DNA of 58,458 nucleotides, taken from the NCBI RefSeq assembly GCF_010686655.1, contig NZ_JAAGVY010000032.1:1-58458 (forward strand), given 5' to 3'. The DNA comes from Cryomorpha ignava. Lineage in GTDB: Bacteria; Bacteroidota; Bacteroidia; Flavobacteriales_D; Cryomorphaceae. Under the pieces are notes generated by a model, which ran no database searches, had not been told where the DNA came from, and saw only the letters and a list, made by a program, of their open reading frames with translations. Position 1 is the stretch's first letter; every line of letters starts with the position of its first letter. Below are positions 1-58,458 of this stretch, in pieces. Made by a program: the position numbers and the translations under genes.

Positions 1-1488
1 ACCATTCCGCTCTCTTGCCAGGCTTGAACCAGAGCAAACATTTTTTCTTGTAACTTCATCAAAATTATTTTCGACAAAGATCAGGCGGGGGTGGGAATTA
101 GGCAATATGGGATGGTCGGGTGGATACGTTTTATCTTTAATTTCATTAATGATTCTTGGTAATCTTTCTTGAGGCAAATTATTATCTTGTAAAAATATTT
201 CAGCCATTTTCTCAATTTGATAGTCATTGAATTCTTGAAATTCTTTAATTGGGGATTCACCAAAAATTTCCTTTTTTTCATCAAAAGTCGTGAGTACTAT
301 TGAACCATTTCCTTTTTTGAAATCTGCGGAAATGAACCTTTCTTTCTTTTCGAGAATTTTGTCAACTGACATAATGGGAGTGAGATCCAATTTTGCCCAT
401 TTGCTGGCTAATAGATGAATTTCCCAACTTAGATGGATTGCGCTGTATGCAAGCGGCTCAAGGTGTAATTTCGTGAATCCGTTATATGAAGCAATTGCAC
501 GTCTCAGCAACTCTTCAAAAAACGTCATTAATTCTTCTCTATTTTCCCATTGAATAGAAGCAACAAAGTAAGCATAAAAATTCCCAAAGTGTAAGACGGC
601 AAAAGAATAATTTGAATGACTCAAAAGAATATTATCTTCCTTTTTTTCGGCTTTCAAAATTAAATTAGTGATATACTTATGACAGAGATTTATGCAATCG
701 CCGACTTCTAAAATAATTCGTCTTGATATCTCGGGAAAACTTGTACTGCCAACTTCTTCTCTAATCCGCGAATTAACCAATTCTTTAGTGAGTAAATAAG
801 TTAAGTAGTGAGATATCGCTTCACAACTTGAAAGCAATTGTAAATTTCTGTTAAAATTTGAATCCGTTATTTCTTCAATTTTTTTAACTAAGATTTTAAA
901 CCTGTCAATAAGTTGCCAATCAATCCCTGATTTTAAGACACTATCATGTACATCTTCTTGGAAAAGTGCAATTTCTAATTGTAATTTTCTACTATTATTA
1001 GTAATCGTTCCTTCCATTTTTAGAAGTTGACTTCGCAATTCACTTCGCGAGTACTCACCCGAATGGAATTTATATTTATACTCTTGAAATTCTAAATTTT
1101 CTCGCTGGTTTTGTGTATAATTCGATGTGTGCCTTTTTACGATACGAAAGAAATAATCTGCCTCCAGAATATCTCCAACTTCAGCATAAGTAAGTGCCGC
1201 TATGTAAGAAAAGTATGGCTGCTTTAAAATGCTTTTATCGAGGTTGTCAAGAATAGAACGCAATTCGAAAACGTGATTCGAAGACAACATTAATTCACCA
1301 TACTCCTCAAGTATTTGTACTGGGTTAAGCCCCTTTATATTCGGTAAACTATACTTATATCCATGTTCGTCAAAAAGCTTGTTATGTTGAGCATTAAAAT
1401 TTTCTAATTGTGTGTGCAACTCTTTCAGAGTAGATGGTGTCAAAATATTCTTACAAGGAATCGCAATGGTTACAGTTGTTTGCTTCAA
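1..1488 (-). CDS. C-terminal part of a DUF4365-linked helical protein, partial and out of frame with its N-terminus
   Basis: This minus-strand frame is open from about 1500 to the left edge of the window, about 496 codons without a stop. It therefore continues beyond the window. No ATG is found near its beginning; the only early start is TTG at 1488-1486, overlapping the TGA of the DUF4365 frame. The first residues (WLKQTTVTIAIP) look like the continuation of a DUF4365 domain, so I read this as the rest of the gene at 1485-1898, shifted by one base at the 7-T run 1502-1508. The remainder is largely helical, charged and rich in Leu and Lys, with possible TPR-like helical pairs around residues 75-200. 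I recognise no catalytic motif in it. It is AT-rich like the neighbouring SIR2 gene. Its function is unknown; a sensor or effector part of a defence protein is an inference from its neighbours. Confidence 0.6.
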   Translation of the reverse strand, partial: MKQTTVTIAIPCKNILTPSTLKELHTQLENFNAQHNKLFDEHGYKYSLPNIKGLNPVQILEEYGELMLSSNHVFELRSILDNLDKSILKQPYFSYIAALTYAEVGDILEADYFFRIVKRHTSNYTQNQRENLEFQEYKYKFHSGEYSRSELRSQLLKMEGTITNNSRKLQLEIALFQEDVHDSVLKSGIDWQLIDRFKILVKKIEEITDSNFNRNLQLLSSCEAISHYLTYLLTKELVNSRIREEVGSTSFPEISRRIILEVGDCINLCHKYITNLILKAEKKEDNILLSHSNYSFAVLHFGNFYAYFVASIQWENREELMTFFEELLRRAIASYNGFTKLHLEPLAYSAIHLSWEIHLLASKWAKLDLTPIMSVDKILEKKERFISADFKKGNGSIVLTTFDEKKEIFGESPIKEFQEFNDYQIEKMAEIFLQDNNLPQERLPRIINEIKDKTYPPDHPILPNSHPRLIFVENNFDEVTRKNVCSGSSLARERNG

Positions 1489-1898
1489 CCACTTATCATT
1501 ATTTTTTTGTTGTCGAATTTGGTTATAACTTTGAATGCAAATTCATAATAGCAATTATTCTCAGAATCATCATAAACAACTATTATCCCAACTTGAGGCT
1601 TAAACTTGATAAGATAACCCAGTCTGCTAGTTCTAAAATTTAGTGTTTTATATTTACTACCATCTATCTCTTTTTCTTGAAAGCAGTCTGAACTTTTAAC
1701 CTGAATTGGAAATTGAAAACTTTTTGCTTTTCCATCATTAATTACATGGCAGTCAATATCGACTCCATAATCATCTGTACCATCGATAATGTGACTAACG
1801 AATCCGTTTCTTCGAGAAAAACAATTCTTTACTTCGGTTATAGACTTTTCTGAAATTTCAGAATTCCTATCTATTATTGGTTCGTCATCAAATGCCAT
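1485..1898 (-). CDS. DUF4365 domain protein (PD-(D/E)XK nuclease-like), N-terminal piece
   Basis: This 137-residue protein has the DUF4365 pattern: a Ser/Arg-rich helix, then DDYGVDIDCHVI (residues about 43-54), then FPIQVKSS (about 63-70). The D, D and Q-x-K residues match the PD-(D/E)XK-like core of this family, whose members occur widely in defence islands. ATG at 1898 lies 12 bases after the stop of the SIR2 gene, so the two are very probably co-transcribed. The frame stops at 1485, just where the usual domain would continue. One extra A in the 7-A run (minus strand) would join it to the open frame 1-1488 and give DNKKNNDKWLKQ at the junction. So this is either a frameshifted gene, a gene read through by slippage, or an indel error in the sequence. 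A separate short protein is less likely. Confidence 0.7.
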   Translation of the reverse strand: MAFDDEPIIDRNSEISEKSITEVKNCFSRRNGFVSHIIDGTDDYGVDIDCHVINDGKAKSFQFPIQVKSSDCFQEKEIDGSKYKTLNFRTSRLGYLIKFKPQVGIIVVYDDSENNCYYEFAFKVITKFDNKKIMISG

Positions 1899-1910
1899 AA
1901 AATTTTTATA

Positions 1911-3107
1911 TCAATGTTGTGATTCCGAGAATTTGGGTACAGTTATTTTATAAAATTCTGGGCTACCTCCCATTTTAATATCCGTGGGAATAAAGAAACC
2001 ATCAATTCGACGACTTAATGGTAGAGCGGTGTTGTCATCAATGTTTAAGGTGATGGGTTTGATGTTGTTTTCAAGTTCAGGAAATCTCTCTTTCAAAGAA
2101 TTTACAATGCCTTCTGCCCTCGGGTCTTGGATATAAACGACAGCATCGGCACGCATTGATTTAAAAAACGCTTCATCAATGTCTCGGTTGAAAAATGGAA
2201 AGGAATAACCAATAACGACAATATTTTTAGCTGTTTGGATCATTTCTATACCAGTTTCAATTACAGCATTATTAGCCATTTTAAATTCTTTCTCCCAGCA
2301 AAATGACAGATTACAATTTATAGAATTTTCTTTTTGCTCAAGGTCTTTAAGATTATTATCAATCGCTGAAAATAAGTTCACATAACTATCAAAAACCTCT
2401 TTAATTTGCTTAATATTATCCGAACTGAAGGATTTAGGCCAATCATGAATGATAGCTTGTGATAGTCCAAGAATATTTTCACCTTCATTGATAATTGTAG
2501 CACTGCCATTTAATTTAAGGACATTGAAGAATCCAAGCGCTCTATGTATGAAGTGATTTTTACTATTAATATGAAGCAAATTTTGAACCTTTTGTAATCT
2601 ATATTCTTCAGCGTATTTCATATATGCCAATTCAATGTGGCAATCGTAATTCCATGAGATTATTCCGAAGTTGGCTGGGAGATCATCTGCAGTATTACCA
2701 ATTATACTGGCAAAAAATGAATCATATCTGAAATCCGGCCCATTTCTGAGCTGCTCAATTGTCAAGAAGACACTCAAAGTTATTTTTAGAATCTCATACT
2801 TTTTTCTGTTCGTGATGTAAAGTTTTTTTGCATAAGTGTCAATGCTTGCATGATTTTTGGAATTCTGACTTATTTCTGCAACGTTATTTTGATAGTGATT
2901 GATCTCTTCTGTAGTTATGCCCTTTAATTTTTTTTGGACATCTTCAGAAAGTAACCATTCCACTTGTTTCTCCATTTGTTCTTCAAAATTTTTAACCAAG
3001 GGAAGACCATTAAAGCTTGCACCGGCTCCTAAATAATATACTACTTCTTTAGGAACATACATCTCACCTATTGCGTGAAATACTTTTTCTCTTATTCTTT
3101 CATCCAT
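1911..3107 (-). CDS. SIR2-like NADase-type protein
   Basis: This 398-residue protein shows three SIR2-type marks: YYLGAGAS at residues 24-31 (nucleotide-binding loop), ISWNYD near residues 150-155 (the Asn/Asp region of the active site), and VVIGYSFPFFNRDID near 295-310 (the GYS...D motif typical of defence SIR2 proteins). It has no Zn-binding Cys cluster of classical deacetylases. SIR2 domains of this type in phage-defence proteins degrade NAD+ to block infection; that role here is inferred. The gene starts 11 bases after the stop of the restriction-modification gene and ends 12 bases before the DUF4365 gene, which suggests one operon. No second recognised domain (SLOG, HerA, TIR) was seen. 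The middle region (residues 60-140 and 190-290) is unassigned and may hold a sensor part. Confidence 0.8.
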   Translation of the reverse strand: MDERIREKVFHAIGEMYVPKEVVYYLGAGASFNGLPLVKNFEEQMEKQVEWLLSEDVQKKLKGITTEEINHYQNNVAEISQNSKNHASIDTYAKKLYITNRKKYEILKITLSVFLTIEQLRNGPDFRYDSFFASIIGNTADDLPANFGIISWNYDCHIELAYMKYAEEYRLQKVQNLLHINSKNHFIHRALGFFNVLKLNGSATIINEGENILGLSQAIIHDWPKSFSSDNIKQIKEVFDSYVNLFSAIDNNLKDLEQKENSINCNLSFCWEKEFKMANNAVIETGIEMIQTAKNIVVIGYSFPFFNRDIDEAFFKSMRADAVVYIQDPRAEGIVNSLKERFPELENNIKPITLNIDDNTALPLSRRIDGFFIPTDIKMGGSPEFYKITVPKFSESQH

Positions 3108-3118
3108 TTCAAAATAAT

Positions 3119-6100
3119 TTACCTATTAAAAATCACACTATCAGCATGCTCAATCAAAAATATTTCATCCTCCGTCAACCCATATAACTCATACATATCC
3201 CGATCATTACCAAACTCTAATAGCTCAATTGTCTCTCTGTCTCCATTCGCATAAGCCGAGAGAAGATCTTCAGCACCTCCGCTTATAACAGGGTGAAAGT
3301 CTGGTAATATTGGCAATTGATTGATGTAAACAGGCTTATACTCAAAATAGCCATTCTGCTTAGTGCTGGCTATACTTTTAAAATAAAAATCAACGAGTTT
3401 TGAGTTGAGCTGTCCTAAAAGATTAAAATCACTCAATGGGATTATTGTAGTTTTATCGTTGCCATAATTGCCCTTGGTGTCATAAGCATAATTTGCACTC
3501 TTTGCAATTGCCGGAATAATGATTTTCGGCTTATCAAACTCTTCATAATAAGTTGCTGCACATCTTTGAAGTGCATACCATTCATAACGTACCCCTGTTT
3601 CAGCTTTGTTTCTTTTTTCAAGTTTTCCTTTAAACTTCAAAAGATGATTGTACACGGAAGGAAATCGCTTTTCAAATTCCAGTTCAGCCTCTTTAGAAGC
3701 ACCGTAAACACTTTCATCTTTATGCAAAGGAAAATGCCAGGGTATAAACAAAATGTAATTATCACTCTCAGGCTGCTTATACCGTTTAATATCTCTCCCA
3801 GCCAAAAATGGTTTAATAACCTCTTCCGATCGTACATCTTCAGCTATAAGCCGATCGCGCGTAGCTTGATCAATTACAAAAGCTTCGTTGAGTCCGGTTT
3901 TAATACCGTAGTATATCTTACCCTCCACATATTCGCTAAGCGGCACACCCTTGCTGCGTATTTTGGCGAGAAGCTGCTGTACATCTTTGGGCACAAGCGA
4001 CCAGCCTTCGGTGCGCAACTCACCCGCCAATACTTCAAAGCGCGACAGGTGGTGACTAAAGTCAAGCCCATCGGCATAGTTGAGCGCCGTAACGGTTGCT
4101 GCCCTAAACACATTGGCTACAGCCGCCTTTTCCATTTGCATAATGCAGGGGTAGGTGGTGGCTTCTTCGAATACGGGTAGGTCGCCAAAGTCTATAATTT
4201 CGGTAAGGCGCTGCTCTTGCAGGAAGCTGCGAAGTGCGCTGCCGTAGCCCGCGCGCATCCACTTATTGGGTATAATATAGCTAAATGCCGCACCGATGCG
4301 CATTATGGTGAGTGCGCGCTCTACAAAATACACGTATAGATCGGCCGTGCCAGCGTAAATTTTGTAATGCTCTTGTAGGTATGGCTTTATGTCGCCCAGC
4401 TCTTCCTGCCTGATGTACGGCGGATTCCCAATAACCACATCAAACCCCACAAAGTCGCCCTTCTCATTGAGCACTTCGGGAAATTCAAACCGCCATTCAA
4501 AGGCATTTTCAAATACCTTGTTGTTTTCTACTTCGGTGCGGGTGGCTTCGAGGGTTTTTAGTTTTTTGGAGGCTTTGTCCAGGTCTTTGGTAAGAGCTTT
4601 TGTGGCTTCGCCCCACTGGTGGCGGGTGTTTATTTCAGTGGCAAGCTTTTCTACTGCCCCGCGCGCTTTTGATAGTTTTTTGATGAAGGGCGTTTCAATG
4701 GTGGTTTCAAAATCGGATTTTATGCCCGCTATCAGCCGCTCCATTTCGTGCTTTTCTTCCTTGTTTTGTGCATTGCGGTAAGTGCTTACAGCTACGCGGT
4801 AACTGTCTATTGTAAACTTGCTTTTGCGCAGGGCTTTGCTCAGGCTGGCATCTATACTAAACCTGCTTATTAGCGAGTTGCCGCACTTGATGTTGATGTC
4901 AATATTGGGCAAGGTTTGTAGTTCAACAAGCTCCCGCTCCCCTCCTTTCAAAGGAGGGGTGTCCGTAGGACGGGGTGGTTGCTTATCAATTAAATCAAGG
5001 GTGTCCCCAGGACGTGGTGGTTGCTGATCTTTCAAATCACTTTTGTCCCCAGAACGGGCTGGTTGTTTACCAAAATAATTTTTAACCTCTTCCAACAATC
5101 CTCCCGGATTATTCCAAACCCACTTATTTTCGAATCTCAAAACGCGTATACCGGAATATTCCAGGAATAAATCCCGCTCTCGATCATATTCAGCCTGGGT
5201 GGCTTCAAAATGGCCTTGTCCATCCAGCTCAATGGCCAGCCGCTCTTCTGGGCAATAAAAATCAAGTATGTAATTGGCAAAACTATGCTGTCGCCTGAAT
5301 TTTCTTCCTTCAAGGCCTTTGCCTTTTAACAAAGTCCAGAGTTTTGCTTCAGCTGGGGTTAAATTATTTCTTAGATTCTTGCGGAAGGTTTTTAGGTATG
5401 GGAGGTTGTTGAACTTAACCCCTCCGGCCTTTGGCCACCTCCCCTTTTCAGGGGAGGAGTTTTCTACGTGCTTTATGTAATAGGCGTTTTTCAAGAGCTC
5501 TATCCATAGCCGTAGCCGGCATATTTTTACCGAGTTTGGGTTTATGTCAACCCCAAAAAGGCAGTTTTCTATCAGGGTTTGCTTTTCGTGAAAGAGGGTT
5601 TCCTGCACCCGCTGGCTCTCTGCGTTGTTAGGGTTGTAGTCAAAGAGTTCGCCTTCTTCGTCGGTAATAATCAGCTCATCGTTTACCACTTCGGCTACAT
5701 ACTCTTTTAGGCGGCGTCCTTGGCGGTCTTGGAGTATTTTCAGGTCATTTTTAACGGCTATGATTTCATTTAATGCCGATACCAAGAAGTGACCAGAGCC
5801 TACAGCAGGATCGCATATTTTAATTGAGTTTACAATGGTATTGGCTTCGGCTCGATCTTCAATTTTATCGTAGATGGCATCCAGGTCGCTGCACTGCCAG
5901 CCTTTGGTATCGTTAAACTTTTGCACCACCGCCTTGCGGATGGTTTCGCGGCACATATACATGGTTATGAAGCCGGGCGTAAAGAAAGAGCCGTCTTTGT
6001 AGCCGTTTATCTTTTCGAAAATTAGCCCCAGCACAGAAGCGTTTATAAGTGTCTTGTTGTCTTCTTGAATGTTTTCGCTTCCTTCGCTGCTAAAATCGTA

Positions 6101-7507
6101 GGCATTCAAAAAAGCGAATAGATAGTCAAGGGTTTTCATTCGTCCTGTCCGCTTTTTGCCATTTACATCTTTCAGCACCGTTCCCGGAAGGATGGGCAGG
6201 GTCTTGTCGTTGCTCAAATTGCTGATCAGCAGGGTGGTTTGCTCTATCTCGGTGGGCTCAAAGAGCGAAGAGTTTAGGTACGGCACATGTTTGAAAGCTT
6301 CTTTTACATCGGTGTTACGCGCATCGTGCTTCTTGGCAAGCACCTGAAAAAAGAGTCGATTCAGATCGTCGTAATCTTTTACTTTATTGGAATTCAAAAA
6401 AGCCTTTTCGGAATTGCCTTTGTGGTAAGTAAGGAGCTGTGCTTCGAGCAGTTTTAAAAACAAGATGCGGTTTATCCAGGTAATGGAGAGTTCGAGTGCC
6501 ACATTAAAAAGCCGCTCCTTGTGGGTGTCGCCATACTGTGCTGGTTTTTCAAGGCGGTATATTTTGTCAAGGCTGTCGAGTTGAATAATGGCATCTTCGA
6601 GTATGCTACCCGAGTTTATTGCTTTTTCGGAGTTTCGCTCTATCAGTTTTTTGCCGCCTTGCTTGGTTTCGTTCAGGCCAATGATGTGTAACAATTCGCT
6701 GTAAAACCGCTTATCGAGGCTATTGCTGTCGTTTGCAAATGGTAGCTTGAGCAAATGCTCGGGCGATAGCAGCTTGTAGAGAGCTATAAGCTTGGTATCG
6801 TCTTTTTTATCGGCATTACGCAGCGGCTTTTTGTAATCGTTCAGATTAAAATAGGTATAATCGAAATCTGTTTGCAGCTGTGCTATAAACGGTTCGGCTA
6901 TTTGCTTGTAAAAGAAATCGGTATTGGTGCCAGCCAGTCGGCCTTCTTCAAAATCGGTAAACTGCCTTACTAGAACTTTGTTTTGGGCAAAGAGCCGCTC
7001 AAAGACAGTGGCGTCAAAAATAAACCACTCGTAGCTATTTGTTACCACAAGCTGTTTTACTTCCAAATTTTTGGCAGTAATGCGTTCGCGCAGGTAGTAG
7101 AGCACCAGTTCGTGAAAAGCTTTGGTATTTAGTGCAGCAAGCTTTTCAACAAATGGGGCATCATCGGCTACAGCCTTAACCATTTCGGCGGTATTGGTTG
7201 GCTTCTTGGCTTCTACAATTACGCCCACTGTTGTTTTTGCCTTGGCGCCGTTGTGAATAACCAGATCGTTGCGGCCTTTGGTATTTACAAAATGGTTGGG
7301 GTCGTAATAGGTCTTTTTCAGAAAGTCAATTACCAGGTTTTTGTGAAACTCTTCGCTTTCGATGGCGTTGGTTCTATCGAGCAATTGTATTAAGTTTGCC
7401 TTAAATTGCTCTATCTCCTGCCGGTTTGGCTTTACTTTCAGAAAGGCTTTATTCAGTGCCTTTCGAGGTTTTAATCTGGTTATGTTGGTGTTGTTCACTA
7501 TGCTCAC
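3119..7507 (-). CDS. Type IIG restriction-modification enzyme (Eco57I-like) with an inserted DUF559 domain
   Basis: This 1462-residue protein would cut and methylate DNA in one chain. Near the N-terminus lies a PD-(D/E)XK nuclease pattern: D81 in GRNDLVIH and E99-A-K101 in VIVEAKK. The methyltransferase follows: motif I as DPAVGSGHF near residue 566 and motif IV as IGNPPYIRQEE near 1028. The C-terminal 250-400 residues should be the target-recognition part. About 173 residues (roughly 684-857) between motifs I and IV form an inserted DUF559 endonuclease element; without it the protein is about 1290 residues, usual for the family. The assigned start is GTG at 7507; no ATG sits near the conserved N-terminus. 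By eye the 3' sixth of the gene (below about 3860) is AT-rich like the SIR2 gene while the rest is much richer in GC, which suggests exchange of the recognition part. The frame has no stop, so the enzyme may be active. Confidence 0.85.
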   Translation of the reverse strand: MSIVNNTNITRLKPRKALNKAFLKVKPNRQEIEQFKANLIQLLDRTNAIESEEFHKNLVIDFLKKTYYDPNHFVNTKGRNDLVIHNGAKAKTTVGVIVEAKKPTNTAEMVKAVADDAPFVEKLAALNTKAFHELVLYYLRERITAKNLEVKQLVVTNSYEWFIFDATVFERLFAQNKVLVRQFTDFEEGRLAGTNTDFFYKQIAEPFIAQLQTDFDYTYFNLNDYKKPLRNADKKDDTKLIALYKLLSPEHLLKLPFANDSNSLDKRFYSELLHIIGLNETKQGGKKLIERNSEKAINSGSILEDAIIQLDSLDKIYRLEKPAQYGDTHKERLFNVALELSITWINRILFLKLLEAQLLTYHKGNSEKAFLNSNKVKDYDDLNRLFFQVLAKKHDARNTDVKEAFKHVPYLNSSLFEPTEIEQTTLLISNLSNDKTLPILPGTVLKDVNGKKRTGRMKTLDYLFAFLNAYDFSSEGSENIQEDNKTLINASVLGLIFEKINGYKDGSFFTPGFITMYMCRETIRKAVVQKFNDTKGWQCSDLDAIYDKIEDRAEANTIVNSIKICDPAVGSGHFLVSALNEIIAVKNDLKILQDRQGRRLKEYVAEVVNDELIITDEEGELFDYNPNNAESQRVQETLFHEKQTLIENCLFGVDINPNSVKICRLRLWIELLKNAYYIKHVENSSPEKGRWPKAGGVKFNNLPYLKTFRKNLRNNLTPAEAKLWTLLKGKGLEGRKFRRQHSFANYILDFYCPEERLAIELDGQGHFEATQAEYDRERDLFLEYSGIRVLRFENKWVWNNPGGLLEEVKNYFGKQPARSGDKSDLKDQQPPRPGDTLDLIDKQPPRPTDTPPLKGGERELVELQTLPNIDINIKCGNSLISRFSIDASLSKALRKSKFTIDSYRVAVSTYRNAQNKEEKHEMERLIAGIKSDFETTIETPFIKKLSKARGAVEKLATEINTRHQWGEATKALTKDLDKASKKLKTLEATRTEVENNKVFENAFEWRFEFPEVLNEKGDFVGFDVVIGNPPYIRQEELGDIKPYLQEHYKIYAGTADLYVYFVERALTIMRIGAAFSYIIPNKWMRAGYGSALRSFLQEQRLTEIIDFGDLPVFEEATTYPCIMQMEKAAVANVFRAATVTALNYADGLDFSHHLSRFEVLAGELRTEGWSLVPKDVQQLLAKIRSKGVPLSEYVEGKIYYGIKTGLNEAFVIDQATRDRLIAEDVRSEEVIKPFLAGRDIKRYKQPESDNYILFIPWHFPLHKDESVYGASKEAELEFEKRFPSVYNHLLKFKGKLEKRNKAETGVRYEWYALQRCAATYYEEFDKPKIIIPAIAKSANYAYDTKGNYGNDKTTIIPLSDFNLLGQLNSKLVDFYFKSIASTKQNGYFEYKPVYINQLPILPDFHPVISGGAEDLLSAYANGDRETIELLEFGNDRDMYELYGLTEDEIFLIEHADSVIFNR
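4939..5457 (-). mobile_element. Hairpin-bounded DUF559 endonuclease element inserted in frame in the restriction enzyme
   Basis: On the minus strand the element begins with hairpins (GGGGAGG/CCTCCCC arms at 5438-5457, GGCC-TTT-GGCC near 5426-5436), then encodes a DUF559 (Vsr-like) domain: NNLPYLKTFRKNLRNN, TPAEAKLW, GRKFRRQHSF, ILDFYCPEERLAIELDGQ, then GIRVLRFENKWV. It ends with three 42-bp repeats and a perfect 21-bp palindrome (10-bp arms, 4939-4959). Similar hairpin-flanked DUF559 genes are, from memory, common as stand-alone genes in Bacteroidota. Here the whole unit, hairpins included, is translated as about 173 residues between methyltransferase motifs I and IV. The catalytic-looking residues (D in LDFYCP, E-L-D in AIELDG) are kept. 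Exact ends and any target duplication are not resolved. Confidence 0.7.
4961..5066. repeat. Three 42-bp tandem repeats coding 14-residue units
   Basis: Copies start near 4961, 5003 and 5045 with the core GTCC(C/G)(C/T)AGGACG(T/G)GGTGGTTG. The period of 42 keeps the reading frame and gives Pro/Arg/Asp-rich units (QPARSGDKSDLKDQ, QPPRPGDTLDLIDK, QPPRPTDTPPLKGG). They form the C-terminal linker of the inserted DUF559 element. Confidence 0.75.
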
Positions 7508-7680
7508 TTTTTCAGTGGGTTAAAGTAAGGATTGTTTTCCGAATAGGTATATGTGGTAGAGACGAGTTATGCCTTTTGTCCAACGGTTCACCCATAACCA
7601 CCAAAAACACACCGGCCAAATTGCAAATAATCAATTATTTAATTCAAATTCACAGGAAATGCCCCCATTTTTTCAGCATC

Positions 7681-7791
7681 ATGGCCGATAAATTTCGTAA
7701 CAAATACAGAATAGATTCTACCCGCTCCGCTGGGCATGCGCCCCACAATGCGGCATTTGTAATCCCGAAATGCTTTCTTTACAATTCCTAA
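7681..7791 (+). pseudogene. Possible N-terminal remnant of a REP-associated (RAYT) transposase
   Basis: The gap 7508-7850 between two minus-strand genes has no convincing intact gene. From the ATG at 7681 a 36-codon frame reads MADKFRNKYRIDSTR and then HNAAFVIPKC before a stop. The first 15 residues resemble the start of Bacteroidota REP-associated tyrosine transposases, in which a [N/G]xYFIT strand follows. Everything downstream is missing. This rests on a short recalled motif and could be chance. No promoter was identified. Confidence 0.3.
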
Positions 7792-7850
7792 AAAATAAAT
7801 GAAAACAGCAAGAGCAATTGAATCTGAAATACCGCTCCATATTCGTTAAA

Positions 7851-8105
7851 TCAATGTTGAAATAGCGCATTTTTTTCGATTGCATCAATTAGGTTTGTCT
7901 CAGAGCTTATCCGATTTGATGCTATCTCTTGAAAAGATTCATCAATTTCATTGATTATACAAAACGCATCAAATTGAGGGTCGTACTGAATTCGCTTACT
8001 ACTCCGGGCTAAACCGCCAGCGATGAGAATATGAAAGTCTACAAAATCTCCGTTAACACGAGAAGCTAATTTTTTTAAATGTTCTAAATTCTCAACTCTT
8101 ATCAT
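7851..8105 (-). CDS. Small conserved hypothetical protein (84 aa)
   Basis: This 84-residue protein starts at ATG 8105 and reads MIRVENLEHLKKLA, then VDFHILIAGGLARSSKRIQYD, NEIDESFQEI and AIEKNALF. The pattern of a helix, a strand with GG..RSSK and a final AIEK.ALF helix seems familiar as a small conserved protein of unknown function, often annotated only as hypothetical. It has no signal peptide or membrane segment. It is flanked by broken genes and mobile DNA in the defence island but appears intact itself. I cannot assign a function. Confidence 0.5.
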   Translation of the reverse strand: MIRVENLEHLKKLASRVNGDFVDFHILIAGGLARSSKRIQYDPQFDAFCIINEIDESFQEIASNRISSETNLIDAIEKNALFQH

Positions 8106-8209
8106 ACCTAAGAAATATAATTATATTGCAAGATAAAAATAAGATCGGTGAAAAGATTTCCAAAACAAAATATTTCTTGAACTAAACCAGCCGATCCACA
8201 GCATAGCCT

Positions 8210-8638
8210 ATGCATAGTCTCAGCTATAGCGCAAATGAACCCTATCCGGATGCCAATGGATTTATCAATTTCGACGAAGACTTTGATAGTTTCGATTTAA
8301 ACGATGTTGCCGAGGGTAGCTTGGGGTATAAGAAAAGCGTGGATCACCAGAGCAGGAAATATTCAACTTGCTGGGTACCGAAACATCCCTGCGCAGCATA
8401 CGCGAATTGATAGAGAAGTTTATTCTGGAGAACCTACCCGTTTTTGAAGACGCCGATGAAGTTGAACCCGCCTTTGACCAATACTGGAGCGAAGAACAGC
8501 AGAAGGCGTTTAAGAAGTTGGTAACAGAAGAAAACCTATCTCCCGAGCGAACAGAAAAACTGATTGAAGATTATCTCTTTGCCGAGCGGGAGCCTATGCG
8601 CGATCAGGTATTGGAATTGATTGAAGGCGGCCACCCAA
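8210..8638 (+). pseudogene. Truncated type I restriction subunit hsdR, C-terminal fragment
   Basis: Two adjacent frames read as one protein with a frameshift near 8345-8365. The first is rich in Asp and Phe (NGFINFDEDFDSFDLNDVAEG). The second reads SPEQEIFNLLG, ELIEKFILENLPVF, AFDQYWSEEQQKAF and EKLIEDYLFAEREPMRDQ, which matches the C-terminal EcoR124-type domain of HsdR. The match ends abruptly at 8638, where the first REP hairpin of the IS200-like element begins; the last HsdR residues are not visible on the far side of the element. The helicase and nuclease parts are absent. No hsdM or hsdS lies nearby. The locus is a decayed type I system. Confidence 0.65.
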
Positions 8639-9401
8639 GTGCCAGAGGCACGATCGTTATTTTAGCGGATGGTTTTAACCATCCGACAAAATGCAGAAAC
8701 AAAATACAAAGTGCCAGAGGCACGACCGTTATTGCCTGTTTCAACATCGCTTGTATTGAAAATCAATTCGTATATTGAAACCGATAACCAATAAATCGTT
8801 TTCTAATCATGGCCAATACCTATTCTCAACTTTTCATTCATGCCGTATTTGCGGTAAAGTATCGAAAATCAATATTAATTGATTCTGTTCGCCATAAGGC
8901 GTTGGCCATAATTGGACAACAAATCAAAGATGCAGATTGTACTCCACTTATTGTAAATGGTGTGGAGGATCATGTTCATTGCTTATTTAATATCCCGCCA
9001 AAATATGCTCCGTCAGATATTCTTCAGAAAGTGAAGGCCAAATCTTCCAAAGATTTCAATGATGAACGTTTATTTGATTCTCCTTTTAGATGGCAAGGTG
9101 GCTCGGGCTTATTTTCGCATTCTTATAGAGAAGTGGATGGAATATATCAATACATCAAAAATCAGGAAGAACATCACCGTAATGTCACCTTTCTGGAAGA
9201 ATTTCTGCTTCTTCTGAAAGATCAGAATATTGACTTTGATCCTGATTATCTTTTCGATCCGCTCGTTTGATATCATTACAAAAAAGAAGGTCGGGTGTTT
9301 TGGGTAAAAACGGTCGTACCTCTGGTACTTTAGGAATTGCTTAATGATTTCTATCCACGGAGTAAACTCCATGGCTAAAATAACGGTCGTGCCTCTGGCA
9401 C
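8639..9401 (+). mobile_element. IS200-like element framed by inverted REP-hairpin doublets
   Basis: The left end has REP hairpins GTGCC-AGA-GGCAC at 8639-8651 and 8711-8723 with a 20-nt hairpin at 8666-8685 between them. The right end mirrors this: GTACC-TCT-GGTAC at 9316-9328, a 20-nt hairpin at 9355-9374 (one mismatched pair) and GTGCC-TCT-GGCAC at 9389-9401. The distance from the outer REP edge to the inner hairpin is 27 nt at both ends. The Y1 transposase gene lies inside. The element sits in the hsdR remnant. IS200-family enzymes recognise such subterminal hairpins as single strands. Confidence 0.75.
8809..9270 (+). CDS. IS200/IS605-family Y1 transposase
   Basis: This 153-residue protein is the size of IS200 TnpA. 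It starts MANTYSQLFIHAVFAVKYRKS, carries the HUH metal motif as DHVHCLF near residues 48-54, and has the C-terminal helix with the expected Tyr in GIYQYIKNQEEHHR near residues 105-118. It ends FDPDYLFDPLV, as related Bacteroidota transposases do. The reaction is single-strand excision and joining through a phosphotyrosine, acting on hairpins at the element ends. No tnpB follows. The frame is intact, so the element could still be mobile. Confidence 0.88.
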   Translation: MANTYSQLFIHAVFAVKYRKSILIDSVRHKALAIIGQQIKDADCTPLIVNGVEDHVHCLFNIPPKYAPSDILQKVKAKSSKDFNDERLFDSPFRWQGGSGLFSHSYREVDGIYQYIKNQEEHHRNVTFLEEFLLLLKDQNIDFDPDYLFDPLV

Positions 9402-9458
9402 TACTATTTATATATCAATTTAATATGAAGCAGCTATTTCAACAATTCGATATATCGT

Positions 9459-9680
9459 ATGAAAGGGGGTCGTGTTAGCAGATTAGGACAAATATCTGTG
9501 AAGGAAAGTTTGGATTGGGCGGTAGATAAGGGGATTACGACTAAAGAAGCTCATGAGTCTGGCGTTTTAGACCATTACATGATTCGTGAATTTCCTAGGT
9601 TAAATAAAGGAAAATTACAAATATTAAGTGCTGATGGATACTTGGAAGAGAAAAAAGGTGTTACTAGCAAAAGGTTGTAA
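9459..9680 (+). CDS. Hypothetical protein (73 aa), possibly a fragment
   Basis: A 73-codon frame follows 58 bases after the IS200-like element. It contains ISVKESLDWAVDKGITTKEAH and LQILSADGYLEE, with a natural-looking mix of charged residues and a helix-turn-helix-like spacing, but I recognise no family. No clear promoter or partner gene was seen. Given its place beside broken genes it may be the remains of a longer protein. The stretch 9681-9941 that follows holds nothing recognisable. Confidence 0.35.
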   Translation: MKGGRVSRLGQISVKESLDWAVDKGITTKEAHESGVLDHYMIREFPRLNKGKLQILSADGYLEEKKGVTSKRL

Positions 9681-9941
9681 TAATTCGTTACTGGGGAGTG
9701 TTGTTAATATCGAATTCAATCTTCGCGATTTAAACAAGCACATCTGAAGAAATTAACATTGGAAGTTTTGTGTTATAACAACAATCAACATCAAAAATAT
9801 AACAGAAAGCAGGCTTCCAATTTTGATCTCATGATTAAATTTCTTCCCACCCAAAAAGCCACCTAAAGCTTGAGGCTTACAGCTCTCTTTCTACAGCGCA
9901 ACAATCTCGCTATCCAGCACTCGAAACTAGCAACTCAAGAC

Positions 9942-10862
9942 TCAAATCGGCAGCGAATACACCAACCGCAACTCCCCAATGGCTCCATCTTTAAAAACCG
10001 GATTCACAGGTTCTCCCCTATTGTCACCAATTTTAAAAATACTGATCTTTAAATCTACTTTTTCAGATTTATCGTATTGTTTGTAAGTCCGTGCCAGCGC
10101 ATACCCAACTCGTCCCTCAAGAAAAATATTCCCTGCAAGATTCCATTTCGCGAAAAGCGCCAGATCAACGCTTGTCCTCTCCATATAATCGGTATTGTAA
10201 AATGGGTCGCTTAAAGCGTAGCTGGTTACTAACCCGAATAAGCTAAAACCGGTTGTTAATCGATCGGTAAGCTCATAATTCACTTTACCGTAAATGGGGA
10301 TAAGACCGGTAATGCTCCAACGTGGCGCAAATTTCCAATTTATATCAATGAGTGGCACAAGCAAGGGGCCGGACATTTCGTGATTGTACAAAACCCCGAA
10401 GCGCATGAGCAGGTTTTCGCCAAACTTATTTTCAAAAAGACCCACCGCACCAAACTGCCACGCGTCGCTACCCGGATTCACAAAATCGCTCATAAACCGC
10501 GGAACGAAAAGCAATTGAACAGCCTGCTTATCATCTATGCGCTGAACGATTCCGGTTTGAAACACCAGGCCGTGCAGATTTATAGGGTTCATAACCTCTG
10601 CCGGCAAGCCAAGGCCATTGGAAACCTTAGAGTAGGTATACGTGAAATTGGAATACCAAATTGTTTTATCACTAAAAACAATAGGGATTTTCAGGTTGAC
10701 AAGCCCGCCCGATTCTCTGGCTTTATTCTTTAATGCAGGATCGTAATCAGATGGTAAACCAAGCCTTCCGGAAATGGTAATAAGATCAATCGAATTTTGG
10801 CTCATTACGGGTATCGCCGAAAGCAAACCAGCAAAAACCAATACAATAAACCTCATAACCAT
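9942..10862 (-). CDS. Predicted outer-membrane beta-barrel protein (DUF6268-like)
   Basis: The 306-residue protein has a signal peptide (MVMRFIVLVFAGLLSAIPVMSQ; the true start may be the second Met) and then alternating hydrophobic strands with aromatic girdles (WYSNFTYTYSKV, LLFVPRFMSDFV, WSITGLIPIYGKVNYELT, LVTSYALS), as expected for a transmembrane barrel. The C-terminus LRLVYSLPI ends in a typical barrel strand. The overall pattern fits the DUF6268 outer-membrane family. It lies 18 bases downstream of the NlpE/META lipoprotein gene on the same strand and is probably co-transcribed with it. The substrate is unknown. Confidence 0.7.
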   Translation of the reverse strand: MVMRFIVLVFAGLLSAIPVMSQNSIDLITISGRLGLPSDYDPALKNKARESGGLVNLKIPIVFSDKTIWYSNFTYTYSKVSNGLGLPAEVMNPINLHGLVFQTGIVQRIDDKQAVQLLFVPRFMSDFVNPGSDAWQFGAVGLFENKFGENLLMRFGVLYNHEMSGPLLVPLIDINWKFAPRWSITGLIPIYGKVNYELTDRLTTGFSLFGLVTSYALSDPFYNTDYMERTSVDLALFAKWNLAGNIFLEGRVGYALARTYKQYDKSEKVDLKISIFKIGDNRGEPVNPVFKDGAIGELRLVYSLPI

Positions 10863-10880
10863 ATGCTCAAACAGTTGCGT

Positions 10881-11666
10881 TTATTTATCAACTGCTTTAA
10901 AAACAGCTAATGGCGCCATACGTGCTTTATTCAAAGACAAAATGCCGTTTTGCACAGTATAATTATCTGTCACTCCAAAAATTTCATTCAGTCTTTGCTC
11001 GGCACTCATACCGGGGCAGGCTATCATTGTAACTCCCATTTGGCCAAACGAAATACGCATTCCGCTCTCCAGTGCATAAGTACCAAAGAAATTATTGCAA
11101 CCCAGGTTTCCGCTTACGCGACCTTCGGAACTATTGAGAATGAAATAAGCTTTTGAATCAGTATCACCATCGGTTACTTTTACTCCGTCAATTTCTGTGA
11201 GCTCCCAGGTTATGTTTTCTATCTTACTATCTGCGAAAGCTTTAGAAAGTCTGTATTTTTCAGCAATATCACCTGTAATTTCTTTTCCCGACTGATCGAG
11301 AGCAATGAGCACATTCTCGCCTACTTTATACTTCTGATTATCTGCACCAAGAGTAATACTTCCACCATCTTCACTCCATGTATATTCTCCCGACTCTTCA
11401 ATCGGGTCAGCACCTTTGCCCACATTGGTTTGGCGTTTGGCGTATGAATTATCCTCCGAAAGGTAAATTATGGTTTCAATGCCATCGCAATCGGCGCAAG
11501 GTAGCACGCCTGTATAGCGACCTGCCCAATCGAGTGAAGTCTTGCTGTTGTGCATATCAGGCACATTTTCAGAATCGGTAGATTGGCCTTTCATCTCATT
11601 TTTTTCGGAATTGTTGGCGCATGATAGCATCATCAAAAAAGGAATAGCAAGGAACAGCATTCTCAT
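10881..11666 (-). CDS. NlpE-like and META-domain lipoprotein
   Basis: The 261-residue protein begins with a lipoprotein signal (FLMMLSCANNSEK; lipobox Cys at residue 16). Residues about 48-110 form an NlpE-like domain (GRYTGVLPCADCDGIETIIYL with the CxxC pair and YTWSEDGGSI). Residues about 150-255 form a META/HslJ-type domain (WELTEIDGVKV, GRVSGNLGCNNFFGTY, ACPGMSAEQRLNEIF). NlpE proteins sense envelope or surface stress and HslJ-like domains are linked to heat or drug stress, so an envelope-stress role is likely but not shown. The combination is frequent in Bacteroidota. The outer-membrane barrel gene follows after 18 bases. Confidence 0.85.
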   Translation of the reverse strand: MRMLFLAIPFLMMLSCANNSEKNEMKGQSTDSENVPDMHNSKTSLDWAGRYTGVLPCADCDGIETIIYLSEDNSYAKRQTNVGKGADPIEESGEYTWSEDGGSITLGADNQKYKVGENVLIALDQSGKEITGDIAEKYRLSKAFADSKIENITWELTEIDGVKVTDGDTDSKAYFILNSSEGRVSGNLGCNNFFGTYALESGMRISFGQMGVTMIACPGMSAEQRLNEIFGVTDNYTVQNGILSLNKARMAPLAVFKAVDK

Positions 11667-11691
11667 AATTTTTTTGGTTTTTGGGTTCTCA

Positions 11692-11699
11692 CAAAGGTA
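11692..11699 (-). promoter_or_regulatory. Possible -7 element of the lipoprotein gene
   Basis: On the minus strand TACCTTTG matches the Bacteroidota -7 consensus TAnnTTTG and lies about 26 bases before the ATG at 11666. The -33 region is weak (no clean TTG at about 19 nt), so this is tentative. Confidence 0.3.
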
Positions 11700-11754
11700 G
11701 AAAATCAGGTAGTTAAAGGTGAACCTCTAAAAATGAATTAAAAGTATTGATGTT

Positions 11755-12636
11755 TTAGAATGTATCGGGTTCAACATGTATGTGCACATCGGCAATTTCC
11801 GGAATTTGAGTACATAAAGTATCTTTTACAATATGGGCGAGCTCATGACCATCGCGCACAGTAATATCGCCATTCACCACAAGGTGAAGGTCAACATTAA
11901 AAACCATTCCATTCTTTCGAACAAAGCATTTTTCGGTTGCTTCCACTCCGGATATGTTCTCTGAAATAATCCGAATTTGCTCAACCAGATCATCGTATTT
12001 ATGCTCATCCATCACCTCACTTAAGGCAGGTCTGAAAATAAGGTAAGCATTGTAAATAATAAATCCCGATGCCAATAGTGCAGCCCAATCGTCGGCTGCT
12101 TCGTATCCATCGCCCATTAAAAGCGCTATTGAGATACCTACAAATGCCAGTAGCGAGGTAATGGCATCGCTGCGGTGATGCCATGCATCAGCCTTGAGCG
12201 AAGTGCTTTTTAACTGTTCTCCTTTTTTACTTACAAATCTATAAGACAGCCCCTTAATTAGCACTACAATAAGTAATACTACGAGCGTAAATGGCTCGGG
12301 TGATGCATGGGGTGTTTGAATATTTTTTATACTCTGTATGGCAATTATTCCGGCCGATACGATGAGAAAAGCAACCACAAAAAAGGTAACTACAGCCTCT
12401 GCTTTTCCGTGGCCGTAGGGATGATTTTCGTCTGCAGGGCGCGTGGAGTATTTTAAGCCTACCACCACGAGCAACGATGAAAATACATCGGTGGTAGATT
12501 CTATGGCATCGGCAACTAACGCGTAAGAGTTCCCCAAAACCCCGGTAATTCCTTTGGCGAGTGCCAGGATAATATTTCCGAAAATGCTGAACCACGCTGT
12601 TTTCAGCGCCAGCTGACGCTTTGATTTTTCAATCAT
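11755..12636 (-). CDS. Cation diffusion facilitator (CDF) metal exporter
   Basis: The 293-residue protein has the CDF layout: N-terminal membrane helices (residues about 10-200) and a cytoplasmic C-terminal domain (about 205-293). Diagnostic motifs are ALVADAIESTTDVFSSL in helix II, ENHPYGHGKAEAV in the loop before helix III, and LKADAWHHRSDAITS in helix V, with the His and Asp metal ligands in place. The C-terminal domain has HLVVNGDITVRDGHELAHIVKD and ends with DVHIHVEPDTF. Such proteins export Zn, Fe, Co or Mn by proton exchange; the helix II site is unusual in having E-S-T-T-D, and the metal cannot be called. It is monocistronic and divergent from the MscS gene. Confidence 0.9.
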   Translation of the reverse strand: MIEKSKRQLALKTAWFSIFGNIILALAKGITGVLGNSYALVADAIESTTDVFSSLLVVVGLKYSTRPADENHPYGHGKAEAVVTFFVVAFLIVSAGIIAIQSIKNIQTPHASPEPFTLVVLLIVVLIKGLSYRFVSKKGEQLKSTSLKADAWHHRSDAITSLLAFVGISIALLMGDGYEAADDWAALLASGFIIYNAYLIFRPALSEVMDEHKYDDLVEQIRIISENISGVEATEKCFVRKNGMVFNVDLHLVVNGDITVRDGHELAHIVKDTLCTQIPEIADVHIHVEPDTF

Positions 12637-12744
12637 TCAATTCTATTCTTGAATACAAAGATGCCAATACCCATTGCAATACCGGTAAATGATTGAAAAA
12701 AGAAATAACTTTATGACTTTTATGAGAAATTGAATCCTTATTAA

Positions 12745-13602
12745 ATGAAAAACGCACTAAATGAACTTTGGCAGGCCTTTGCTTCAAACGCGCCCCGCCT
12801 GCTTATAGCAGCTGTTATTTTCCTTATTTTCTATATTATAGGGTCGTTGCTTAGGCGCTTTTTCAAGAGGGGCGTTATAAAGAATCTGAATAACAGCATA
12901 GTTGCCACTTTTAGCGGAGAAGTTCTCTTCTGGCTATCGCTAATTATTGGATCGCTTGTTGCGGCGAGGGCTCTGGGCTTTACCAATATTGCAGGCAGCA
13001 TTCTTGCCGGTGCGGGTATTTCTGCCATAATTTTTGGATTTGCCTTTAAGGATATACTTGAAAATTTTCTGGCCGGCTTTATTATCGCCGTTCAAAAACC
13101 ATTTAAGGTAGGCGATATCATTGAGGTAAGTTCATATAAAGGTCCCGTAAGGGCTTTAGAGTTGCGCAGCACGCTTATGCGCCTCGCTGATGGGCGCGAT
13201 ATCTGGATACCAAATTCATTCATTGTAAAAGGAATTTTAACAAATTATACCCGCGATGGACTTTTACGCCATGAATTTATAATAGGAATCGATATGGATA
13301 ATGATGTAGATAAGGCGCGAAACATAATTCTTGATTATATAGATACGGTAAGCGATGTATTGAAAAATCCTGCTCCCAATGTACTTGTTGATGAAATAAC
13401 CGGAAGCGGCGTAAACATTAAGATTCTCTTTTGGATTTTTCAGAAAACCAGCGTAAAATCTGATCCTGAAGCGCGCGGAGAAAGCATAAAATCTCACGTT
13501 ATGCGCGGCACCAAAGATATGCTTCTCGCGAATGGATTTGGATTGCTTACTTCGGTAATTATTGAGCAAAAAAATAAGGATGCAAATGAATTGCATCCTT
13601 AA
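12745..13602 (+). CDS. Small-conductance mechanosensitive channel (MscS family)
   Basis: The 285-residue protein has three membrane segments (about residues 17-37, 57-78 and 85-115) followed by the MscS beta domain (FKVGDIIEVSSYKGPVRALELRSTLMR, residues about 125-155) and an alpha-beta C-terminal domain. The pore-lining third helix is Gly/Ala rich (SILAGAGISAIIFGFAFKD), and the sequence then reads IWIPNSFIVKG, typical of MscS. It opens under membrane tension to release solutes at hypo-osmotic shock. The last codons overlap a long inverted repeat that serves as terminator for the convergent helicase gene. Confidence 0.88.
   Translation: MKNALNELWQAFASNAPRLLIAAVIFLIFYIIGSLLRRFFKRGVIKNLNNSIVATFSGEVLFWLSLIIGSLVAARALGFTNIAGSILAGAGISAIIFGFAFKDILENFLAGFIIAVQKPFKVGDIIEVSSYKGPVRALELRSTLMRLADGRDIWIPNSFIVKGILTNYTRDGLLRHEFIIGIDMDNDVDKARNIILDYIDTVSDVLKNPAPNVLVDEITGSGVNIKILFWIFQKTSVKSDPEARGESIKSHVMRGTKDMLLANGFGLLTSVIIEQKNKDANELHP
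13568..13600 (-). terminator. Terminator hairpin of the helicase gene, inside the mscS 3' end
   Basis: A perfect inverted repeat (AAGGATGCAA, 5-nt loop, TTGCATCCTT; 13576-13600) is followed on the minus strand by a run of seven T. It lies 29 bases past the helicase stop and inside the last eight codons of mscS, so the coding sequence and the terminator share the same bases. Confidence 0.75.
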
Positions 13603-13628
13603 ATAAGATTATTCTGTAAGTTTTTAAA

Positions 13629-15548
13629 TTACTTTTTGCGGCCTTTATAACCAGTCTTAGACTTCCCGCCTTTAAAACTTCCTTTTTTCTTGTCGTATTT
13701 ATCTCCTCCAGATTTACGGTCGCTGTAGCCACCGCCACCGCCAGATCTGCTTTTTCCAAATCCTGCACCACCATCACTGCTTCGCGACGAACCACCTTTT
13801 GAAGGCCGTCCAACTTTTCCGAGAGGCTTATCGCTTAACTCTACTCTAAGTTGCTTAGCACCAAATTGCATTCCTTCAAGAGAAACAGCCACATTAGACG
13901 CGTGTTCAGAGTCAATATCAATTGCAGAGTTTTCACGATCGATTTCAATTTTACCGAAGTTGATTGAACTATTGTTCATCACTTCGTTAATCATTCCCAT
14001 CAATCTTCCGGGATTGAGGTTTTGCTCAGAACCTATGTTGAAATCAACACGAGTAAAGCTTTTTCCACCATCGTCGTCTCTTCTGGTTCGCTCTCTTCTT
14101 CCACCGCCATCATCGTCATCTCTTCTAATACGCTCTCTTCTTCCGCCACCATCATCGCCAGAATCTCGACGCTCGCGTCTATTACCACGCTCTGGTCTGT
14201 CGCTATCTCCACCTTTTGCAGAAATATTTATATCGGTGCTCGCTGCAGATTCGCCTGCAAGAGCCTGTACATACGCCCATTTCGTGAATTGATCAATAAG
14301 GTCTTCGCGGGTCATTCCTTCCATCATTAAATAGACTTCGGTAAGGATTGAATCAACTGCTTTGCCTTTCACTTTAGCATTGACCATTTCTTCTGCAAGA
14401 GCAACTACTTTTTTGCGGCCTATTTCGTCCATTGTAGGCACTTGCTTCACCTGAAACGATTTGCCAGTCATTTTTTCAAGCTCGCGGATCTTGTTTTTCT
14501 GCCTTCCGTGAATAATGGAAACAGCAATTCCACTTTTTCCTGCGCGCCCGGTACGTCCACTTCTGTGTACATACACTTCGGGATCATCTGGAAGCTGAAA
14601 GTTTATAACGTGTGTAAGGTCGTCGATATCAATACCACGCGCAGCAACATCTGTAGCAATAAGCAATTTAAGCTGACCTTTTCTGAATCGGCCCATTACA
14701 TGATCGCGTTGTTGTTGCGAAAGTGCTCCACTTATAGCTTCGGCAGGATAGCCCATGCTTATAAGTTTTGACGATACATCTGTAGTTTCCTGACGCGTAC
14801 GGCAAAAAACAACACCGTAAAATTCGTCGTGAACGGCAACTATTCGGCGCAATGCTTCAAACCGATCTCTGGCTTGAACAACATAATATTCGTGAGAAAC
14901 GTTTGCAGCTCCTTCATTTCGCTTACCAACTGCAATGCGTTGCGCATCTTTCATATATCGCTTAGAGATAGACTCTACGCGAGGTGGCATTGTAGCCGAA
15001 AATAGCCAGGTAGCTTTTTCCGATGGCGTTTTATTAAAAATGATTTCCAAATCATCTTTAAATCCCATATTGAGCATTTCGTCGGCCTCGTCGAGAATAA
15101 ACCACTCGATATTAGCCAAATCTAATGCTCCGCGTTTAATCATGTCAATAACACGACCCGGAGTTCCAACTACAATCTGGCTTCCCTTATTGAGTTGACG
15201 TTCCTGAGTATGTATAGGAGCACCTCCGTAAATCGCTGTTACAGCAATTTTGGGAAGATATTTCATATAGTTTTCAAAGTCTTTGGTGATTTGCAAACAG
15301 AGTTCGCGCGTAGGACAAAGCACAAGCGCTTGCGTTTTTTTATTCGACGCATCTATTCTGTGTATAAGTGGCAGACCAAATGCTGCTGTTTTACCCGTAC
15401 CCGTTTGAGCAAGAGCAATAAGATTTGTAGGCGGTTCGTGCAGCAGCGGCAGGGTTTCGGCCTGTACGGGGGTAGGATTCTCAAACCCCATATCTGCGAC
15501 AGCGCGCAATATTTCAGGCTTTAAACCCGATTCTTCAAAAGTGATCAT
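13629..15548 (-). CDS. deaD: DEAD-box ATP-dependent RNA helicase with DbpA-like RNA-binding domain
   Basis: The 639-residue protein contains all core helicase motifs: Q motif region, LALAQTGTGKTAA (motif I), PTREL (Ia), ILDEADEMLNMGF (II), FSATMPP (III), ATDVAARGIDI (V) and HRSGRTGRAGKSG (VI). Residues about 440-490 hold an Arg/Asp/Gly-rich linker with repeated RRERxRRDDDDGG units. Residues about 495-570 form a DbpA-type RNA-binding domain (RVDFNIGSEQNLNPGRL). The tail is Gly/Ser/Lys rich. Enzymes of this type (CsdA/DeaD) unwind rRNA and mRNA structure in ribosome assembly and in the cold. A promoter and a structured leader of about 100 bases precede it, in line with cold control. The exact orthology is inferred. 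Confidence 0.92.
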   Translation of the reverse strand: MITFEESGLKPEILRAVADMGFENPTPVQAETLPLLHEPPTNLIALAQTGTGKTAAFGLPLIHRIDASNKKTQALVLCPTRELCLQITKDFENYMKYLPKIAVTAIYGGAPIHTQERQLNKGSQIVVGTPGRVIDMIKRGALDLANIEWFILDEADEMLNMGFKDDLEIIFNKTPSEKATWLFSATMPPRVESISKRYMKDAQRIAVGKRNEGAANVSHEYYVVQARDRFEALRRIVAVHDEFYGVVFCRTRQETTDVSSKLISMGYPAEAISGALSQQQRDHVMGRFRKGQLKLLIATDVAARGIDIDDLTHVINFQLPDDPEVYVHRSGRTGRAGKSGIAVSIIHGRQKNKIRELEKMTGKSFQVKQVPTMDEIGRKKVVALAEEMVNAKVKGKAVDSILTEVYLMMEGMTREDLIDQFTKWAYVQALAGESAASTDINISAKGGDSDRPERGNRRERRDSGDDGGGRRERIRRDDDDGGGRRERTRRDDDGGKSFTRVDFNIGSEQNLNPGRLMGMINEVMNNSSINFGKIEIDRENSAIDIDSEHASNVAVSLEGMQFGAKQLRVELSDKPLGKVGRPSKGGSSRSSDGGAGFGKSRSGGGGGYSDRKSGGDKYDKKKGSFKGGKSKTGYKGRKK

Positions 15549-15605
15549 AAAAATTTTTGTTGGAACACCCGAAAATCGAACTGTAGAAAAAGGAAATAGT
15601 GAATC

Positions 15606-15650
15606 AAGCGGATGTAATGATATTTAAGCGGCTGTTAAATATATCCGCTT
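15606..15650 (-). promoter_or_regulatory. Long stem-loop at the 5' end of the helicase leader
   Basis: The sequence forms AAGCGGAT, ATATTTAA paired with TTAAATAT, ATCCGCTT around a 7-nt loop, with a 6-nt bulge on one side: 16 base pairs in all. It lies right after the predicted start of transcription (about 15652) and some 60 bases before the ATG at 15548. A 5'-terminal stem could stabilise the mRNA or respond to temperature. Confidence 0.55.
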
Positions 15651-15658
15651 TTCGGCTG

Positions 15659-15688
15659 CAAATATACAGAATATAAATGATTTTACAA
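15659..15688 (-). promoter_or_regulatory. Bacteroidota-type promoter of the helicase gene
   Basis: On the minus strand TTG (15688-15686), a 19-nt spacer and TATATTTG (15666-15659) match the -33 TTG and -7 TAnnTTTG consensus of the Bacteroidota primary sigma factor. The predicted start near 15652 gives a leader of about 100 bases. Confidence 0.6.
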
Positions 15689-15711
15689 TATGGTGTTTCG
15701 TTTTTAGTTTA

Positions 15712-15877
15712 GTGTTGAGTATTGAGTATTATGTATTGCGTATTGCGTATTGAGTATTGCGTACTGCGTACTGCGTACTGCGTATTGAGTATATGGTTTT
15801 ATACTCACTAGTTCATTTATGGTATTGTCCGTTGCAAATTGTCCGTTGCAAATTGCCTATTGCAAATTGCTTATTGA
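15712..15877. repeat. Simple tandem repeats (ATTGCGT/ACTGCGT and TTGCAAATTG units)
   Basis: The gap between the helicase promoter and the T9SS gene holds about 80 bases of 8-9 bp units of the type TATTGCG/TATTGAG/TACTGCG and then, at 15824-15877, repeated TTGCAAATTG(T/C)C units. The word TTGCCTATTGCAAATTGC recurs in reverse in the 55.5-56.1 kb repeats. No gene is encoded here. Confidence 0.7.
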
Positions 15878-15881
15878 AAAA

Positions 15882-17372
15882 CTACCGGATTACCAATTTC
15901 CGTACAGATTTATTTCCCGAAAGGGGAAACCAAACAAAATAGAGTCCGCTTTGCAATTTGGAAATATCAATTTCCGACGCTGTGGCATCGATTGTTTTAC
16001 TGAATACTGCGCGCCCGCTCAAATCTACAATCTCAACTGTTGATGGAACCATAGCCTGGTATAATTTAATAGTCAACTTATCGCTGGCGGGATTTGGGAA
16101 AATGGTGTAATCAAATTGACTTTGGGCATTGGTTAAGGAAAGAGAAAAATCTAAGGGTACTCCCCACTCCACGCTATCTTTCAAAAAGTACTTTAATGTT
16201 TTGGAACGAATATAAGCCGGTGAAATATTACAATTATAATAGGGCCCGCCAAGACCTTCCAAATAAATATCCGGCTGACCCGTACCGCACAAGCCATCGA
16301 CTCCATGAGCATAACAATCCTGGTTGTCATTGATAAACAGTGTGCCTCCCGGATTAGCGTTTTGCAAACTTTGCTTTTCTATAAATTCAGAATCAGTCAT
16401 TAAAACCGAATAGTATTCCGGTTCAATATTAGCATTGTTGGCACATGGAAGTCCCGGTAGCTTTTCTAAATACGACAGTGGAATTACGGTTTTGGATGTT
16501 TGATTTGATTCAAAGGAAATATCCGGCTCATCGCCCGTCCCGTCGTAGTTATAAGTAATTACAGTCACATTCATTCCATATACTATTGAATCTGTAGCAT
16601 ATTCTTCTCTTGACAGATAAACATCCTGAACCTCCCGTTTAAATCCGTAGCCTTCACTTATTTGGCTTTGTTCGTAGTGAATAATATCGCCAGGCTGGAA
16701 GTCAAAAATATCGAAAGTTGTTAAGTTGCTCCCACCGATATCTTGACTCTCAATGCCGTACAATGAGTATTGCATGGCAGAAAATGTGAAATAGTCTTCG
16801 TAGAAATCGGGAAAAGCGTAAAAATTAAAAGCAGTTAAGAATCCATAGTTTTTGGATATTGAAATCAAATAATCATTGAATTGAAAATCCTGGACTAGAT
16901 TCATCTCGCTGTCATAAGCATTTAATTTAATTGATTTTACAGAATCGGCTATGCCAAAAACATTTGAGAGTACGGTTTCGCCCATTTCACCGTAGACATC
17001 AAAGTCTTCACCCTTCCAAACCTTCCACGTTTCGCCTTGTTGAGCCATGGTATTTATGCGGATAGTATCTGCATCCTTGTTGAAAAACAAGTTTGTTCCA
17101 TTGGGCATTATTTGCACGTAATCGCCAAACATTGATGCACCCTGCACGTCAAAGCACTCATCCCATTCTTCTCCAACATTCTGAATGGTTCGAGATGGAA
17201 AGAGCAGAGTATCACTGCCTAGAACTTTAAGAGAATCTATTCTGTAACCACGAATTGCATTGTTTTGGCTTTCAAAAAGCTTCACTTCAGAGCTATTAAC
17301 GGTTTGGTAGTTTTGCGAATAGGCCGGGATTGACAAGCCTAAGATCAGGGTAAATAGTAAAATTAGCCTCAT
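15882..17372 (-). CDS. Secreted protein with T9SS type A sorting domain
   Basis: The 496-residue protein has a signal peptide (MRLILLFTLILGLSIPAYSQ) and a C-terminal sorting domain from about residue 420 (FDYTIFPNPASDKLTIKLYQ ... DLSGRAVFSK ... LQSGLYFVWF ... SVRKLVIR). Proteins with this tail are carried across the outer membrane by the type IX system and usually anchored to the surface. The middle part (residues 25-410) is rich in Asp, Tyr and Ser and has several Cys (CFDVQGA, CANNANIEPEYY, CYAHGVDGLCGTG). I recognise no catalytic domain, so the cargo function is unknown. Confidence 0.8.
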   Translation of the reverse strand: MRLILLFTLILGLSIPAYSQNYQTVNSSEVKLFESQNNAIRGYRIDSLKVLGSDTLLFPSRTIQNVGEEWDECFDVQGASMFGDYVQIMPNGTNLFFNKDADTIRINTMAQQGETWKVWKGEDFDVYGEMGETVLSNVFGIADSVKSIKLNAYDSEMNLVQDFQFNDYLISISKNYGFLTAFNFYAFPDFYEDYFTFSAMQYSLYGIESQDIGGSNLTTFDIFDFQPGDIIHYEQSQISEGYGFKREVQDVYLSREEYATDSIVYGMNVTVITYNYDGTGDEPDISFESNQTSKTVIPLSYLEKLPGLPCANNANIEPEYYSVLMTDSEFIEKQSLQNANPGGTLFINDNQDCYAHGVDGLCGTGQPDIYLEGLGGPYYNCNISPAYIRSKTLKYFLKDSVEWGVPLDFSLSLTNAQSQFDYTIFPNPASDKLTIKLYQAMVPSTVEIVDLSGRAVFSKTIDATASEIDISKLQSGLYFVWFPLSGNKSVRKLVIR

Positions 17373-17719
17373 AATTTCAGGGATTTGATTATGGCTTGAA
17401 GTTAAAAATTTTTGTTAATCTCTCAAATCCTTAAAATCAATATTCTTGGTATCGCGCCATGTTCAAAATTCAGAGATAACAAAACAGAAGTCACCAATTT
17501 GCAATTTAACTCAATCTCTTACTCCGTCTAAGGTATAATAACCTCCGTCGAAGAAATAAAACATTATACAGCTTCTATTAAGCATATAAATTTGATATTC
17601 AGTTATTTAAACATGATATTTTCGTCGAAAAATAGGCTACTTTGAACGACTAAAAACCTATATTCGTAACTTAAACTAAAACTAAAAGTATATCATAGCG
17701 AATCTTTTTTCCATAATTT
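17373..17719. other. Intergenic stretch between divergent T9SS genes
   Basis: These 347 bases are AT-rich and hold no gene that I can see. A weak promoter-like pair (TTTG near 17593, TATTTTCG near 17619) could serve the plus-strand gene at 17720, but the -7 element differs from consensus. Confidence 0.3.
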
Positions 17720-20700
17720 ATGCGATTTACTTTTTGTTTCATACTTTTCTTGTCATTTGAATTCATAGCCTTTTCGCAATCTGATTTTACAATCGAGCCA
17801 CTCCCAGAAACGGGTTGTATGGTATCGCAGTCGGAGGCAGTATTTACAGATTTGGTGCGAACCAGCTTTGACGGCTCAACGGTTACAAAAACTAACGGAA
17901 ATTCTAACTGGAACGCAGGAGCATTCAGCACTGCGGGAGTTTTAGACAACGGAAGTGCGGAGACCACTATTTCCCAGACCGGCAAAACGCGAATATTCGG
18001 GTTAAGCCACTCCAATAATCCTAATCAAAATGGAATAAATACAGTGGAATACGCCATTGTACTCAATGCATGGGGATACGCTGAAATTAGAGAATCTGGT
18101 AATTACAAGGCATTTTTATGGTTTTTCGGTATTGGAGACAAATTCAAAATTGAAGTAATCAATGGCGTGGTTCAATATTACAAAAATGACAATCTTGTTT
18201 ACATAAGCAATACATCGCCTTCCCTGCCTCTTTATGTTGATTTGGCTTTTGAGGATATTGGAGGCGAAATTGCCGATGTGCAAATTACTAATACAACCAG
18301 CACAACCATTCGCGCCTTCAGCGATCAAAACTCAACGGGTATTTCCACCTTTCAGTGGTATCAAAATAATGTCCAGCTACCGGAAACAGGGTCAGAAATT
18401 ACATTGACTAGCTTTACAGATGGAGACATTCTTAATTGCAGCGCCACGCCCTTGTCAGGATCTTCTGCCGGTATGGAATTGCAATCTAACTCTATGGTGC
18501 TCACCCATGATGAAATTACACCTGAAGTTAATTTTCAAATTTCTGCAATTCCTGCAGAGCAGGGTTGTTTTTTGGCACAGGAAGAGGTGATCTGGCAGGC
18601 TAATATTCCCGAAAATATTGAAATAAACGGAGGTAGTGTTGCCAAAACCAATGGCTACAACACTTCAAATGGCGGCGTTTATTCACAAAATTTCGTTACG
18701 AATAATGGATACTTCGAATTGCAAACAGGAGAATTGAATTCTCGAAAAATGGTCGGTCTTAGCTCTTCTGATGGAGGAAGCCCGGAGTCGTCTATTCAAT
18801 TTGCATTTTATATAGAATGGGGAGGAAGTCTGCGCGTTTATGAAAACGGAAATTGGAGAGCCGGAGTTGGAAACATGAACACCACCGATAAATTGCGCAT
18901 ACATGTAGATAACGGAGTAGTAAAATACTATAAAAATGATGCGCTTTTGTATGTAAGCGATCAGACTCCTACTCTTCCGCTCATTGCAGATGGTACTATT
19001 CAGGATATTGGCGCCACGATAACCAATGCGGTGATTGCCAACCCTACTCAAGGAGAGTTTACTGTGATGAGTGAATCAGAAATTACAGGCTTAAATTGGA
19101 AAGTAAACGGCCAAACCACAGGTCAAGCGGGTTTCACCATTTCACTAGACGAATTAAATGAAAATGATATTGTAACCTGTAGCTATTTATTTTCACAAAT
19201 AGGCTGTGGCAATTTCTTGGTAGAAAGTAATCCCATAAAAATTCTGAAGAACGATAATATAGCTCCTCATTTGTTTTACATCGAGGGCATTCAACAGGTG
19301 AGTGGAATAGGAGTTGCCGAAGAAGAAATAGTATGGAATCCTGCAAGTTTGGCAAACGTTTCAAACATCGACAACGATTTAACGAAAGTGCAGGGAAACA
19401 ACCAATACAATGCCGGAGCCAGTTCATTAAACACCGTGAAAAACAATGGATATTTTGATTTTACGGTTAGCGAAAAAAATAGAACAAAGGCGATAGGACT
19501 AAGTACCAACGACCCAAATTACAATTACAACACTACTGATTATGCCATGGTTTTGGCCAGCAATGGAAAGTTCACTATTTATGAATCGGGTAGCTGGCGA
19601 CTGGGAAATGTGACTTATAATGTGGGTGACAATCTAAGAATCGCAGTAGAAAACAACATAGTAAAATACTATCAAAATCAAACATTGGTTTATACAAGCA
19701 ATGTGGCACCCAGCCTTCCACTCATAGTAGATATTTCTTTAAGGAGCGAAGGCGGCACAGTTCAAAATGCCGTAGTTGGAAATGAAAATGAGGGAAAATT
19801 TACAGCTCATCTTATGGGTTTAGGAGAGTCGCCGACTCTAGAGTGGAACGTCAATGATAACGCAACAGGAAGTTTTGGAAGCATTTTCAATCATGACAAT
19901 ATTGAAAACGAAGACATCATTACCTGCACGGTTATTCCAGATTTTGCTGGTTGTACAACTGATACAAAATTTGAATCGAATTACATTCGTTTTATTGGCC
20001 CTCCTACCCGAACCGACTGGTTAGGAACCGTGAGTACTTCATGGAGCAATCCGGCAAACTGGAGTGAAGGTGTTCCAAATGTAAATCTCTCTGCAAAGGT
20101 TCCGGCCGGCCGACCACACCAACCACTTATTAATTCAGCACAATCAGTAAAAAACATTACAGTTGAAGCGGGTGCCGATCTTAAGATGGCCGGAATTTTT
20201 AGTTTACTGGTTTATGGAGATTTCTCTATAGAAGGTGAATTTGATCCCGGTAACGGAATAATTACTTTTAGCGGAAGCACAGACCAACGAATTCAAGGTA
20301 ATGATCTGAAATTCAATAAACTCATTGTGAATTCATCAAATTCAGCTAATTCACTCCTACTGTTGTCACCAATTTATATAGCAAGTGAGACTGTATTTAT
20401 CAATGGAAAAATAAAAACGCTGAATGAGGAAGTAATCTATCTACCCGGAAGTGACACTCGTATAGGAAATACAAACAGCTTTATTGACGGAAAGGTTCGT
20501 AAAATCGGAAATTCCGAATTTCTATTCCCTATTGGCTCTGGAAATATTTACGCGCCTGTAGAAATTTCGAGCCCAGATAACTTAACCGACGCATTTACCG
20601 CCGAGTATTTCAACAATGATCCCAGCGAAGCCGGATACGCCACAAGCAGCCAGGACGGCACCCTTGCTAGCGCAAGCAGTTGTGAATACTGGATGATTGA

Positions 20701-21460
20701 CAGAACTGCCGGGCAATCAGCTGTGCGGGTTTCGCTCTCGTACGAAAATGAGCGCAGCTGCGGAGTTAATGATCCTTCTTACTTACAAGTAGCACATTGG
20801 AATGGATCTGAATGGGAAAACAAAGGTCTGCAATCGTATGATGGCGACATCAATAGCGGCACTATTACAAGTGAAGAATTGATTGATGATTTTAGCCCAT
20901 TTACCCTCGGATCACGCTCCGGTATTAACCCCTTGCCCATCCAACTATCATCATTTACGGCTCAAAAACGAGGTGATGAAACAGAACTTTTATGGAAAAC
21001 AGAATCAGAAACCAACAATGCTTACTTTACGCTTGAGAGGAGTAATAATGCGATTGACTTTAATCCTATAAAAACAATTTCTGGAGCAGGCACCAGCCAC
21101 CAAAGCATTGACTATGTGCATATTGATCATTCGCCTCAAAGCGGAATAAATTATTACCGCTTGTCTCAGACCGATTATGATGGAAAGCAGACATTTTTTG
21201 ATATTCAATCGGTTTATTTTGAACCAAATAGCGGACTAAGTATTTATCCAAATCCGAGTACAGGAACATTCAGCATTGAGCGAAAAAGCGACCACAAGGT
21301 GCAGCTTCGGCTAATTGATATGTTTGGCAAAATAAGGTGGCAAGAATTTACAGATCAAATCTTGATTCGTGTAGCTATTCCAGACCTTTCAAAAGGAGTT
21401 TACCTTTTAGAAATTGACGATGGAATACGTTCATTTACCGAAAAAGTGATTATTCAATGA
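17720..21460 (+). CDS. Large T9SS surface protein with three lectin-like repeats (paralogue 1)
   Basis: The 1246-residue protein has a signal peptide (residues 1-20, ending IAFSQ). Three homologous domains follow, at about residues 42-195, 290-445 and 536-695. Each has a [WF]xxL/xxNxxxxxxxVxKT(N/Q)G start, a YAIVLxxxG..xxxEsG centre and a GDxLRIxVxxGxVKYYKN core followed by YxSNxxPxLPL. This resembles the SPRY/ConA-like sugar-binding type domain found in many bacterial surface proteins. Ig-like linkers separate the repeats. Then come WSNPANWSEGVP (about 775), a beta-rich region, an FN3-like domain with INYYRLSQTDYDGK (about 1140) and the T9SS tail (LSIYPNPSTGTF). A role in adhesion or polysaccharide binding is inferred. 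A near-complete paralogue follows. Confidence 0.8.
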   Translation: MRFTFCFILFLSFEFIAFSQSDFTIEPLPETGCMVSQSEAVFTDLVRTSFDGSTVTKTNGNSNWNAGAFSTAGVLDNGSAETTISQTGKTRIFGLSHSNNPNQNGINTVEYAIVLNAWGYAEIRESGNYKAFLWFFGIGDKFKIEVINGVVQYYKNDNLVYISNTSPSLPLYVDLAFEDIGGEIADVQITNTTSTTIRAFSDQNSTGISTFQWYQNNVQLPETGSEITLTSFTDGDILNCSATPLSGSSAGMELQSNSMVLTHDEITPEVNFQISAIPAEQGCFLAQEEVIWQANIPENIEINGGSVAKTNGYNTSNGGVYSQNFVTNNGYFELQTGELNSRKMVGLSSSDGGSPESSIQFAFYIEWGGSLRVYENGNWRAGVGNMNTTDKLRIHVDNGVVKYYKNDALLYVSDQTPTLPLIADGTIQDIGATITNAVIANPTQGEFTVMSESEITGLNWKVNGQTTGQAGFTISLDELNENDIVTCSYLFSQIGCGNFLVESNPIKILKNDNIAPHLFYIEGIQQVSGIGVAEEEIVWNPASLANVSNIDNDLTKVQGNNQYNAGASSLNTVKNNGYFDFTVSEKNRTKAIGLSTNDPNYNYNTTDYAMVLASNGKFTIYESGSWRLGNVTYNVGDNLRIAVENNIVKYYQNQTLVYTSNVAPSLPLIVDISLRSEGGTVQNAVVGNENEGKFTAHLMGLGESPTLEWNVNDNATGSFGSIFNHDNIENEDIITCTVIPDFAGCTTDTKFESNYIRFIGPPTRTDWLGTVSTSWSNPANWSEGVPNVNLSAKVPAGRPHQPLINSAQSVKNITVEAGADLKMAGIFSLLVYGDFSIEGEFDPGNGIITFSGSTDQRIQGNDLKFNKLIVNSSNSANSLLLLSPIYIASETVFINGKIKTLNEEVIYLPGSDTRIGNTNSFIDGKVRKIGNSEFLFPIGSGNIYAPVEISSPDNLTDAFTAEYFNNDPSEAGYATSSQDGTLASASSCEYWMIDRTAGQSAVRVSLSYENERSCGVNDPSYLQVAHWNGSEWENKGLQSYDGDINSGTITSEELIDDFSPFTLGSRSGINPLPIQLSSFTAQKRGDETELLWKTESETNNAYFTLERSNNAIDFNPIKTISGAGTSHQSIDYVHIDHSPQSGINYYRLSQTDYDGKQTFFDIQSVYFEPNSGLSIYPNPSTGTFSIERKSDHKVQLRLIDMFGKIRWQEFTDQILIRVAIPDLSKGVYLLEIDDGIRSFTEKVIIQ

Positions 21461-21471
21461 GATTAAACCAC

Positions 21472-21516
21472 ATCCGGGCGGAGACGCAAGCTTATGCGTC
21501 TCTATGCCGGATTTTT
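21472..21516 (+). terminator. Rho-independent terminator after paralogue 1
   Basis: Nested inverted repeats (ATCCGG with CCGGAT; GAGACGCA with TGCGTCTC around a short loop) end in five T. It begins 12 bases after the stop codon. The rest of the 320-base gap to the second paralogue holds no gene; a promoter for that gene must lie here but I could not pick one. Confidence 0.7.
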
Positions 21517-21780
21517 AATCTGCAATATGAAAATTCGTGGTCGCCAAGAGTGCCGTACTAAGTTAATATGACTATGAGTTATGCAATCGGGGCCTAATTC
21601 AATGACTTTAAAACAATGTGAAATTTATTCCAGTTCAATCTGAAATTTTATCAAGCCTATTAATCAAATTATTACGAGTGCGTACAGCGCTGTGCGACAA
21701 GTGGTTTATGGCTTGTGCGAAGCGTGTTCGGTAACTATAAGTAGCGCTTGCTGTATATAGGGTGAATCTTTATCATATAT

Positions 21781-24700
21781 ATGTATCGTCTCACCCTTAT
21801 TGTTTTATTGTTCGTTGCTAGTCCATTTTTCAGTTTTTCGCAATGCGTTTTTACCATAGAACCAATTCCTATTGCGGGCTGTATGCAATCTCATTCTGAG
21901 GCTGTTTTTATAGATTTGGTTCGCACCGAATTTGACGGAACGACAGTCATAAAAACAGATAATAAAGCCAAATGGGATGCCGGAGCTTTTAGCACCGCAG
22001 GCATCTTGAATAATGGGTATGCAGAAACCGTAATATCACAAACTAATAAAACGCGAATTTTTGGAGTATCACCCACCAATAAAGAAAATAAAAATAAAAT
22101 TGATGACCTTGAGTATGCTATCGTACTAAGAGATTGGGGTGGCGGAGAAATTAGAGAATCAGGGTCGTACAAGGCAAGTATTGGAAATTATTACATTGGC
22201 GATAAATTCAAAATAGCCATTGAAGATGGCATCTTGCGCTACTATAAAAACACCATATTATTATATGAAAGTACTGCTGCCCCTATTATACCGCAATATG
22301 TTGATTTGGCATTTGAGCAAAAAAACGCAGAAATTAGTGATGTGAAAATTGTGAATTCCACCAGCACAAAAATTCGCGCTTTTACAGATAAGAATCCATC
22401 GGGCATTACATCTTACAATTGGTACAAAAACAATGTATTGCTTTCAGAGACGGGATCTGAACTCACTCTAAGTAGTTTTTCTAACGGCGACATAATTCAT
22501 TGTATGGTTGCGCCTAACTCGGGATCTTGTTCCGGAACTTCTTTGCAATCTAATAAAATGCAGTTGTACGCAAATGAATCCATACCAGAAAACGATTTTT
22601 ATATAAAAGCAGCTCCTGCAAATCAAGGATGCTATTTGGCTGAAGAAGGTTTGATATGGCTCGCTAATACTCCGGAGAATATTTTAATAAATGAAAATAG
22701 TGTAAAGAAAACACAAGGCTACAATACGTCAAACGGCGGTGTCTATTCACAAAATGCGGTAGGCGATAATGGATTTTTTGAATTTCAAACCGGCGAAACC
22801 AACACCCGAAAAATGGTGGGATTGAGTTCGCAAGATGGTGGTCATTCCGAATCTACCATTCAATTTGCATTTTACATGGAATCTTCGAATCTTGTAGTTT
22901 ATGAAAGCGGCTCGTGGAAAGGTGCTTATGGTCAGTTTTCTACAAATGACACGATGCGAATAGCCCTGGAAAACGGAGTGGTTAAATACTACAAAAACTC
23001 TAGTTTGCTTTATGTGAGTGATAAAGTTCCCAATCTTCCGCTTATAGCAGATGGTACCATGCAGGACATTGGAACGACCATTATCAATGCGAAAATGGCT
23101 AATCCCACTGAGGGAATGTTTATGGCATTTACAAGCGATGCGGATAATCCAGATTTAAATTGGGCAGTTAATGAACAAAGCACGGGACATACCGGTGCCA
23201 CCTTAATTTTAGAAGATTTGTTAGAAAATGACATCATTACTTGCACCTATATTTCATCGCAACCCGGTTGCGGTAGTTCTGTGGTGGCCAGCAATTCCAT
23301 TAAAATATTACCGAATAAGAAGGTTTCACCTCTTTCTTTTTACATAGAAGGAATTACTCAATCAAATAGCATTGGAGTAGCAGAGGAACAAGTGGTTTGG
23401 AATCCGGAAAGAATGGCGAATGTGTCAAACATCGATAATAACTTAATAAAAGTGCAGGGTTATAATCAATTCAACGCGGGTGCAAGCTCATTGAATAAGG
23501 TTAAAAACAACGGTTATTTTGATTTTGCGGTAAGTGAAACCAATAAAACAAAAGCAATTGGACTTAGCGTCAGTGATCCTGACTTTAATTATAACTCAAC
23601 CGATTATGCCATGGTATTGGGGAATAACGGAATGTTTACTATTTATGAAAAAGGTTCATGGCGGCTTGGAAACCAACCATATGCAGTCGGCGATATTTTG
23701 CGGATTGTTGTTGAGAACAGCATTGTAAAGTATTTCAGAAATCAAACCTTAGTTTATACCAGCAATGTTGCACCCACTCTTCCACTTTTGGTAGATATTT
23801 CGTTAAGCAGCGAAGGCGGCACCATTCAAAACGCAGTGGTGGGTAATGAAAATGGCGGAGAATTCACATCACATGTATCAAATCTCGGAGCCGCACCTAC
23901 GCTACAGTGGTATGTCAACGGAATTCAGACCGGCTCTCACCAAACTACGCTGCAATTTCCAAATATCGAAAATGAGGACATTGTTACTTGTACCGTTACT
24001 CCGGATTTTGCTGGTTGTAATGCCCTTGCAGCAACAGAATCAAATCGCGCTCGATTTCTGGGTCCCACCACCCTCACCCACTGGTTGGGTAGTGTGAGCA
24101 CTGCATGGAGTAATCCCGCCAACTGGAGTGAAGGTGTTCCGAATGCAAATCTTTCGACAAGAATCCCGGCAGACCGACCACACCAACCACTGATAAATTC
24201 AGAACAATCCGCAAAAAACGTTATCGTTGAAACCAATGCTGAGCTCATGATGGCCGGAATGGTCAGCTTATTGGTTTATGGAGATTTTATAATTGACGGC
24301 ACCTTGATTTGCGGCAATGGAAATATAGCCTTTAAAGGAGATGGAAACCGAAAGCTAAAAGGTGATCAATTGGTATTTAAAGAGTTGACCGTAAATTTAT
24401 CCAGTCCTGAAAATGAAATTGACCTATTATCAGAAATTTCCATTTCAAAAGAGACGACTTTTATTAGCGGTAAGCTGAGAACGCAGAACCATGAAGTCAT
24501 TTATCTTAAAGGAAGTAAATCAAGCAAAGGAAATTCAAATAGCTTTATTGATGGCAAGGTGCGAAAAATCGGAAACTCATCTTTTCATTTCCCCATAGGT
24601 TCGGGAAATATATTTGCTCCCGTTGAAATTTCGGCTCCTGAAAACCCTACTGATGCATTTACGGCCCAGTATTTTAACGCAGACCCCACCGATGCAGGTT

Positions 24701-25539
24701 TTGCAACCAACAGGCACGATGGATCGCTGGGTACGATAAGCTCATGTGAATACTGGACAATTGATAGATCGCAAGGCAATTCGATGATAAGTGTTTCACT
24801 GTCTTACGCAAATGCGCGAAGCTGTGGAATTGAAGATCCTTCATTCCTACAGGTTCTCCACTGGAATGGCGATGAATGGGAAAACAAGGGAATAAATTAC
24901 GATGGATTTAAAGAAAGTGATTTGGAAAGCGGAAGCGGCATTATTACGAGCCAATTTCCTATCAACGACTTTAGCCCTTTCACGATTGGAACTATTTCGG
25001 GAACAAATCCGCTGCCCATAGAGCTGTTTTCATTCTCGGCTGAAAAACAAAACAGTTGTACAAATCTTGAATGGGTAACGGATTCTGAAAGCAACAATTC
25101 ATTTTTTACCCTTGAGCGGAGTGATGACGCTATTCACTTCCATGAAATTTTAAAAGTTGCCGGAGCCGGGTCGAGCCGACAAAGGCAAGTGTATAAATAT
25201 TTGGATAATACCCCAAAAGCGGGTATAAACTACTATCGCCTTTCACAAACAGATTTTGACGGAGAACAAACATATTTTGATATAAAATCTGTGTATTTCG
25301 AATACAACGACAACATTGTGATATATCCCAATCCGAGTCGAGGAATATTTACGATTGTGCGAGCCAACGAAAATCCGGTTCATATGCGAATCTTAGATGC
25401 TAACGGGAAAACGCTTTGGATGCGCGACACCAATGAAATGTTAACTCAAGTGTCTGTCTATCAACTTCCACAAGGAATGTATTTTCTATCCATTGATGAT
25501 GGGCAAAATCAGGTTACAGAAAAGATAGTTATAAAATAA
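21781..25539 (+). CDS. Large T9SS surface protein with three lectin-like repeats (paralogue 2)
   Basis: The 1252-residue protein matches its upstream neighbour throughout: signal peptide (FFSFSQ), three lectin-like domains with the same GD.xRI.xE.G.xxYYKN cores (for example DKFKIAIEDGILRYYKN, DTMRIALENGVVKYYKN and DILRIVVENSIVKYFRN), the WSNPANWSEGVPN segment, NYYRLSQTDFDGEQTYF and the tail IVIYPNPSRGIF ... VTEKIVIK. The two arose by tandem duplication and have diverged most in repeat 1 and the beta-rich region. The 3' end overlaps the 3' end of the convergent epimerase gene by 11 bases. Function is inferred as surface adhesion or glycan binding. Confidence 0.8.
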   Translation: MYRLTLIVLLFVASPFFSFSQCVFTIEPIPIAGCMQSHSEAVFIDLVRTEFDGTTVIKTDNKAKWDAGAFSTAGILNNGYAETVISQTNKTRIFGVSPTNKENKNKIDDLEYAIVLRDWGGGEIRESGSYKASIGNYYIGDKFKIAIEDGILRYYKNTILLYESTAAPIIPQYVDLAFEQKNAEISDVKIVNSTSTKIRAFTDKNPSGITSYNWYKNNVLLSETGSELTLSSFSNGDIIHCMVAPNSGSCSGTSLQSNKMQLYANESIPENDFYIKAAPANQGCYLAEEGLIWLANTPENILINENSVKKTQGYNTSNGGVYSQNAVGDNGFFEFQTGETNTRKMVGLSSQDGGHSESTIQFAFYMESSNLVVYESGSWKGAYGQFSTNDTMRIALENGVVKYYKNSSLLYVSDKVPNLPLIADGTMQDIGTTIINAKMANPTEGMFMAFTSDADNPDLNWAVNEQSTGHTGATLILEDLLENDIITCTYISSQPGCGSSVVASNSIKILPNKKVSPLSFYIEGITQSNSIGVAEEQVVWNPERMANVSNIDNNLIKVQGYNQFNAGASSLNKVKNNGYFDFAVSETNKTKAIGLSVSDPDFNYNSTDYAMVLGNNGMFTIYEKGSWRLGNQPYAVGDILRIVVENSIVKYFRNQTLVYTSNVAPTLPLLVDISLSSEGGTIQNAVVGNENGGEFTSHVSNLGAAPTLQWYVNGIQTGSHQTTLQFPNIENEDIVTCTVTPDFAGCNALAATESNRARFLGPTTLTHWLGSVSTAWSNPANWSEGVPNANLSTRIPADRPHQPLINSEQSAKNVIVETNAELMMAGMVSLLVYGDFIIDGTLICGNGNIAFKGDGNRKLKGDQLVFKELTVNLSSPENEIDLLSEISISKETTFISGKLRTQNHEVIYLKGSKSSKGNSNSFIDGKVRKIGNSSFHFPIGSGNIFAPVEISAPENPTDAFTAQYFNADPTDAGFATNRHDGSLGTISSCEYWTIDRSQGNSMISVSLSYANARSCGIEDPSFLQVLHWNGDEWENKGINYDGFKESDLESGSGIITSQFPINDFSPFTIGTISGTNPLPIELFSFSAEKQNSCTNLEWVTDSESNNSFFTLERSDDAIHFHEILKVAGAGSSRQRQVYKYLDNTPKAGINYYRLSQTDFDGEQTYFDIKSVYFEYNDNIVIYPNPSRGIFTIVRANENPVHMRILDANGKTLWMRDTNEMLTQVSVYQLPQGMYFLSIDDGQNQVTEKIVIK

Positions 25540-26605
25540 ACTTTGAATCTGTTTCCATTCCTTTTACCGGAATAGCTCCCACACCTGCCCTGCTGGGCAA
25601 TACAATTGCTCCGTGACTATAAATTATCCCTTCAAAAGGATCATTTGATGTAAGCATTGGCCCATCTAGATCAACCCAATCGGCAAGCGATGCGAAATGT
25701 GCGGCGGCGGTATTTCCCAGCGACGATTCGGCCATAGCTCCTAGTACTATTTTTAGGTTTAGCTTCCGCGATTGGGCAATCATTTCATAAGTCTCTGCTA
25801 TTCCGGTACTTTTCATCAGCTTAATATTCACACCGTCAAAAGCTTCTGCCGCATATCTCAAATCGCTTAGCCGCTTTACAGATTCATCAGCAATAAACGG
25901 AATATCAACCCTCTCGCGTACCCAGGCCATTTCCTCAAATTGCTCGGCGGGCAAGGGCTGCTCAATGAATAAAACTCCGTTTTTGAGCAGAAACTCACCC
26001 ATTTCAGCTGCTTTATCGCGTGGTTTATAACCCTGATTTATGTCCACACAAAAAGGCTTTTGGCAATGTTTCTTATAAGCCTTAATCAAATCCTTATCAT
26101 CGTCGCTGCCAAGTTTGAGTTTTATGATCTTAAAATCCTTTCCTTCTTCCAGCTTCCTGCGCAATTCCTTTTCTGTAGAAATTCCAATGGTGTAAGTAGA
26201 ATAAGAAGTCTTTTCTGATTTAATTTCATATAAATCACCAAGAGTAATATCTTCCCTCTGGCAATGCAGATCGTGAAGCGCAATACTAATAGAAGCTTTA
26301 GCTGCGTTGTCAGCTGTAGATGCGAGGTCTATCATCTCTCGCGACTCTTGCAGAGAAAAATCTAAAATCAGATTCCAATCTAAAGATTTATAAAAGTCAA
26401 TTGTACTCTGCACAGATGCGCCCAAGTAAGGTGGCAAAGCAGCTTCGCCGTAAACTGTAATTTTTCCTGACTGAACTTTAAGTATAACAATATCAGTATA
26501 AGAGCGCGTACTGAGAGCCAGCTTAAACGGGAATTTAAAGTTGAGCTGATAAGGTATGGCCGATACTTTTAAATTGCCGGCTTGAAAAAGAATGGTTTCA
26601 TCCAC
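25529..26605 (-). CDS. Dipeptide epimerase (enolase superfamily, muconate-lactonising subgroup)
   Basis: The 358-residue protein has the enolase-superfamily layout: an N-terminal capping domain (GEAALPPYLG) and a barrel with FKIIKLKLGSDDD (Lys-x-Lys acid/base pair, about residues 154-160), PFCVDINQGY (first metal Asp), FIEQPLP (Glu), FIADESV (Asp-Glu-Ser) and VNIKLMKSTG (opposite Lys). This set of motifs is that of L-Ala-D/L-Glu and related dipeptide epimerases, which help recycle murein peptides. The exact dipeptide specificity cannot be told from motifs. It stands alone on the minus strand. Confidence 0.85.
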   Translation of the reverse strand: MDETILFQAGNLKVSAIPYQLNFKFPFKLALSTRSYTDIVILKVQSGKITVYGEAALPPYLGASVQSTIDFYKSLDWNLILDFSLQESREMIDLASTADNAAKASISIALHDLHCQREDITLGDLYEIKSEKTSYSTYTIGISTEKELRRKLEEGKDFKIIKLKLGSDDDKDLIKAYKKHCQKPFCVDINQGYKPRDKAAEMGEFLLKNGVLFIEQPLPAEQFEEMAWVRERVDIPFIADESVKRLSDLRYAAEAFDGVNIKLMKSTGIAETYEMIAQSRKLNLKIVLGAMAESSLGNTAAAHFASLADWVDLDGPMLTSNDPFEGIIYSHGAIVLPSRAGVGAIPVKGMETDSKFIL

Positions 26606-26663
26606 AGGTTAGAATTTACATGCAAATCAAAGCAAATTCATTTTAATCTTGACTAATATCAAA

Positions 26664-26688
26664 ACAAAAAGCTGGCAACACCAGCTTT
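26664..26688 (-). terminator. Terminator-like hairpin upstream of the flavodoxin-like gene's 3' end
   Basis: AAAGCTGG, a 5-nt loop and CCAGCTTT (26668-26688) are followed on the minus strand by TTTTTG. It lies about 115 bases downstream of the stop of the gene at 26803-27516 and before no other gene on that strand but the epimerase, so it would end that transcript. Confidence 0.55.
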
Positions 26689-26802
26689 AAGTAGTTCTAA
26701 TACATTGGTTAAAATAATTCGTTAAAGACGCAAATTAAGGCGATTAAATCAGAATGTCAATACCCGTGTGAAATTTAATTCATCAAAGTCGAACCAAAAG
26801 AA

Positions 26803-27516
26803 TCAAAGCTTAGCCTTTGGTTTTTGAAATTCCCATCGCTCGCCATCTTTCCAGGCGTTTCTATCATTCCCATAATTTGAATAGCCGCCATTGTCTTTTA
26901 GCATTTTTGCTAAATGCAGCAGATTATAGGTCATAAACGTTGTGTTTTTATTGGTGAAATCGCTGTTTTCTGCATCCGAACCTTCATCGAGATAACTTGG
27001 GCCGGGGCCAATTTTTCCCAGCCAGCCGCAATCGGCCTGCGGCGGTATGCTATACCCCAGGTGTTGGAGTGAATACAGCAATCCCATTGAAACATGTTTC
27101 ACTCCGTCTTCATTTCCGGTAATAATGCAGCCACCTACCCTCCCGTAAAATTTCGACTGACCTTCATCATTAAGGACGGCACTCATTGCGTAAAGCCTTT
27201 CTACGAGTTTTGTAGCCATTGAGCTCCTTTCGCCCAGCCAAATGGGCGAGCCGATTACGAGAATGTCGGCAGCGATAATTTTCTTAAACAGCTCCGGCCA
27301 TTTATCTGTCTCCCAGCCATTTTCGGTCATATCCGGCTGAATGCCTGTTGCAATATCATGGTCGATAAACCTAATGTTTTCGGTCTTCACTCCTTCCCGT
27401 TCCATTATTCCTTCAGACACGTCCATAAGTGCCTGGGTATGACTCTTATCGGGAAATTTTTTTAAAGTGCAATTAATGAACATTGCCGAAAGGCCATTAA
27501 AATCTGGATTCTTCAT
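26803..27516 (-). CDS. NAD(P)H-dependent FMN reductase / flavodoxin-like protein
   Basis: The 237-residue protein has the flavodoxin fold pattern: an early strand (SAMFINCTLKKFP) with a phosphate-binding loop region (DKSHTQALMD), then DILVIGSPIWLGERSS (residues about 93-108), which contacts FMN in this family, and later GGCIITGNEDGVKHVS. It fits the NADPH-dependent FMN reductase / flavodoxin_2 group. It would transfer electrons from NAD(P)H to FMN or a quinone. The 5' end of the coding frame begins at ATG 27516. No operon partner is evident; the alpha/beta hydrolase gene upstream is 62 bases away on the same strand and may be co-transcribed. Confidence 0.8.
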   Translation of the reverse strand: MKNPDFNGLSAMFINCTLKKFPDKSHTQALMDVSEGIMEREGVKTENIRFIDHDIATGIQPDMTENGWETDKWPELFKKIIAADILVIGSPIWLGERSSMATKLVERLYAMSAVLNDEGQSKFYGRVGGCIITGNEDGVKHVSMGLLYSLQHLGYSIPPQADCGWLGKIGPGPSYLDEGSDAENSDFTNKNTTFMTYNLLHLAKMLKDNGGYSNYGNDRNAWKDGERWEFQKPKAKL

Positions 27517-27577
27517 AAGACAATTGAATTTTTAGTTAGATAGAAATTCAACAGATTTTAACCGACAAAGTTGAGAA

Positions 27578-28543
27578 TCAGTCCACTTTAGTCGGCAGCC
27601 AATATATTTTACTTGAATTGCGGATAAAATCGATAATTTCTTGTGCAAACCCGCTAATCAATGCCAAGTCAGGGTTGGAATAAGTCTTTATGTTCGGCCC
27701 CCGTTCGGCGGATGCTTCTTTAAAAACGTGATTCATTCCTTCAATTATTACCAGTTTAGCTCGTGGGCTGGCTTCCGCCAATAGTTCGGCATCGCTTACC
27801 GGCACCTGGATATCTGTGCTACCCTGAATGATTAAAACCGGTTTATTGAGTTTCGCGATTTCCACAGCCGGATCGTATTTAAACCAGGAAATAAGATAAG
27901 GCTGCACACCCGGCCGAAACATTTCTTTTAGCGCAGGTAGTACGCTTGAAACGGTATATCCGTTTACCAACGAATCCATCATAATTGTAGCAGGAACCGT
28001 AAAAAATGGCGAGCTTTTTATAATTTGATCTAATAAAATAAAATTTGCCGGGCGGCCAGGCCCGGCCACAGAAATATACTTATCTACAGCAGTTGTTTGT
28101 GAAGCCAGCATCCCGATTAGCGACCCTTCGCTATGCCCTAAAACGACTATATTTTTAAATCGTTTGTCTTCAGACAAAAGCTGAATCCATTTTGCTGCAT
28201 CCGAAGAAAAATCTTCAAACCGGATAGCGCTTTCGAGAATGTTTGGATCATCGCTTAAGGCCACTCCCCGTTTGTCATAGCGAAGGCTTGCGATTCCGCT
28301 ATCTGCCAAAGATTCAGCAAGCATTTTAAGTGAATTGTTTTTGTATTCCGGGTTATTGCCATCGCGGTCTGTCGGGCCGGAGCCTGCAATAATCAAAACA
28401 ACCGGCATTTTGGCTGTGCCTTCAGGACAGAGAAGCGTTCCGTGAATTTCTATGGAATCAGAAACTACAATCACTTCTTCCGAAGTTTGAGAGAAAACGG
28501 TTAGAGCTGAAACAAGTGATAACGCGAATAGGATGATTTTCAT
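27578..28543 (-). CDS. Secreted alpha/beta hydrolase (serine aminopeptidase/acyl-esterase type)
   Basis: The 321-residue protein has a signal peptide (IILFALSLVSALTVFSQ) and an alpha/beta-hydrolase core. PVVLIIAGSGPTDRDGN forms the oxyanion strand, ASLRYDKRGVALSDDP follows, and IVVLGHSEGSLIG gives the nucleophile elbow with the Ser in GHSEG near residue 141. A likely acid is in IQGSTDIQVPVSD and the His in EGMNHVFKEA. This is the pattern of the S33/YuxL-like esterases common in Bacteroidota. Periplasmic location is expected. Substrate unknown. Confidence 0.85.
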   Translation of the reverse strand: MKIILFALSLVSALTVFSQTSEEVIVVSDSIEIHGTLLCPEGTAKMPVVLIIAGSGPTDRDGNNPEYKNNSLKMLAESLADSGIASLRYDKRGVALSDDPNILESAIRFEDFSSDAAKWIQLLSEDKRFKNIVVLGHSEGSLIGMLASQTTAVDKYISVAGPGRPANFILLDQIIKSSPFFTVPATIMMDSLVNGYTVSSVLPALKEMFRPGVQPYLISWFKYDPAVEIAKLNKPVLIIQGSTDIQVPVSDAELLAEASPRAKLVIIEGMNHVFKEASAERGPNIKTYSNPDLALISGFAQEIIDFIRNSSKIYWLPTKVD

Positions 28544-28600
28544 GACTTGATTTTAATGATGCAATTACGAGAATATTTTCTTGTTTTAATGGAATGAATC

Positions 28601-29359
28601 TCATTTTGGCTTTTCGGAATATCCAAACCTTAAAATTGCCGGAATATAAAACTGAGCCATGACAGCTTGCTGAATAAATGCATTGTTTAAATCAATTTCT
28701 CTCATTCCACCGGCTACCACTCCTAAACTAATTCCGTTCATGTTCTTTACAGACTCAAGTATATCTATTATAGCAGCACTACATGAATATTTACCGAGCC
28801 CATACCAAAATTTCCCATCAGGATTCATATAAAAATCCAATTCAGGCCTATTATTAAATAGATACATTGACTCCTGGTCATATTCCTCAACTTCATACTC
28901 CTTATCTCTTCTTTCGTATTGAATTTCAGCCTCAATTAAATCAATATCCAGCTGACCAAGTTCAGTAGGCTCTGGCTCTTCCCCTTCGGGTATAAATTCA
29001 TTCAAGTCAAATTTGTTATCATAACTTTCGTCTTCATGCAAATAAATATCCTTCCTAAATCCGCTGGATTCTAATTGAATTTTTAAACTCCTAAAACTTG
29101 CGCTATCCGTATAAAACTGTCGTTCGAAATCATTAATCTCGGCATAACTTTCTAAAAAAAGGGATATCCGATCTGGGAAATCGGGAACATCAGGATATGC
29201 TGATTGAAGAATGGTGTCAAAAGAATGATTTAAAACGCTTAGCATCTCGGAATTTTCCTGGCCAAGAAAAGCATTGAATTTTTCTATATCTTCAACACAT
29301 TGAGCTCTGCATACCTGAGAAAAGCCCGCAATCAGAACAATAAATACCCAGTGTTTCAT
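28601..29359 (-). CDS. Exported hypothetical protein (252 aa)
   Basis: The protein has an apparent signal peptide (HWVFIVLIAGFSQVCRAQC; the Cys after the Ala could be a lipid site or the first mature residue). The mature part is acidic with many Glu and Tyr (FNAFLGQENSEML, EVEEYDQESMYLF, GLGKYSCSAAIIDILESVKNM). I recognise no family. A TAGATTTG sequence about 30 bases upstream could be a -7 element, without a good -33 box. It lies 58 bases upstream of the alpha/beta hydrolase gene on the same strand. Confidence 0.6.
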   Translation of the reverse strand: MKHWVFIVLIAGFSQVCRAQCVEDIEKFNAFLGQENSEMLSVLNHSFDTILQSAYPDVPDFPDRISLFLESYAEINDFERQFYTDSASFRSLKIQLESSGFRKDIYLHEDESYDNKFDLNEFIPEGEEPEPTELGQLDIDLIEAEIQYERRDKEYEVEEYDQESMYLFNNRPELDFYMNPDGKFWYGLGKYSCSAAIIDILESVKNMNGISLGVVAGGMREIDLNNAFIQQAVMAQFYIPAILRFGYSEKPK

Positions 29360-29478
29360 CCTTTAATAATTTTTCATTTCAAATCTAATTCATATGCTCC
29401 AAATTAAGCTTTTTTCTAATTATAATCTTTTAATTTAACCAATACAAGAGGTTCAAAGAAGCCAATTCTGTCAACACA

Positions 29479-29509
29479 TTGCTTACACGACACAATTTGC
29501 TTACATTTG
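29479..29509 (+). promoter_or_regulatory. Bacteroidota-type promoter of higBA
   Basis: TTG (29479-29481), a 20-nt spacer and TACATTTG (29502-29509) match the -33/-7 consensus. The ATG of the toxin gene is only 3 bases downstream of the -7 element, so the transcript would begin at or very near the start codon and be leaderless. Confidence 0.5.
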
Positions 29510-29512
29510 TAG

Positions 29513-29854
29513 ATGCGTGCGAGAGTTATCAAAAAAAGTAACGTTTACGCTTTCATTGGAAAGAATAAACAGATGTCGAAATGTTTCGATAACTTTTTCG
29601 AAAAACTTAAATATGTTGATTGGGAAATTCCACAGAATATAACTCAAACATTTAAGTCAGCCGACTTAATAACTTGTGGTAATGGCCAATTGAGCAGAAT
29701 AGTTTTCAATGTTGGAAGAAACAAATATAGAATGGTATGTGGATATTTTTTTGGGAGAACTGAAGTTATTCTATATGTTAAATTCGTAGGAACTCATAAG
29801 GAATATGATAGCATTGATATTTGTAGTTTTAATTTATTTAATGATGTAAAATGA
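29513..29854 (+). CDS. higB: HigB-type mRNA interferase toxin
   Basis: The 113-residue protein matches the HigB_toxin pattern: an N-terminal helix pair (KCFDNFFEKLKYVDWEIPQN), ITQTFKSADLI, then SRIVFNVGRNKYRMVCGYFFG and VILYVKFVGTHKEYDSID at residues about 62-102. These are the beta strands and the conserved HxxYD end that form the ribosome-dependent RNase site. The ATGA overlap with the next gene (29851-29854) links translation of toxin and antitoxin. In HigBA systems the toxin cleaves mRNA on the ribosome under stress. Confidence 0.85.
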   Translation: MRARVIKKSNVYAFIGKNKQMSKCFDNFFEKLKYVDWEIPQNITQTFKSADLITCGNGQLSRIVFNVGRNKYRMVCGYFFGRTEVILYVKFVGTHKEYDSIDICSFNLFNDVK

Positions 29855-30270
29855 AGTATAAAAAAATTGCCACTCTATCAGAATATACCGATTACTGCAA
29901 TCAACATGAAAATTTGGTGGCAGAAGGTTACGATAAAAATATAGATGAAATAGAATTGATAGAAATTCTGATAGATGAGTATGACTCCAGAGAAGTTCAA
30001 TTCAAAAAGGAAATGAATCCGGTTGAACTATTAAATTCAATCATTGATGAAGAGCAGATTTCAAAAGCTACACTTGCAAAAGAGATAGGTACCTCGCGGC
30101 AACTTGTTAGTGATATTTTAAGATATAGAAGAAATATTAGCAAGGATATGATAACCAAGCTATCCACGAGATTCAAACTACAACCAGAAGCATTCAGCAG
30201 GCCATATTTACTAAAAAATTATAAACCCACAGAAAGAGCTCCAGCCTCAAGCGATGCGAACAAACTGTGA
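29851..30270 (+). CDS. higA: HigA-type antitoxin with XRE helix-turn-helix
   Basis: The 139-residue protein overlaps the toxin gene by 4 bases. Its N-terminal half is acidic (DEIELIEILIDEYDS) and its C-terminal half, residues about 70-115, is an XRE-type helix-turn-helix (ISKATLAKEIGTSRQLVSDILRYRRNISKDMI). It should bind and neutralise HigB and repress the shared promoter. The last 20 residues are Ser/Ala/Pro rich and probably disordered. This pair is intact and should be functional. Confidence 0.85.
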   Translation: MKYKKIATLSEYTDYCNQHENLVAEGYDKNIDEIELIEILIDEYDSREVQFKKEMNPVELLNSIIDEEQISKATLAKEIGTSRQLVSDILRYRRNISKDMITKLSTRFKLQPEAFSRPYLLKNYKPTERAPASSDANKL

Positions 30271-31120
30271 TAATAAATAAAACCATTCATCATTTCGTAC
30301 AGCCTTCACATTACGTTTTCCTTCTGAACAAAAATCTCTAAATAGCAGCAGGGTGAAATATATTTCAGGGTGCGTATTTGGTACCGAATAATGACTTTTT
30401 CGCCTCTTGCATACTAATCCCTATACACATTTCGACATAGCATTTCGACAGGCTCAATATCCACTCAATACAGCGCATCTTTTTCAACCTTACTTTTTTC
30501 GTCTTATTCTAGCTATTCGTAAAGTTAGATTGTTAGAATTTTCATCAAGGTATGCATCCCTAAAATAATTCAACTTATTGATTGTCAACGCACTCGCACC
30601 CCCAACCCCTAAAGAGGCGAGCCCACCGCACATCTTATCGTTCCGCGAAACACGTCAATTCTGTAAAGCCAAAGATGTATTTGCAATACATTTATTGTAT
30701 GAAATCACTCCTTGATAGATATGTGCGGCAGTACCCTTTAGGGCCAGGGCGCGGGAAGGCATTGATCATCATGTATTTGAAAAAGCAAAATTTTCACAGT
30801 CTAAATTTTACGTATCATATTTTAAAGATCAGTGCAGTCGTAAGAAAATGTTGCTCAGTTGCGGCAAGAAACAAACTCACCTATTCAAAATTTAGGTCTG
30901 GTTTAACCAAAATATTCTACAGTATCTATAGGAACACCGCCTTAAGATTAATTTCAAAGTTCCATAAATCATAGTTCGGCTAATATTTTTTTGCTGCAAA
31001 CTGCACAAAACGCATTCTGCGATATTTCTTTATCTCTGAAAAATAGGCAATTGAAATTAATTATTAAAGAAGAATCAATTTTATGTATTTTCGGTGAGAT
31101 TTAATCAATCTATATAAACC
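30271..31120. other. 850-base stretch without a recognised gene
   Basis: This AT-rich stretch holds a 130-codon plus-strand frame (30582-30974), which I do not accept: its composition is Ser/Lys/Tyr-rich without pattern and it shows no homology that I recall. A C-rich spot near 30598-30620 resembles the hairpin words seen near the DUF559 element. No tRNA or terminator was recognised. Confidence 0.4.
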
Positions 31121-32017
31121 ATGAAGTGGAAAGGAAGAAGACAAAGTTCTAATATTGACGATCGCCGCGGACAATCGAGCCGTGGCGGAGGTGGCGGACT
31201 TAACATAGGAATGATTTCCCTACTGTTTCGGTTTCTATTTTCGAAAGTAGGATTGATAATAGCCGGAATATTGGTGGTCATTTTTATCGTTACGGGTACT
31301 AATCCAATCACTTTCTTTTCTCAATTTCTTGGTGGCGGTCCCCAAGGCGTTCAAAACGCACAACCTTATGCACCATCGCCGGAAGAAGAAGAGCTGGCTC
31401 AGTTTAGCGCAACTGTTCTCGGAGATACCGAGGATGTTTGGAATAAGTTGATTCAGAATTACCGCGAGCCCACTATGGTTTTGTTTTCGGGATATGTGCA
31501 ATCTGCCTGCGGAAGCGCATCAAGCGCAACAGGGCCTTTTTACTGCCCTGCCGACGAGAAAGTATATCTCGACTTGAGCTTTTTTAATGATATGGCCAGA
31601 AAACTGAACGCTCCCGGCGATTTCGCGCAAGCGTATGTCATAGCTCACGAAGTAGGACATCACGTTCAAAAGTTAATGGGAATTTCTGAAAAGGTGCAGG
31701 CGATGCGTGGAAAAGTAAGCGAAAAGGAATACAATGAACTTTCTGTTAAGCTGGAGTTGCAAGCCGATTTTCTGGCCGGGGTATGGGCGCATCACACACA
31801 GCGCATGAATCAGGCACTTGAAGACGGCGATATACAAGAAGCTATGAATGCTGCTAATGCCATCGGCGACGACCGATTACAAAAACAAGCCACCGGCCGC
31901 GTAGTGCCCGACGCTTTTACACATGGAACTTCGGCTCAAAGAATGCGCTGGTTTAAAAAGGGATTAGAAACGGGCGACATAAAACAAGGTGATACTTTTA
32001 ATGCAGCATCTTTGTAA
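31121..32017 (+). CDS. Neutral zinc metallopeptidase (YpfJ family)
   Basis: The 298-residue protein starts with a basic/Gly-rich cytoplasmic tail (KGRRQSSNIDDRRGQ, SRGGGGGLNIG), then one membrane helix (VGLIIAGILVVIFIVTGT, residues about 42-60) and a peptidase domain. The zinc site is HEVGHH at residues 176-181 with the third ligand probably the Glu in ELQADFLAGVWAHH (about 210). Cys pairs (SACGS ... YCPADEK) are those of the family. It is an inner-membrane protein with the catalytic domain in the periplasm; its substrate is unknown. Its length is normal for the family. Confidence 0.9.
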   Translation: MKWKGRRQSSNIDDRRGQSSRGGGGGLNIGMISLLFRFLFSKVGLIIAGILVVIFIVTGTNPITFFSQFLGGGPQGVQNAQPYAPSPEEEELAQFSATVLGDTEDVWNKLIQNYREPTMVLFSGYVQSACGSASSATGPFYCPADEKVYLDLSFFNDMARKLNAPGDFAQAYVIAHEVGHHVQKLMGISEKVQAMRGKVSEKEYNELSVKLELQADFLAGVWAHHTQRMNQALEDGDIQEAMNAANAIGDDRLQKQATGRVVPDAFTHGTSAQRMRWFKKGLETGDIKQGDTFNAASL

Positions 32018-32140
32018 TGAAGAAAGATTTACAAGTGCTAATTACATAGCAGAGACCAAAAAAAACATCCTAATATCCTCATTAAGATGACTTTAAGGAA
32101 TATGCTTCAGCAAAAGTTTTAGAATAAAGGCAAAATGAGA

Positions 32141-32500
32141 TTATTGTAAATGGCCTCTTATTGTTTGTACAAAATCAGTAATGGTGAATGGTTTTTTAAC
32201 AAACCCGTCCGCCTTAACTTTTATACCAATTTCTTCAATATCTGAATTGGCTGAAAAGACAAGAACCGGAATGTGTTTTGTCTTGTCATTTTTCTTAACC
32301 ATGTCGATGGCTTTTTCGCCGCCAATTCCGGGTATCCACAGGTCCATTAAAATTAGATTTGGAACCACGGATTCGATATCATCGAAAATATTTTCACATA
32401 CTTCTCGCGACTCTGTTTCAAAACCATGCTGAGACAAAACAGTTTTACATAAAATAATAATGTCCTTATCGTCCTCATATATGAGAATTTTTTCTTTCAT
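32141..32500 (-). CDS. Single-domain response regulator (CheY-like)
   Basis: The 119-residue protein is a lone receiver domain: acidic pocket E9-D10-D11 (IYEDDKD), phospho-acceptor D53 in LILMDLWIPG, the Ser/Thr-type residue in VLVFSANS and the Lys in GFVKKPFTI. It has no output domain. It follows the CheB-CheR-kinase hybrid after 50 bases on the same strand, so that kinase is its likely partner. Such receivers can act by protein binding or as phosphate relay. Confidence 0.88.
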   Translation of the reverse strand: MKEKILIYEDDKDIIILCKTVLSQHGFETESREVCENIFDDIESVVPNLILMDLWIPGIGGEKAIDMVKKNDKTKHIPVLVFSANSDIEEIGIKVKADGFVKKPFTITDFVQTIRGHLQ

Positions 32501-32550
32501 GCTTTAGTGGATTTTATAAACGGGTCAAAAAGGGCAATTTAACCAAAAAA

Positions 32551-35500
32551 TTAAATCGGCAATGTAAAATGAAAAGTAGTACTGCGCTTGGGGGTGCTCT
32601 CCACCCACATCTTGCCATCATGCCTTTTTATTATTTCGTAAGAAATATAAAGACCGATCCCCATTCCCTGAAACTCTTTTGAATGTTCTTCCACCCGGTA
32701 ATACCTGTTAAAAATTTTATCTAAATGCTTTTTACTGATGCCTATGCCGGTGTCCCGAACCGAAACCTGTAATGTTTTATTTTTTTCTTCTATCGATACC
32801 GACACCTCTTTAGACTTTGGCGAATATTTTACGGCGTTGGTCAATAAATTGATAATCACTTGCTGCAAACGCACTTTGTCGCCGGTAATTTCGGACTTAC
32901 TTTTTCCGGTTATAATTATTTTGTGAGAATTAGACATTTGGTTCATGTCTTTTATCGTCTCGCTTAAAAGTTTATTAAAGTCAAAAGTTGTGATATTATA
33001 ATTTAACCTGCCATTTTTTATTTTACTTACATCCAATAATTCTGTAATCAGGTTTTTCAGTCTGTCTATAGCCTCATAAACTTTTGTACCATAAAGCAAT
33101 GCTTGCTGATCTTCTTCTGTTAATGAAAGAAGCAACAATTCTATATAACCTTTGGCTGTTGTTAAGGGTGTTTTTAACTCATGGCTTGCAATACCAATAA
33201 ATTCATCTTTTCGCTCCTCCGCTATTTTCTGCTCGTGAATATTTGTATAGCTTCCTACCCAAGCAAGTATATTTTCCTGCGCGTCTCTTTGAGCAATAGC
33301 TCTCCCAATATGCCATTGATATTCTCCACCATGATCAAGAAGCTGGTTTTCAATTGTAAACTCTTTGCCCGATTCTATGCTCTCTTTCCATTTTTCAAGT
33401 GATCTTTCTCTGTCGTCAGGCGAAATTAATTTTTGCCAGCCGTCACCCTTCAAGCTCTTTAAGGTTTTTCCGGTATAGTCTAGCATAAATTGATTGAAGA
33501 AGTTGAGTTTCCCATCTGGAGAGGCAGTCCAGATGAGATGAGGCATGGTTTGGGTCAACTGCTTAAATTTGGTTTCGCTTGCCAGCAAGCGATTATTACT
33601 TTTCCGCATTTCTGTAACATCTTCAATAACAAGCAGGATTAGTTTTTTATCAGATGGTGTGTTTATTATTTGTCTGGCATTGAGTAAAAGTGTGCGTTCT
33701 CCGAGCAAGTCAAAATCCAACGTTACTTCAAAGTCCGTGAGGGTTTGTTCCTCCGGCAGAATTTTTTCAAGTAAGGTGCGAATTTCACCGTCATCCCATT
33801 GCTGGTTTTGGATTTTAAAAAATAGTTTGCCTTCAATTTCTTCTTTGTCCGTTTTAAATTTTTTGTAAAAAGGTTCATTGGCCGACTTTATCCGAAACGA
33901 TCTATCCAAAACAATAAACGGGTGACGAAGGGTTGATACGATGCTTCTGGAAAATAAAAGGGAATTATTTAGCTGGTCTTGTTTATCATACAATTCCTGA
34001 TTTACAGTGGTAAGTTCCTCAAGGCTACTCTGTAGTTCTTCTTTTGAAGTTTCCAATTCTTCATTGAGACTTTGCATTTCTTCATTGCTGCTTTGAAGTT
34101 CTTCATTTGCACTTTGCAATTCTTCATTCACAATTTCTTGCTCTTCACTTATACTGCGCATATCCTCCCGTGCCAATTCCAGTTCTTTTTCTAAATGGTC
34201 AGCGCGTTTTTTGGCTATAATAGTAGGCGTAAGAGTTTTATCGGCTTTATTGTTTTTTTTAATCTTTTCATTTGACATGGATTTAAACAAAACCATATAA
34301 TGCGGTTCAACGGTTTTTTTGAGAGGAACGACCTCAATAGTAACCCGGAGGTGATCTCCATTTGCATTGGAAGGGATACCTTCTTTGATTATCGTTTGGT
34401 GGGTTGTTCTTGCTTTTTGCAGCGCGTTTCGCAATTCAAAGCCCAATCCCTCGCGAGCCATTTTAAGAAGATTAAAATTGGGTTTTCCCGGAGATGGCTC
34501 CAAAAAAGGCGTAATTCTTCCGTGAATATGTACAATATCCATTTGTTCATTTACAATAACCGCCGCAGGAGTGTATTCTTTGAGGAGCCTCTCCTCTGCA
34601 CTTTTTTTGAAATCAGTTTGCAGCTTTTCGGGTAAGGTGCTTATTTTTTCAGTGTCGGTTATTTCTTTCGTTTTTGTGGTATCCGTATTTTGACTTCCTA
34701 TGGCGCCAAAATGTATAAAGCGGCTATCCACAGCCTTGCGGCTATATACCTTATGTTTTTTGTCCTGTGTCTTAAATAAATTTGTGGCACTGTTGGCAGA
34801 TTCTGATTTACCAAGAAGTAGAAAGCCGTTTTCTTCTAAGGAATAATGAAAAGCAGTGAATGCTTTTTTCTGTAAAAAATTATCAAAGTAGATAAGCACA
34901 TTGCGACAGCTTATTAAATCTATTCTTTTAAAGGGAGGGTCTTTTAATATATTGTGTGGGGCAAAAACACACATGTCCCGTATTGAGCGATCTGCAACGT
35001 AAGTGTCATTTGATCTCTTATGAAAATATTTCTTCAAGAGATTATCACTGAGCTTTTTCACAGCGGCCTGGCTAAATATGCCCTTGCGTGCTTTTTTAAT
35101 CGCTATTACAGAAATATCTGACGCAAAAATTTGAACGGGTAAGCGGCAATAGTTTAATTTTTTTGAATTCTTATCGAAAAATTCATTCAATAGAATGGCT
35201 AAGGTATACGCCTCTTCACCCGTGGAGCACCCTACCACCCACAAGCGTATAGGATTGTCAGCAGATCTCTCTTTTAGTAGCAATGGAAATATAGTATCAA
35301 CCAGAAAGTCAAAGGTTTCAGGGTCTCGAAAAAAAGAGGTGACAGGAATAAGCATGTCCTGAAAAAGCGTCTCTTGCTCGGATTTGTCACTTTCTAAAAA
35401 ATTTAAATAATCCTTTAGTTTACCTTTTTTAAGCAATACCATTCTACGCGCTATTCTTCTGCGGATGGTGCTTTGCTTGTAATACGTAAAGTCTATACCG

Positions 35501-36207
35501 CTTCGCTCTTCAAGGATCGCAAGAATCTCTTTATAAAAGGATTCTTCAGCTTTAGATCCTGGTTCGGTTTTTTCTTGTTTACTCGTCTGATGATCACTTT
35601 TAAAAATTTTTATCAATTCATTGGGTATCTCCTCAGGCAAAAGAATGAAGTCTACCATACGGGACTCAATGGCATTTTTTGGCATATCCGGATAAGCTGC
35701 CGATTCCAGATTCTGCGCGATAGTTACACCACCATTATCTTTTATCGCTTTAAATCCGTTGGTGCCATCATGGCCCGTACCCGATAGCAAAACACCATAA
35801 GCGTGCTCTTTATGGACTTCGGCAAGCGACTCGAAAAATACATTGATGAGAAGATTTGTTTTAAAGTTTTCACGGGGTTTAAGGCAAAGCACTCCTTCCT
35901 CGGCTGTAAGAATCTTGGATGAAGGCATAATATAAATATTGTCAGGGACGAGCTTAATGTCATCTGTAATTTCATGAACCGGAATTTTGGTGACGCGTTG
36001 CAGAATTTCCGGAAGCATACTCACGTGATTTGGATCCAGATGCTGCACCAATACAAAAGCCATTCCCGATTTTTCAGGTATGTTTTTAAGCAAGCGCTTG
36101 AAGGCATCTAGCCCGCCGGCGCTTGCACCTACGCCCACAATGGGAAACAACTTGGAATCCCCTTTTGCGAGAGGTGCAGATTTTTTTTTCTTCTTGGTAT
36201 CGGGCAT
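32551..36207 (-). CDS. CheB-CheR-PAS-histidine kinase hybrid
   Basis: The 1218-residue protein fuses five parts. A CheB methylesterase domain comes first (VGVGASAGGLDAF near residues 25-37, QHLDPNHVSMLPEIL, LSGTGHDGTNG). A CheR methyltransferase follows from about 230 to 490 (FRDPETFDFL, WVVGCSTGEEAYTLA). A long Glu-rich coiled coil (residues about 655-745, with repeated EELQSxNEE units) leads to two PAS domains (about 750-990, the second with GWQKLISPDDRE). A HisKA domain has IASHELKTPLTTAKGY with His near 1009, and the HATPase ends the protein (DTGIGISKKHL, GMGIGLYISYEI). No chemoreceptor lies nearby, so it probably signals outside chemotaxis. Substrates of the CheB/CheR parts are unknown. 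Confidence 0.92.
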   Translation of the reverse strand: MPDTKKKKKSAPLAKGDSKLFPIVGVGASAGGLDAFKRLLKNIPEKSGMAFVLVQHLDPNHVSMLPEILQRVTKIPVHEITDDIKLVPDNIYIMPSSKILTAEEGVLCLKPRENFKTNLLINVFFESLAEVHKEHAYGVLLSGTGHDGTNGFKAIKDNGGVTIAQNLESAAYPDMPKNAIESRMVDFILLPEEIPNELIKIFKSDHQTSKQEKTEPGSKAEESFYKEILAILEERSGIDFTYYKQSTIRRRIARRMVLLKKGKLKDYLNFLESDKSEQETLFQDMLIPVTSFFRDPETFDFLVDTIFPLLLKERSADNPIRLWVVGCSTGEEAYTLAILLNEFFDKNSKKLNYCRLPVQIFASDISVIAIKKARKGIFSQAAVKKLSDNLLKKYFHKRSNDTYVADRSIRDMCVFAPHNILKDPPFKRIDLISCRNVLIYFDNFLQKKAFTAFHYSLEENGFLLLGKSESANSATNLFKTQDKKHKVYSRKAVDSRFIHFGAIGSQNTDTTKTKEITDTEKISTLPEKLQTDFKKSAEERLLKEYTPAAVIVNEQMDIVHIHGRITPFLEPSPGKPNFNLLKMAREGLGFELRNALQKARTTHQTIIKEGIPSNANGDHLRVTIEVVPLKKTVEPHYMVLFKSMSNEKIKKNNKADKTLTPTIIAKKRADHLEKELELAREDMRSISEEQEIVNEELQSANEELQSSNEEMQSLNEELETSKEELQSSLEELTTVNQELYDKQDQLNNSLLFSRSIVSTLRHPFIVLDRSFRIKSANEPFYKKFKTDKEEIEGKLFFKIQNQQWDDGEIRTLLEKILPEEQTLTDFEVTLDFDLLGERTLLLNARQIINTPSDKKLILLVIEDVTEMRKSNNRLLASETKFKQLTQTMPHLIWTASPDGKLNFFNQFMLDYTGKTLKSLKGDGWQKLISPDDRERSLEKWKESIESGKEFTIENQLLDHGGEYQWHIGRAIAQRDAQENILAWVGSYTNIHEQKIAEERKDEFIGIASHELKTPLTTAKGYIELLLLSLTEEDQQALLYGTKVYEAIDRLKNLITELLDVSKIKNGRLNYNITTFDFNKLLSETIKDMNQMSNSHKIIITGKSKSEITGDKVRLQQVIINLLTNAVKYSPKSKEVSVSIEEKNKTLQVSVRDTGIGISKKHLDKIFNRYYRVEEHSKEFQGMGIGLYISYEIIKRHDGKMWVESTPKRSTTFHFTLPI

Positions 36208-36354
36208 TGTAACGAATTATGATTATTTTAAAGGTAATATAATTTCTTTCTGCTCCACTATTGCAACGAATTTATATGGAGTTATTCTTTTCGAGAATGA
36301 AAACCAAATCCATTCTATTTCATAAGTTTGAGAAAAATGAGGTTTATCGGATTC

Positions 36355-36389
36355 AAGAAAAAAGCCCAAAGCATTTCACTTCGGGCTTT
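36355..36389 (-). terminator. Rho-independent terminator of the dodecin gene
   Basis: On the minus strand AAAGCCC pairs with GGGCTTT across a 15-nt loop (36361-36389) and runs into six T. It begins about 24 bases after the stop of the dodecin gene. Confidence 0.7.
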
Positions 36390-36412
36390 ACTTTTAAAGA
36401 GAACTCTTTGAC

Positions 36413-36628
36413 TTATGAAATATCTTTATTAGTTATTTCAAAAGAAATTTTGGCATTAACAGCATAAGAAGATATCTTATTATTCTCAACCTTCGCTTTC
36501 ATATTTTCAATGTAAACAGACTTGATGTTTTTTACTGATTTCGCAGCTTCTGCCACAGCGTTATGCGTAGCGTCGTCAAAACTTTTATTTGATGAGGCTA
36601 TTACTTCAATTACTTTTATGATACTCAT
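36413..36628 (-). CDS. Dodecin family protein
   Basis: The 71-residue protein has the dodecin layout: short N-terminal strand (IIKVIEVIASS), one helix (SFDDATHNAVAEAAKSVK) and two following strands (IKSVYIENMKAKVENNKI, YAVNAKISFEI). Dodecins form hollow 12-mers that bind flavins or related ligands and buffer free flavin. In this copy the strand residue that stacks on flavin in archaeal dodecin is not obvious (the tail reads ITNKDIS), so a calcium- or coenzyme-A-type dodecin is possible. It is monocistronic. Confidence 0.8.
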   Translation of the reverse strand: MSIIKVIEVIASSNKSFDDATHNAVAEAAKSVKNIKSVYIENMKAKVENNKISSYAVNAKISFEITNKDIS

Positions 36629-36835
36629 GTTCGTTTGGGGTTTTAATAAGTGATTAATAAATTAACTTTGTTATGATCTTAACAAAATAAAATATTAAAT
36701 GTTTAGATATTTCTGCTGTGGAGAAACAAGTACAGCCTTGGTTTTTTTGCTAACAAAATGTGCTGTGAAAAAAAATCATTTATCAGAACAAGTTTATTTT
36801 ATAAATTACAAACCACCCGAAAAAGAAAAAACGCT

Positions 36836-37330
36836 ATGGAATTATACATCGAACAATTAACTACCCTATACCGGATAGCAATAGCGATGGTGCTCTGCGG
36901 AATTATTGGCTTTGAAAGAGAACAATTGGGGAAACCCGCAGGTCTTCGCACAAATATGATTATTGGTGGTGCTTCGTGTTTGATCGTTTCCATTACGCTT
37001 CCGCTAATAGACCATCTTGAAGTTGCCAATGCCACAGAAATAGTGCGCACAGATCCAATACGCTTGCTTCAGGCATTGGTAGTCGGTATAAGCTTTATCG
37101 GGGCGGGAACAATTATAAAAGGTTCTGGCAAAAAAATTAGTGGACTTACCACGGCCGCAACGCTTTTGTTTTCTATGGGTGTAGGAATTGCCGTAGCTAT
37201 TGAGCAGTATATTATCGCAGTTGGCGTTACCCTGATCATTCTATTCGTAAACTTTATTGTCCGCAAATTGTCATTTAAGTTTACCAATAAGGACAGAACC
37301 TCTAGAAACGGAATCAATGAAAAAGAATGA
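36836..37330 (+). CDS. MgtC/SapB family membrane protein
   Basis: From ATG 36836 the protein has 164 residues and four or more membrane helices (IAIAMVLCGIIGFER, IIGGASCLIVSITLPLI, LQALVVGISFIGAGTIIKG, TTAATLLFSMGVGIAVAIEQYIIAVG). The FEREQLGKPAGLRTNMIIGG segment is the typical MgtC motif. An upstream ATG at 36758 would add 26 basic residues that break the usual start, so I prefer 36836. MgtC proteins are linked to low Mg2+, survival stress and ATP synthase control. The 3' end overlaps the acyl-CoA dehydrogenase gene by 14 bases. Confidence 0.85.
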   Translation: MELYIEQLTTLYRIAIAMVLCGIIGFEREQLGKPAGLRTNMIIGGASCLIVSITLPLIDHLEVANATEIVRTDPIRLLQALVVGISFIGAGTIIKGSGKKISGLTTAATLLFSMGVGIAVAIEQYIIAVGVTLIILFVNFIVRKLSFKFTNKDRTSRNGINEKE

Positions 37331-38678
37331 CGAAGAAGACAATGACGGAATTTTTTCAATGTTTAAAGGCTTTGACTTTTCAAAACTCAAAGCCATAAGC
37401 CAGCATATTGATTTAAAAGAGGTTTTCAGCTCCTTATCAAAGATGAATAAAACTCAGCTTTATGAACTTTCAAAAGCCCTTAAAGCAGGGAATTATAATT
37501 ATAAAAAGCCTGAAATAAACGGCGACTTCTATGACTTGAGCGACCTCCTAACCCCTGAAGAGCGTGAAGTGCAGCTCAAAGTGCGCAAGTTTATGAACGA
37601 TGAGGTAAAGCCCATTGCCAATGAATTTTGGAATAAGGGCGAGTTCCCGATGCATTTGATTCCAAAAATGGCCGAGTTAAATATTTGTGGTGTTCCACTG
37701 GCTGGTCATGGCTGCCCAAATCACAGCTATGTATTGGAAGGGATCATTGCTATGGAAATGGCGCGGGTAGATACTTCGATAAGTACTTTTTTCGGAGTCC
37801 AAAGCGGGCTTGCAATGGGTTCCATATACCATTGCGGAAGTGAAGAGCAGCAGGCTAAATGGCTTCCGCGAATGCAGAAGATGGAAATTTTGGGCGCTTT
37901 TGGTTTAACCGAACCTTTGGTAGGATCTGCAGTGGCCGGAGGGCTAACAACAAAAGCGCGCCGCGAAGGTGAAACCTGGATATTAAACGGAGAGAAAAAA
38001 TGGATTGGAAATGCCACTTTCGCCGATTTTACAATAATCTGGGCACAGGATGAAGAAGATGACCAAATAAAAGGATTTATCGTTGAAAAGAATAACCCCG
38101 GATTTCACGCAGAAAAGATGAAAAACAAGATGTCGCTACGAACTGTGCAAAATGCCTTGATAACACTCAATAATTGTGAGGTAAGCGAAGAAAACAGGTT
38201 GCAACGTGCAGATTCTTTCAAAGATACGTCTCGCGTTTTGCGCGCTACACGTGCCGGCGTGGCTTGGCAGGCAGTGGGCTGTGCCAGAGGAGCGTACGAA
38301 AATGCGCTGGCTTATACTATGGAAAGGAAACAATTTGGAAAGCCAATCGCGTCTTTTCAGCTAATTCAAGATCAGCTGGTGCAAATGCTCAACGCCCTTA
38401 CATCTATGCAAACCCTGGTTATGCGCTTATCACAACTTCAAGATGCCGGTAAAATGACCGATGCCCAAGCTTCTTTGGCAAAAGTGTCGTGCACAACTCA
38501 CACGCGCGAAATTGTAGATATAGCCCGAGGAATTATGGGTGGAAACGGAATTTTATTGGAATACAATGTTGCCCGGTTTGTAGCCGATGCAGAAGCGCTT
38601 TATTCTTATGAGGGAACTAAGGAGATCAACTCGCTGATAGTGGGAAGAGAGATAACCGGGATTAGTGCTTTTGTTTAA
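37317..38678 (+). CDS. Acyl-CoA dehydrogenase (glutaryl-CoA-dehydrogenase-like)
   Basis: From ATG 37317 the protein has 453 residues. An earlier ATG at 37257 would add 20 unlikely residues inside the previous gene. The N-terminal 60 residues are unusual and basic (KFMNDEVKPIANEFWNKGEF starts the typical domain). Later marks are AFGLTEPLVGSAVAGGL (flavin-binding turn), IANGEKKWIGNATFADF-like segment, RVAWQAVGCARGAYENAL, and YEGTKEINSLIVGREITG at the C-terminus, with the catalytic Glu in YEGT. It oxidises an acyl-CoA with FAD and passes electrons to ETF. Substrate unknown. It is translationally coupled to the MgtC-like gene. Confidence 0.88.
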   Translation: MKKNDEEDNDGIFSMFKGFDFSKLKAISQHIDLKEVFSSLSKMNKTQLYELSKALKAGNYNYKKPEINGDFYDLSDLLTPEEREVQLKVRKFMNDEVKPIANEFWNKGEFPMHLIPKMAELNICGVPLAGHGCPNHSYVLEGIIAMEMARVDTSISTFFGVQSGLAMGSIYHCGSEEQQAKWLPRMQKMEILGAFGLTEPLVGSAVAGGLTTKARREGETWILNGEKKWIGNATFADFTIIWAQDEEDDQIKGFIVEKNNPGFHAEKMKNKMSLRTVQNALITLNNCEVSEENRLQRADSFKDTSRVLRATRAGVAWQAVGCARGAYENALAYTMERKQFGKPIASFQLIQDQLVQMLNALTSMQTLVMRLSQLQDAGKMTDAQASLAKVSCTTHTREIVDIARGIMGGNGILLEYNVARFVADAEALYSYEGTKEINSLIVGREITGISAFV

Positions 38679-38748
38679 AATGTGAAAGATTCAGATTGCA
38701 ATACATTAGTAATGATAATTTTATTTTACACAGAATTTAAACTTCTTA

Positions 38749-39029
38749 GTGCCAGAGGCACGACATTTATTTTAGCCCCGGATTTCAATCCGGGGTCAAA
38801 TAGAAACAAATCACAAAAGTGCCAGAGGTACGACAGTTTTTGCTTCAAACTGATTCGATAGAAGAAATTTCATCCGGTGGCATAGTTTGCATTTCTATTT
38901 ATTGAATTTAAATCTCAATGAAACTTCAATTTGTAATAACTGTCGTGCCGATGGCACTTAGCTTTTTAATGCTATTTTTAGTCCTTGGGTTAAAACCCAA
39001 GGCTAAAATAACGGTAGTGCCTTCAGCAC
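38749..39029. mobile_element. Transposase-less REP-doublet element related to the IS200-like copy
   Basis: REP hairpins GTGCC-AGA-GGCAC lie at 38749-38761 and 38819-38831 (second ends GGTAC) with a 20-nt hairpin at 38776-38795. In opposite orientation there are GTGCC-GAT-GGCAC at 38945-38957, a 20-nt hairpin at 38983-39002 and GTGCC-TTC-AGCAC at 39017-39029. Spacing equals that of the 8.6-9.4 kb element (27 nt from REP edge to hairpin; 70-73 nt between REPs), but the 110 bases between the halves hold no transposase. It is probably a non-autonomous relic. It fills much of the gap 38679-39198, which has no gene. Confidence 0.75.
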
Positions 39030-39198
39030 TAATAAATATTCAAAGAAGTATTAAATCACAACGCGTTCTTTAATGCCAGTTAAAAAGACATTCACCATAT
39101 GGATCATCTCTCGTCTTCTATCCCAACTAAAAAACACCTGCCACCTCCAATCGTATAATCCTATTCGTTATTTTTAGCGCTCCACTTTAATCACACCC

Positions 39199-39708
39199 AT
39201 GAAAAAAATATTTTTAATCATATCAATTACCTTGATCTCTGCTTGGTGCATTGGTCAGGAGAATTTTGAAAACACCTTAAAGTACTCCGAAACGGAAGCA
39301 AGTCCAAAAGCCAAATTACAAGACTTAGCCTGGATTGCAGGTCATTGGAAAGGCAAAGCGATGGGCGGAGAAATTGAAGAAGTCTGGACTCCCGCACTTG
39401 GTGGCTCGATGATGGGTTCTTTTAAACTCGTAGCCGATGGAAAAGTGCTATTTTACGAACTCGAAACGATAACAGAAGAGAATGAAACCCTGATTTTGCG
39501 TATTAAACACTTCAGTGATGACCTAAAAGGCTGGGAAGAAAAAGATGAGACCGAAGATTTTAAACTTGTAAAATTAACAGAAGGCGCTGCATATTTCGAT
39601 CAGCTAACTTTTAAAAAAGTAGGTGATGATTTACTTAATATCTACATAGTAATTGCAACTGAAAAAGGAGAAGAACAAGTGCTTTTTCAATATAAACGGG
39701 TAAAATAG
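39199..39708 (+). CDS. Secreted DUF6265 family protein
   Basis: The 169-residue protein has a signal peptide (KKIFLIISITLISAWCIGQ) and a DUF6265 domain: LQDLAWIAGHWKGKAMGGEIEEVW (residues about 41-64), GGSMMGSFKLVADGK, LRIKHFSDDLKGWEEK and AAYFDQLTFKK. Such proteins form a lipocalin-like barrel, but no ligand is known. The gene stands 1 base before the start of the 39710 frame and about 34 before the preferred start of the dipeptidyl-peptidase gene, so the two are probably co-transcribed. Confidence 0.8.
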   Translation: MKKIFLIISITLISAWCIGQENFENTLKYSETEASPKAKLQDLAWIAGHWKGKAMGGEIEEVWTPALGGSMMGSFKLVADGKVLFYELETITEENETLILRIKHFSDDLKGWEEKDETEDFKLVKLTEGAAYFDQLTFKKVGDDLLNIYIVIATEKGEEQVLFQYKRVK

Positions 39709-39742
39709 AATGACTGAATTTATTTCGATAACATTTTTAAAT

Positions 39743-41593
39743 ATGATATATACCAAAAATCTTTTTTCCATCCTCTTCTTGTATTTCCTGATTCCGGCTA
39801 TCTCGTTTGCGCAAGATCAATTACAAGAGAATGCATCCAAAGCCTCACCGGTGATTGAAAATGGCGAAGCACAAATTGTAGAGGCTTTTAGCAATCCCGA
39901 CAACTGGATTAGAGAAGACCTATGGGTAGAAACCGAATTTGATTCTGATGAAGACGGCAAGCCTGACAGAATGCATGTGGATGTAACGCGCCCAAAACAA
40001 ACTGAAACAGAAGGACTCAAACTTCCTGTGGTTTACAATTCCAGCCCCTATTTTGCCGGTGTAGCCGAAGATGTGAATGGACTTTTCTGGGATGTACATG
40101 TTGAGCTCGGCGAAACGGCTCCAGAACGCGTTCACCCCGAAGTGGTAAGAACCGGTAAGCGTCCAATCATTTCAAGTGCGCATATTTCTACCTGGGTACC
40201 GCGCGGGTATATTGTTGTGCACTCTTCATCGCCCGGCACCGGTTTGTCTGATGGGTCACCAACTGTTGGTGGCGACAATGAATCGCTCGCTCCCAAAGCA
40301 GTTATTGACTGGCTTGGCGGCCGCGCAAAAGGTTTTACATCCCGCGAGGGCAATGAAACCGTAGAGGCTTATTGGAGTACCGGCAAAGTAGGAATGACCG
40401 GAACTTCGTACAATGGAACTCTTGCATTGGCAGCAGCTACCACCGGCGTGGAAGGTCTGGAAGCGATTATTCCCATTGCACCAAATACTTCGTATTATCA
40501 TTACTACCGTTCAAATGGGTTGGTTCGCTCTCCCGGCGGATATTTGGGCGAAGATATCGATGTACTCTACGATTTTATTCACAGCGGTGATGAATCAAAA
40601 AGGGCAGCGAATAATAAAAGAGTGCGCGATACCGAGATGAAAAACGGAATGGACAGAGAATCGGGCGATTACAATGACTTTTGGGCAGGGCGCGATTATC
40701 TAAACGATATGAAACCCATGAAAGCCGCGATGCTGATGAGCCACGGGTTTAACGATTGGAATGTAATGCCAGAGCACAGCTATCGCATTTACGAAGCTGC
40801 TAAAAAACAAGGAAATCCAGTGCAAATTTTCTATCATCAAAAAGGTCACGGAGGCTCACCGCCAATTAGCATGATGAATCGCTGGTTTACACATTACCTT
40901 TTCGGGATTGACAATGGTGTGGAAAATGATCCCAAAGCATGGATCGTTCGCGAAGATGATACTTCCCCAACTCCGTATGCCGATTTCCCAAATCCCGATG
41001 CCGGCGATGTGAGATTCTATTTAAGCGCAGGTGCTCCTGGCCACGGTGGTCTTAGCAGCTCAAAAAGTGAAACAAAAACAAAAGAATCATTCATTGATAA
41101 TTACTCCTTTTCCGGTGGCGCTTTGGCGGAAGCCGATACTTCTACCAATAGATTGATATACGCCACTCCCACACTTTCGCAAGATGTGCATATTTCAGGT
41201 ATACCCAGCGTTACAATTACGCTTTCGAGTAACAAGCCTTCTGCCAATTTATCGGTTTGGTTGGTATCCCTTCCGTGGAATGACCAGATCGGTGCTAAAA
41301 TAACAGACAATATCATAACCCGCGGCTGGGCAGATCCTCAAAACCACAAATCAATAAAAGAAAGTGAGCCGTTGAAGCCGGGTACTTTTTATGAAGTCAG
41401 TTTTGATCTAATGCCCGACGATCAGATTATTCCGGCGGGTCAGAAAATTGGTTTGATGATTTTTTCGAGCGACAAAGAATTCACATTGTGGCCCGAACCG
41501 GGAACTGAATTAACGATTGATTTAGATCGCACGAATTTGATTCTACCCGTTGTTGGTGGAAAAGAGGCATTTAGTAAATCAATCGCCGATTAA
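39743..41593 (+). CDS. Secreted Xaa-Pro dipeptidyl-peptidase-like S15 family protein
   Basis: The start at 39743 gives a clean signal peptide (MIYTKNLFSILFLYFLIPAI ... FAQ) and a 616-residue protein. The S15 core reads VETEFDSDEDGKPDRMHVDV, GYIVVHSSSPGTGLSDG and GKVGMTGTSYNGTLALAA, with the nucleophile Ser in GTSYNG near residue 223; SHGFNDWNVMPEH carries the expected Asp and YHQKGHGGSPP the His. A C-terminal jelly-roll domain follows. Family members cut X-Pro dipeptides or are CocE-type esterases. Periplasmic location is likely. The frame could also start at 39710, with 11 extra residues that spoil the signal. Confidence 0.88.
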   Translation: MIYTKNLFSILFLYFLIPAISFAQDQLQENASKASPVIENGEAQIVEAFSNPDNWIREDLWVETEFDSDEDGKPDRMHVDVTRPKQTETEGLKLPVVYNSSPYFAGVAEDVNGLFWDVHVELGETAPERVHPEVVRTGKRPIISSAHISTWVPRGYIVVHSSSPGTGLSDGSPTVGGDNESLAPKAVIDWLGGRAKGFTSREGNETVEAYWSTGKVGMTGTSYNGTLALAAATTGVEGLEAIIPIAPNTSYYHYYRSNGLVRSPGGYLGEDIDVLYDFIHSGDESKRAANNKRVRDTEMKNGMDRESGDYNDFWAGRDYLNDMKPMKAAMLMSHGFNDWNVMPEHSYRIYEAAKKQGNPVQIFYHQKGHGGSPPISMMNRWFTHYLFGIDNGVENDPKAWIVREDDTSPTPYADFPNPDAGDVRFYLSAGAPGHGGLSSSKSETKTKESFIDNYSFSGGALAEADTSTNRLIYATPTLSQDVHISGIPSVTITLSSNKPSANLSVWLVSLPWNDQIGAKITDNIITRGWADPQNHKSIKESEPLKPGTFYEVSFDLMPDDQIIPAGQKIGLMIFSSDKEFTLWPEPGTELTIDLDRTNLILPVVGGKEAFSKSIAD

Positions 41594-41730
41594 TTATTGA
41601 AATGTTAAGAGATAACAATACAATTAGGAATACAATAAAGATTGTAAACATATTCTCTTAATGTAGCGTTATAGATTTAAAGTCCGTAACTTTCGGAAGT
41701 TGAAATTTTAACGCTATTAAATTAAATCAA

Positions 41731-41928
41731 ATGGCCAGTTTTAATCAATTCTATTTTATCGGTAAGATCGGGATGATTTTCACTATCATATTCCATCTTA
41801 TCTCTACGCTTCTCTCCGAAGTTTCTCACGGGCTATTTGCAGTCCTCTACATCATTTTTGGTATTATGCTCACTTTTGGCTCGGGTAAAACCCGCAAACT
41901 TGAGCGAGTGCGAGTGAGAAGGAAATAG
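41731..41928 (+). CDS. Small two-helix membrane protein (65 aa)
   Basis: A 65-codon frame starts at ATG 41731 after an AT-rich 137-base gap. It has two hydrophobic segments (IGMIFTIIFHLISTLL and LFAVLYIIFGIMLTF) and a basic tail (KTRKLERVRVRRK) placing the C-terminus inside. I recognise no family. A strand of tandem words (TTCTTGGTTTTTAG) follows the stop. Codon use looks natural. It may be a real small membrane protein, but no partner gene is evident. Confidence 0.5.
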   Translation: MASFNQFYFIGKIGMIFTIIFHLISTLLSEVSHGLFAVLYIIFGIMLTFGSGKTRKLERVRVRRK

Positions 41929-42105
41929 TCCCGAAGTTCTTGGTTTTTAGTTCTTGGTTTTTAGACTGTTGAGCTATATACTTTTCTTTGGTAAGCTCAA
42001 ATGCACTTTCTTTATTCGTATACTCACAGTAATTTTTTGTTTAGCGTTTAAATCTTTTAAAAGGTCTTGCTCCGCTGCTTAAAACAACAATGAGATGCTA
42101 TCGGG

Positions 42106-42498
42106 TTAAATCAGAAAGCTAACTTGAGAAAGTTCCCGACCAATTTCGTGAACTCCCTTTAAAATTCGTTTTGTTCGAGTTGGTGAAGGCTTTTTTGTTC
42201 TCTTAATATACTGGGCAAGGAGGCTTTGATTCATACCAATACGTTCTGAAAGAGCCTTTGCATTTATTACTTTGTAGAAATCAAAAAAGCTCTGTAGATC
42301 GTATCCAAATTTTATTTCTTCCAGGCTAAATTCAAATCCCTCATCTTCAAATGCGAGACTAAGAGCTTCCAAAATATTGGTTTATAGCGCTTGATAATCT
42401 TCAGCTTCGGTTGCAATAAATTTCTCTTTAAATACAGCGGTGGCGATGTATCCGATATCCTCTTTAGTAACGACAATCTTTATTTTTGGTTTCATCAT
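42106..42498 (-). pseudogene. HicB-like antitoxin with one in-frame stop
   Basis: From ATG 42498 (MMKPKIKIVVTKEDIGYIAT) the frame reads a typical HicB-type N-terminal domain up to EDYQAL, then TAA at 42384-42382, and continues in the same frame with TNILEALSLAFEDEG. The C-terminal half holds an XRE helix-turn-helix (LSERIGMNQSLLAQYIKRTKKPS). Most HicB relatives have Lys here, so a single AAA-to-TAA change is likely. A TTG at 42372 could restart the C-terminal half. No HicA toxin was found next to it. Confidence 0.6.
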
Positions 42499-42549
42499 CT
42501 TTTTTCTGTTTTAATGTTTGCCTGTTTTAAAGTAGCTCTTAACCAACTA

Positions 42550-43668
42550 TCAGATTCCAATCACAGCATTGATCTTTTCCCACATCTCATCGTGAAAAAT
42601 TAAGGGCACTGCACCATTATCGGGTACAGTTCCCATTCGAATGACCACCATATTTTTACTCGGAATTACATTTACAAACTGGCCATTTTTACCCAAGGCG
42701 GCAAAAAGATCTTCAGGGGCATTTGGCGAAAGTGACGTATTAAATGATAAAGGGAGCGATGGTAAAATAATTGATTCTTTTCCGTTAAGCCAAGTGAGAT
42801 AGCCATAAGACGGATTTAAATCTTGCGAAGAATTAGTCATAGCCGTAAAATAAGCAATATCATTTAGCACTGAATCGGTATCCCACACACCCTTATTCAG
42901 CAAAAGCAAACCAAATCGTGCGGCATCGCGGGCAGTGCTCCAATACACATTATTGTACTCTTGTGAAATCCAACTCCCACTCATACCTACCTTATTTTCA
43001 ATGCTCTGATCGCAATAAGCATTGTACGATAACCCTGAGGCATTGCCCACTACCGATTCTAAAAGTGTATAAGGAGCGTTGTAATAATACCACTCGGTGC
43101 CGGCATCAGTTTTATACTGAAGGCATTCCGAATCGGTACAATCAATGCTTCCAAAGAAGTAATCCAGCCCGCTCGTCATGGTTAGCTGGTTTTTAATTAA
43201 AATCAGATCTTCTTTTTCTTGCGGCATATTCGTCCAGCCATTTCCCAAATAAGTTGAAGTCTTATCGTTGATATCGAGCAAACCCTCCTGCTGCGCAATT
43301 CCGGTAATCATGGCAGTGAGCGTTTTCCCGGCGGAAGCCCAATACCATTTCGAATCAGCCGTAAAAGCTGCATTGCCGATAATATTATTTCCCCAGTACT
43401 TTTCGGTAACTATTTTCCCGTTTTGTAAAACGATAAAAGCCCGGGTTTCATTAGTTTCTAAAAAATCATAAAGCGCTGTTAGCGCTGTTGTATCCCAACC
43501 GGCAGTGGCAAAACTCATTGTATCCCATTCATTTCCCGCAACGGGCGGAAAGTACATTTGTTCTACTGGTTGATCTGGAGCGGGAGCTGGAATTGCCGAT
43601 TCATCGTCTTTCTTGCAAGAAAATGCGATGAATATCAAGGCGATAATTATTAGGTAATTTGCTTTCAT
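42550..43668 (-). CDS. Serine hydrolase lipoprotein (beta-lactamase / class C-like)
   Basis: The 372-residue protein begins with a lipoprotein signal (IIALIFIAFSCKKDD; Cys at residue 18). It has the class C pattern: S112-A-G-K115 (WYWASAGKTL), the Y-x-N-like WYYYNAPYTL near residue 190, and a late HxG-like region near 350. Catalysis uses the acyl-Ser at 112. Such lipoproteins are often esterases or D-Ala-D-Ala-type peptidases rather than resistance enzymes. Anchored in the outer or inner membrane and facing the periplasm. Substrate unknown. Confidence 0.85.
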   Translation of the reverse strand: MKANYLIIIALIFIAFSCKKDDESAIPAPAPDQPVEQMYFPPVAGNEWDTMSFATAGWDTTALTALYDFLETNETRAFIVLQNGKIVTEKYWGNNIIGNAAFTADSKWYWASAGKTLTAMITGIAQQEGLLDINDKTSTYLGNGWTNMPQEKEDLILIKNQLTMTSGLDYFFGSIDCTDSECLQYKTDAGTEWYYYNAPYTLLESVVGNASGLSYNAYCDQSIENKVGMSGSWISQEYNNVYWSTARDAARFGLLLLNKGVWDTDSVLNDIAYFTAMTNSSQDLNPSYGYLTWLNGKESIILPSLPLSFNTSLSPNAPEDLFAALGKNGQFVNVIPSKNMVVIRMGTVPDNGAVPLIFHDEMWEKINAVIGI

Positions 43669-43733
43669 GGAGCTTTGACAATTTATTTTTGAAAAGGTTT
43701 AAAAGGTTTGGAGCAGAGGTTGCACGTCGCCCA

Positions 43734-43962
43734 GGCTCGCGTCGAGTCGCCGCCGCCAAGCTGTTAGCTTGTAGATTTCTTGTCCGGCGTCCCGCCGGGT
43801 TTTAATTTATAGTGAGGCACCTAAGGTTAAAAGAAAAATTAAAATTCATTTTCATTATTAACTCTTCGATTCAGATTTATTCACTGTGAACCTGGCGGGA
43901 CGCCAGACAAAAACAGCCTCGCCCCCAGCTTTGCTGTTTACGAGCACGGCGGGACGCGAGCC
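43734..43962. repeat. MITE-like element with long imperfect inverted repeats
   Basis: The left half (from GGCTCGCGTC at 43734 to CCGGCGTCCCGCCGGGTT near 43801) and the right half (AACCTGGCGGGACGCCAG near 43890 to GACGCGAGCC at 43962) are imperfect reverse complements over about 70 bases, with the hairpin core GGCGTCCCGCC in both. About 90 AT-rich bases lie between. No gene is encoded. It sits between the serine hydrolase and the T9SS protein and is followed by simple GCTTG-type repeats near 44005-44035. Confidence 0.65.
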
Positions 43963-44040
43963 AGAGAGAGGTGCATCCGCGACTCAACTATGTCCCAACT
44001 TCCGGCTTGCGGCTTGCAGCTTAAAGCTTGAGGCTCTTCA

Positions 44041-46704
44041 CTATCTCAACAAATGCACCGTCCCACTACCCTCGTCCACACGCCCAAAAGCATCTTCTGC
44101 ACGGTAGCGATACGTATAAACATTGGCTTCACCCGAATAATTTTCATCAGCACCCTCACCGTTCCATCCTTTCGTGAAATCGTTGGTTTTAAATATCATT
44201 TTACCCCATCGGTTAAAAACCATAAGTTCAAAAGAATCGACGTATTGTCCTTCAGCTTTAAAAATATTATTTTTCCCATCCCCATCAGGAGTAAATGCAT
44301 TTGGAAGAAATACGCGAAATGGTGGATCGTATTTTCTCCTTGTTTCGGCTTCACAACCAATTTCATTGCGCACTAACAAGGTGGTTGTACCTCCCTTAAG
44401 AGCGTCGTATTCCATCAGCGGCTCAAAATGATTTGACCCATCTCCATTCGCAAAAAACCAGTCGTACCAGCTATTCTTTGTAGAATAATTGATAATCGGT
44501 CGGAACTGGTTTTCATAATCAAACTCAAAATGGGCTACGACATCTTTAATCTCAACTTCGCATATTTTTTCGATCGAATAACCGCATTTGTCTTCAACTC
44601 TAAACCGCAAAACGGTATTTGCCGATAGAATAGCCGAATAGATTGAACTTATAGACTCCTGTCCATTCCAAAAATAAGTTCTATCGCCATGCCCTCCCGA
44701 CAGGATTGGATTCAATACCAATCGTTCATTTTTGCACAATGCAGTATCTGAGGTCATGCTCACGCTTAAAGGTTGTGTTTGGATATAAACAGTTAATTCA
44801 TCAAAATTTTGCGTTCCACAAGCATCCATAATTGTTAGTGAAATAACACTCGTTGCTGAAAATTCGCTTATGAGCGAAGGCGAATTGCTAAAAACCTGAT
44901 TATTCACCTTCCACAAATAATTCATTTCTCCAAAACCACCCTCAATTTGGGGTACAATAGCAAAATTGGTATTGCAAGCTCCCGATAAGTCTTCGCCGAG
45001 GTCTAAAGTGAGCGGGCTCGTTTCTTGTGCCACAAGGATAGTTCTACTTAAATCAGGAACGCATAAATCTGAAACTACAAGTGTAATTGGGGCATCGCTG
45101 GTCACAATTTGATTAAATGTTAATCCGGTATGGATGAGATTCCCATTTTGAATCCATTGATAAGAATATTCGCCAAAACCACCTTCGACTATTGGGTTTA
45201 TAACAACCGGATTTACACAGTTATAGCTGACCGCTTCTGGCACACCAACATTTAACAGTGGATATTCCTGCCGACTAACATTTATTTGAATTTCTTGTTG
45301 ATTTACACCACAAAAATCAGAGATATTCGCTGAAAGGCTAAGATTATTCTCTGGTGAAACAGTAAAGTTAAACCCCTCATAATCCGTATTATTCCACTGA
45401 ATTTCGTATGCGGGCTGGCCACCTGAAACCGCAATATCTATCTCGCCACTTTCCACACAGTTTAGGGTGATATCAGGATTGTAACTTACTTCGAGAGCAG
45501 GATTATCAAAAACCGACATTGCTAAAGTGGTTATCGAACTATCAAGCGAACAGGCCTCGGGTTCTATAAATAAGATTTGAAAGTTTCGCAATCCACTATT
45601 TTGGAGATCGTTTTCAATTTCAACATCAAAAGATTTAATACCATCTTGGGAGTAGAGCGTAATGGAATCGGGCAAACCGGGAATAATTTCGGTTGGATTT
45701 GATAGACCTTCGCTTCTGATATAATACGTTTTTGACCTACTACTATCAGCCCGCGAAAGTGTAAACCGATAAGTACTGCAGCCTTCAATCGGTCTGCCTT
45801 CGAGATCGGGATTTATAATCTCTAAGTCGGCTATGAGCGGTGGCGTACTCGTAAAACTGCCAGCCTCAATAAAGACTGCCGAATCGTTTTTGCGGTCGGA
45901 TGCATCGGCAATAGCCATTTTTATGTGATAGGTTTCTCCGCAAATCACAGGAATTTCGACTAAAAACGGAACGGTAAAACCATCAAATTGTGTGGCATTT
46001 GGCGAAGGATTGTTTTCATTATCAACAAAATAAATATGATTCGCCTGCCAGTTTGGGCTCGCCGCATTGCAGGTCGCCATGTTTCCAAATTCACCTGGTA
46101 CCCCTCTGTTAACCGTATTAATGGCTACAGGCACATTTGTATTTGGTATTAGCGCCACATTTTTAGCGGCATTGGCATAATTGGGATTTCCGACTATACC
46201 CGGGCCGGAGATAAAAAAACCAAAAGCATCGTTGTATGGAGAGCAAACATGTTCATTGTACTCTTCGCTCGCAAAAACATATTTAAACCGAAGCGTATCG
46301 CCTTGTGCTGTAAAATCAAATTCCACCACACCAACATCTTTGAGATTGGCAGGCGACATAATTTGTTCCAGATCGGGTTCTATATCGAGTTGATCACTTT
46401 CAGCAATGGCCACAAAAGCTGTAGGATAATCATTTGGGCTTTCTGCAACGGTTACACCTCCGGTAGCCAGAATTATTCCGCGACTTAGTCCAAGGTTTGA
46501 GTTTACGGCATCAAAAACTCCTAACTGGGTGGAAAGGGTATTATCAGGAAGTCCATTGATTGTAATGTCTTCTGCTTCAATTCCTGCGCCGAGTAATATA
46601 TCATTGATTACTTGGCCGGCGGTTAGATTGTTCTCTATAGTCAATTGCCCGAAAACAAAATTTGAAATAAAAGTAAAAAAAAGAAGAAATATGAAACGTA
46701 TCAA
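44041..46704 (-). CDS. Choice-of-anchor L protein with gliding-type (T9SS type B) C-terminus
   Basis: The 887-residue protein has a signal peptide (IFLLFFTFISNFVFGQ) and then a choice-of-anchor-L domain (residues about 25-280: TAGQVINDILLGAGI, GLSRGIILATGG, FKYVFASEEYNEHVCSPYNDAFGFFISGPG). Several PKD/Ig-like repeats follow, each with YQWxxNG or NYLWKVN-type cores and single Cys residues. The C-terminus (FRVFLPNAFTPDGDGKNNIFK ... VFNRWGKMIF ... YRYRAEDAFGRVD) is the CHU_C / gliding-associated sorting domain. It is expected on the cell surface. Function within the cell is unknown. Confidence 0.88.
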   Translation of the reverse strand: MIRFIFLLFFTFISNFVFGQLTIENNLTAGQVINDILLGAGIEAEDITINGLPDNTLSTQLGVFDAVNSNLGLSRGIILATGGVTVAESPNDYPTAFVAIAESDQLDIEPDLEQIMSPANLKDVGVVEFDFTAQGDTLRFKYVFASEEYNEHVCSPYNDAFGFFISGPGIVGNPNYANAAKNVALIPNTNVPVAINTVNRGVPGEFGNMATCNAASPNWQANHIYFVDNENNPSPNATQFDGFTVPFLVEIPVICGETYHIKMAIADASDRKNDSAVFIEAGSFTSTPPLIADLEIINPDLEGRPIEGCSTYRFTLSRADSSRSKTYYIRSEGLSNPTEIIPGLPDSITLYSQDGIKSFDVEIENDLQNSGLRNFQILFIEPEACSLDSSITTLAMSVFDNPALEVSYNPDITLNCVESGEIDIAVSGGQPAYEIQWNNTDYEGFNFTVSPENNLSLSANISDFCGVNQQEIQINVSRQEYPLLNVGVPEAVSYNCVNPVVINPIVEGGFGEYSYQWIQNGNLIHTGLTFNQIVTSDAPITLVVSDLCVPDLSRTILVAQETSPLTLDLGEDLSGACNTNFAIVPQIEGGFGEMNYLWKVNNQVFSNSPSLISEFSATSVISLTIMDACGTQNFDELTVYIQTQPLSVSMTSDTALCKNERLVLNPILSGGHGDRTYFWNGQESISSIYSAILSANTVLRFRVEDKCGYSIEKICEVEIKDVVAHFEFDYENQFRPIINYSTKNSWYDWFFANGDGSNHFEPLMEYDALKGGTTTLLVRNEIGCEAETRRKYDPPFRVFLPNAFTPDGDGKNNIFKAEGQYVDSFELMVFNRWGKMIFKTNDFTKGWNGEGADENYSGEANVYTYRYRAEDAFGRVDEGSGTVHLLR

Positions 46705-46770
46705 GGTCTAAGGTTTAGGCCTGTATTACGGTATAAACTAAACAATTGTTACGACGAACTGTCGCTGGCA

Positions 46771-49167
46771 CTAAGGTTTTAACTCCAGAAGAGTAGAATT
46801 GGCAACAATCTCTTTTTTATTCATTAACATTTTGCGAAAGTCGCCATCGATATACATCTCTGCTTGATCGCTATAGTGATTGCTAAGTGGGTTTCCGCTA
46901 TTTCCTGTAGGCAATATTGAAAGAGCATTTTCCACGTCTGCGAAATCGATAAGTATGCGCATGGCAGGCCCAAAATTGGCATGGTACTCCCCTTCGCCAT
47001 TGAGTGTAAAGCCTGAATTATTTATCGTTTCAACTCCTCCGGGGCTCGGAAAAGGACCAACATTAAAAAACGGTTTTAGCAAATCTACTTTCCCTATAGG
47101 GTGCTCGTGCGTGGTGGAATGCACCTTTTGCCATCTCCATTCAGTTATATCATCTCCTAATTGTTCCCGAAGTTCGGCAATAGATTTTTTAAATGCCTCG
47201 GTAAAGATTTGTGCGCGTTTTTCGACTTTGCCCGTCGTTTTTACATTATCCCACCATTTTGATTCATTATTGAAAATCAGTTTTGGATAGGTGCGCATCA
47301 TTAGGTGGGTGGTCAATAACGACTTGAAAATATCTTCACCTGCTTCATCCACCATCGCTTTTCGCAGGGTGTAAAACAAAACCTTGTAATAAATCGTGGG
47401 TTCCTGATCTTGCAATCGGTGATTGCCATCCCATTTGAGCAAATAATCTAGCGCCTCTTCCTCTTTATCAGAAAGAGTTTGCCCCGATTCTGCAATAACC
47501 TTAGCTATTTCGCGACTGATTGATTCTGCCGTTTTCGAATGTACATCCGTAATGAGAAATTTCATACTGTCTATTGTTGCCGGTTTCATATTTTTGAGCA
47601 GCTCCCCTATTCTATTGTATCGTGTATTTGGAGCGTAATAGCCGGCAATTCCCTTCCCGGTATCGGGTTTGTGGTATTGATTTGCCGAGTATAAATAGCC
47701 ATTTAGTGGATTTTCAGATTGCGGATTTCCCGCAAAGGGATAGTAATTGCTGTAAGGTTCAGTATTCCCGCTAAGGAATATTTTACCGTACTCGCCTTCA
47801 GGTCTTTCATAAAGCTTACTCGCCGACCAGATGGCAATATTTCCAGCGGCATCACCATACGCAATATTAAGCCCGGGCGATCCAACCATCTCAACTCCAG
47901 TCCGAAAGGAATCCATATTAATGGCTGAATTCATTTGATAAAACCCTTGAACCAGCTTATTCTCAATTGCTGTATAATTCCAGAACATGCTAACCGGCAC
48001 ATTAAAATCTACGGGAAGGAAAGAATTTACAATTGGCCCGTGCACCGTTTTATAAACCGTTACGATCGTATCTTTTTCACCTTTAACGGCGATGGTTTCT
48101 TTGATTTTTTCAACAGGTACCGAACCACTTTTAGAAATTGTAGAAGAACTATCAGAGCCTAGAAACTCTTCTTTAAAAAAGTCAGAATCATCATCTTCAA
48201 ACATTGTTATTCCCCAGGCGTGATTTCGGCTGTGGCCAATAAGCGCAACCGGAATCCCAGCCAGATAATTACCGTAAATAGCAAACCCCGGAAACTCGAT
48301 GTGCGCTTCGTACCAAACAGATGGCGAAGCGTATTTAATGTGCGTATCATTTGCTAACATAACTTTTCCCGAAAGGGTACGCGACGGCCCAAGAACCCAA
48401 TTATTACTCCCTTGCAGCATAGGTACAGGTAGTTGGTCTAAAAAAGGAAGCCCTTGTATTGCTGCTACATTGTCATCGAGAGTAAAAGTGGTGTCAGACA
48501 TAATCGAATCGGGCGTCATCCACAAAGAATCTTTGGGATAAGCCATATCAAAATCTTTTAAATAGGGATAGCCCAGCTTTTGATAAAGCTTTTCAACTAG
48601 CGGGTCGGTGCGCAGGGCATAAGCAAACGAATACGCCATATATCCGGCCACAGCATACATATCTTCTATTGTATAAGGCTCTGGTTCAACGCGTAATAAT
48701 TTGTATTCGATAGGAATTTTGCCGTGAGCTATATAATCGTTTATCCCGGCAATGTATGCGCGGCAAGCTATTTTCACACGATCGGGAAGCTCTTCAAACT
48801 TTTCAGCATCGGCCTTGGCTTTTCTGTTGGTTCCTAATGTTCTGAAAAAAGCGTCTGTCTTTTTCATTTCCGGCCCAAAAATCTCAGAGAGTCTCCCGGA
48901 GCCCACTCGACGCATAAGTTCCATTTGAAAAAGCCTGTCAGCAGCATGTACATAACCAAAGGCATGATAAGCATCTTTAGCATCATTGGCATAAATATGC
49001 GGAATACCATAAGAATCGTAATAAACTTCTACATTCTTCACGAGTTCTGTTAACTTTACGGTACCCCTTAATTTAGGCTGGTGGCTTTCTACATAAGTCC
49101 ACAATCCCAAAATGAGAACAAGCAACACGCCAAGTGTTATTTTAAAAATGGTACTAATTTTTTTCAT
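46771..49167 (-). CDS. Penicillin acylase family protein
   Basis: The 798-residue protein has a signal anchor (IFKITLGVLLVLILGLWTYVES), an alpha-chain region with VKNVEVYYDSYGIPHIYANDAKDAYHAFGYVHAADRLFQMEL-type sequence (residues about 43-85), a spacer, and the nucleophile at S254 in LQGSNNWVLG, which would be exposed by self-cleavage as the N-terminus of the beta chain. Later motifs HIKYASPSVWYEAH and RNHAWGITM support the family. Members hydrolyse beta-lactam side chains or acyl-homoserine lactones; the natural substrate here is unknown. Periplasmic. Confidence 0.92.
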   Translation of the reverse strand: MKKISTIFKITLGVLLVLILGLWTYVESHQPKLRGTVKLTELVKNVEVYYDSYGIPHIYANDAKDAYHAFGYVHAADRLFQMELMRRVGSGRLSEIFGPEMKKTDAFFRTLGTNRKAKADAEKFEELPDRVKIACRAYIAGINDYIAHGKIPIEYKLLRVEPEPYTIEDMYAVAGYMAYSFAYALRTDPLVEKLYQKLGYPYLKDFDMAYPKDSLWMTPDSIMSDTTFTLDDNVAAIQGLPFLDQLPVPMLQGSNNWVLGPSRTLSGKVMLANDTHIKYASPSVWYEAHIEFPGFAIYGNYLAGIPVALIGHSRNHAWGITMFEDDDSDFFKEEFLGSDSSSTISKSGSVPVEKIKETIAVKGEKDTIVTVYKTVHGPIVNSFLPVDFNVPVSMFWNYTAIENKLVQGFYQMNSAINMDSFRTGVEMVGSPGLNIAYGDAAGNIAIWSASKLYERPEGEYGKIFLSGNTEPYSNYYPFAGNPQSENPLNGYLYSANQYHKPDTGKGIAGYYAPNTRYNRIGELLKNMKPATIDSMKFLITDVHSKTAESISREIAKVIAESGQTLSDKEEEALDYLLKWDGNHRLQDQEPTIYYKVLFYTLRKAMVDEAGEDIFKSLLTTHLMMRTYPKLIFNNESKWWDNVKTTGKVEKRAQIFTEAFKKSIAELREQLGDDITEWRWQKVHSTTHEHPIGKVDLLKPFFNVGPFPSPGGVETINNSGFTLNGEGEYHANFGPAMRILIDFADVENALSILPTGNSGNPLSNHYSDQAEMYIDGDFRKMLMNKKEIVANSTLLELKP

Positions 49168-49274
49168 CTATTTGTTTCAATCCCCACCGGGAGGTAAAAT
49201 ATCTCACAAGTATATGAAGACTTGAGAAGATGCACCCATCTTTCCTTACATTAAATGATAAATTGAATTAAATT

Positions 49275-50486
49275 ATGCGGACAAAAGCGATAAAATTTAA
49301 AAATGCAGACGATTTTGAGTTGAGTGCCAGGCTTGAACTACCCATTGGTGAAAAGCCGCGCCGGTTTGCCATATTCGCACATTGCTTTACTTGTGGTAAA
49401 AATGCAAAAGCGGCTACCAATATTTCGCGTGAGCTTACTCAAAATGGATTTGGTGTGCTCCGCTTTGATTTTACTGGTCTGGGCCAGAGCGAAGGCGAAT
49501 TTGAAGATACCGGTTTTACAACCAACGTAGAAGATATTATTTCGGCCGCAAAATTCTTAGAGGAATTTTATTTCTCCCCCACCCTTTTGGTTGGCCATTC
49601 GCTGGGTGGTACAGCTGTTATTCACGCTTCCGCGAAAGTAGAATCGGTAAAAGCAATTTGCACCATTGGAGCGCCAGCCGAGGCCAGTCACGTTTTGCAC
49701 GTAATCGGTCACAGCCGCGAAGAGATTGAAAAAAACGGAAAAGCCAGCGTTTCAATAGCCGATAGACCTTTTATGATTGGACAAAAATTCTTGAGCGATC
49801 TGGAGAAACACAGTTCAGAATCTGTGCTCAATAAATTACGGAAAGCGATACTTATTATGCACAGTCCACAAGATAGTGTGGTAGAGATTGAAAATGCGGC
49901 GGCACTATTTAAGGCGGCGCACCATCCCAAAAGTTTTATTTCACTCGATGGAGCAAACCACCTGCTTACAAAACAGGAAGATGCCGAATATGCATCATCT
50001 GTACTGGGTGCCTGGGTTAAAAGGTATATTCCCGAAGTGGAAGAGCCGTTTACAACCGAAAACCATACGGCTGTGCAGCTTGGCAGCGATGGTTTCACTA
50101 CAGAAATTATTGCCGGAGAGCATCGGTTCTTGGCAGATGAACCGAAATCTGTTGGCGGAAATAACCTCGGCCCATCTCCTTACCAGCTCTTAAACGCAGC
50201 TCTTGGCGCTTGTACGGCTATGACCATAAAAATGTATGCCGACCGCAAAAAGTGGGATTTAACAAAAGTCACAGTCCATTTAGATCATTCGAGCGAATAC
50301 GCCAAAGACAGCAGCAATCCGGAAGCGAAAAAAAGTAGAATTGACACATTTAATAGATACCTGGAAGTTGAAGGTGATTTAGACGATGAAAAACGTGCGA
50401 GATTGCTTGAAATCGCCAATAAATGTCCGGTGCATCGCACCCTTACGGAATCTGATGTTAAAGTTGAGACGCGTTATTTGGAGTGA
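49275..50486 (+). CDS. Alpha/beta hydrolase fused to an OsmC domain
   Basis: The 403-residue protein has two domains. Residues 1-255 are an alpha/beta hydrolase: FAIFAHCFTCGKNAKA, LRFDFTGLGQSEGEF, LLVGHSLGGTAVIHA with S109 as nucleophile, MHSPQDSVVEIENAA (acid) and DGANHLLTK (His). Residues about 268-403 are OsmC/Ohr-like: FLADEPKSVGGNNLGPSPYQLL, GACTAMTIKMYADRK with the redox Cys, and ANKCPVHRTL with the second Cys. The fusion is found in many bacteria. The OsmC part should reduce organic peroxides; the hydrolase may release the acyl part. It stands alone. Confidence 0.9.
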   Translation: MRTKAIKFKNADDFELSARLELPIGEKPRRFAIFAHCFTCGKNAKAATNISRELTQNGFGVLRFDFTGLGQSEGEFEDTGFTTNVEDIISAAKFLEEFYFSPTLLVGHSLGGTAVIHASAKVESVKAICTIGAPAEASHVLHVIGHSREEIEKNGKASVSIADRPFMIGQKFLSDLEKHSSESVLNKLRKAILIMHSPQDSVVEIENAAALFKAAHHPKSFISLDGANHLLTKQEDAEYASSVLGAWVKRYIPEVEEPFTTENHTAVQLGSDGFTTEIIAGEHRFLADEPKSVGGNNLGPSPYQLLNAALGACTAMTIKMYADRKKWDLTKVTVHLDHSSEYAKDSSNPEAKKSRIDTFNRYLEVEGDLDDEKRARLLEIANKCPVHRTLTESDVKVETRYLE

Positions 50487-50543
50487 GTTTTTGGTGATTG
50501 GTGATTGGTTTATAGTTTTTAGTTTTTAGTTTTTAGTTTTTGG
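50487..50543. repeat. Simple repeats of TTTTTGGTGATTGG and TTTTTAG units
   Basis: Directly after the stop of the hydrolase-OsmC gene come GTTTTTGGTGATTGGTGATTGG and then four AGTTTTT units. An inverted relative lies near 51895-51931, on the far side of the toxin-antitoxin module. Confidence 0.6.
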
Positions 50544-50555
50544 CAAATGCCTTAA

Positions 50556-50912
50556 TTATGCTAACAATATCTCTGCAGGTATTTTTAATCCCTTGTATAG
50601 TGATTTTATCATACTCAAAGTCAAACCTCTTTTCTTATTGAGTATTTCGCTTACTCTACTTTGGCTGCCAAGATATTGAACCATGTCAGCTTTAGTCAGT
50701 ACCATTTGCTCCATCCGAAACTTTATCGCATCAATCGGATCAGGAGGTGCAATAGGATAATGTTTCATCTCATAAAATTCAACTAAAGTTACCAATAAAT
50801 CAAATTCGTCTCCCTCTGGCGTGTCCATTTTAGCTCCCAAAAGTTCCTCAATCCTACTAATCGCAGCATTGTAATCTTGTTCTGTTTTAATTGGCCTTAT
50901 GTCCATAATCAC
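50556..50912 (-). CDS. HigA-type antitoxin (XRE family)
   Basis: The 118-residue protein has an N-terminal acidic helix part (DIRPIKTEQDYNAAISRIEELLGAK, typical of HigA) and a helix-turn-helix (LTKADMVQYLGSQSRVSEILNKKRGLTLSMIKSL, residues about 73-106). No HigB toxin lies next to it; the next gene upstream on the strand is a DUF5615 PIN-like protein 28 bases away. It may be a stray antitoxin taken into a different module or a regulator of it. Confidence 0.75.
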   Translation of the reverse strand: MIMDIRPIKTEQDYNAAISRIEELLGAKMDTPEGDEFDLLVTLVEFYEMKHYPIAPPDPIDAIKFRMEQMVLTKADMVQYLGSQSRVSEILNKKRGLTLSMIKSLYKGLKIPAEILLA

Positions 50913-50940
50913 ATTGTTTTAGCATCAATTTTTAGAATAT

Positions 50941-51291
50941 TTATATTTTCCTTTGCTTTATTTGATTATCGTCAATAACTGTGAATTTGTTCTCGACATC
51001 CAGTTTGTCAACATCAATAATATCTATTAATAATTTCCCCGGATATTCTGGTTTAAAATCTTGAATTCTCAAGTATATTCCACCTGGAGGTTTATAACCA
51101 TATTTAAAAACTAATTCACCGTAATCGCTGTCGAAAGTGACAATAATTCTACTTTCATTCATAGCAATTGCCATCACCTTGTTATCTGTTATTCCATTAT
51201 TTGTATTGCCAATATGTTCAATGTCCCAACCAATATTATTTAAAATTTTAAAACTTGCTATTGGAAAATTTTCGTTTGCCAGAAATTTCAT
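50941..51291 (-). CDS. DUF5615 family PIN-like toxin
   Basis: The 116-residue protein starts MKFLANENFPIASFKIL, as DUF5615 proteins do, with the metal-binding Asn/Glu of the PIN-like core, then KVMAIAMNESRIIVTFDSDYGELVF with the conserved Asp pair (FDSDYG, about residues 55-60) and PPGGIYLRI. It would be the toxin, probably an RNase, of a DUF433/DUF5615 pair; this is inferred from the family. The gene is 9 bases after the DUF433 gene. Confidence 0.8.
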   Translation of the reverse strand: MKFLANENFPIASFKILNNIGWDIEHIGNTNNGITDNKVMAIAMNESRIIVTFDSDYGELVFKYGYKPPGGIYLRIQDFKPEYPGKLLIDIIDVDKLDVENKFTVIDDNQIKQRKI

Positions 51292-51300
51292 TTGTATCTA

Positions 51301-51558
51301 TTAGGCACTCTTAGATTTCATTAACAGCAATCCATCTTTCATACAATCATATGCGTATGCGTAAACAGCCATTAAATCGTCCAGTGTTAATCTAGGATAA
51401 TTCTCTAATAATTGTTCTACACTCCAACCTGTTGCTAATCTTTCAAGAATAAATTCAATTGAAATTCTTGTTCCCTTGATAATAGGTTTACCAAGTAATA
51501 TTTCGGAATCTGTAGTTATATGTTCTTGCCAATTTTTCATTTTCAAAGAATTATTCAT
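51301..51558 (-). CDS. DUF433 family antitoxin
   Basis: The 85-residue protein reads MKNWQEHITTDSEILLGKPIIKGTRIS (from the sixth or seventh residue; the true start may be ATG at 51540), LERLATGWSVEQLLENYPRLTLDDLMAVYAYAYDC. This is the DUF433 winged helix-turn-helix pattern with GKPxIxGTR. It precedes the DUF5615 toxin gene and should encode its antitoxin. Transcription starts in the AT-rich gap 51559-51971, which otherwise holds no gene. Confidence 0.85.
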   Translation of the reverse strand: MNNSLKMKNWQEHITTDSEILLGKPIIKGTRISIEFILERLATGWSVEQLLENYPRLTLDDLMAVYAYAYDCMKDGLLLMKSKSA

Positions 51559-51971
51559 CTAATATATTAGTTTTCTGAATTGGAATCAAACAGGTAATTC
51601 TATTATGCTCAAAATCAATATTTTAACTTAATACAATTCAAATTTCTTTTTAGTTACAAACTTAATTATGACTGAAATTAGATATAATCGATGAACTGAA
51701 AGCTAAGACTCAAAACAAGTATTTATTTCCGCTATAAGCACACCCTTGTTCTCAATTTGGTTTGCTAAATGTAATATCCACCTGCGATTATAGCAAGTCA
51801 AAGACAGCGAGGAACGATATTGAGGTTCAATAAATGGTTGGCAACTCAATTAACCAACCACCAAGAATCGAAGATCTTGACCGAGGCCTCACCATTGAGC
51901 ACCAATCACCAAAAACCAAGCACCAAAAACTCACATTCTATTCGTAAATTCGCATTTCAAAATAATACCTT
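51559..51971. other. Intergenic stretch with simple repeats, no gene
   Basis: The first 270 bases are AT-rich without visible structure. Near 51895-51931 repeated ACCAATCACCAAAAACC words form an inverted relative of the repeats at 50487-50543. The divergent promoters of the DUF433 and paaZ genes must lie here. A weak TAAATTCG near 51945 could be a -7 element for paaZ, without a good -33 box. Confidence 0.4.
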
Positions 51972-54020
51972 ATGAACTTAGAGAATTACGTATTGGGGAA
52001 ATGGATTGCCGGCGATGGTGATGGAAAGCAGCTTTACGACGCCACATCTGGCGATGTGGTGGCCGTAGCCAGCAGCAAAGGACTCGATTTTGCCGATATT
52101 CTAAAATATGGGCGTGAAGTTGGAAATCCGGTTTTGCGAAAAATGACTTTTCAGGAACGCGGCAGAATGCTAAAAGCTTTGGCGCTTCACCTGATGACTA
52201 TCAAAGATAAATTTTACGAATTGAGCTATGCTACCGGCGCCACAAAAGCCGATAGCTGGGTAGATATAGAAGGTGGAATAGGCAATCTATTTGCATACAG
52301 CAGCCTGCGCCGCCAGTTTCCAGACGAATCGTTTTATGTGGATGGAGAAGCAGTGCCACTTTCAAAAACGGGATCTTTTATTGGTCATCACATTATGGTG
52401 CCAAAAGAAGGTGTAGCCATTCACATCAATGCATACAACTTCCCTATTTGGGGAATGCTCGAAAAAATTGCTGTAAACCTGCTTGCCGGAATGCCGGCAG
52501 TGGTTAAGCCTGCAACTGTTACCTCTTTTCTAACCGAATTGATGGTTCGCGAAATTGTAAAAAGCGGCATTTTGCCCGAAGGGAGTTTGCAGCTAATTTG
52601 CGGATCGGCACACGGGATTTTAGACCACGCCCAATCACAAGATGTTGTAACTTTTACCGGCTCGGCGACCACCGGCAGAATGCTGAAATCTACACCGCAA
52701 ATATTGCAAGAAGCAGTGCCCTTTAACATGGAAGCAGATTCGCTAAACTCGAGTATTCTTGGTCCCGATGTTGAACCAGGATCACCTGAATTTGATCTTT
52801 TTATCAAAGAAGTGCAGCGCGAAATGACTACCAAATGCGGTCAGAAATGTACCGCAATCCGCAGAGTAATTGTGCCAAAAGATATTCTCGAAGATGTGCA
52901 AATTGCACTTGCTAACAGATTGGCTAAAACCACAGTGGGCGATCCGCGACTGGAAGGTGTGCGCATGGGTGCCCTTGCGGGAAAAACACAGCTGAAAGAA
53001 GTGCGTGAAAAGGTAAACGAATTGCTGAATTCTTCTTCATTAGTGTACGGAGATTTAGAAAACGTAACTGCGGAAGGGAATACCAAAAACGGTGCTTTTA
53101 TGTCGCCGATTATTTTGCGAAACGACGATCCGTTTAAGAATTTGGGCAGCCACGAAATTGAGGCTTTCGGTCCTGTGAGCACAATTATGCCTTACGATAC
53201 ACTTGATGATGCCATTGCCCTTTCTAAAATGGGCAAAGGATCGCTGGTTTGTTCTATTGCCACCTATAATGACAAAGACGCCAAAGAATTTGTGCTCGGC
53301 GCAGCATCGCACCACGGTAGAATTTTGGTTTTAAACCGAGATTGTGCCCGTGAGAGTACCGGTCACGGTTCGCCAATGCCAATGCTCGTGCATGGCGGCC
53401 CTGGAAGAGCTGGTGGCGGCGAAGAGATGGGTGGAAAGCGCGGTGTAATGCACTATATGCAACGCACATCTATTCAAGGTTCTCCCACTACCCTTTCAGC
53501 TATTACAAATGTGTATCAAAACGGTGGTAAGCAAACCGAAGGCGATATTCATCCGTTTAGAAAATACTTTGAAAACCTGAAGATTGGAGATACAGAAATT
53601 ACTGCAAAACACACAGTTACAGAAGCTGACATAACAAACTTCGCCAATGTAAGCGGCGATAATTTTTACGCACACGTAGATGGTACATCGCTTGAAGGAA
53701 CTATTTTTGAGCAACGCGTAGCTCACGGATATTTTGTGCTTTCAAAAGCTGCCGGCTTGTTTGTTAGTCCTAAAAAAGGGCCCGTACTTTTAAACTATGG
53801 CATTGAAGAATGTCGATTTACCAAGCCCGTTTATCCGGGAATGACCATTGGCGTTAAGCTTACCGTAAAGCAAAAAATAGAGCAGGAAAAGCGCGATGAA
53901 GAAGATATTGCAAAAGGGATTGTGAAATTTTTGGTTGACGTGTATGACGAAACCGGAGAAACGGTTGCCATAGCCACGATTCTTACCATGGTAAAAAAGG
54001 AAAATCAGGAAGGTTCATAG
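51972..54020 (+). CDS. paaZ: Bifunctional phenylacetate ring-cleavage enzyme PaaZ
   Basis: The 682-residue protein has an aldehyde dehydrogenase domain (residues 1-520) and a MaoC-type hotdog domain (about 530-682). ALDH marks are NFPIWGMLEKIAVNLLAGMPAVVKPA, VTFTGSATTGRML, FNMEADSLNSSIL (general base Glu) and TTKCGQKCTAIRRV (catalytic Cys). The hydratase domain has ADITNFANVSGDNFYAHVD and AHGYFVLSKAAGLF. In PaaZ the hydratase opens oxepin-CoA and the ALDH oxidises the semialdehyde. The other paa genes are not in the window, so a complete pathway cannot be claimed. The stop is 1 base before the terC start. Confidence 0.88.
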   Translation: MNLENYVLGKWIAGDGDGKQLYDATSGDVVAVASSKGLDFADILKYGREVGNPVLRKMTFQERGRMLKALALHLMTIKDKFYELSYATGATKADSWVDIEGGIGNLFAYSSLRRQFPDESFYVDGEAVPLSKTGSFIGHHIMVPKEGVAIHINAYNFPIWGMLEKIAVNLLAGMPAVVKPATVTSFLTELMVREIVKSGILPEGSLQLICGSAHGILDHAQSQDVVTFTGSATTGRMLKSTPQILQEAVPFNMEADSLNSSILGPDVEPGSPEFDLFIKEVQREMTTKCGQKCTAIRRVIVPKDILEDVQIALANRLAKTTVGDPRLEGVRMGALAGKTQLKEVREKVNELLNSSSLVYGDLENVTAEGNTKNGAFMSPIILRNDDPFKNLGSHEIEAFGPVSTIMPYDTLDDAIALSKMGKGSLVCSIATYNDKDAKEFVLGAASHHGRILVLNRDCARESTGHGSPMPMLVHGGPGRAGGGEEMGGKRGVMHYMQRTSIQGSPTTLSAITNVYQNGGKQTEGDIHPFRKYFENLKIGDTEITAKHTVTEADITNFANVSGDNFYAHVDGTSLEGTIFEQRVAHGYFVLSKAAGLFVSPKKGPVLLNYGIEECRFTKPVYPGMTIGVKLTVKQKIEQEKRDEEDIAKGIVKFLVDVYDETGETVAIATILTMVKKENQEGS

Positions 54021-54021
54021 T

Positions 54022-54768
54022 ATGGAATTACATTTTGAAGTGCTCCTGCGACCCGAGTCGCTCATCGCACTGGGTACACTTACGCTTTTAGAAATCATTC
54101 TGGGAATAGATAATATCTTGTTCATCTCTATTATTTCAGAGCGTTTGCCCGAAGAGCAACGTCCAAAAGCGCGTGTAATAGGACTGGCTCTGGCATTAAT
54201 TTTCAGAGTTGCACTCCTTTTTATGATTACCTGGCTGGTGCACTTTGAGAATCCGCTGTTTACCCTTTTCGACATCGGTTTTTCTGTCAAAGACCTGATT
54301 ATGTTCGGGGGTGGAACCTTTCTTTTGGTGAAAACCATTAGCGAAATCCATCACAAGATGGAGGGTGACGAAGATGAAGGTGGACTAAAAAAAGCCAAGG
54401 CCCACTCTTTTATGGGTGTAATTGGAATGATTATCCTGATTGATATGGTCTTCTCTTTTGATTCTATACTTACTGCTGTGGGAATGGTCGATGAAATAAT
54501 TATTATGATAGTTGCTGTAGTCATTGCTATGATTATTATGATGGTGTTTGTCAATAAAATCAGCAAAATCATCAATACCTACCCGAGTATTCAAATGCTG
54601 GCTCTTTCGTTTTTGATACTCATCTCCTTTGTTCTTATTTTGGACGGACTGCACAAGCATATTGAGCGGGGTTACGTATATTTCGCCCTGTTCTTCTCCT
54701 TATTGGTAGAAATTTTGAACATCAAGAGCACCAGAAAGAAAAAAGTAAAAGCAATAGAAAATGAGTGA
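54022..54768 (+). CDS. TerC family integral membrane protein
   Basis: The 248-residue protein has seven or so membrane helices and the TerC motifs: LLEIILGIDNILFISIIS (residues about 20-37, with E and D in the membrane), MVFSFDSILTAVGM (about 140) and HFENPLF, HKHIERGYVYFALFFSL. The acidic residues in the helices are typical of TerC. Such proteins act in metal-ion (Mn) efflux or tellurite tolerance. It follows paaZ by 1 base and overlaps the enoyl-CoA hydratase gene by 8 bases, so the three form an operon, an unusual setting for terC. Confidence 0.9.
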   Translation: MELHFEVLLRPESLIALGTLTLLEIILGIDNILFISIISERLPEEQRPKARVIGLALALIFRVALLFMITWLVHFENPLFTLFDIGFSVKDLIMFGGGTFLLVKTISEIHHKMEGDEDEGGLKKAKAHSFMGVIGMIILIDMVFSFDSILTAVGMVDEIIIMIVAVVIAMIIMMVFVNKISKIINTYPSIQMLALSFLILISFVLILDGLHKHIERGYVYFALFFSLLVEILNIKSTRKKKVKAIENE

Positions 54769-55540
54769 TTATATAAATGAAGGCAGCGTAAAGCTGGAAG
54801 TTGCAAACGGAATTGGAACCATTGAATTTCAGCACCCTGCGAGTAATTCCCTTCCGGGAAAAGTATTGAAAAAGTTGGCGGACACGATTACTGAGGCCGG
54901 CGAAAACAGCGAAGTAAAAGTCATTATTTTAAAATCGGCTGGCGATCGTGCGTTTTGTGCGGGAGCGAGTTTTGATGAGCTTATTTCCATAAAAGATGCC
55001 GAAAGCGGTAAAACATTTTTCATGGGCTTTGCCAATGTAATTAATGCTCTGCGTAAAGCACCTAAGTTTGTAATAGGTCGTGTACAAGGGAAGGCTGTAG
55101 GCGGCGGCGTAGGCTTGGCATCATCAGTTGATTATTGCTTAGCAACTAAATTTGCTTCAGTTAAACTCAGCGAGCTTGCCATTGGCATTGGCCCGTTTGT
55201 GGTAGGTCCTGCCGTAGAGCGCAAAGTTGGAAAAGCTGCAATGACCAGCCTTACCATTGATGCTACATCTTGGCAAACAGCGGGCTGGGCGGAATCTAAA
55301 GGCATGTATGCCAATACGTTTGAAACCGTTGAAGAGCTTGACGCAGCGGTTCAAAAATTAGCCGAAACACTTGCCAAATCTAATCCTGAAGCTATGAAGG
55401 AATTGAAAAAAACCTTTTGGGCTGATGCTGATAATTGGGATGTCTTGCTGGAAGAGCGAGCAGCTTATAGCGGAAAGTTGGTGCTAAGCGATTTTACTAA
55501 AAATGCTATTGGTGCTTTTAAAGCGGCTGTTAAGAAGTGA
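54761..55540 (+). CDS. Enoyl-CoA hydratase/isomerase family protein
   Basis: The 259-residue protein has crotonase-fold marks: KVIILKSAGDRAFCAGASFDEL (residues about 48-70, first oxyanion loop), VIGRVQGKAVGGGVGLASSVDYC (about 105-128) and SELAIGIGPFVVGPAVERKVG (about 140-160). It is a normal-length hydratase/isomerase. In the paa context it could act in beta-oxidation of the ring-opened product (PaaF/PaaG type), but the exact reaction is not evident from motifs. The last bases of the gene are repeated downstream in the tandem repeats. Confidence 0.85.
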   Translation: MSDYINEGSVKLEVANGIGTIEFQHPASNSLPGKVLKKLADTITEAGENSEVKVIILKSAGDRAFCAGASFDELISIKDAESGKTFFMGFANVINALRKAPKFVIGRVQGKAVGGGVGLASSVDYCLATKFASVKLSELAIGIGPFVVGPAVERKVGKAAMTSLTIDATSWQTAGWAESKGMYANTFETVEELDAAVQKLAETLAKSNPEAMKELKKTFWADADNWDVLLEERAAYSGKLVLSDFTKNAIGAFKAAVKK

Positions 55541-56102
55541 AATCAATTTGCAATAGGCAATGGGCAATTTGCAATGGGCAAATTGGAATTTCGTGGAATT
55601 TAATCGTAGTTGCTGACCGCTCCGCGTGGGTATCCACCCCGCGGCATAATAATTAAATTGTATCTTTTTTGACCCCAAGGGCGGCAGTTAAGAAGTGAAA
55701 TCAATAGGCAATGGGCAATTTGCAATAGGCAAATTGGAATTTCGTGGAATTTAATCGTAGTTGCTGGCCGCTCCGCGTGGGTATCCACCCCGCGGCATAA
55801 TAATTAAATTGTATCTTTTTTGACCCCAAGGGCGGCAGTTAAGAAGTGAAATCAATAGGCAATTTGCAATGGGCAATTTGCAATAGGCAATAGGCAATAG
55901 GCAATTTTCAATAACGATCTTAATTACTACTCAAATCCTTCCAATTAGATTCTAATTTTTATTATACCGTGAGGTAAACTCCCTTTCCTGCATCCGACGA
56001 GGCTTTTCGCGGAGAGGAATGCACAAGGGCGGCAATGAGCAATTTGCAATAGGCAATTTGCAATGGGCAAATTGGAATTTCGTGGAATTTAATCGTAGTT
56101 GC
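55523..56102. repeat. Tandem repeats including the 3' end of the hydratase gene
   Basis: The word GCGGC(T/A)GTTAAGAAGTGAAATCAA starts copies at 55523 (last codons of the gene), 55681 and 55832, with periods of 158 and 151 bases. Each copy has GCAATTTGCAATAGGCAA-type words, then GAATTTCGTGGAATTTAATCG and, in the first two, a hairpin CCGCGTGGGT-ATCC-ACCCCGCGG and GACCCCAAGG. A partial copy lies near 56028-56100. Nothing here codes for a gene; short minus-strand frames here are by-products. Confidence 0.75.
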
Positions 56103-56445
56103 TGATCGCTCCGCGTGGGTATCCACCCCGCGGCATAATAATTTATAGGGTTACCCATGTAAGTCGCGAAAAACACAATTCATCTCTCATCCTTTGCAGC
56201 TTGATGTCACCCTTTCAGGGCTTTGGACTTTTTCTTTCATGATACACAGGGTTTCACGGCGCTTCGCTTGTTGCACCCTGTGCTATTGAATGTCGCCCTT
56301 TCAGGGCTGTCAGTCAATAATTTGGAAAAATATAATCACCTCCACGAGCTCTGTCCATTTCATCTAGCGATCTAAAGGGGTAACCCTAATAATTAAAATG
56401 GAACTTTCTTGACAGCAGGGTGGATACCACAGCGGAGCTGATAAC
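56103..56445. mobile_element. MITE-like element with inverted ends and CCCTTTCAGGG hairpins
   Basis: The left end (GCTCCGCGTGGGTATCCACCC ... TAGGGTTACCC, to 56156) and right end (GGGTAACCCTAA from about 56379 to the GGGTGGATACC segment near 56430) are imperfect inverted repeats. Inside are ACCCTTTCAGGG at 56210-56220, CACAGGGT/ACCCTGTG arms at 56245-56282 and GCCCTTTCAGGGC at 56295-56307. Similar motifs are, from memory, common in Bacteroidota genomes. It ends about 45 bases before a truncated phosphatase gene. Confidence 0.6.
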
Positions 56446-56490
56446 GATTCAAATTGTTTCGATTACTTACTTCACTTCGTATGAATGTAA

Positions 56491-56754
56491 GTACACACGT
56501 CCCCCCATAAATTCCATGCAGAAAAAATCGACTCTTTCTATATGTTTTCAGATGGTTTTCCAGACCAGTTTGGTGGCGATTTCAACAAAAAGTCCGTGAG
56601 TCGTAAATTTCGAGATTTTTTACTTTTTGCAAATCAGCATAAAATGATTGATCAGCAATATTTATTGCAATACGAGTTTCACCATTGGAGAGATCAGGAA
56701 GAGCAAGCTGACGATGTGCTTGTTGCAGGAATTCGAATACCAAAAGCAGCTTAG
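56491..56754 (+). pseudogene. C-terminal fragment of a PP2C/SpoIIE-type phosphatase
   Basis: The frame, open from a TAA at 56488 to TAG at 56754, reads DSFYMFSDGFPDQFGGD near its start and later QADDVLVAGIRI. YMFSDGFPDQFGG with its metal Asp and VDDxLVxGIRI-type ending are those of the SpoIIE/PP2C serine phosphatase domain. Only the last 70 or so residues remain; the 5' part is missing and repeats lie directly upstream. It is probably not functional. Confidence 0.7.
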
Positions 56755-56893
56755 GCTACGGCTATCAAGTCCTTTAACGGTGAGGTACTTCACTGTCAAA
56801 CACTCACTGACATTCGTTTTATTGGCTGAAAATTGACTCAATAAAGTTTATCTGTGTAATTTGGCTAATTTTCTGCCCTGAATATTTTAACTA

Positions 56894-58458
56894 ATGACTG
56901 ACAAAGAATCTCAACTTTCAAAAATTCTTTCTGAATTAAACCGTCTTAGTGATCAACAAGAAAAGGTTACGATAGAATTGCATGAACTCCAAGAGGAAGT
57001 GTCGCGCCTTCTGTATTCAAAATCTAGCGAAGCCGAAGGCAAACGAATTGTAGAAAAACCAGTTGAAATCGATGAAATAGAAAAGCCAATTTCATCTGTA
57101 ATTGAGCCCGATAAACCTCAATTTACTGATCAAAAACAAGAAGTCCAAAAACCGGCAAGCCCAGAAATAATGTCACACGAAGATTCAGTGACAAAAAAGC
57201 CTCAAAAAAAATCAGATCTGGAAAAATTTATCGGTGAAAATCTGATTAATAAAATTGGGATCATCATCACGGTTATCGGTGTTTCCATTGGAGCAAAATA
57301 CAGCATTGAGCATGATTTAATTTCGCCGCTTACGCGAATAATTCTCGGCTACCTAGCTGGTGTTACGCTGATTGGAATTGGCATGAAACTCAAGAAAAAT
57401 TATCACAACTACAGCGCTGTTTTGGTTAGTGGCGCTATGGCGATTATGTACTTCATCACTTTTGCAGCCTTCAACTTTTACGGCTTATTTCCAAAAGGAT
57501 TGGCCTTTGCGCTTATGCTGGTCTTTACAGGTTTTACCGTTTTTGCTGCGCTCCAATATTCCCAGCAGGTTATCGCCCTAATCGGTTTGGTGGGAGCTTA
57601 TGGCGTTCCGTTTCTATTAAGCGATGGCACTGGCGATGTGCGTATTTTATTTCTCTACATAGCTATTATCAACATCGGTATTCTTATAATCTCATTTAAA
57701 AGATATTGGAAGCCAGTTTATTATACTGCTTTTGTGCTTACCTGGCTCATCTTTCTCGGCTGGTTTACGAACTCTTATGATTCCACAATACATTTTGCTA
57801 CTGCTTTAATTTTTGACGCATGTTTCTTTGCTACGTTTTATGCCACGTTTATGGCATATAAATTAATCCGTAACGAGAAGTTTACCGGAGAATCTGTTGC
57901 CCTTCTGCTGCTCAATTCCTTCATTTTCTATGGTGTTGGTTATGCAATCCTTGACTCTACAACGGCTGAAAGTCAGTTTCTGGGCATTTTTACTGCGCTC
58001 AATGCCGTCATCCACTTTGCAGTAAGCATGGTGCTTTACAAAAGACAGCAAGTCGATAAAAATCTATTCTTTCTGGTATCAGGCTTGGTTCTGGTTTTCA
58101 TTACGCTCACCATTCCTGTGCAACTTGATGGAAACTGGGTAACAATTATCTGGAGTGCCGAGGCTGCTTTGCTTTTTTGGATTGGTCGAACCAAAGCAAT
58201 ACCTGTTTACGAAAAACTAGCTTATCCGTTAATGGTTCTCGCCTTCTTTAGCATTCTGCACGATTGGTCTTTTACGATTGTTGACTACCGTTCTGGTACA
58301 GATGCCAACGTAATGCCTATATTCAATATTCGGTTTCTCACGAGTGCTATTTTTCTGGCTTGTTTTGGGTTTATTATTTGGCTAAGCCGAAAAGGAAATT
58401 ACCAGCCGGCATGGCCTAAGGGAACAAATCTGAATACACTTTTAAGTTATGTTATTCC
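56894..58458 (+). CDS. DUF2339 multi-pass membrane protein (partial, continues past the window)
   Basis: From ATG 56894 the frame is open to the window end, 521 codons and incomplete. The N-terminus is a Glu/Lys-rich coiled coil (residues 1-110: LSKILSELNRLSDQQEKV). From about 115 it has many membrane helices with the DUF2339 marks FIGENLINKIGIIITVIGVS (residues about 115-135), YSAVLVSGAMAIMYFITFAAFNFY and IIWSAEAALLFWIGR. Function of DUF2339 proteins is unknown. The upstream 140 bases have a weak TTG...TAATTTGG promoter-like pair. Confidence 0.85.
   Translation, partial: MTDKESQLSKILSELNRLSDQQEKVTIELHELQEEVSRLLYSKSSEAEGKRIVEKPVEIDEIEKPISSVIEPDKPQFTDQKQEVQKPASPEIMSHEDSVTKKPQKKSDLEKFIGENLINKIGIIITVIGVSIGAKYSIEHDLISPLTRIILGYLAGVTLIGIGMKLKKNYHNYSAVLVSGAMAIMYFITFAAFNFYGLFPKGLAFALMLVFTGFTVFAALQYSQQVIALIGLVGAYGVPFLLSDGTGDVRILFLYIAIINIGILIISFKRYWKPVYYTAFVLTWLIFLGWFTNSYDSTIHFATALIFDACFFATFYATFMAYKLIRNEKFTGESVALLLLNSFIFYGVGYAILDSTTAESQFLGIFTALNAVIHFAVSMVLYKRQQVDKNLFFLVSGLVLVFITLTIPVQLDGNWVTIIWSAEAALLFWIGRTKAIPVYEKLAYPLMVLAFFSILHDWSFTIVDYRSGTDANVMPIFNIRFLTSAIFLACFGFIIWLSRKGNYQPAWPKGTNLNTLLSYVI

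Follow-up and report, generated by a model that had tools for sequence, protein, structure and literature searches.

An apparently mobile, hairpin-bounded DUF559 nuclease unit inside a type IIG restriction enzyme of Cryomorpha ignava

Introduction

The usual view is that a selfish nuclease element in a conserved gene needs an intron or an intein for the host product to survive. Inteins with a homing endonuclease lie in frame, carry a nuclease and are patchily distributed in conserved proteins, as does the insert described here in a restriction enzyme gene of Cryomorpha ignava. However, no splicing domain was found in this insert by Pfam, and it would stay in the protein. Another related system is the EDxHD homing endonuclease I-Bth0305I, which remotely resembles DUF559 in fold and sequence and shares the patchy presence at one site of conserved genes. 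Its structure (3r3p) is titled as that of a mobile intron protein, whereas the insert is bounded by palindromes and no intron or intein was found with it. A DUF559 gene has already been placed in the EDxHD family in the available part of PMC9403480. Long added DNA-binding regions of EDxHD homing endonucleases are described in the accessible text of PMC3943268, but none were seen in the insert.

REP and REPIN sequences associated with RAYT enzymes (TnpA_REP; mainly subclass 2.4 in the available sections of PMC6006769) likewise form inverted palindrome pairs that are dispersed in some genomes and sometimes lie in frame. The insert differs in that its palindromes flank a DUF559 nuclease, in having hairpins unlike those of the RAYTs tested, and in a right-end hairpin that is single in its own genome, whereas REPINs occur in many copies. 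Rickettsia palindromic elements and in-frame REPs also place palindromic DNA in frame, presumably translated, in housekeeping genes; as far as the text of PMC3733652 was available, these are short repeats of 20–82 codons as against a nuclease-bearing unit here. The insert has in common with them an in-frame palindrome in a conserved gene that is absent from homologues and probably translated, but it is no short repeat without a gene of its own, since it carries DUF559. PARCELs are palindromic coding repeats that spread horizontally within frames, as the insert appears to do, but according to the accessible part of PMC2996958 they form a repeat protein domain in unassigned open reading frames instead of a nuclease in housekeeping genes. 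In the open-licence PMC literature, no listed title or abstract dealt with DUF559 units that lie within coding genes or are flanked by palindromes.

Host gene and anatomy of the insert

The window is the whole stretch of DNA that was analysed, 58,458 nucleotides of contig NZ_JAAGVY010000032.1. The features of the locus are as follows.

3119–7507 (-): host gene for a type IIG restriction enzyme-methyltransferase of 1462 amino acids, open across the insert
4922–5476 (-): whole insert, 185 codons, host residues ~678–862, delimited by empty homologues and accurate to a few codons
5417–5459 (-): left-end double-hairpin repeat, sense CTCCTCCCCTGAAAAGGGGAGGTGGCCAAAGGCCGGAGGGGTT, including the hairpin at 5438–5457 named in the initial annotation
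5072–5395 (-): DUF559 nuclease domain, host residues 705–812, with conserved putative active-site residues
4987–5073 (-): two degenerate copies of the right-end repeat, spaced by 42 nt, 73% identical to the reference copy (family D1)
4937–4980 (-): right-end double-hairpin repeat, inverted relative to the left end, holding the 21-bp palindrome at 4939–4959

The best PADLOC match of the host is a type IIG restriction enzyme-methyltransferase, and Pfam recognised DUF7149, DUF7814, Eco57I and TaqI_C in addition to DUF559 (PF04480, 98.6 bits against a cut-off of 20.6), which separates the DUF7149/DUF7814 part from the Eco57I methylase domain. The initial annotation had proposed an insertion between methyltransferase motifs I and IV with no stop or frameshift, and both points agree with the sequence: the reading frame is open throughout, and the insert is preceded by GVDINPNSVKICRLRLWIELLKNAYY and followed by VIGNPPY, which we take to be these two motifs. 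The 21-bp palindrome CCCCTCCTTTCAAAGGAGGGG was found at the expected position, 4939–4959, its one place in the window (where both strands match), and in none of 100 shuffles, and the second hairpin, CCTCCCCTTTTCAGGGGAGG, at 5438–5457. The extent of 4939–5457 first assigned to the element thus gives its hairpins correctly, but the true borders, read from empty homologues, are slightly wider (4922–5476).

Each end of the insert consists of a two-hairpin repeat of 43–44 nt, and the two ends are mutually inverted. The pattern of the right-end hairpin has one place in the whole genome of C. ignava, at the insert, and up to 127 places in other genomes; being single at home, the hairpin came with the unit. 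A 16-nt inverted repeat (4920–4935 and 5400–5415, 94% complementary) was also noticed, lying outside the right repeat and inside the left one.

Homologues without the insert

The initial annotation had argued for an acquired unit as opposed to an ancestral domain present at the same place in most homologues. Among the best 80 of 585 host-homologous stretches found by a scan of genome contigs, 73 were without insert, even though the pattern FENKWVWN used in the scan lies within DUF559 and favours carriers. In these 73 the alignment ends at host residues ~677–691 and restarts at ~842–863. The other seven (L032–L038, L036 being identical to L032) have DUF559 at the site seen in the window, with varying numbers of hairpin peptides. 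The four further genes with the N-terminal part of the host that were met among 249 genomes of the same order (G019, G087, G156 and G247) were all empty. As judged from these alignments, the insert is an acquired, hairpin-bounded unit and not an ancestral domain.

For the empty site, 76 uninserted hosts were compared, namely the 73 from the contig scan and three more, with the G156 gene (L010) excluded for an internal stop codon. The linker is exactly five residues long in 64 of the 76, and 11 have 12–37 residues at the insert site. Of these 11, seven hold a strong hairpin without nuclease at this same linker, differing in sequence between hosts, and one (L084) has two repeat peptides but no nuclease there. 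From this comparison, palindromes have repeatedly targeted the linker, in some cases together with a nuclease and in others without one.

On a quick tree of the host N-terminal part (81 rows, excluding L054, L061 and L089, in which the motif was not found, and L010), the eight carriers, two of them identical, need seven changes, at least four of which are forced by branches with good support; shuffled carrier labels need 7.8, about as many. The window host and some other carriers sit on long branches with unsure places. By contrast, when 147 DUF559 domains were compared, those of the carriers (seven after dropping the identical one) grouped together as a single clade in 98% of 200 bootstrap trees; this alignment kept 102 columns, and 51 of 143 inner branches stayed open. 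These 147 domains are a non-random sample (all 50 listed rows in frames of at least 280 amino acids, 10 mid-sized, 60 free-standing and further loci), in which "embedded" is defined by the open frame.

Between carriers L032 and L034, dS was 0.35 for the host (last 150 codons) and 1.71 for the insert; synonymous sites are saturated between most other carriers, so transfers would mostly be old. The insert itself is under purifying selection (pN 0.05–0.16, pS 0.67–0.89). Its relatives on plasmids (41 records) and phages (5 records) each cover less than 80% of the query. Presence and absence at the same site across lineages, seen here and in the methionine synthase MetH (see below), make insertion and a patchy same-site distribution plain at the level of sequence, and for the window site we infer gain of the insert rather than loss.

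Hairpins flanking DUF559

The initial annotation had also expected hairpin-flanked DUF559 as separate genes in Bacteroidota, and this holds. Of 87 free-standing DUF559 genes, 57 have a strong stem within 250 nt on the left and 57 on the right; for the 55 embedded domains the numbers are 36 on the left and 27 on the right. This range of 49–66% compares with 5–6% in control windows (7/110 and 8/170), which were taken from the same loci, are mostly coding and are unmatched for intergenic DNA (142 of 147 domains were usable for this analysis). A fairer comparison for the free DUF559 genes is given by the flanks of Y1 transposase genes, strong in 13 of 62 (30 loci and the window's own), and of RAYT genes, strong in 22 of 59. 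The left flank resembles the inverted right flank in 69% of the 55 embedded and 63% of the 87 free domains, as against 11% and 9% of cross pairs. Direct repeats with a score of at least 60 enclose 41 of 90 free DUF559 genes, and the examples inspected were largely such hairpins.

At the genome level, DUF559 is present in 35 of the 36 genomes with at least five copies of the pattern CCTCCTTN{1,5}AAGGAGG and in 128 of the 359 others, counts that rest, like those of frame lengths below, on hand-copied lists. Alternatively, RAYT or another Y1 enzyme may move the hairpins as REPIN-type repeats of the usual kind, with DUF559 as a passenger caught between two of them. In-frame REPs inside genes have been published (PMC6006769 and PMC3733652, in their available parts), and the seven linkers with a hairpin but no nuclease favour such mobility. 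RAYTs occur in 35 of the 36 hairpin-rich genomes, 27 of them above the cut-off, and Y1 transposases are associated with the same genomes (32/36 vs 197/359). However, at five or more copies the odds ratio is 63 for DUF559 and 6.6 for Y1. When stratified by family, it is 78 (z 3.9) for DUF559 and 5.9 (z 3.3) for Y1 at three or more copies, where low hairpin counts include the copies flanking DUF559 itself, and z is 2.9 for both at five or more.

The hairpins themselves may also speak against a RAYT origin. In 19 genomes, the similarity of the flanks of the best RAYT to those of DUF559 was 19–29, against a cross-genome baseline with a median of 21 and a maximum of 32, and two genomes (26 and 29) reached the 90% value of the baseline, 26; this compares the best RAYT of each genome, and most genomes have further ones. 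The hairpins of Y1 genes differ by eye from those of DUF559. RAYT-driven REP mobility with DUF559 as a passenger is the main alternative, but on balance we regard it as unlikely.

A polarity of the ends was considered in the 57 embedded domains (CCAACCC on the left 12 against 4, p 0.06; TAAATCC on the right 2 against 10, p 0.03) and was rejected as weak and post hoc; it was not seen in the 90 free DUF559 genes (CCAACCC 2 against 8, TAAATCC 2 against 4).

Units within other proteins

PF04480 is present in 163 of 395 Bacteroidota genomes. The open frame around DUF559 reaches 280 amino acids or more in 50 of the best 150 matches listed from these genomes, and 800 or more in 37. The proposed occurrence of hairpin-bounded units in other coding genes was borne out by in-frame cases around which Pfam named the host domains: leucyl-tRNA synthetase (LeuRS) at two sites (L144, L168), MetH (L152, L153), the helicase RecG (L176), a fused methylmalonyl-CoA mutase (L166), a UvrD-type helicase (L163) and a Type ISP enzyme (L171). 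By motif, further hosts are presumably HsdR, HsdM, coproporphyrinogen oxidase, HisF and others, and those motif-named hosts with a terminal DUF559 could be read-through frames. In four genomes of one family (L185, L186, L187 and L189), DUF559 stands in one open frame ahead of a gene that by motif we take to encode coproporphyrinogen oxidase; this may be either a true fusion or a read-through frame.

In the tree of 147 domains, a supported clade (99/95) of 28 domains unites all eight MetH, four RecG, seven LeuRS, two methylmalonyl-CoA mutase and two UvrD-type units with only three free ones. In genome G412, four of its own DUF559 domains fall into one supported sub-clade, as expected from copying within the genome; two of them are free, a third is embedded in a UvrD-type gene and the fourth ends a longer frame. 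A search at E 1e-10 detected no second LeuRS in any of the seven genomes with an insert in LeuRS, so the unit most likely forms part of a functional essential enzyme there. Tolerated translation of the unit, as the initial annotation had supposed, fits the single LeuRS and MetH genes. The idea of a mobile unit turned into part of a protein therefore stands as far as an acquired, hairpin-bounded, in-frame unit is concerned, but it is not special to the restriction enzyme, which is one of many cases.

MetH within one genus

In one genus, MetH is present in 111 of 121 genomes, and 11 carriers of an insert were confirmed by sequence among these 111. A likely twelfth (G737) lies on a broken contig. 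In the other listed genomes the match is split at query residues ~433 and 570 or is partial only, and an empty linker reads, for example, EAQKDGKSSSAGKV. On a MetH tree of 28 rows (28 of 30 loci from the 111 genomes, with L333 and L339 dropped and with a sampling that favours carriers), the 11 carriers need five changes, at least three of them forced, against 8.9 for shuffled labels. The carriers are thus patchy but clustered beyond chance, which indicates that vertical descent contributes.

The MetH unit of G671 is far from the others, with an insert dN of 0.34–0.48 compared with a host dN of 0.06–0.24, and its host sits among empty alleles on the tree. The ends of this unit are the inverted repeats AGCCCCCCAACCCCCGAAGGGGGAGCT and AGCTCCCCCTTCGGGGGCGGGGGGGGCT; no target-site duplication was readable. 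On the stretch of L152, which holds a MetH insert, a SAM riboswitch (7128–7235, minus strand) and a SAM-II riboswitch (8509–8590, plus strand) were also recorded.

These data bear on a more conventional explanation, in which a useful nuclease domain was gained and then inherited vertically with losses, or in which the whole enzyme was transferred horizontally. A restriction enzyme is a natural place for a nuclease, restriction genes account for several of the hosts of embedded DUF559, the insert is under purifying selection, and the MetH carriers are partly clustered. Against this stand the scattered carriers on the host tree, the uniform empty linkers and, above all, equivalent units with hairpins at their borders in LeuRS, MetH, RecG and methylmalonyl-CoA mutase. 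Because none of these enzymes has an apparent need for a DNA nuclease, an ordinary domain gain appears improbable, more so than the passenger explanation.

The nuclease and the search for splicing

Six residues (E, Q, D, E, H and D) are invariant in 57 embedded and 86 free DUF559 domains, the window included, and from this conservation they form a putative active site with a presumed catalytic role. In the structure predicted for the insert, confidence is high in the core (10-residue means of 83–97 over residues 41–150) and low in the hairpin peptides. A prediction of the host region (pLDDT 61.7, pTM 0.36) was too poor to place the insert. Profile searches against solved structures returned 3hrl (E 2e-32), I-Bth0305I (3r3p, E 8e-5) and, weakly, PvuRts1I. 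Foldseek gave E values below 0.001 for 3hrl and I-Bth0305I (7.4e-4 for the latter) and 0.02 for Vsr. On profile and model comparison, DUF559 is thus a remote relative of the homing endonuclease I-Bth0305I.

Inverted hairpins at both ends and insertion in conserved genes would also be compatible with an intron, an intein or a bypassed element, removed at the RNA, protein or decoding step. Rfam gave four matches in eight sources, none of them an intron, and Pfam identified no intein or protein-splicing domain in the window host and nine other host proteins, in line with the earlier description of the element as intein-free. Furthermore, the frame is kept without stops in all eight window-site carriers, which were found by host homology, and in all 11 MetH carriers of the one genus, something that removal would not require. 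The wider set of embedded domains cannot be used for this argument, as it was chosen partly for open frames. We consider removal of the insert highly improbable, the least probable of the explanations weighed here.

Other features of the window and the genome

Within the window, an IS200/IS605-family Y1 transposase gene lies at 8809–9270 on the plus strand (NF033573, 68.7 bits, cut-off 55). Its YIKNQEEHH resembles the subclass 1.2 motif YIKNQKEHH given in the accessible text of PMC6006769, and the hairpin ahead of the gene, CGGATGGTTTTAACCATCCG, is unlike the repeats of the insert. Two genes on the minus strand adjoin the restriction enzyme gene, one for a DUF4365 protein (1485–1898) and one for a 398-residue protein (1911–3107). 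For the latter, neither Pfam (E 1e-4) nor PADLOC (E 1e-5) gave a match; its start, YYLGAGAS, is to our mind reminiscent of SIR2-like proteins. A match to the Acido-Lenti-1 RNA family was found at 38748–38795 on the minus strand (41.0 bits, gathering threshold 37).

Elsewhere in the same genome, a free-standing DUF559 gene on contig C29 (L001) is surrounded by inverted repeats around CCCCTTAAGGGG and CCCCTTTAGGGG, with a hairpin different from that of the insert. Another DUF559 gene appears to have been split by an element with inverted ends CCTGAGTTCGAT, which left one fragment near an end of contig C19 (L004) and another near an end of C89 (L005); the middle of this element is unassembled there.

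Discussion

The explanation that we prefer, with a probability of roughly 0.6, is that of a mobile, hairpin-bounded DUF559 element that inserts in frame into linkers able to tolerate it, is read as part of the host protein and spreads in a homing-like manner to the same site in other lineages. The unit would consist of a hairpin repeat, a DUF559 nuclease frame and an inverted hairpin repeat, and would move as a DNA element in which hairpin ends and nuclease act together. With neither a stop codon nor a splicing module, it would have entered the five-residue linker in frame. The ribosome would read through it and produce the full fusion, and the nuclease would thus fold as an extra domain of the host on flexible peptides encoded by the hairpins. 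If active, this nuclease, alone or with the hairpins, could drive the movement by opening an empty allele, and the unit would then be copied into the same site in the other lineage. Free-standing units would be the likely source for new host genes, and the element would persist because it lands in flexible linkers and in frame. Hairpins may also enter the linker without DUF559, as the bare hairpins in seven of the 76 empty hosts suggest.

The window is one case of a wider class that was apparently undescribed before. A further-reaching proposal is that of a separate class of elements in Bacteroidota, in which DUF559 nucleases mobilise paired palindromes of a family of their own and one of their lineages has specialised in invading essential genes in frame and unspliced, as a permanent domain with site-specific homing. 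This proposal is tentative, and in our estimate its chances fall somewhat short of even.

The importance of these units lies in their position in the only LeuRS found, in MetH, RecG and other proteins, with no splicing module detected. It becomes testable that a selfish element can persist merely as a tolerated extra protein domain. This would suggest a role for DUF559, a very common domain of unknown function, and for a large family of hairpin repeats, and it would explain unusually long housekeeping proteins in Bacteroidota.
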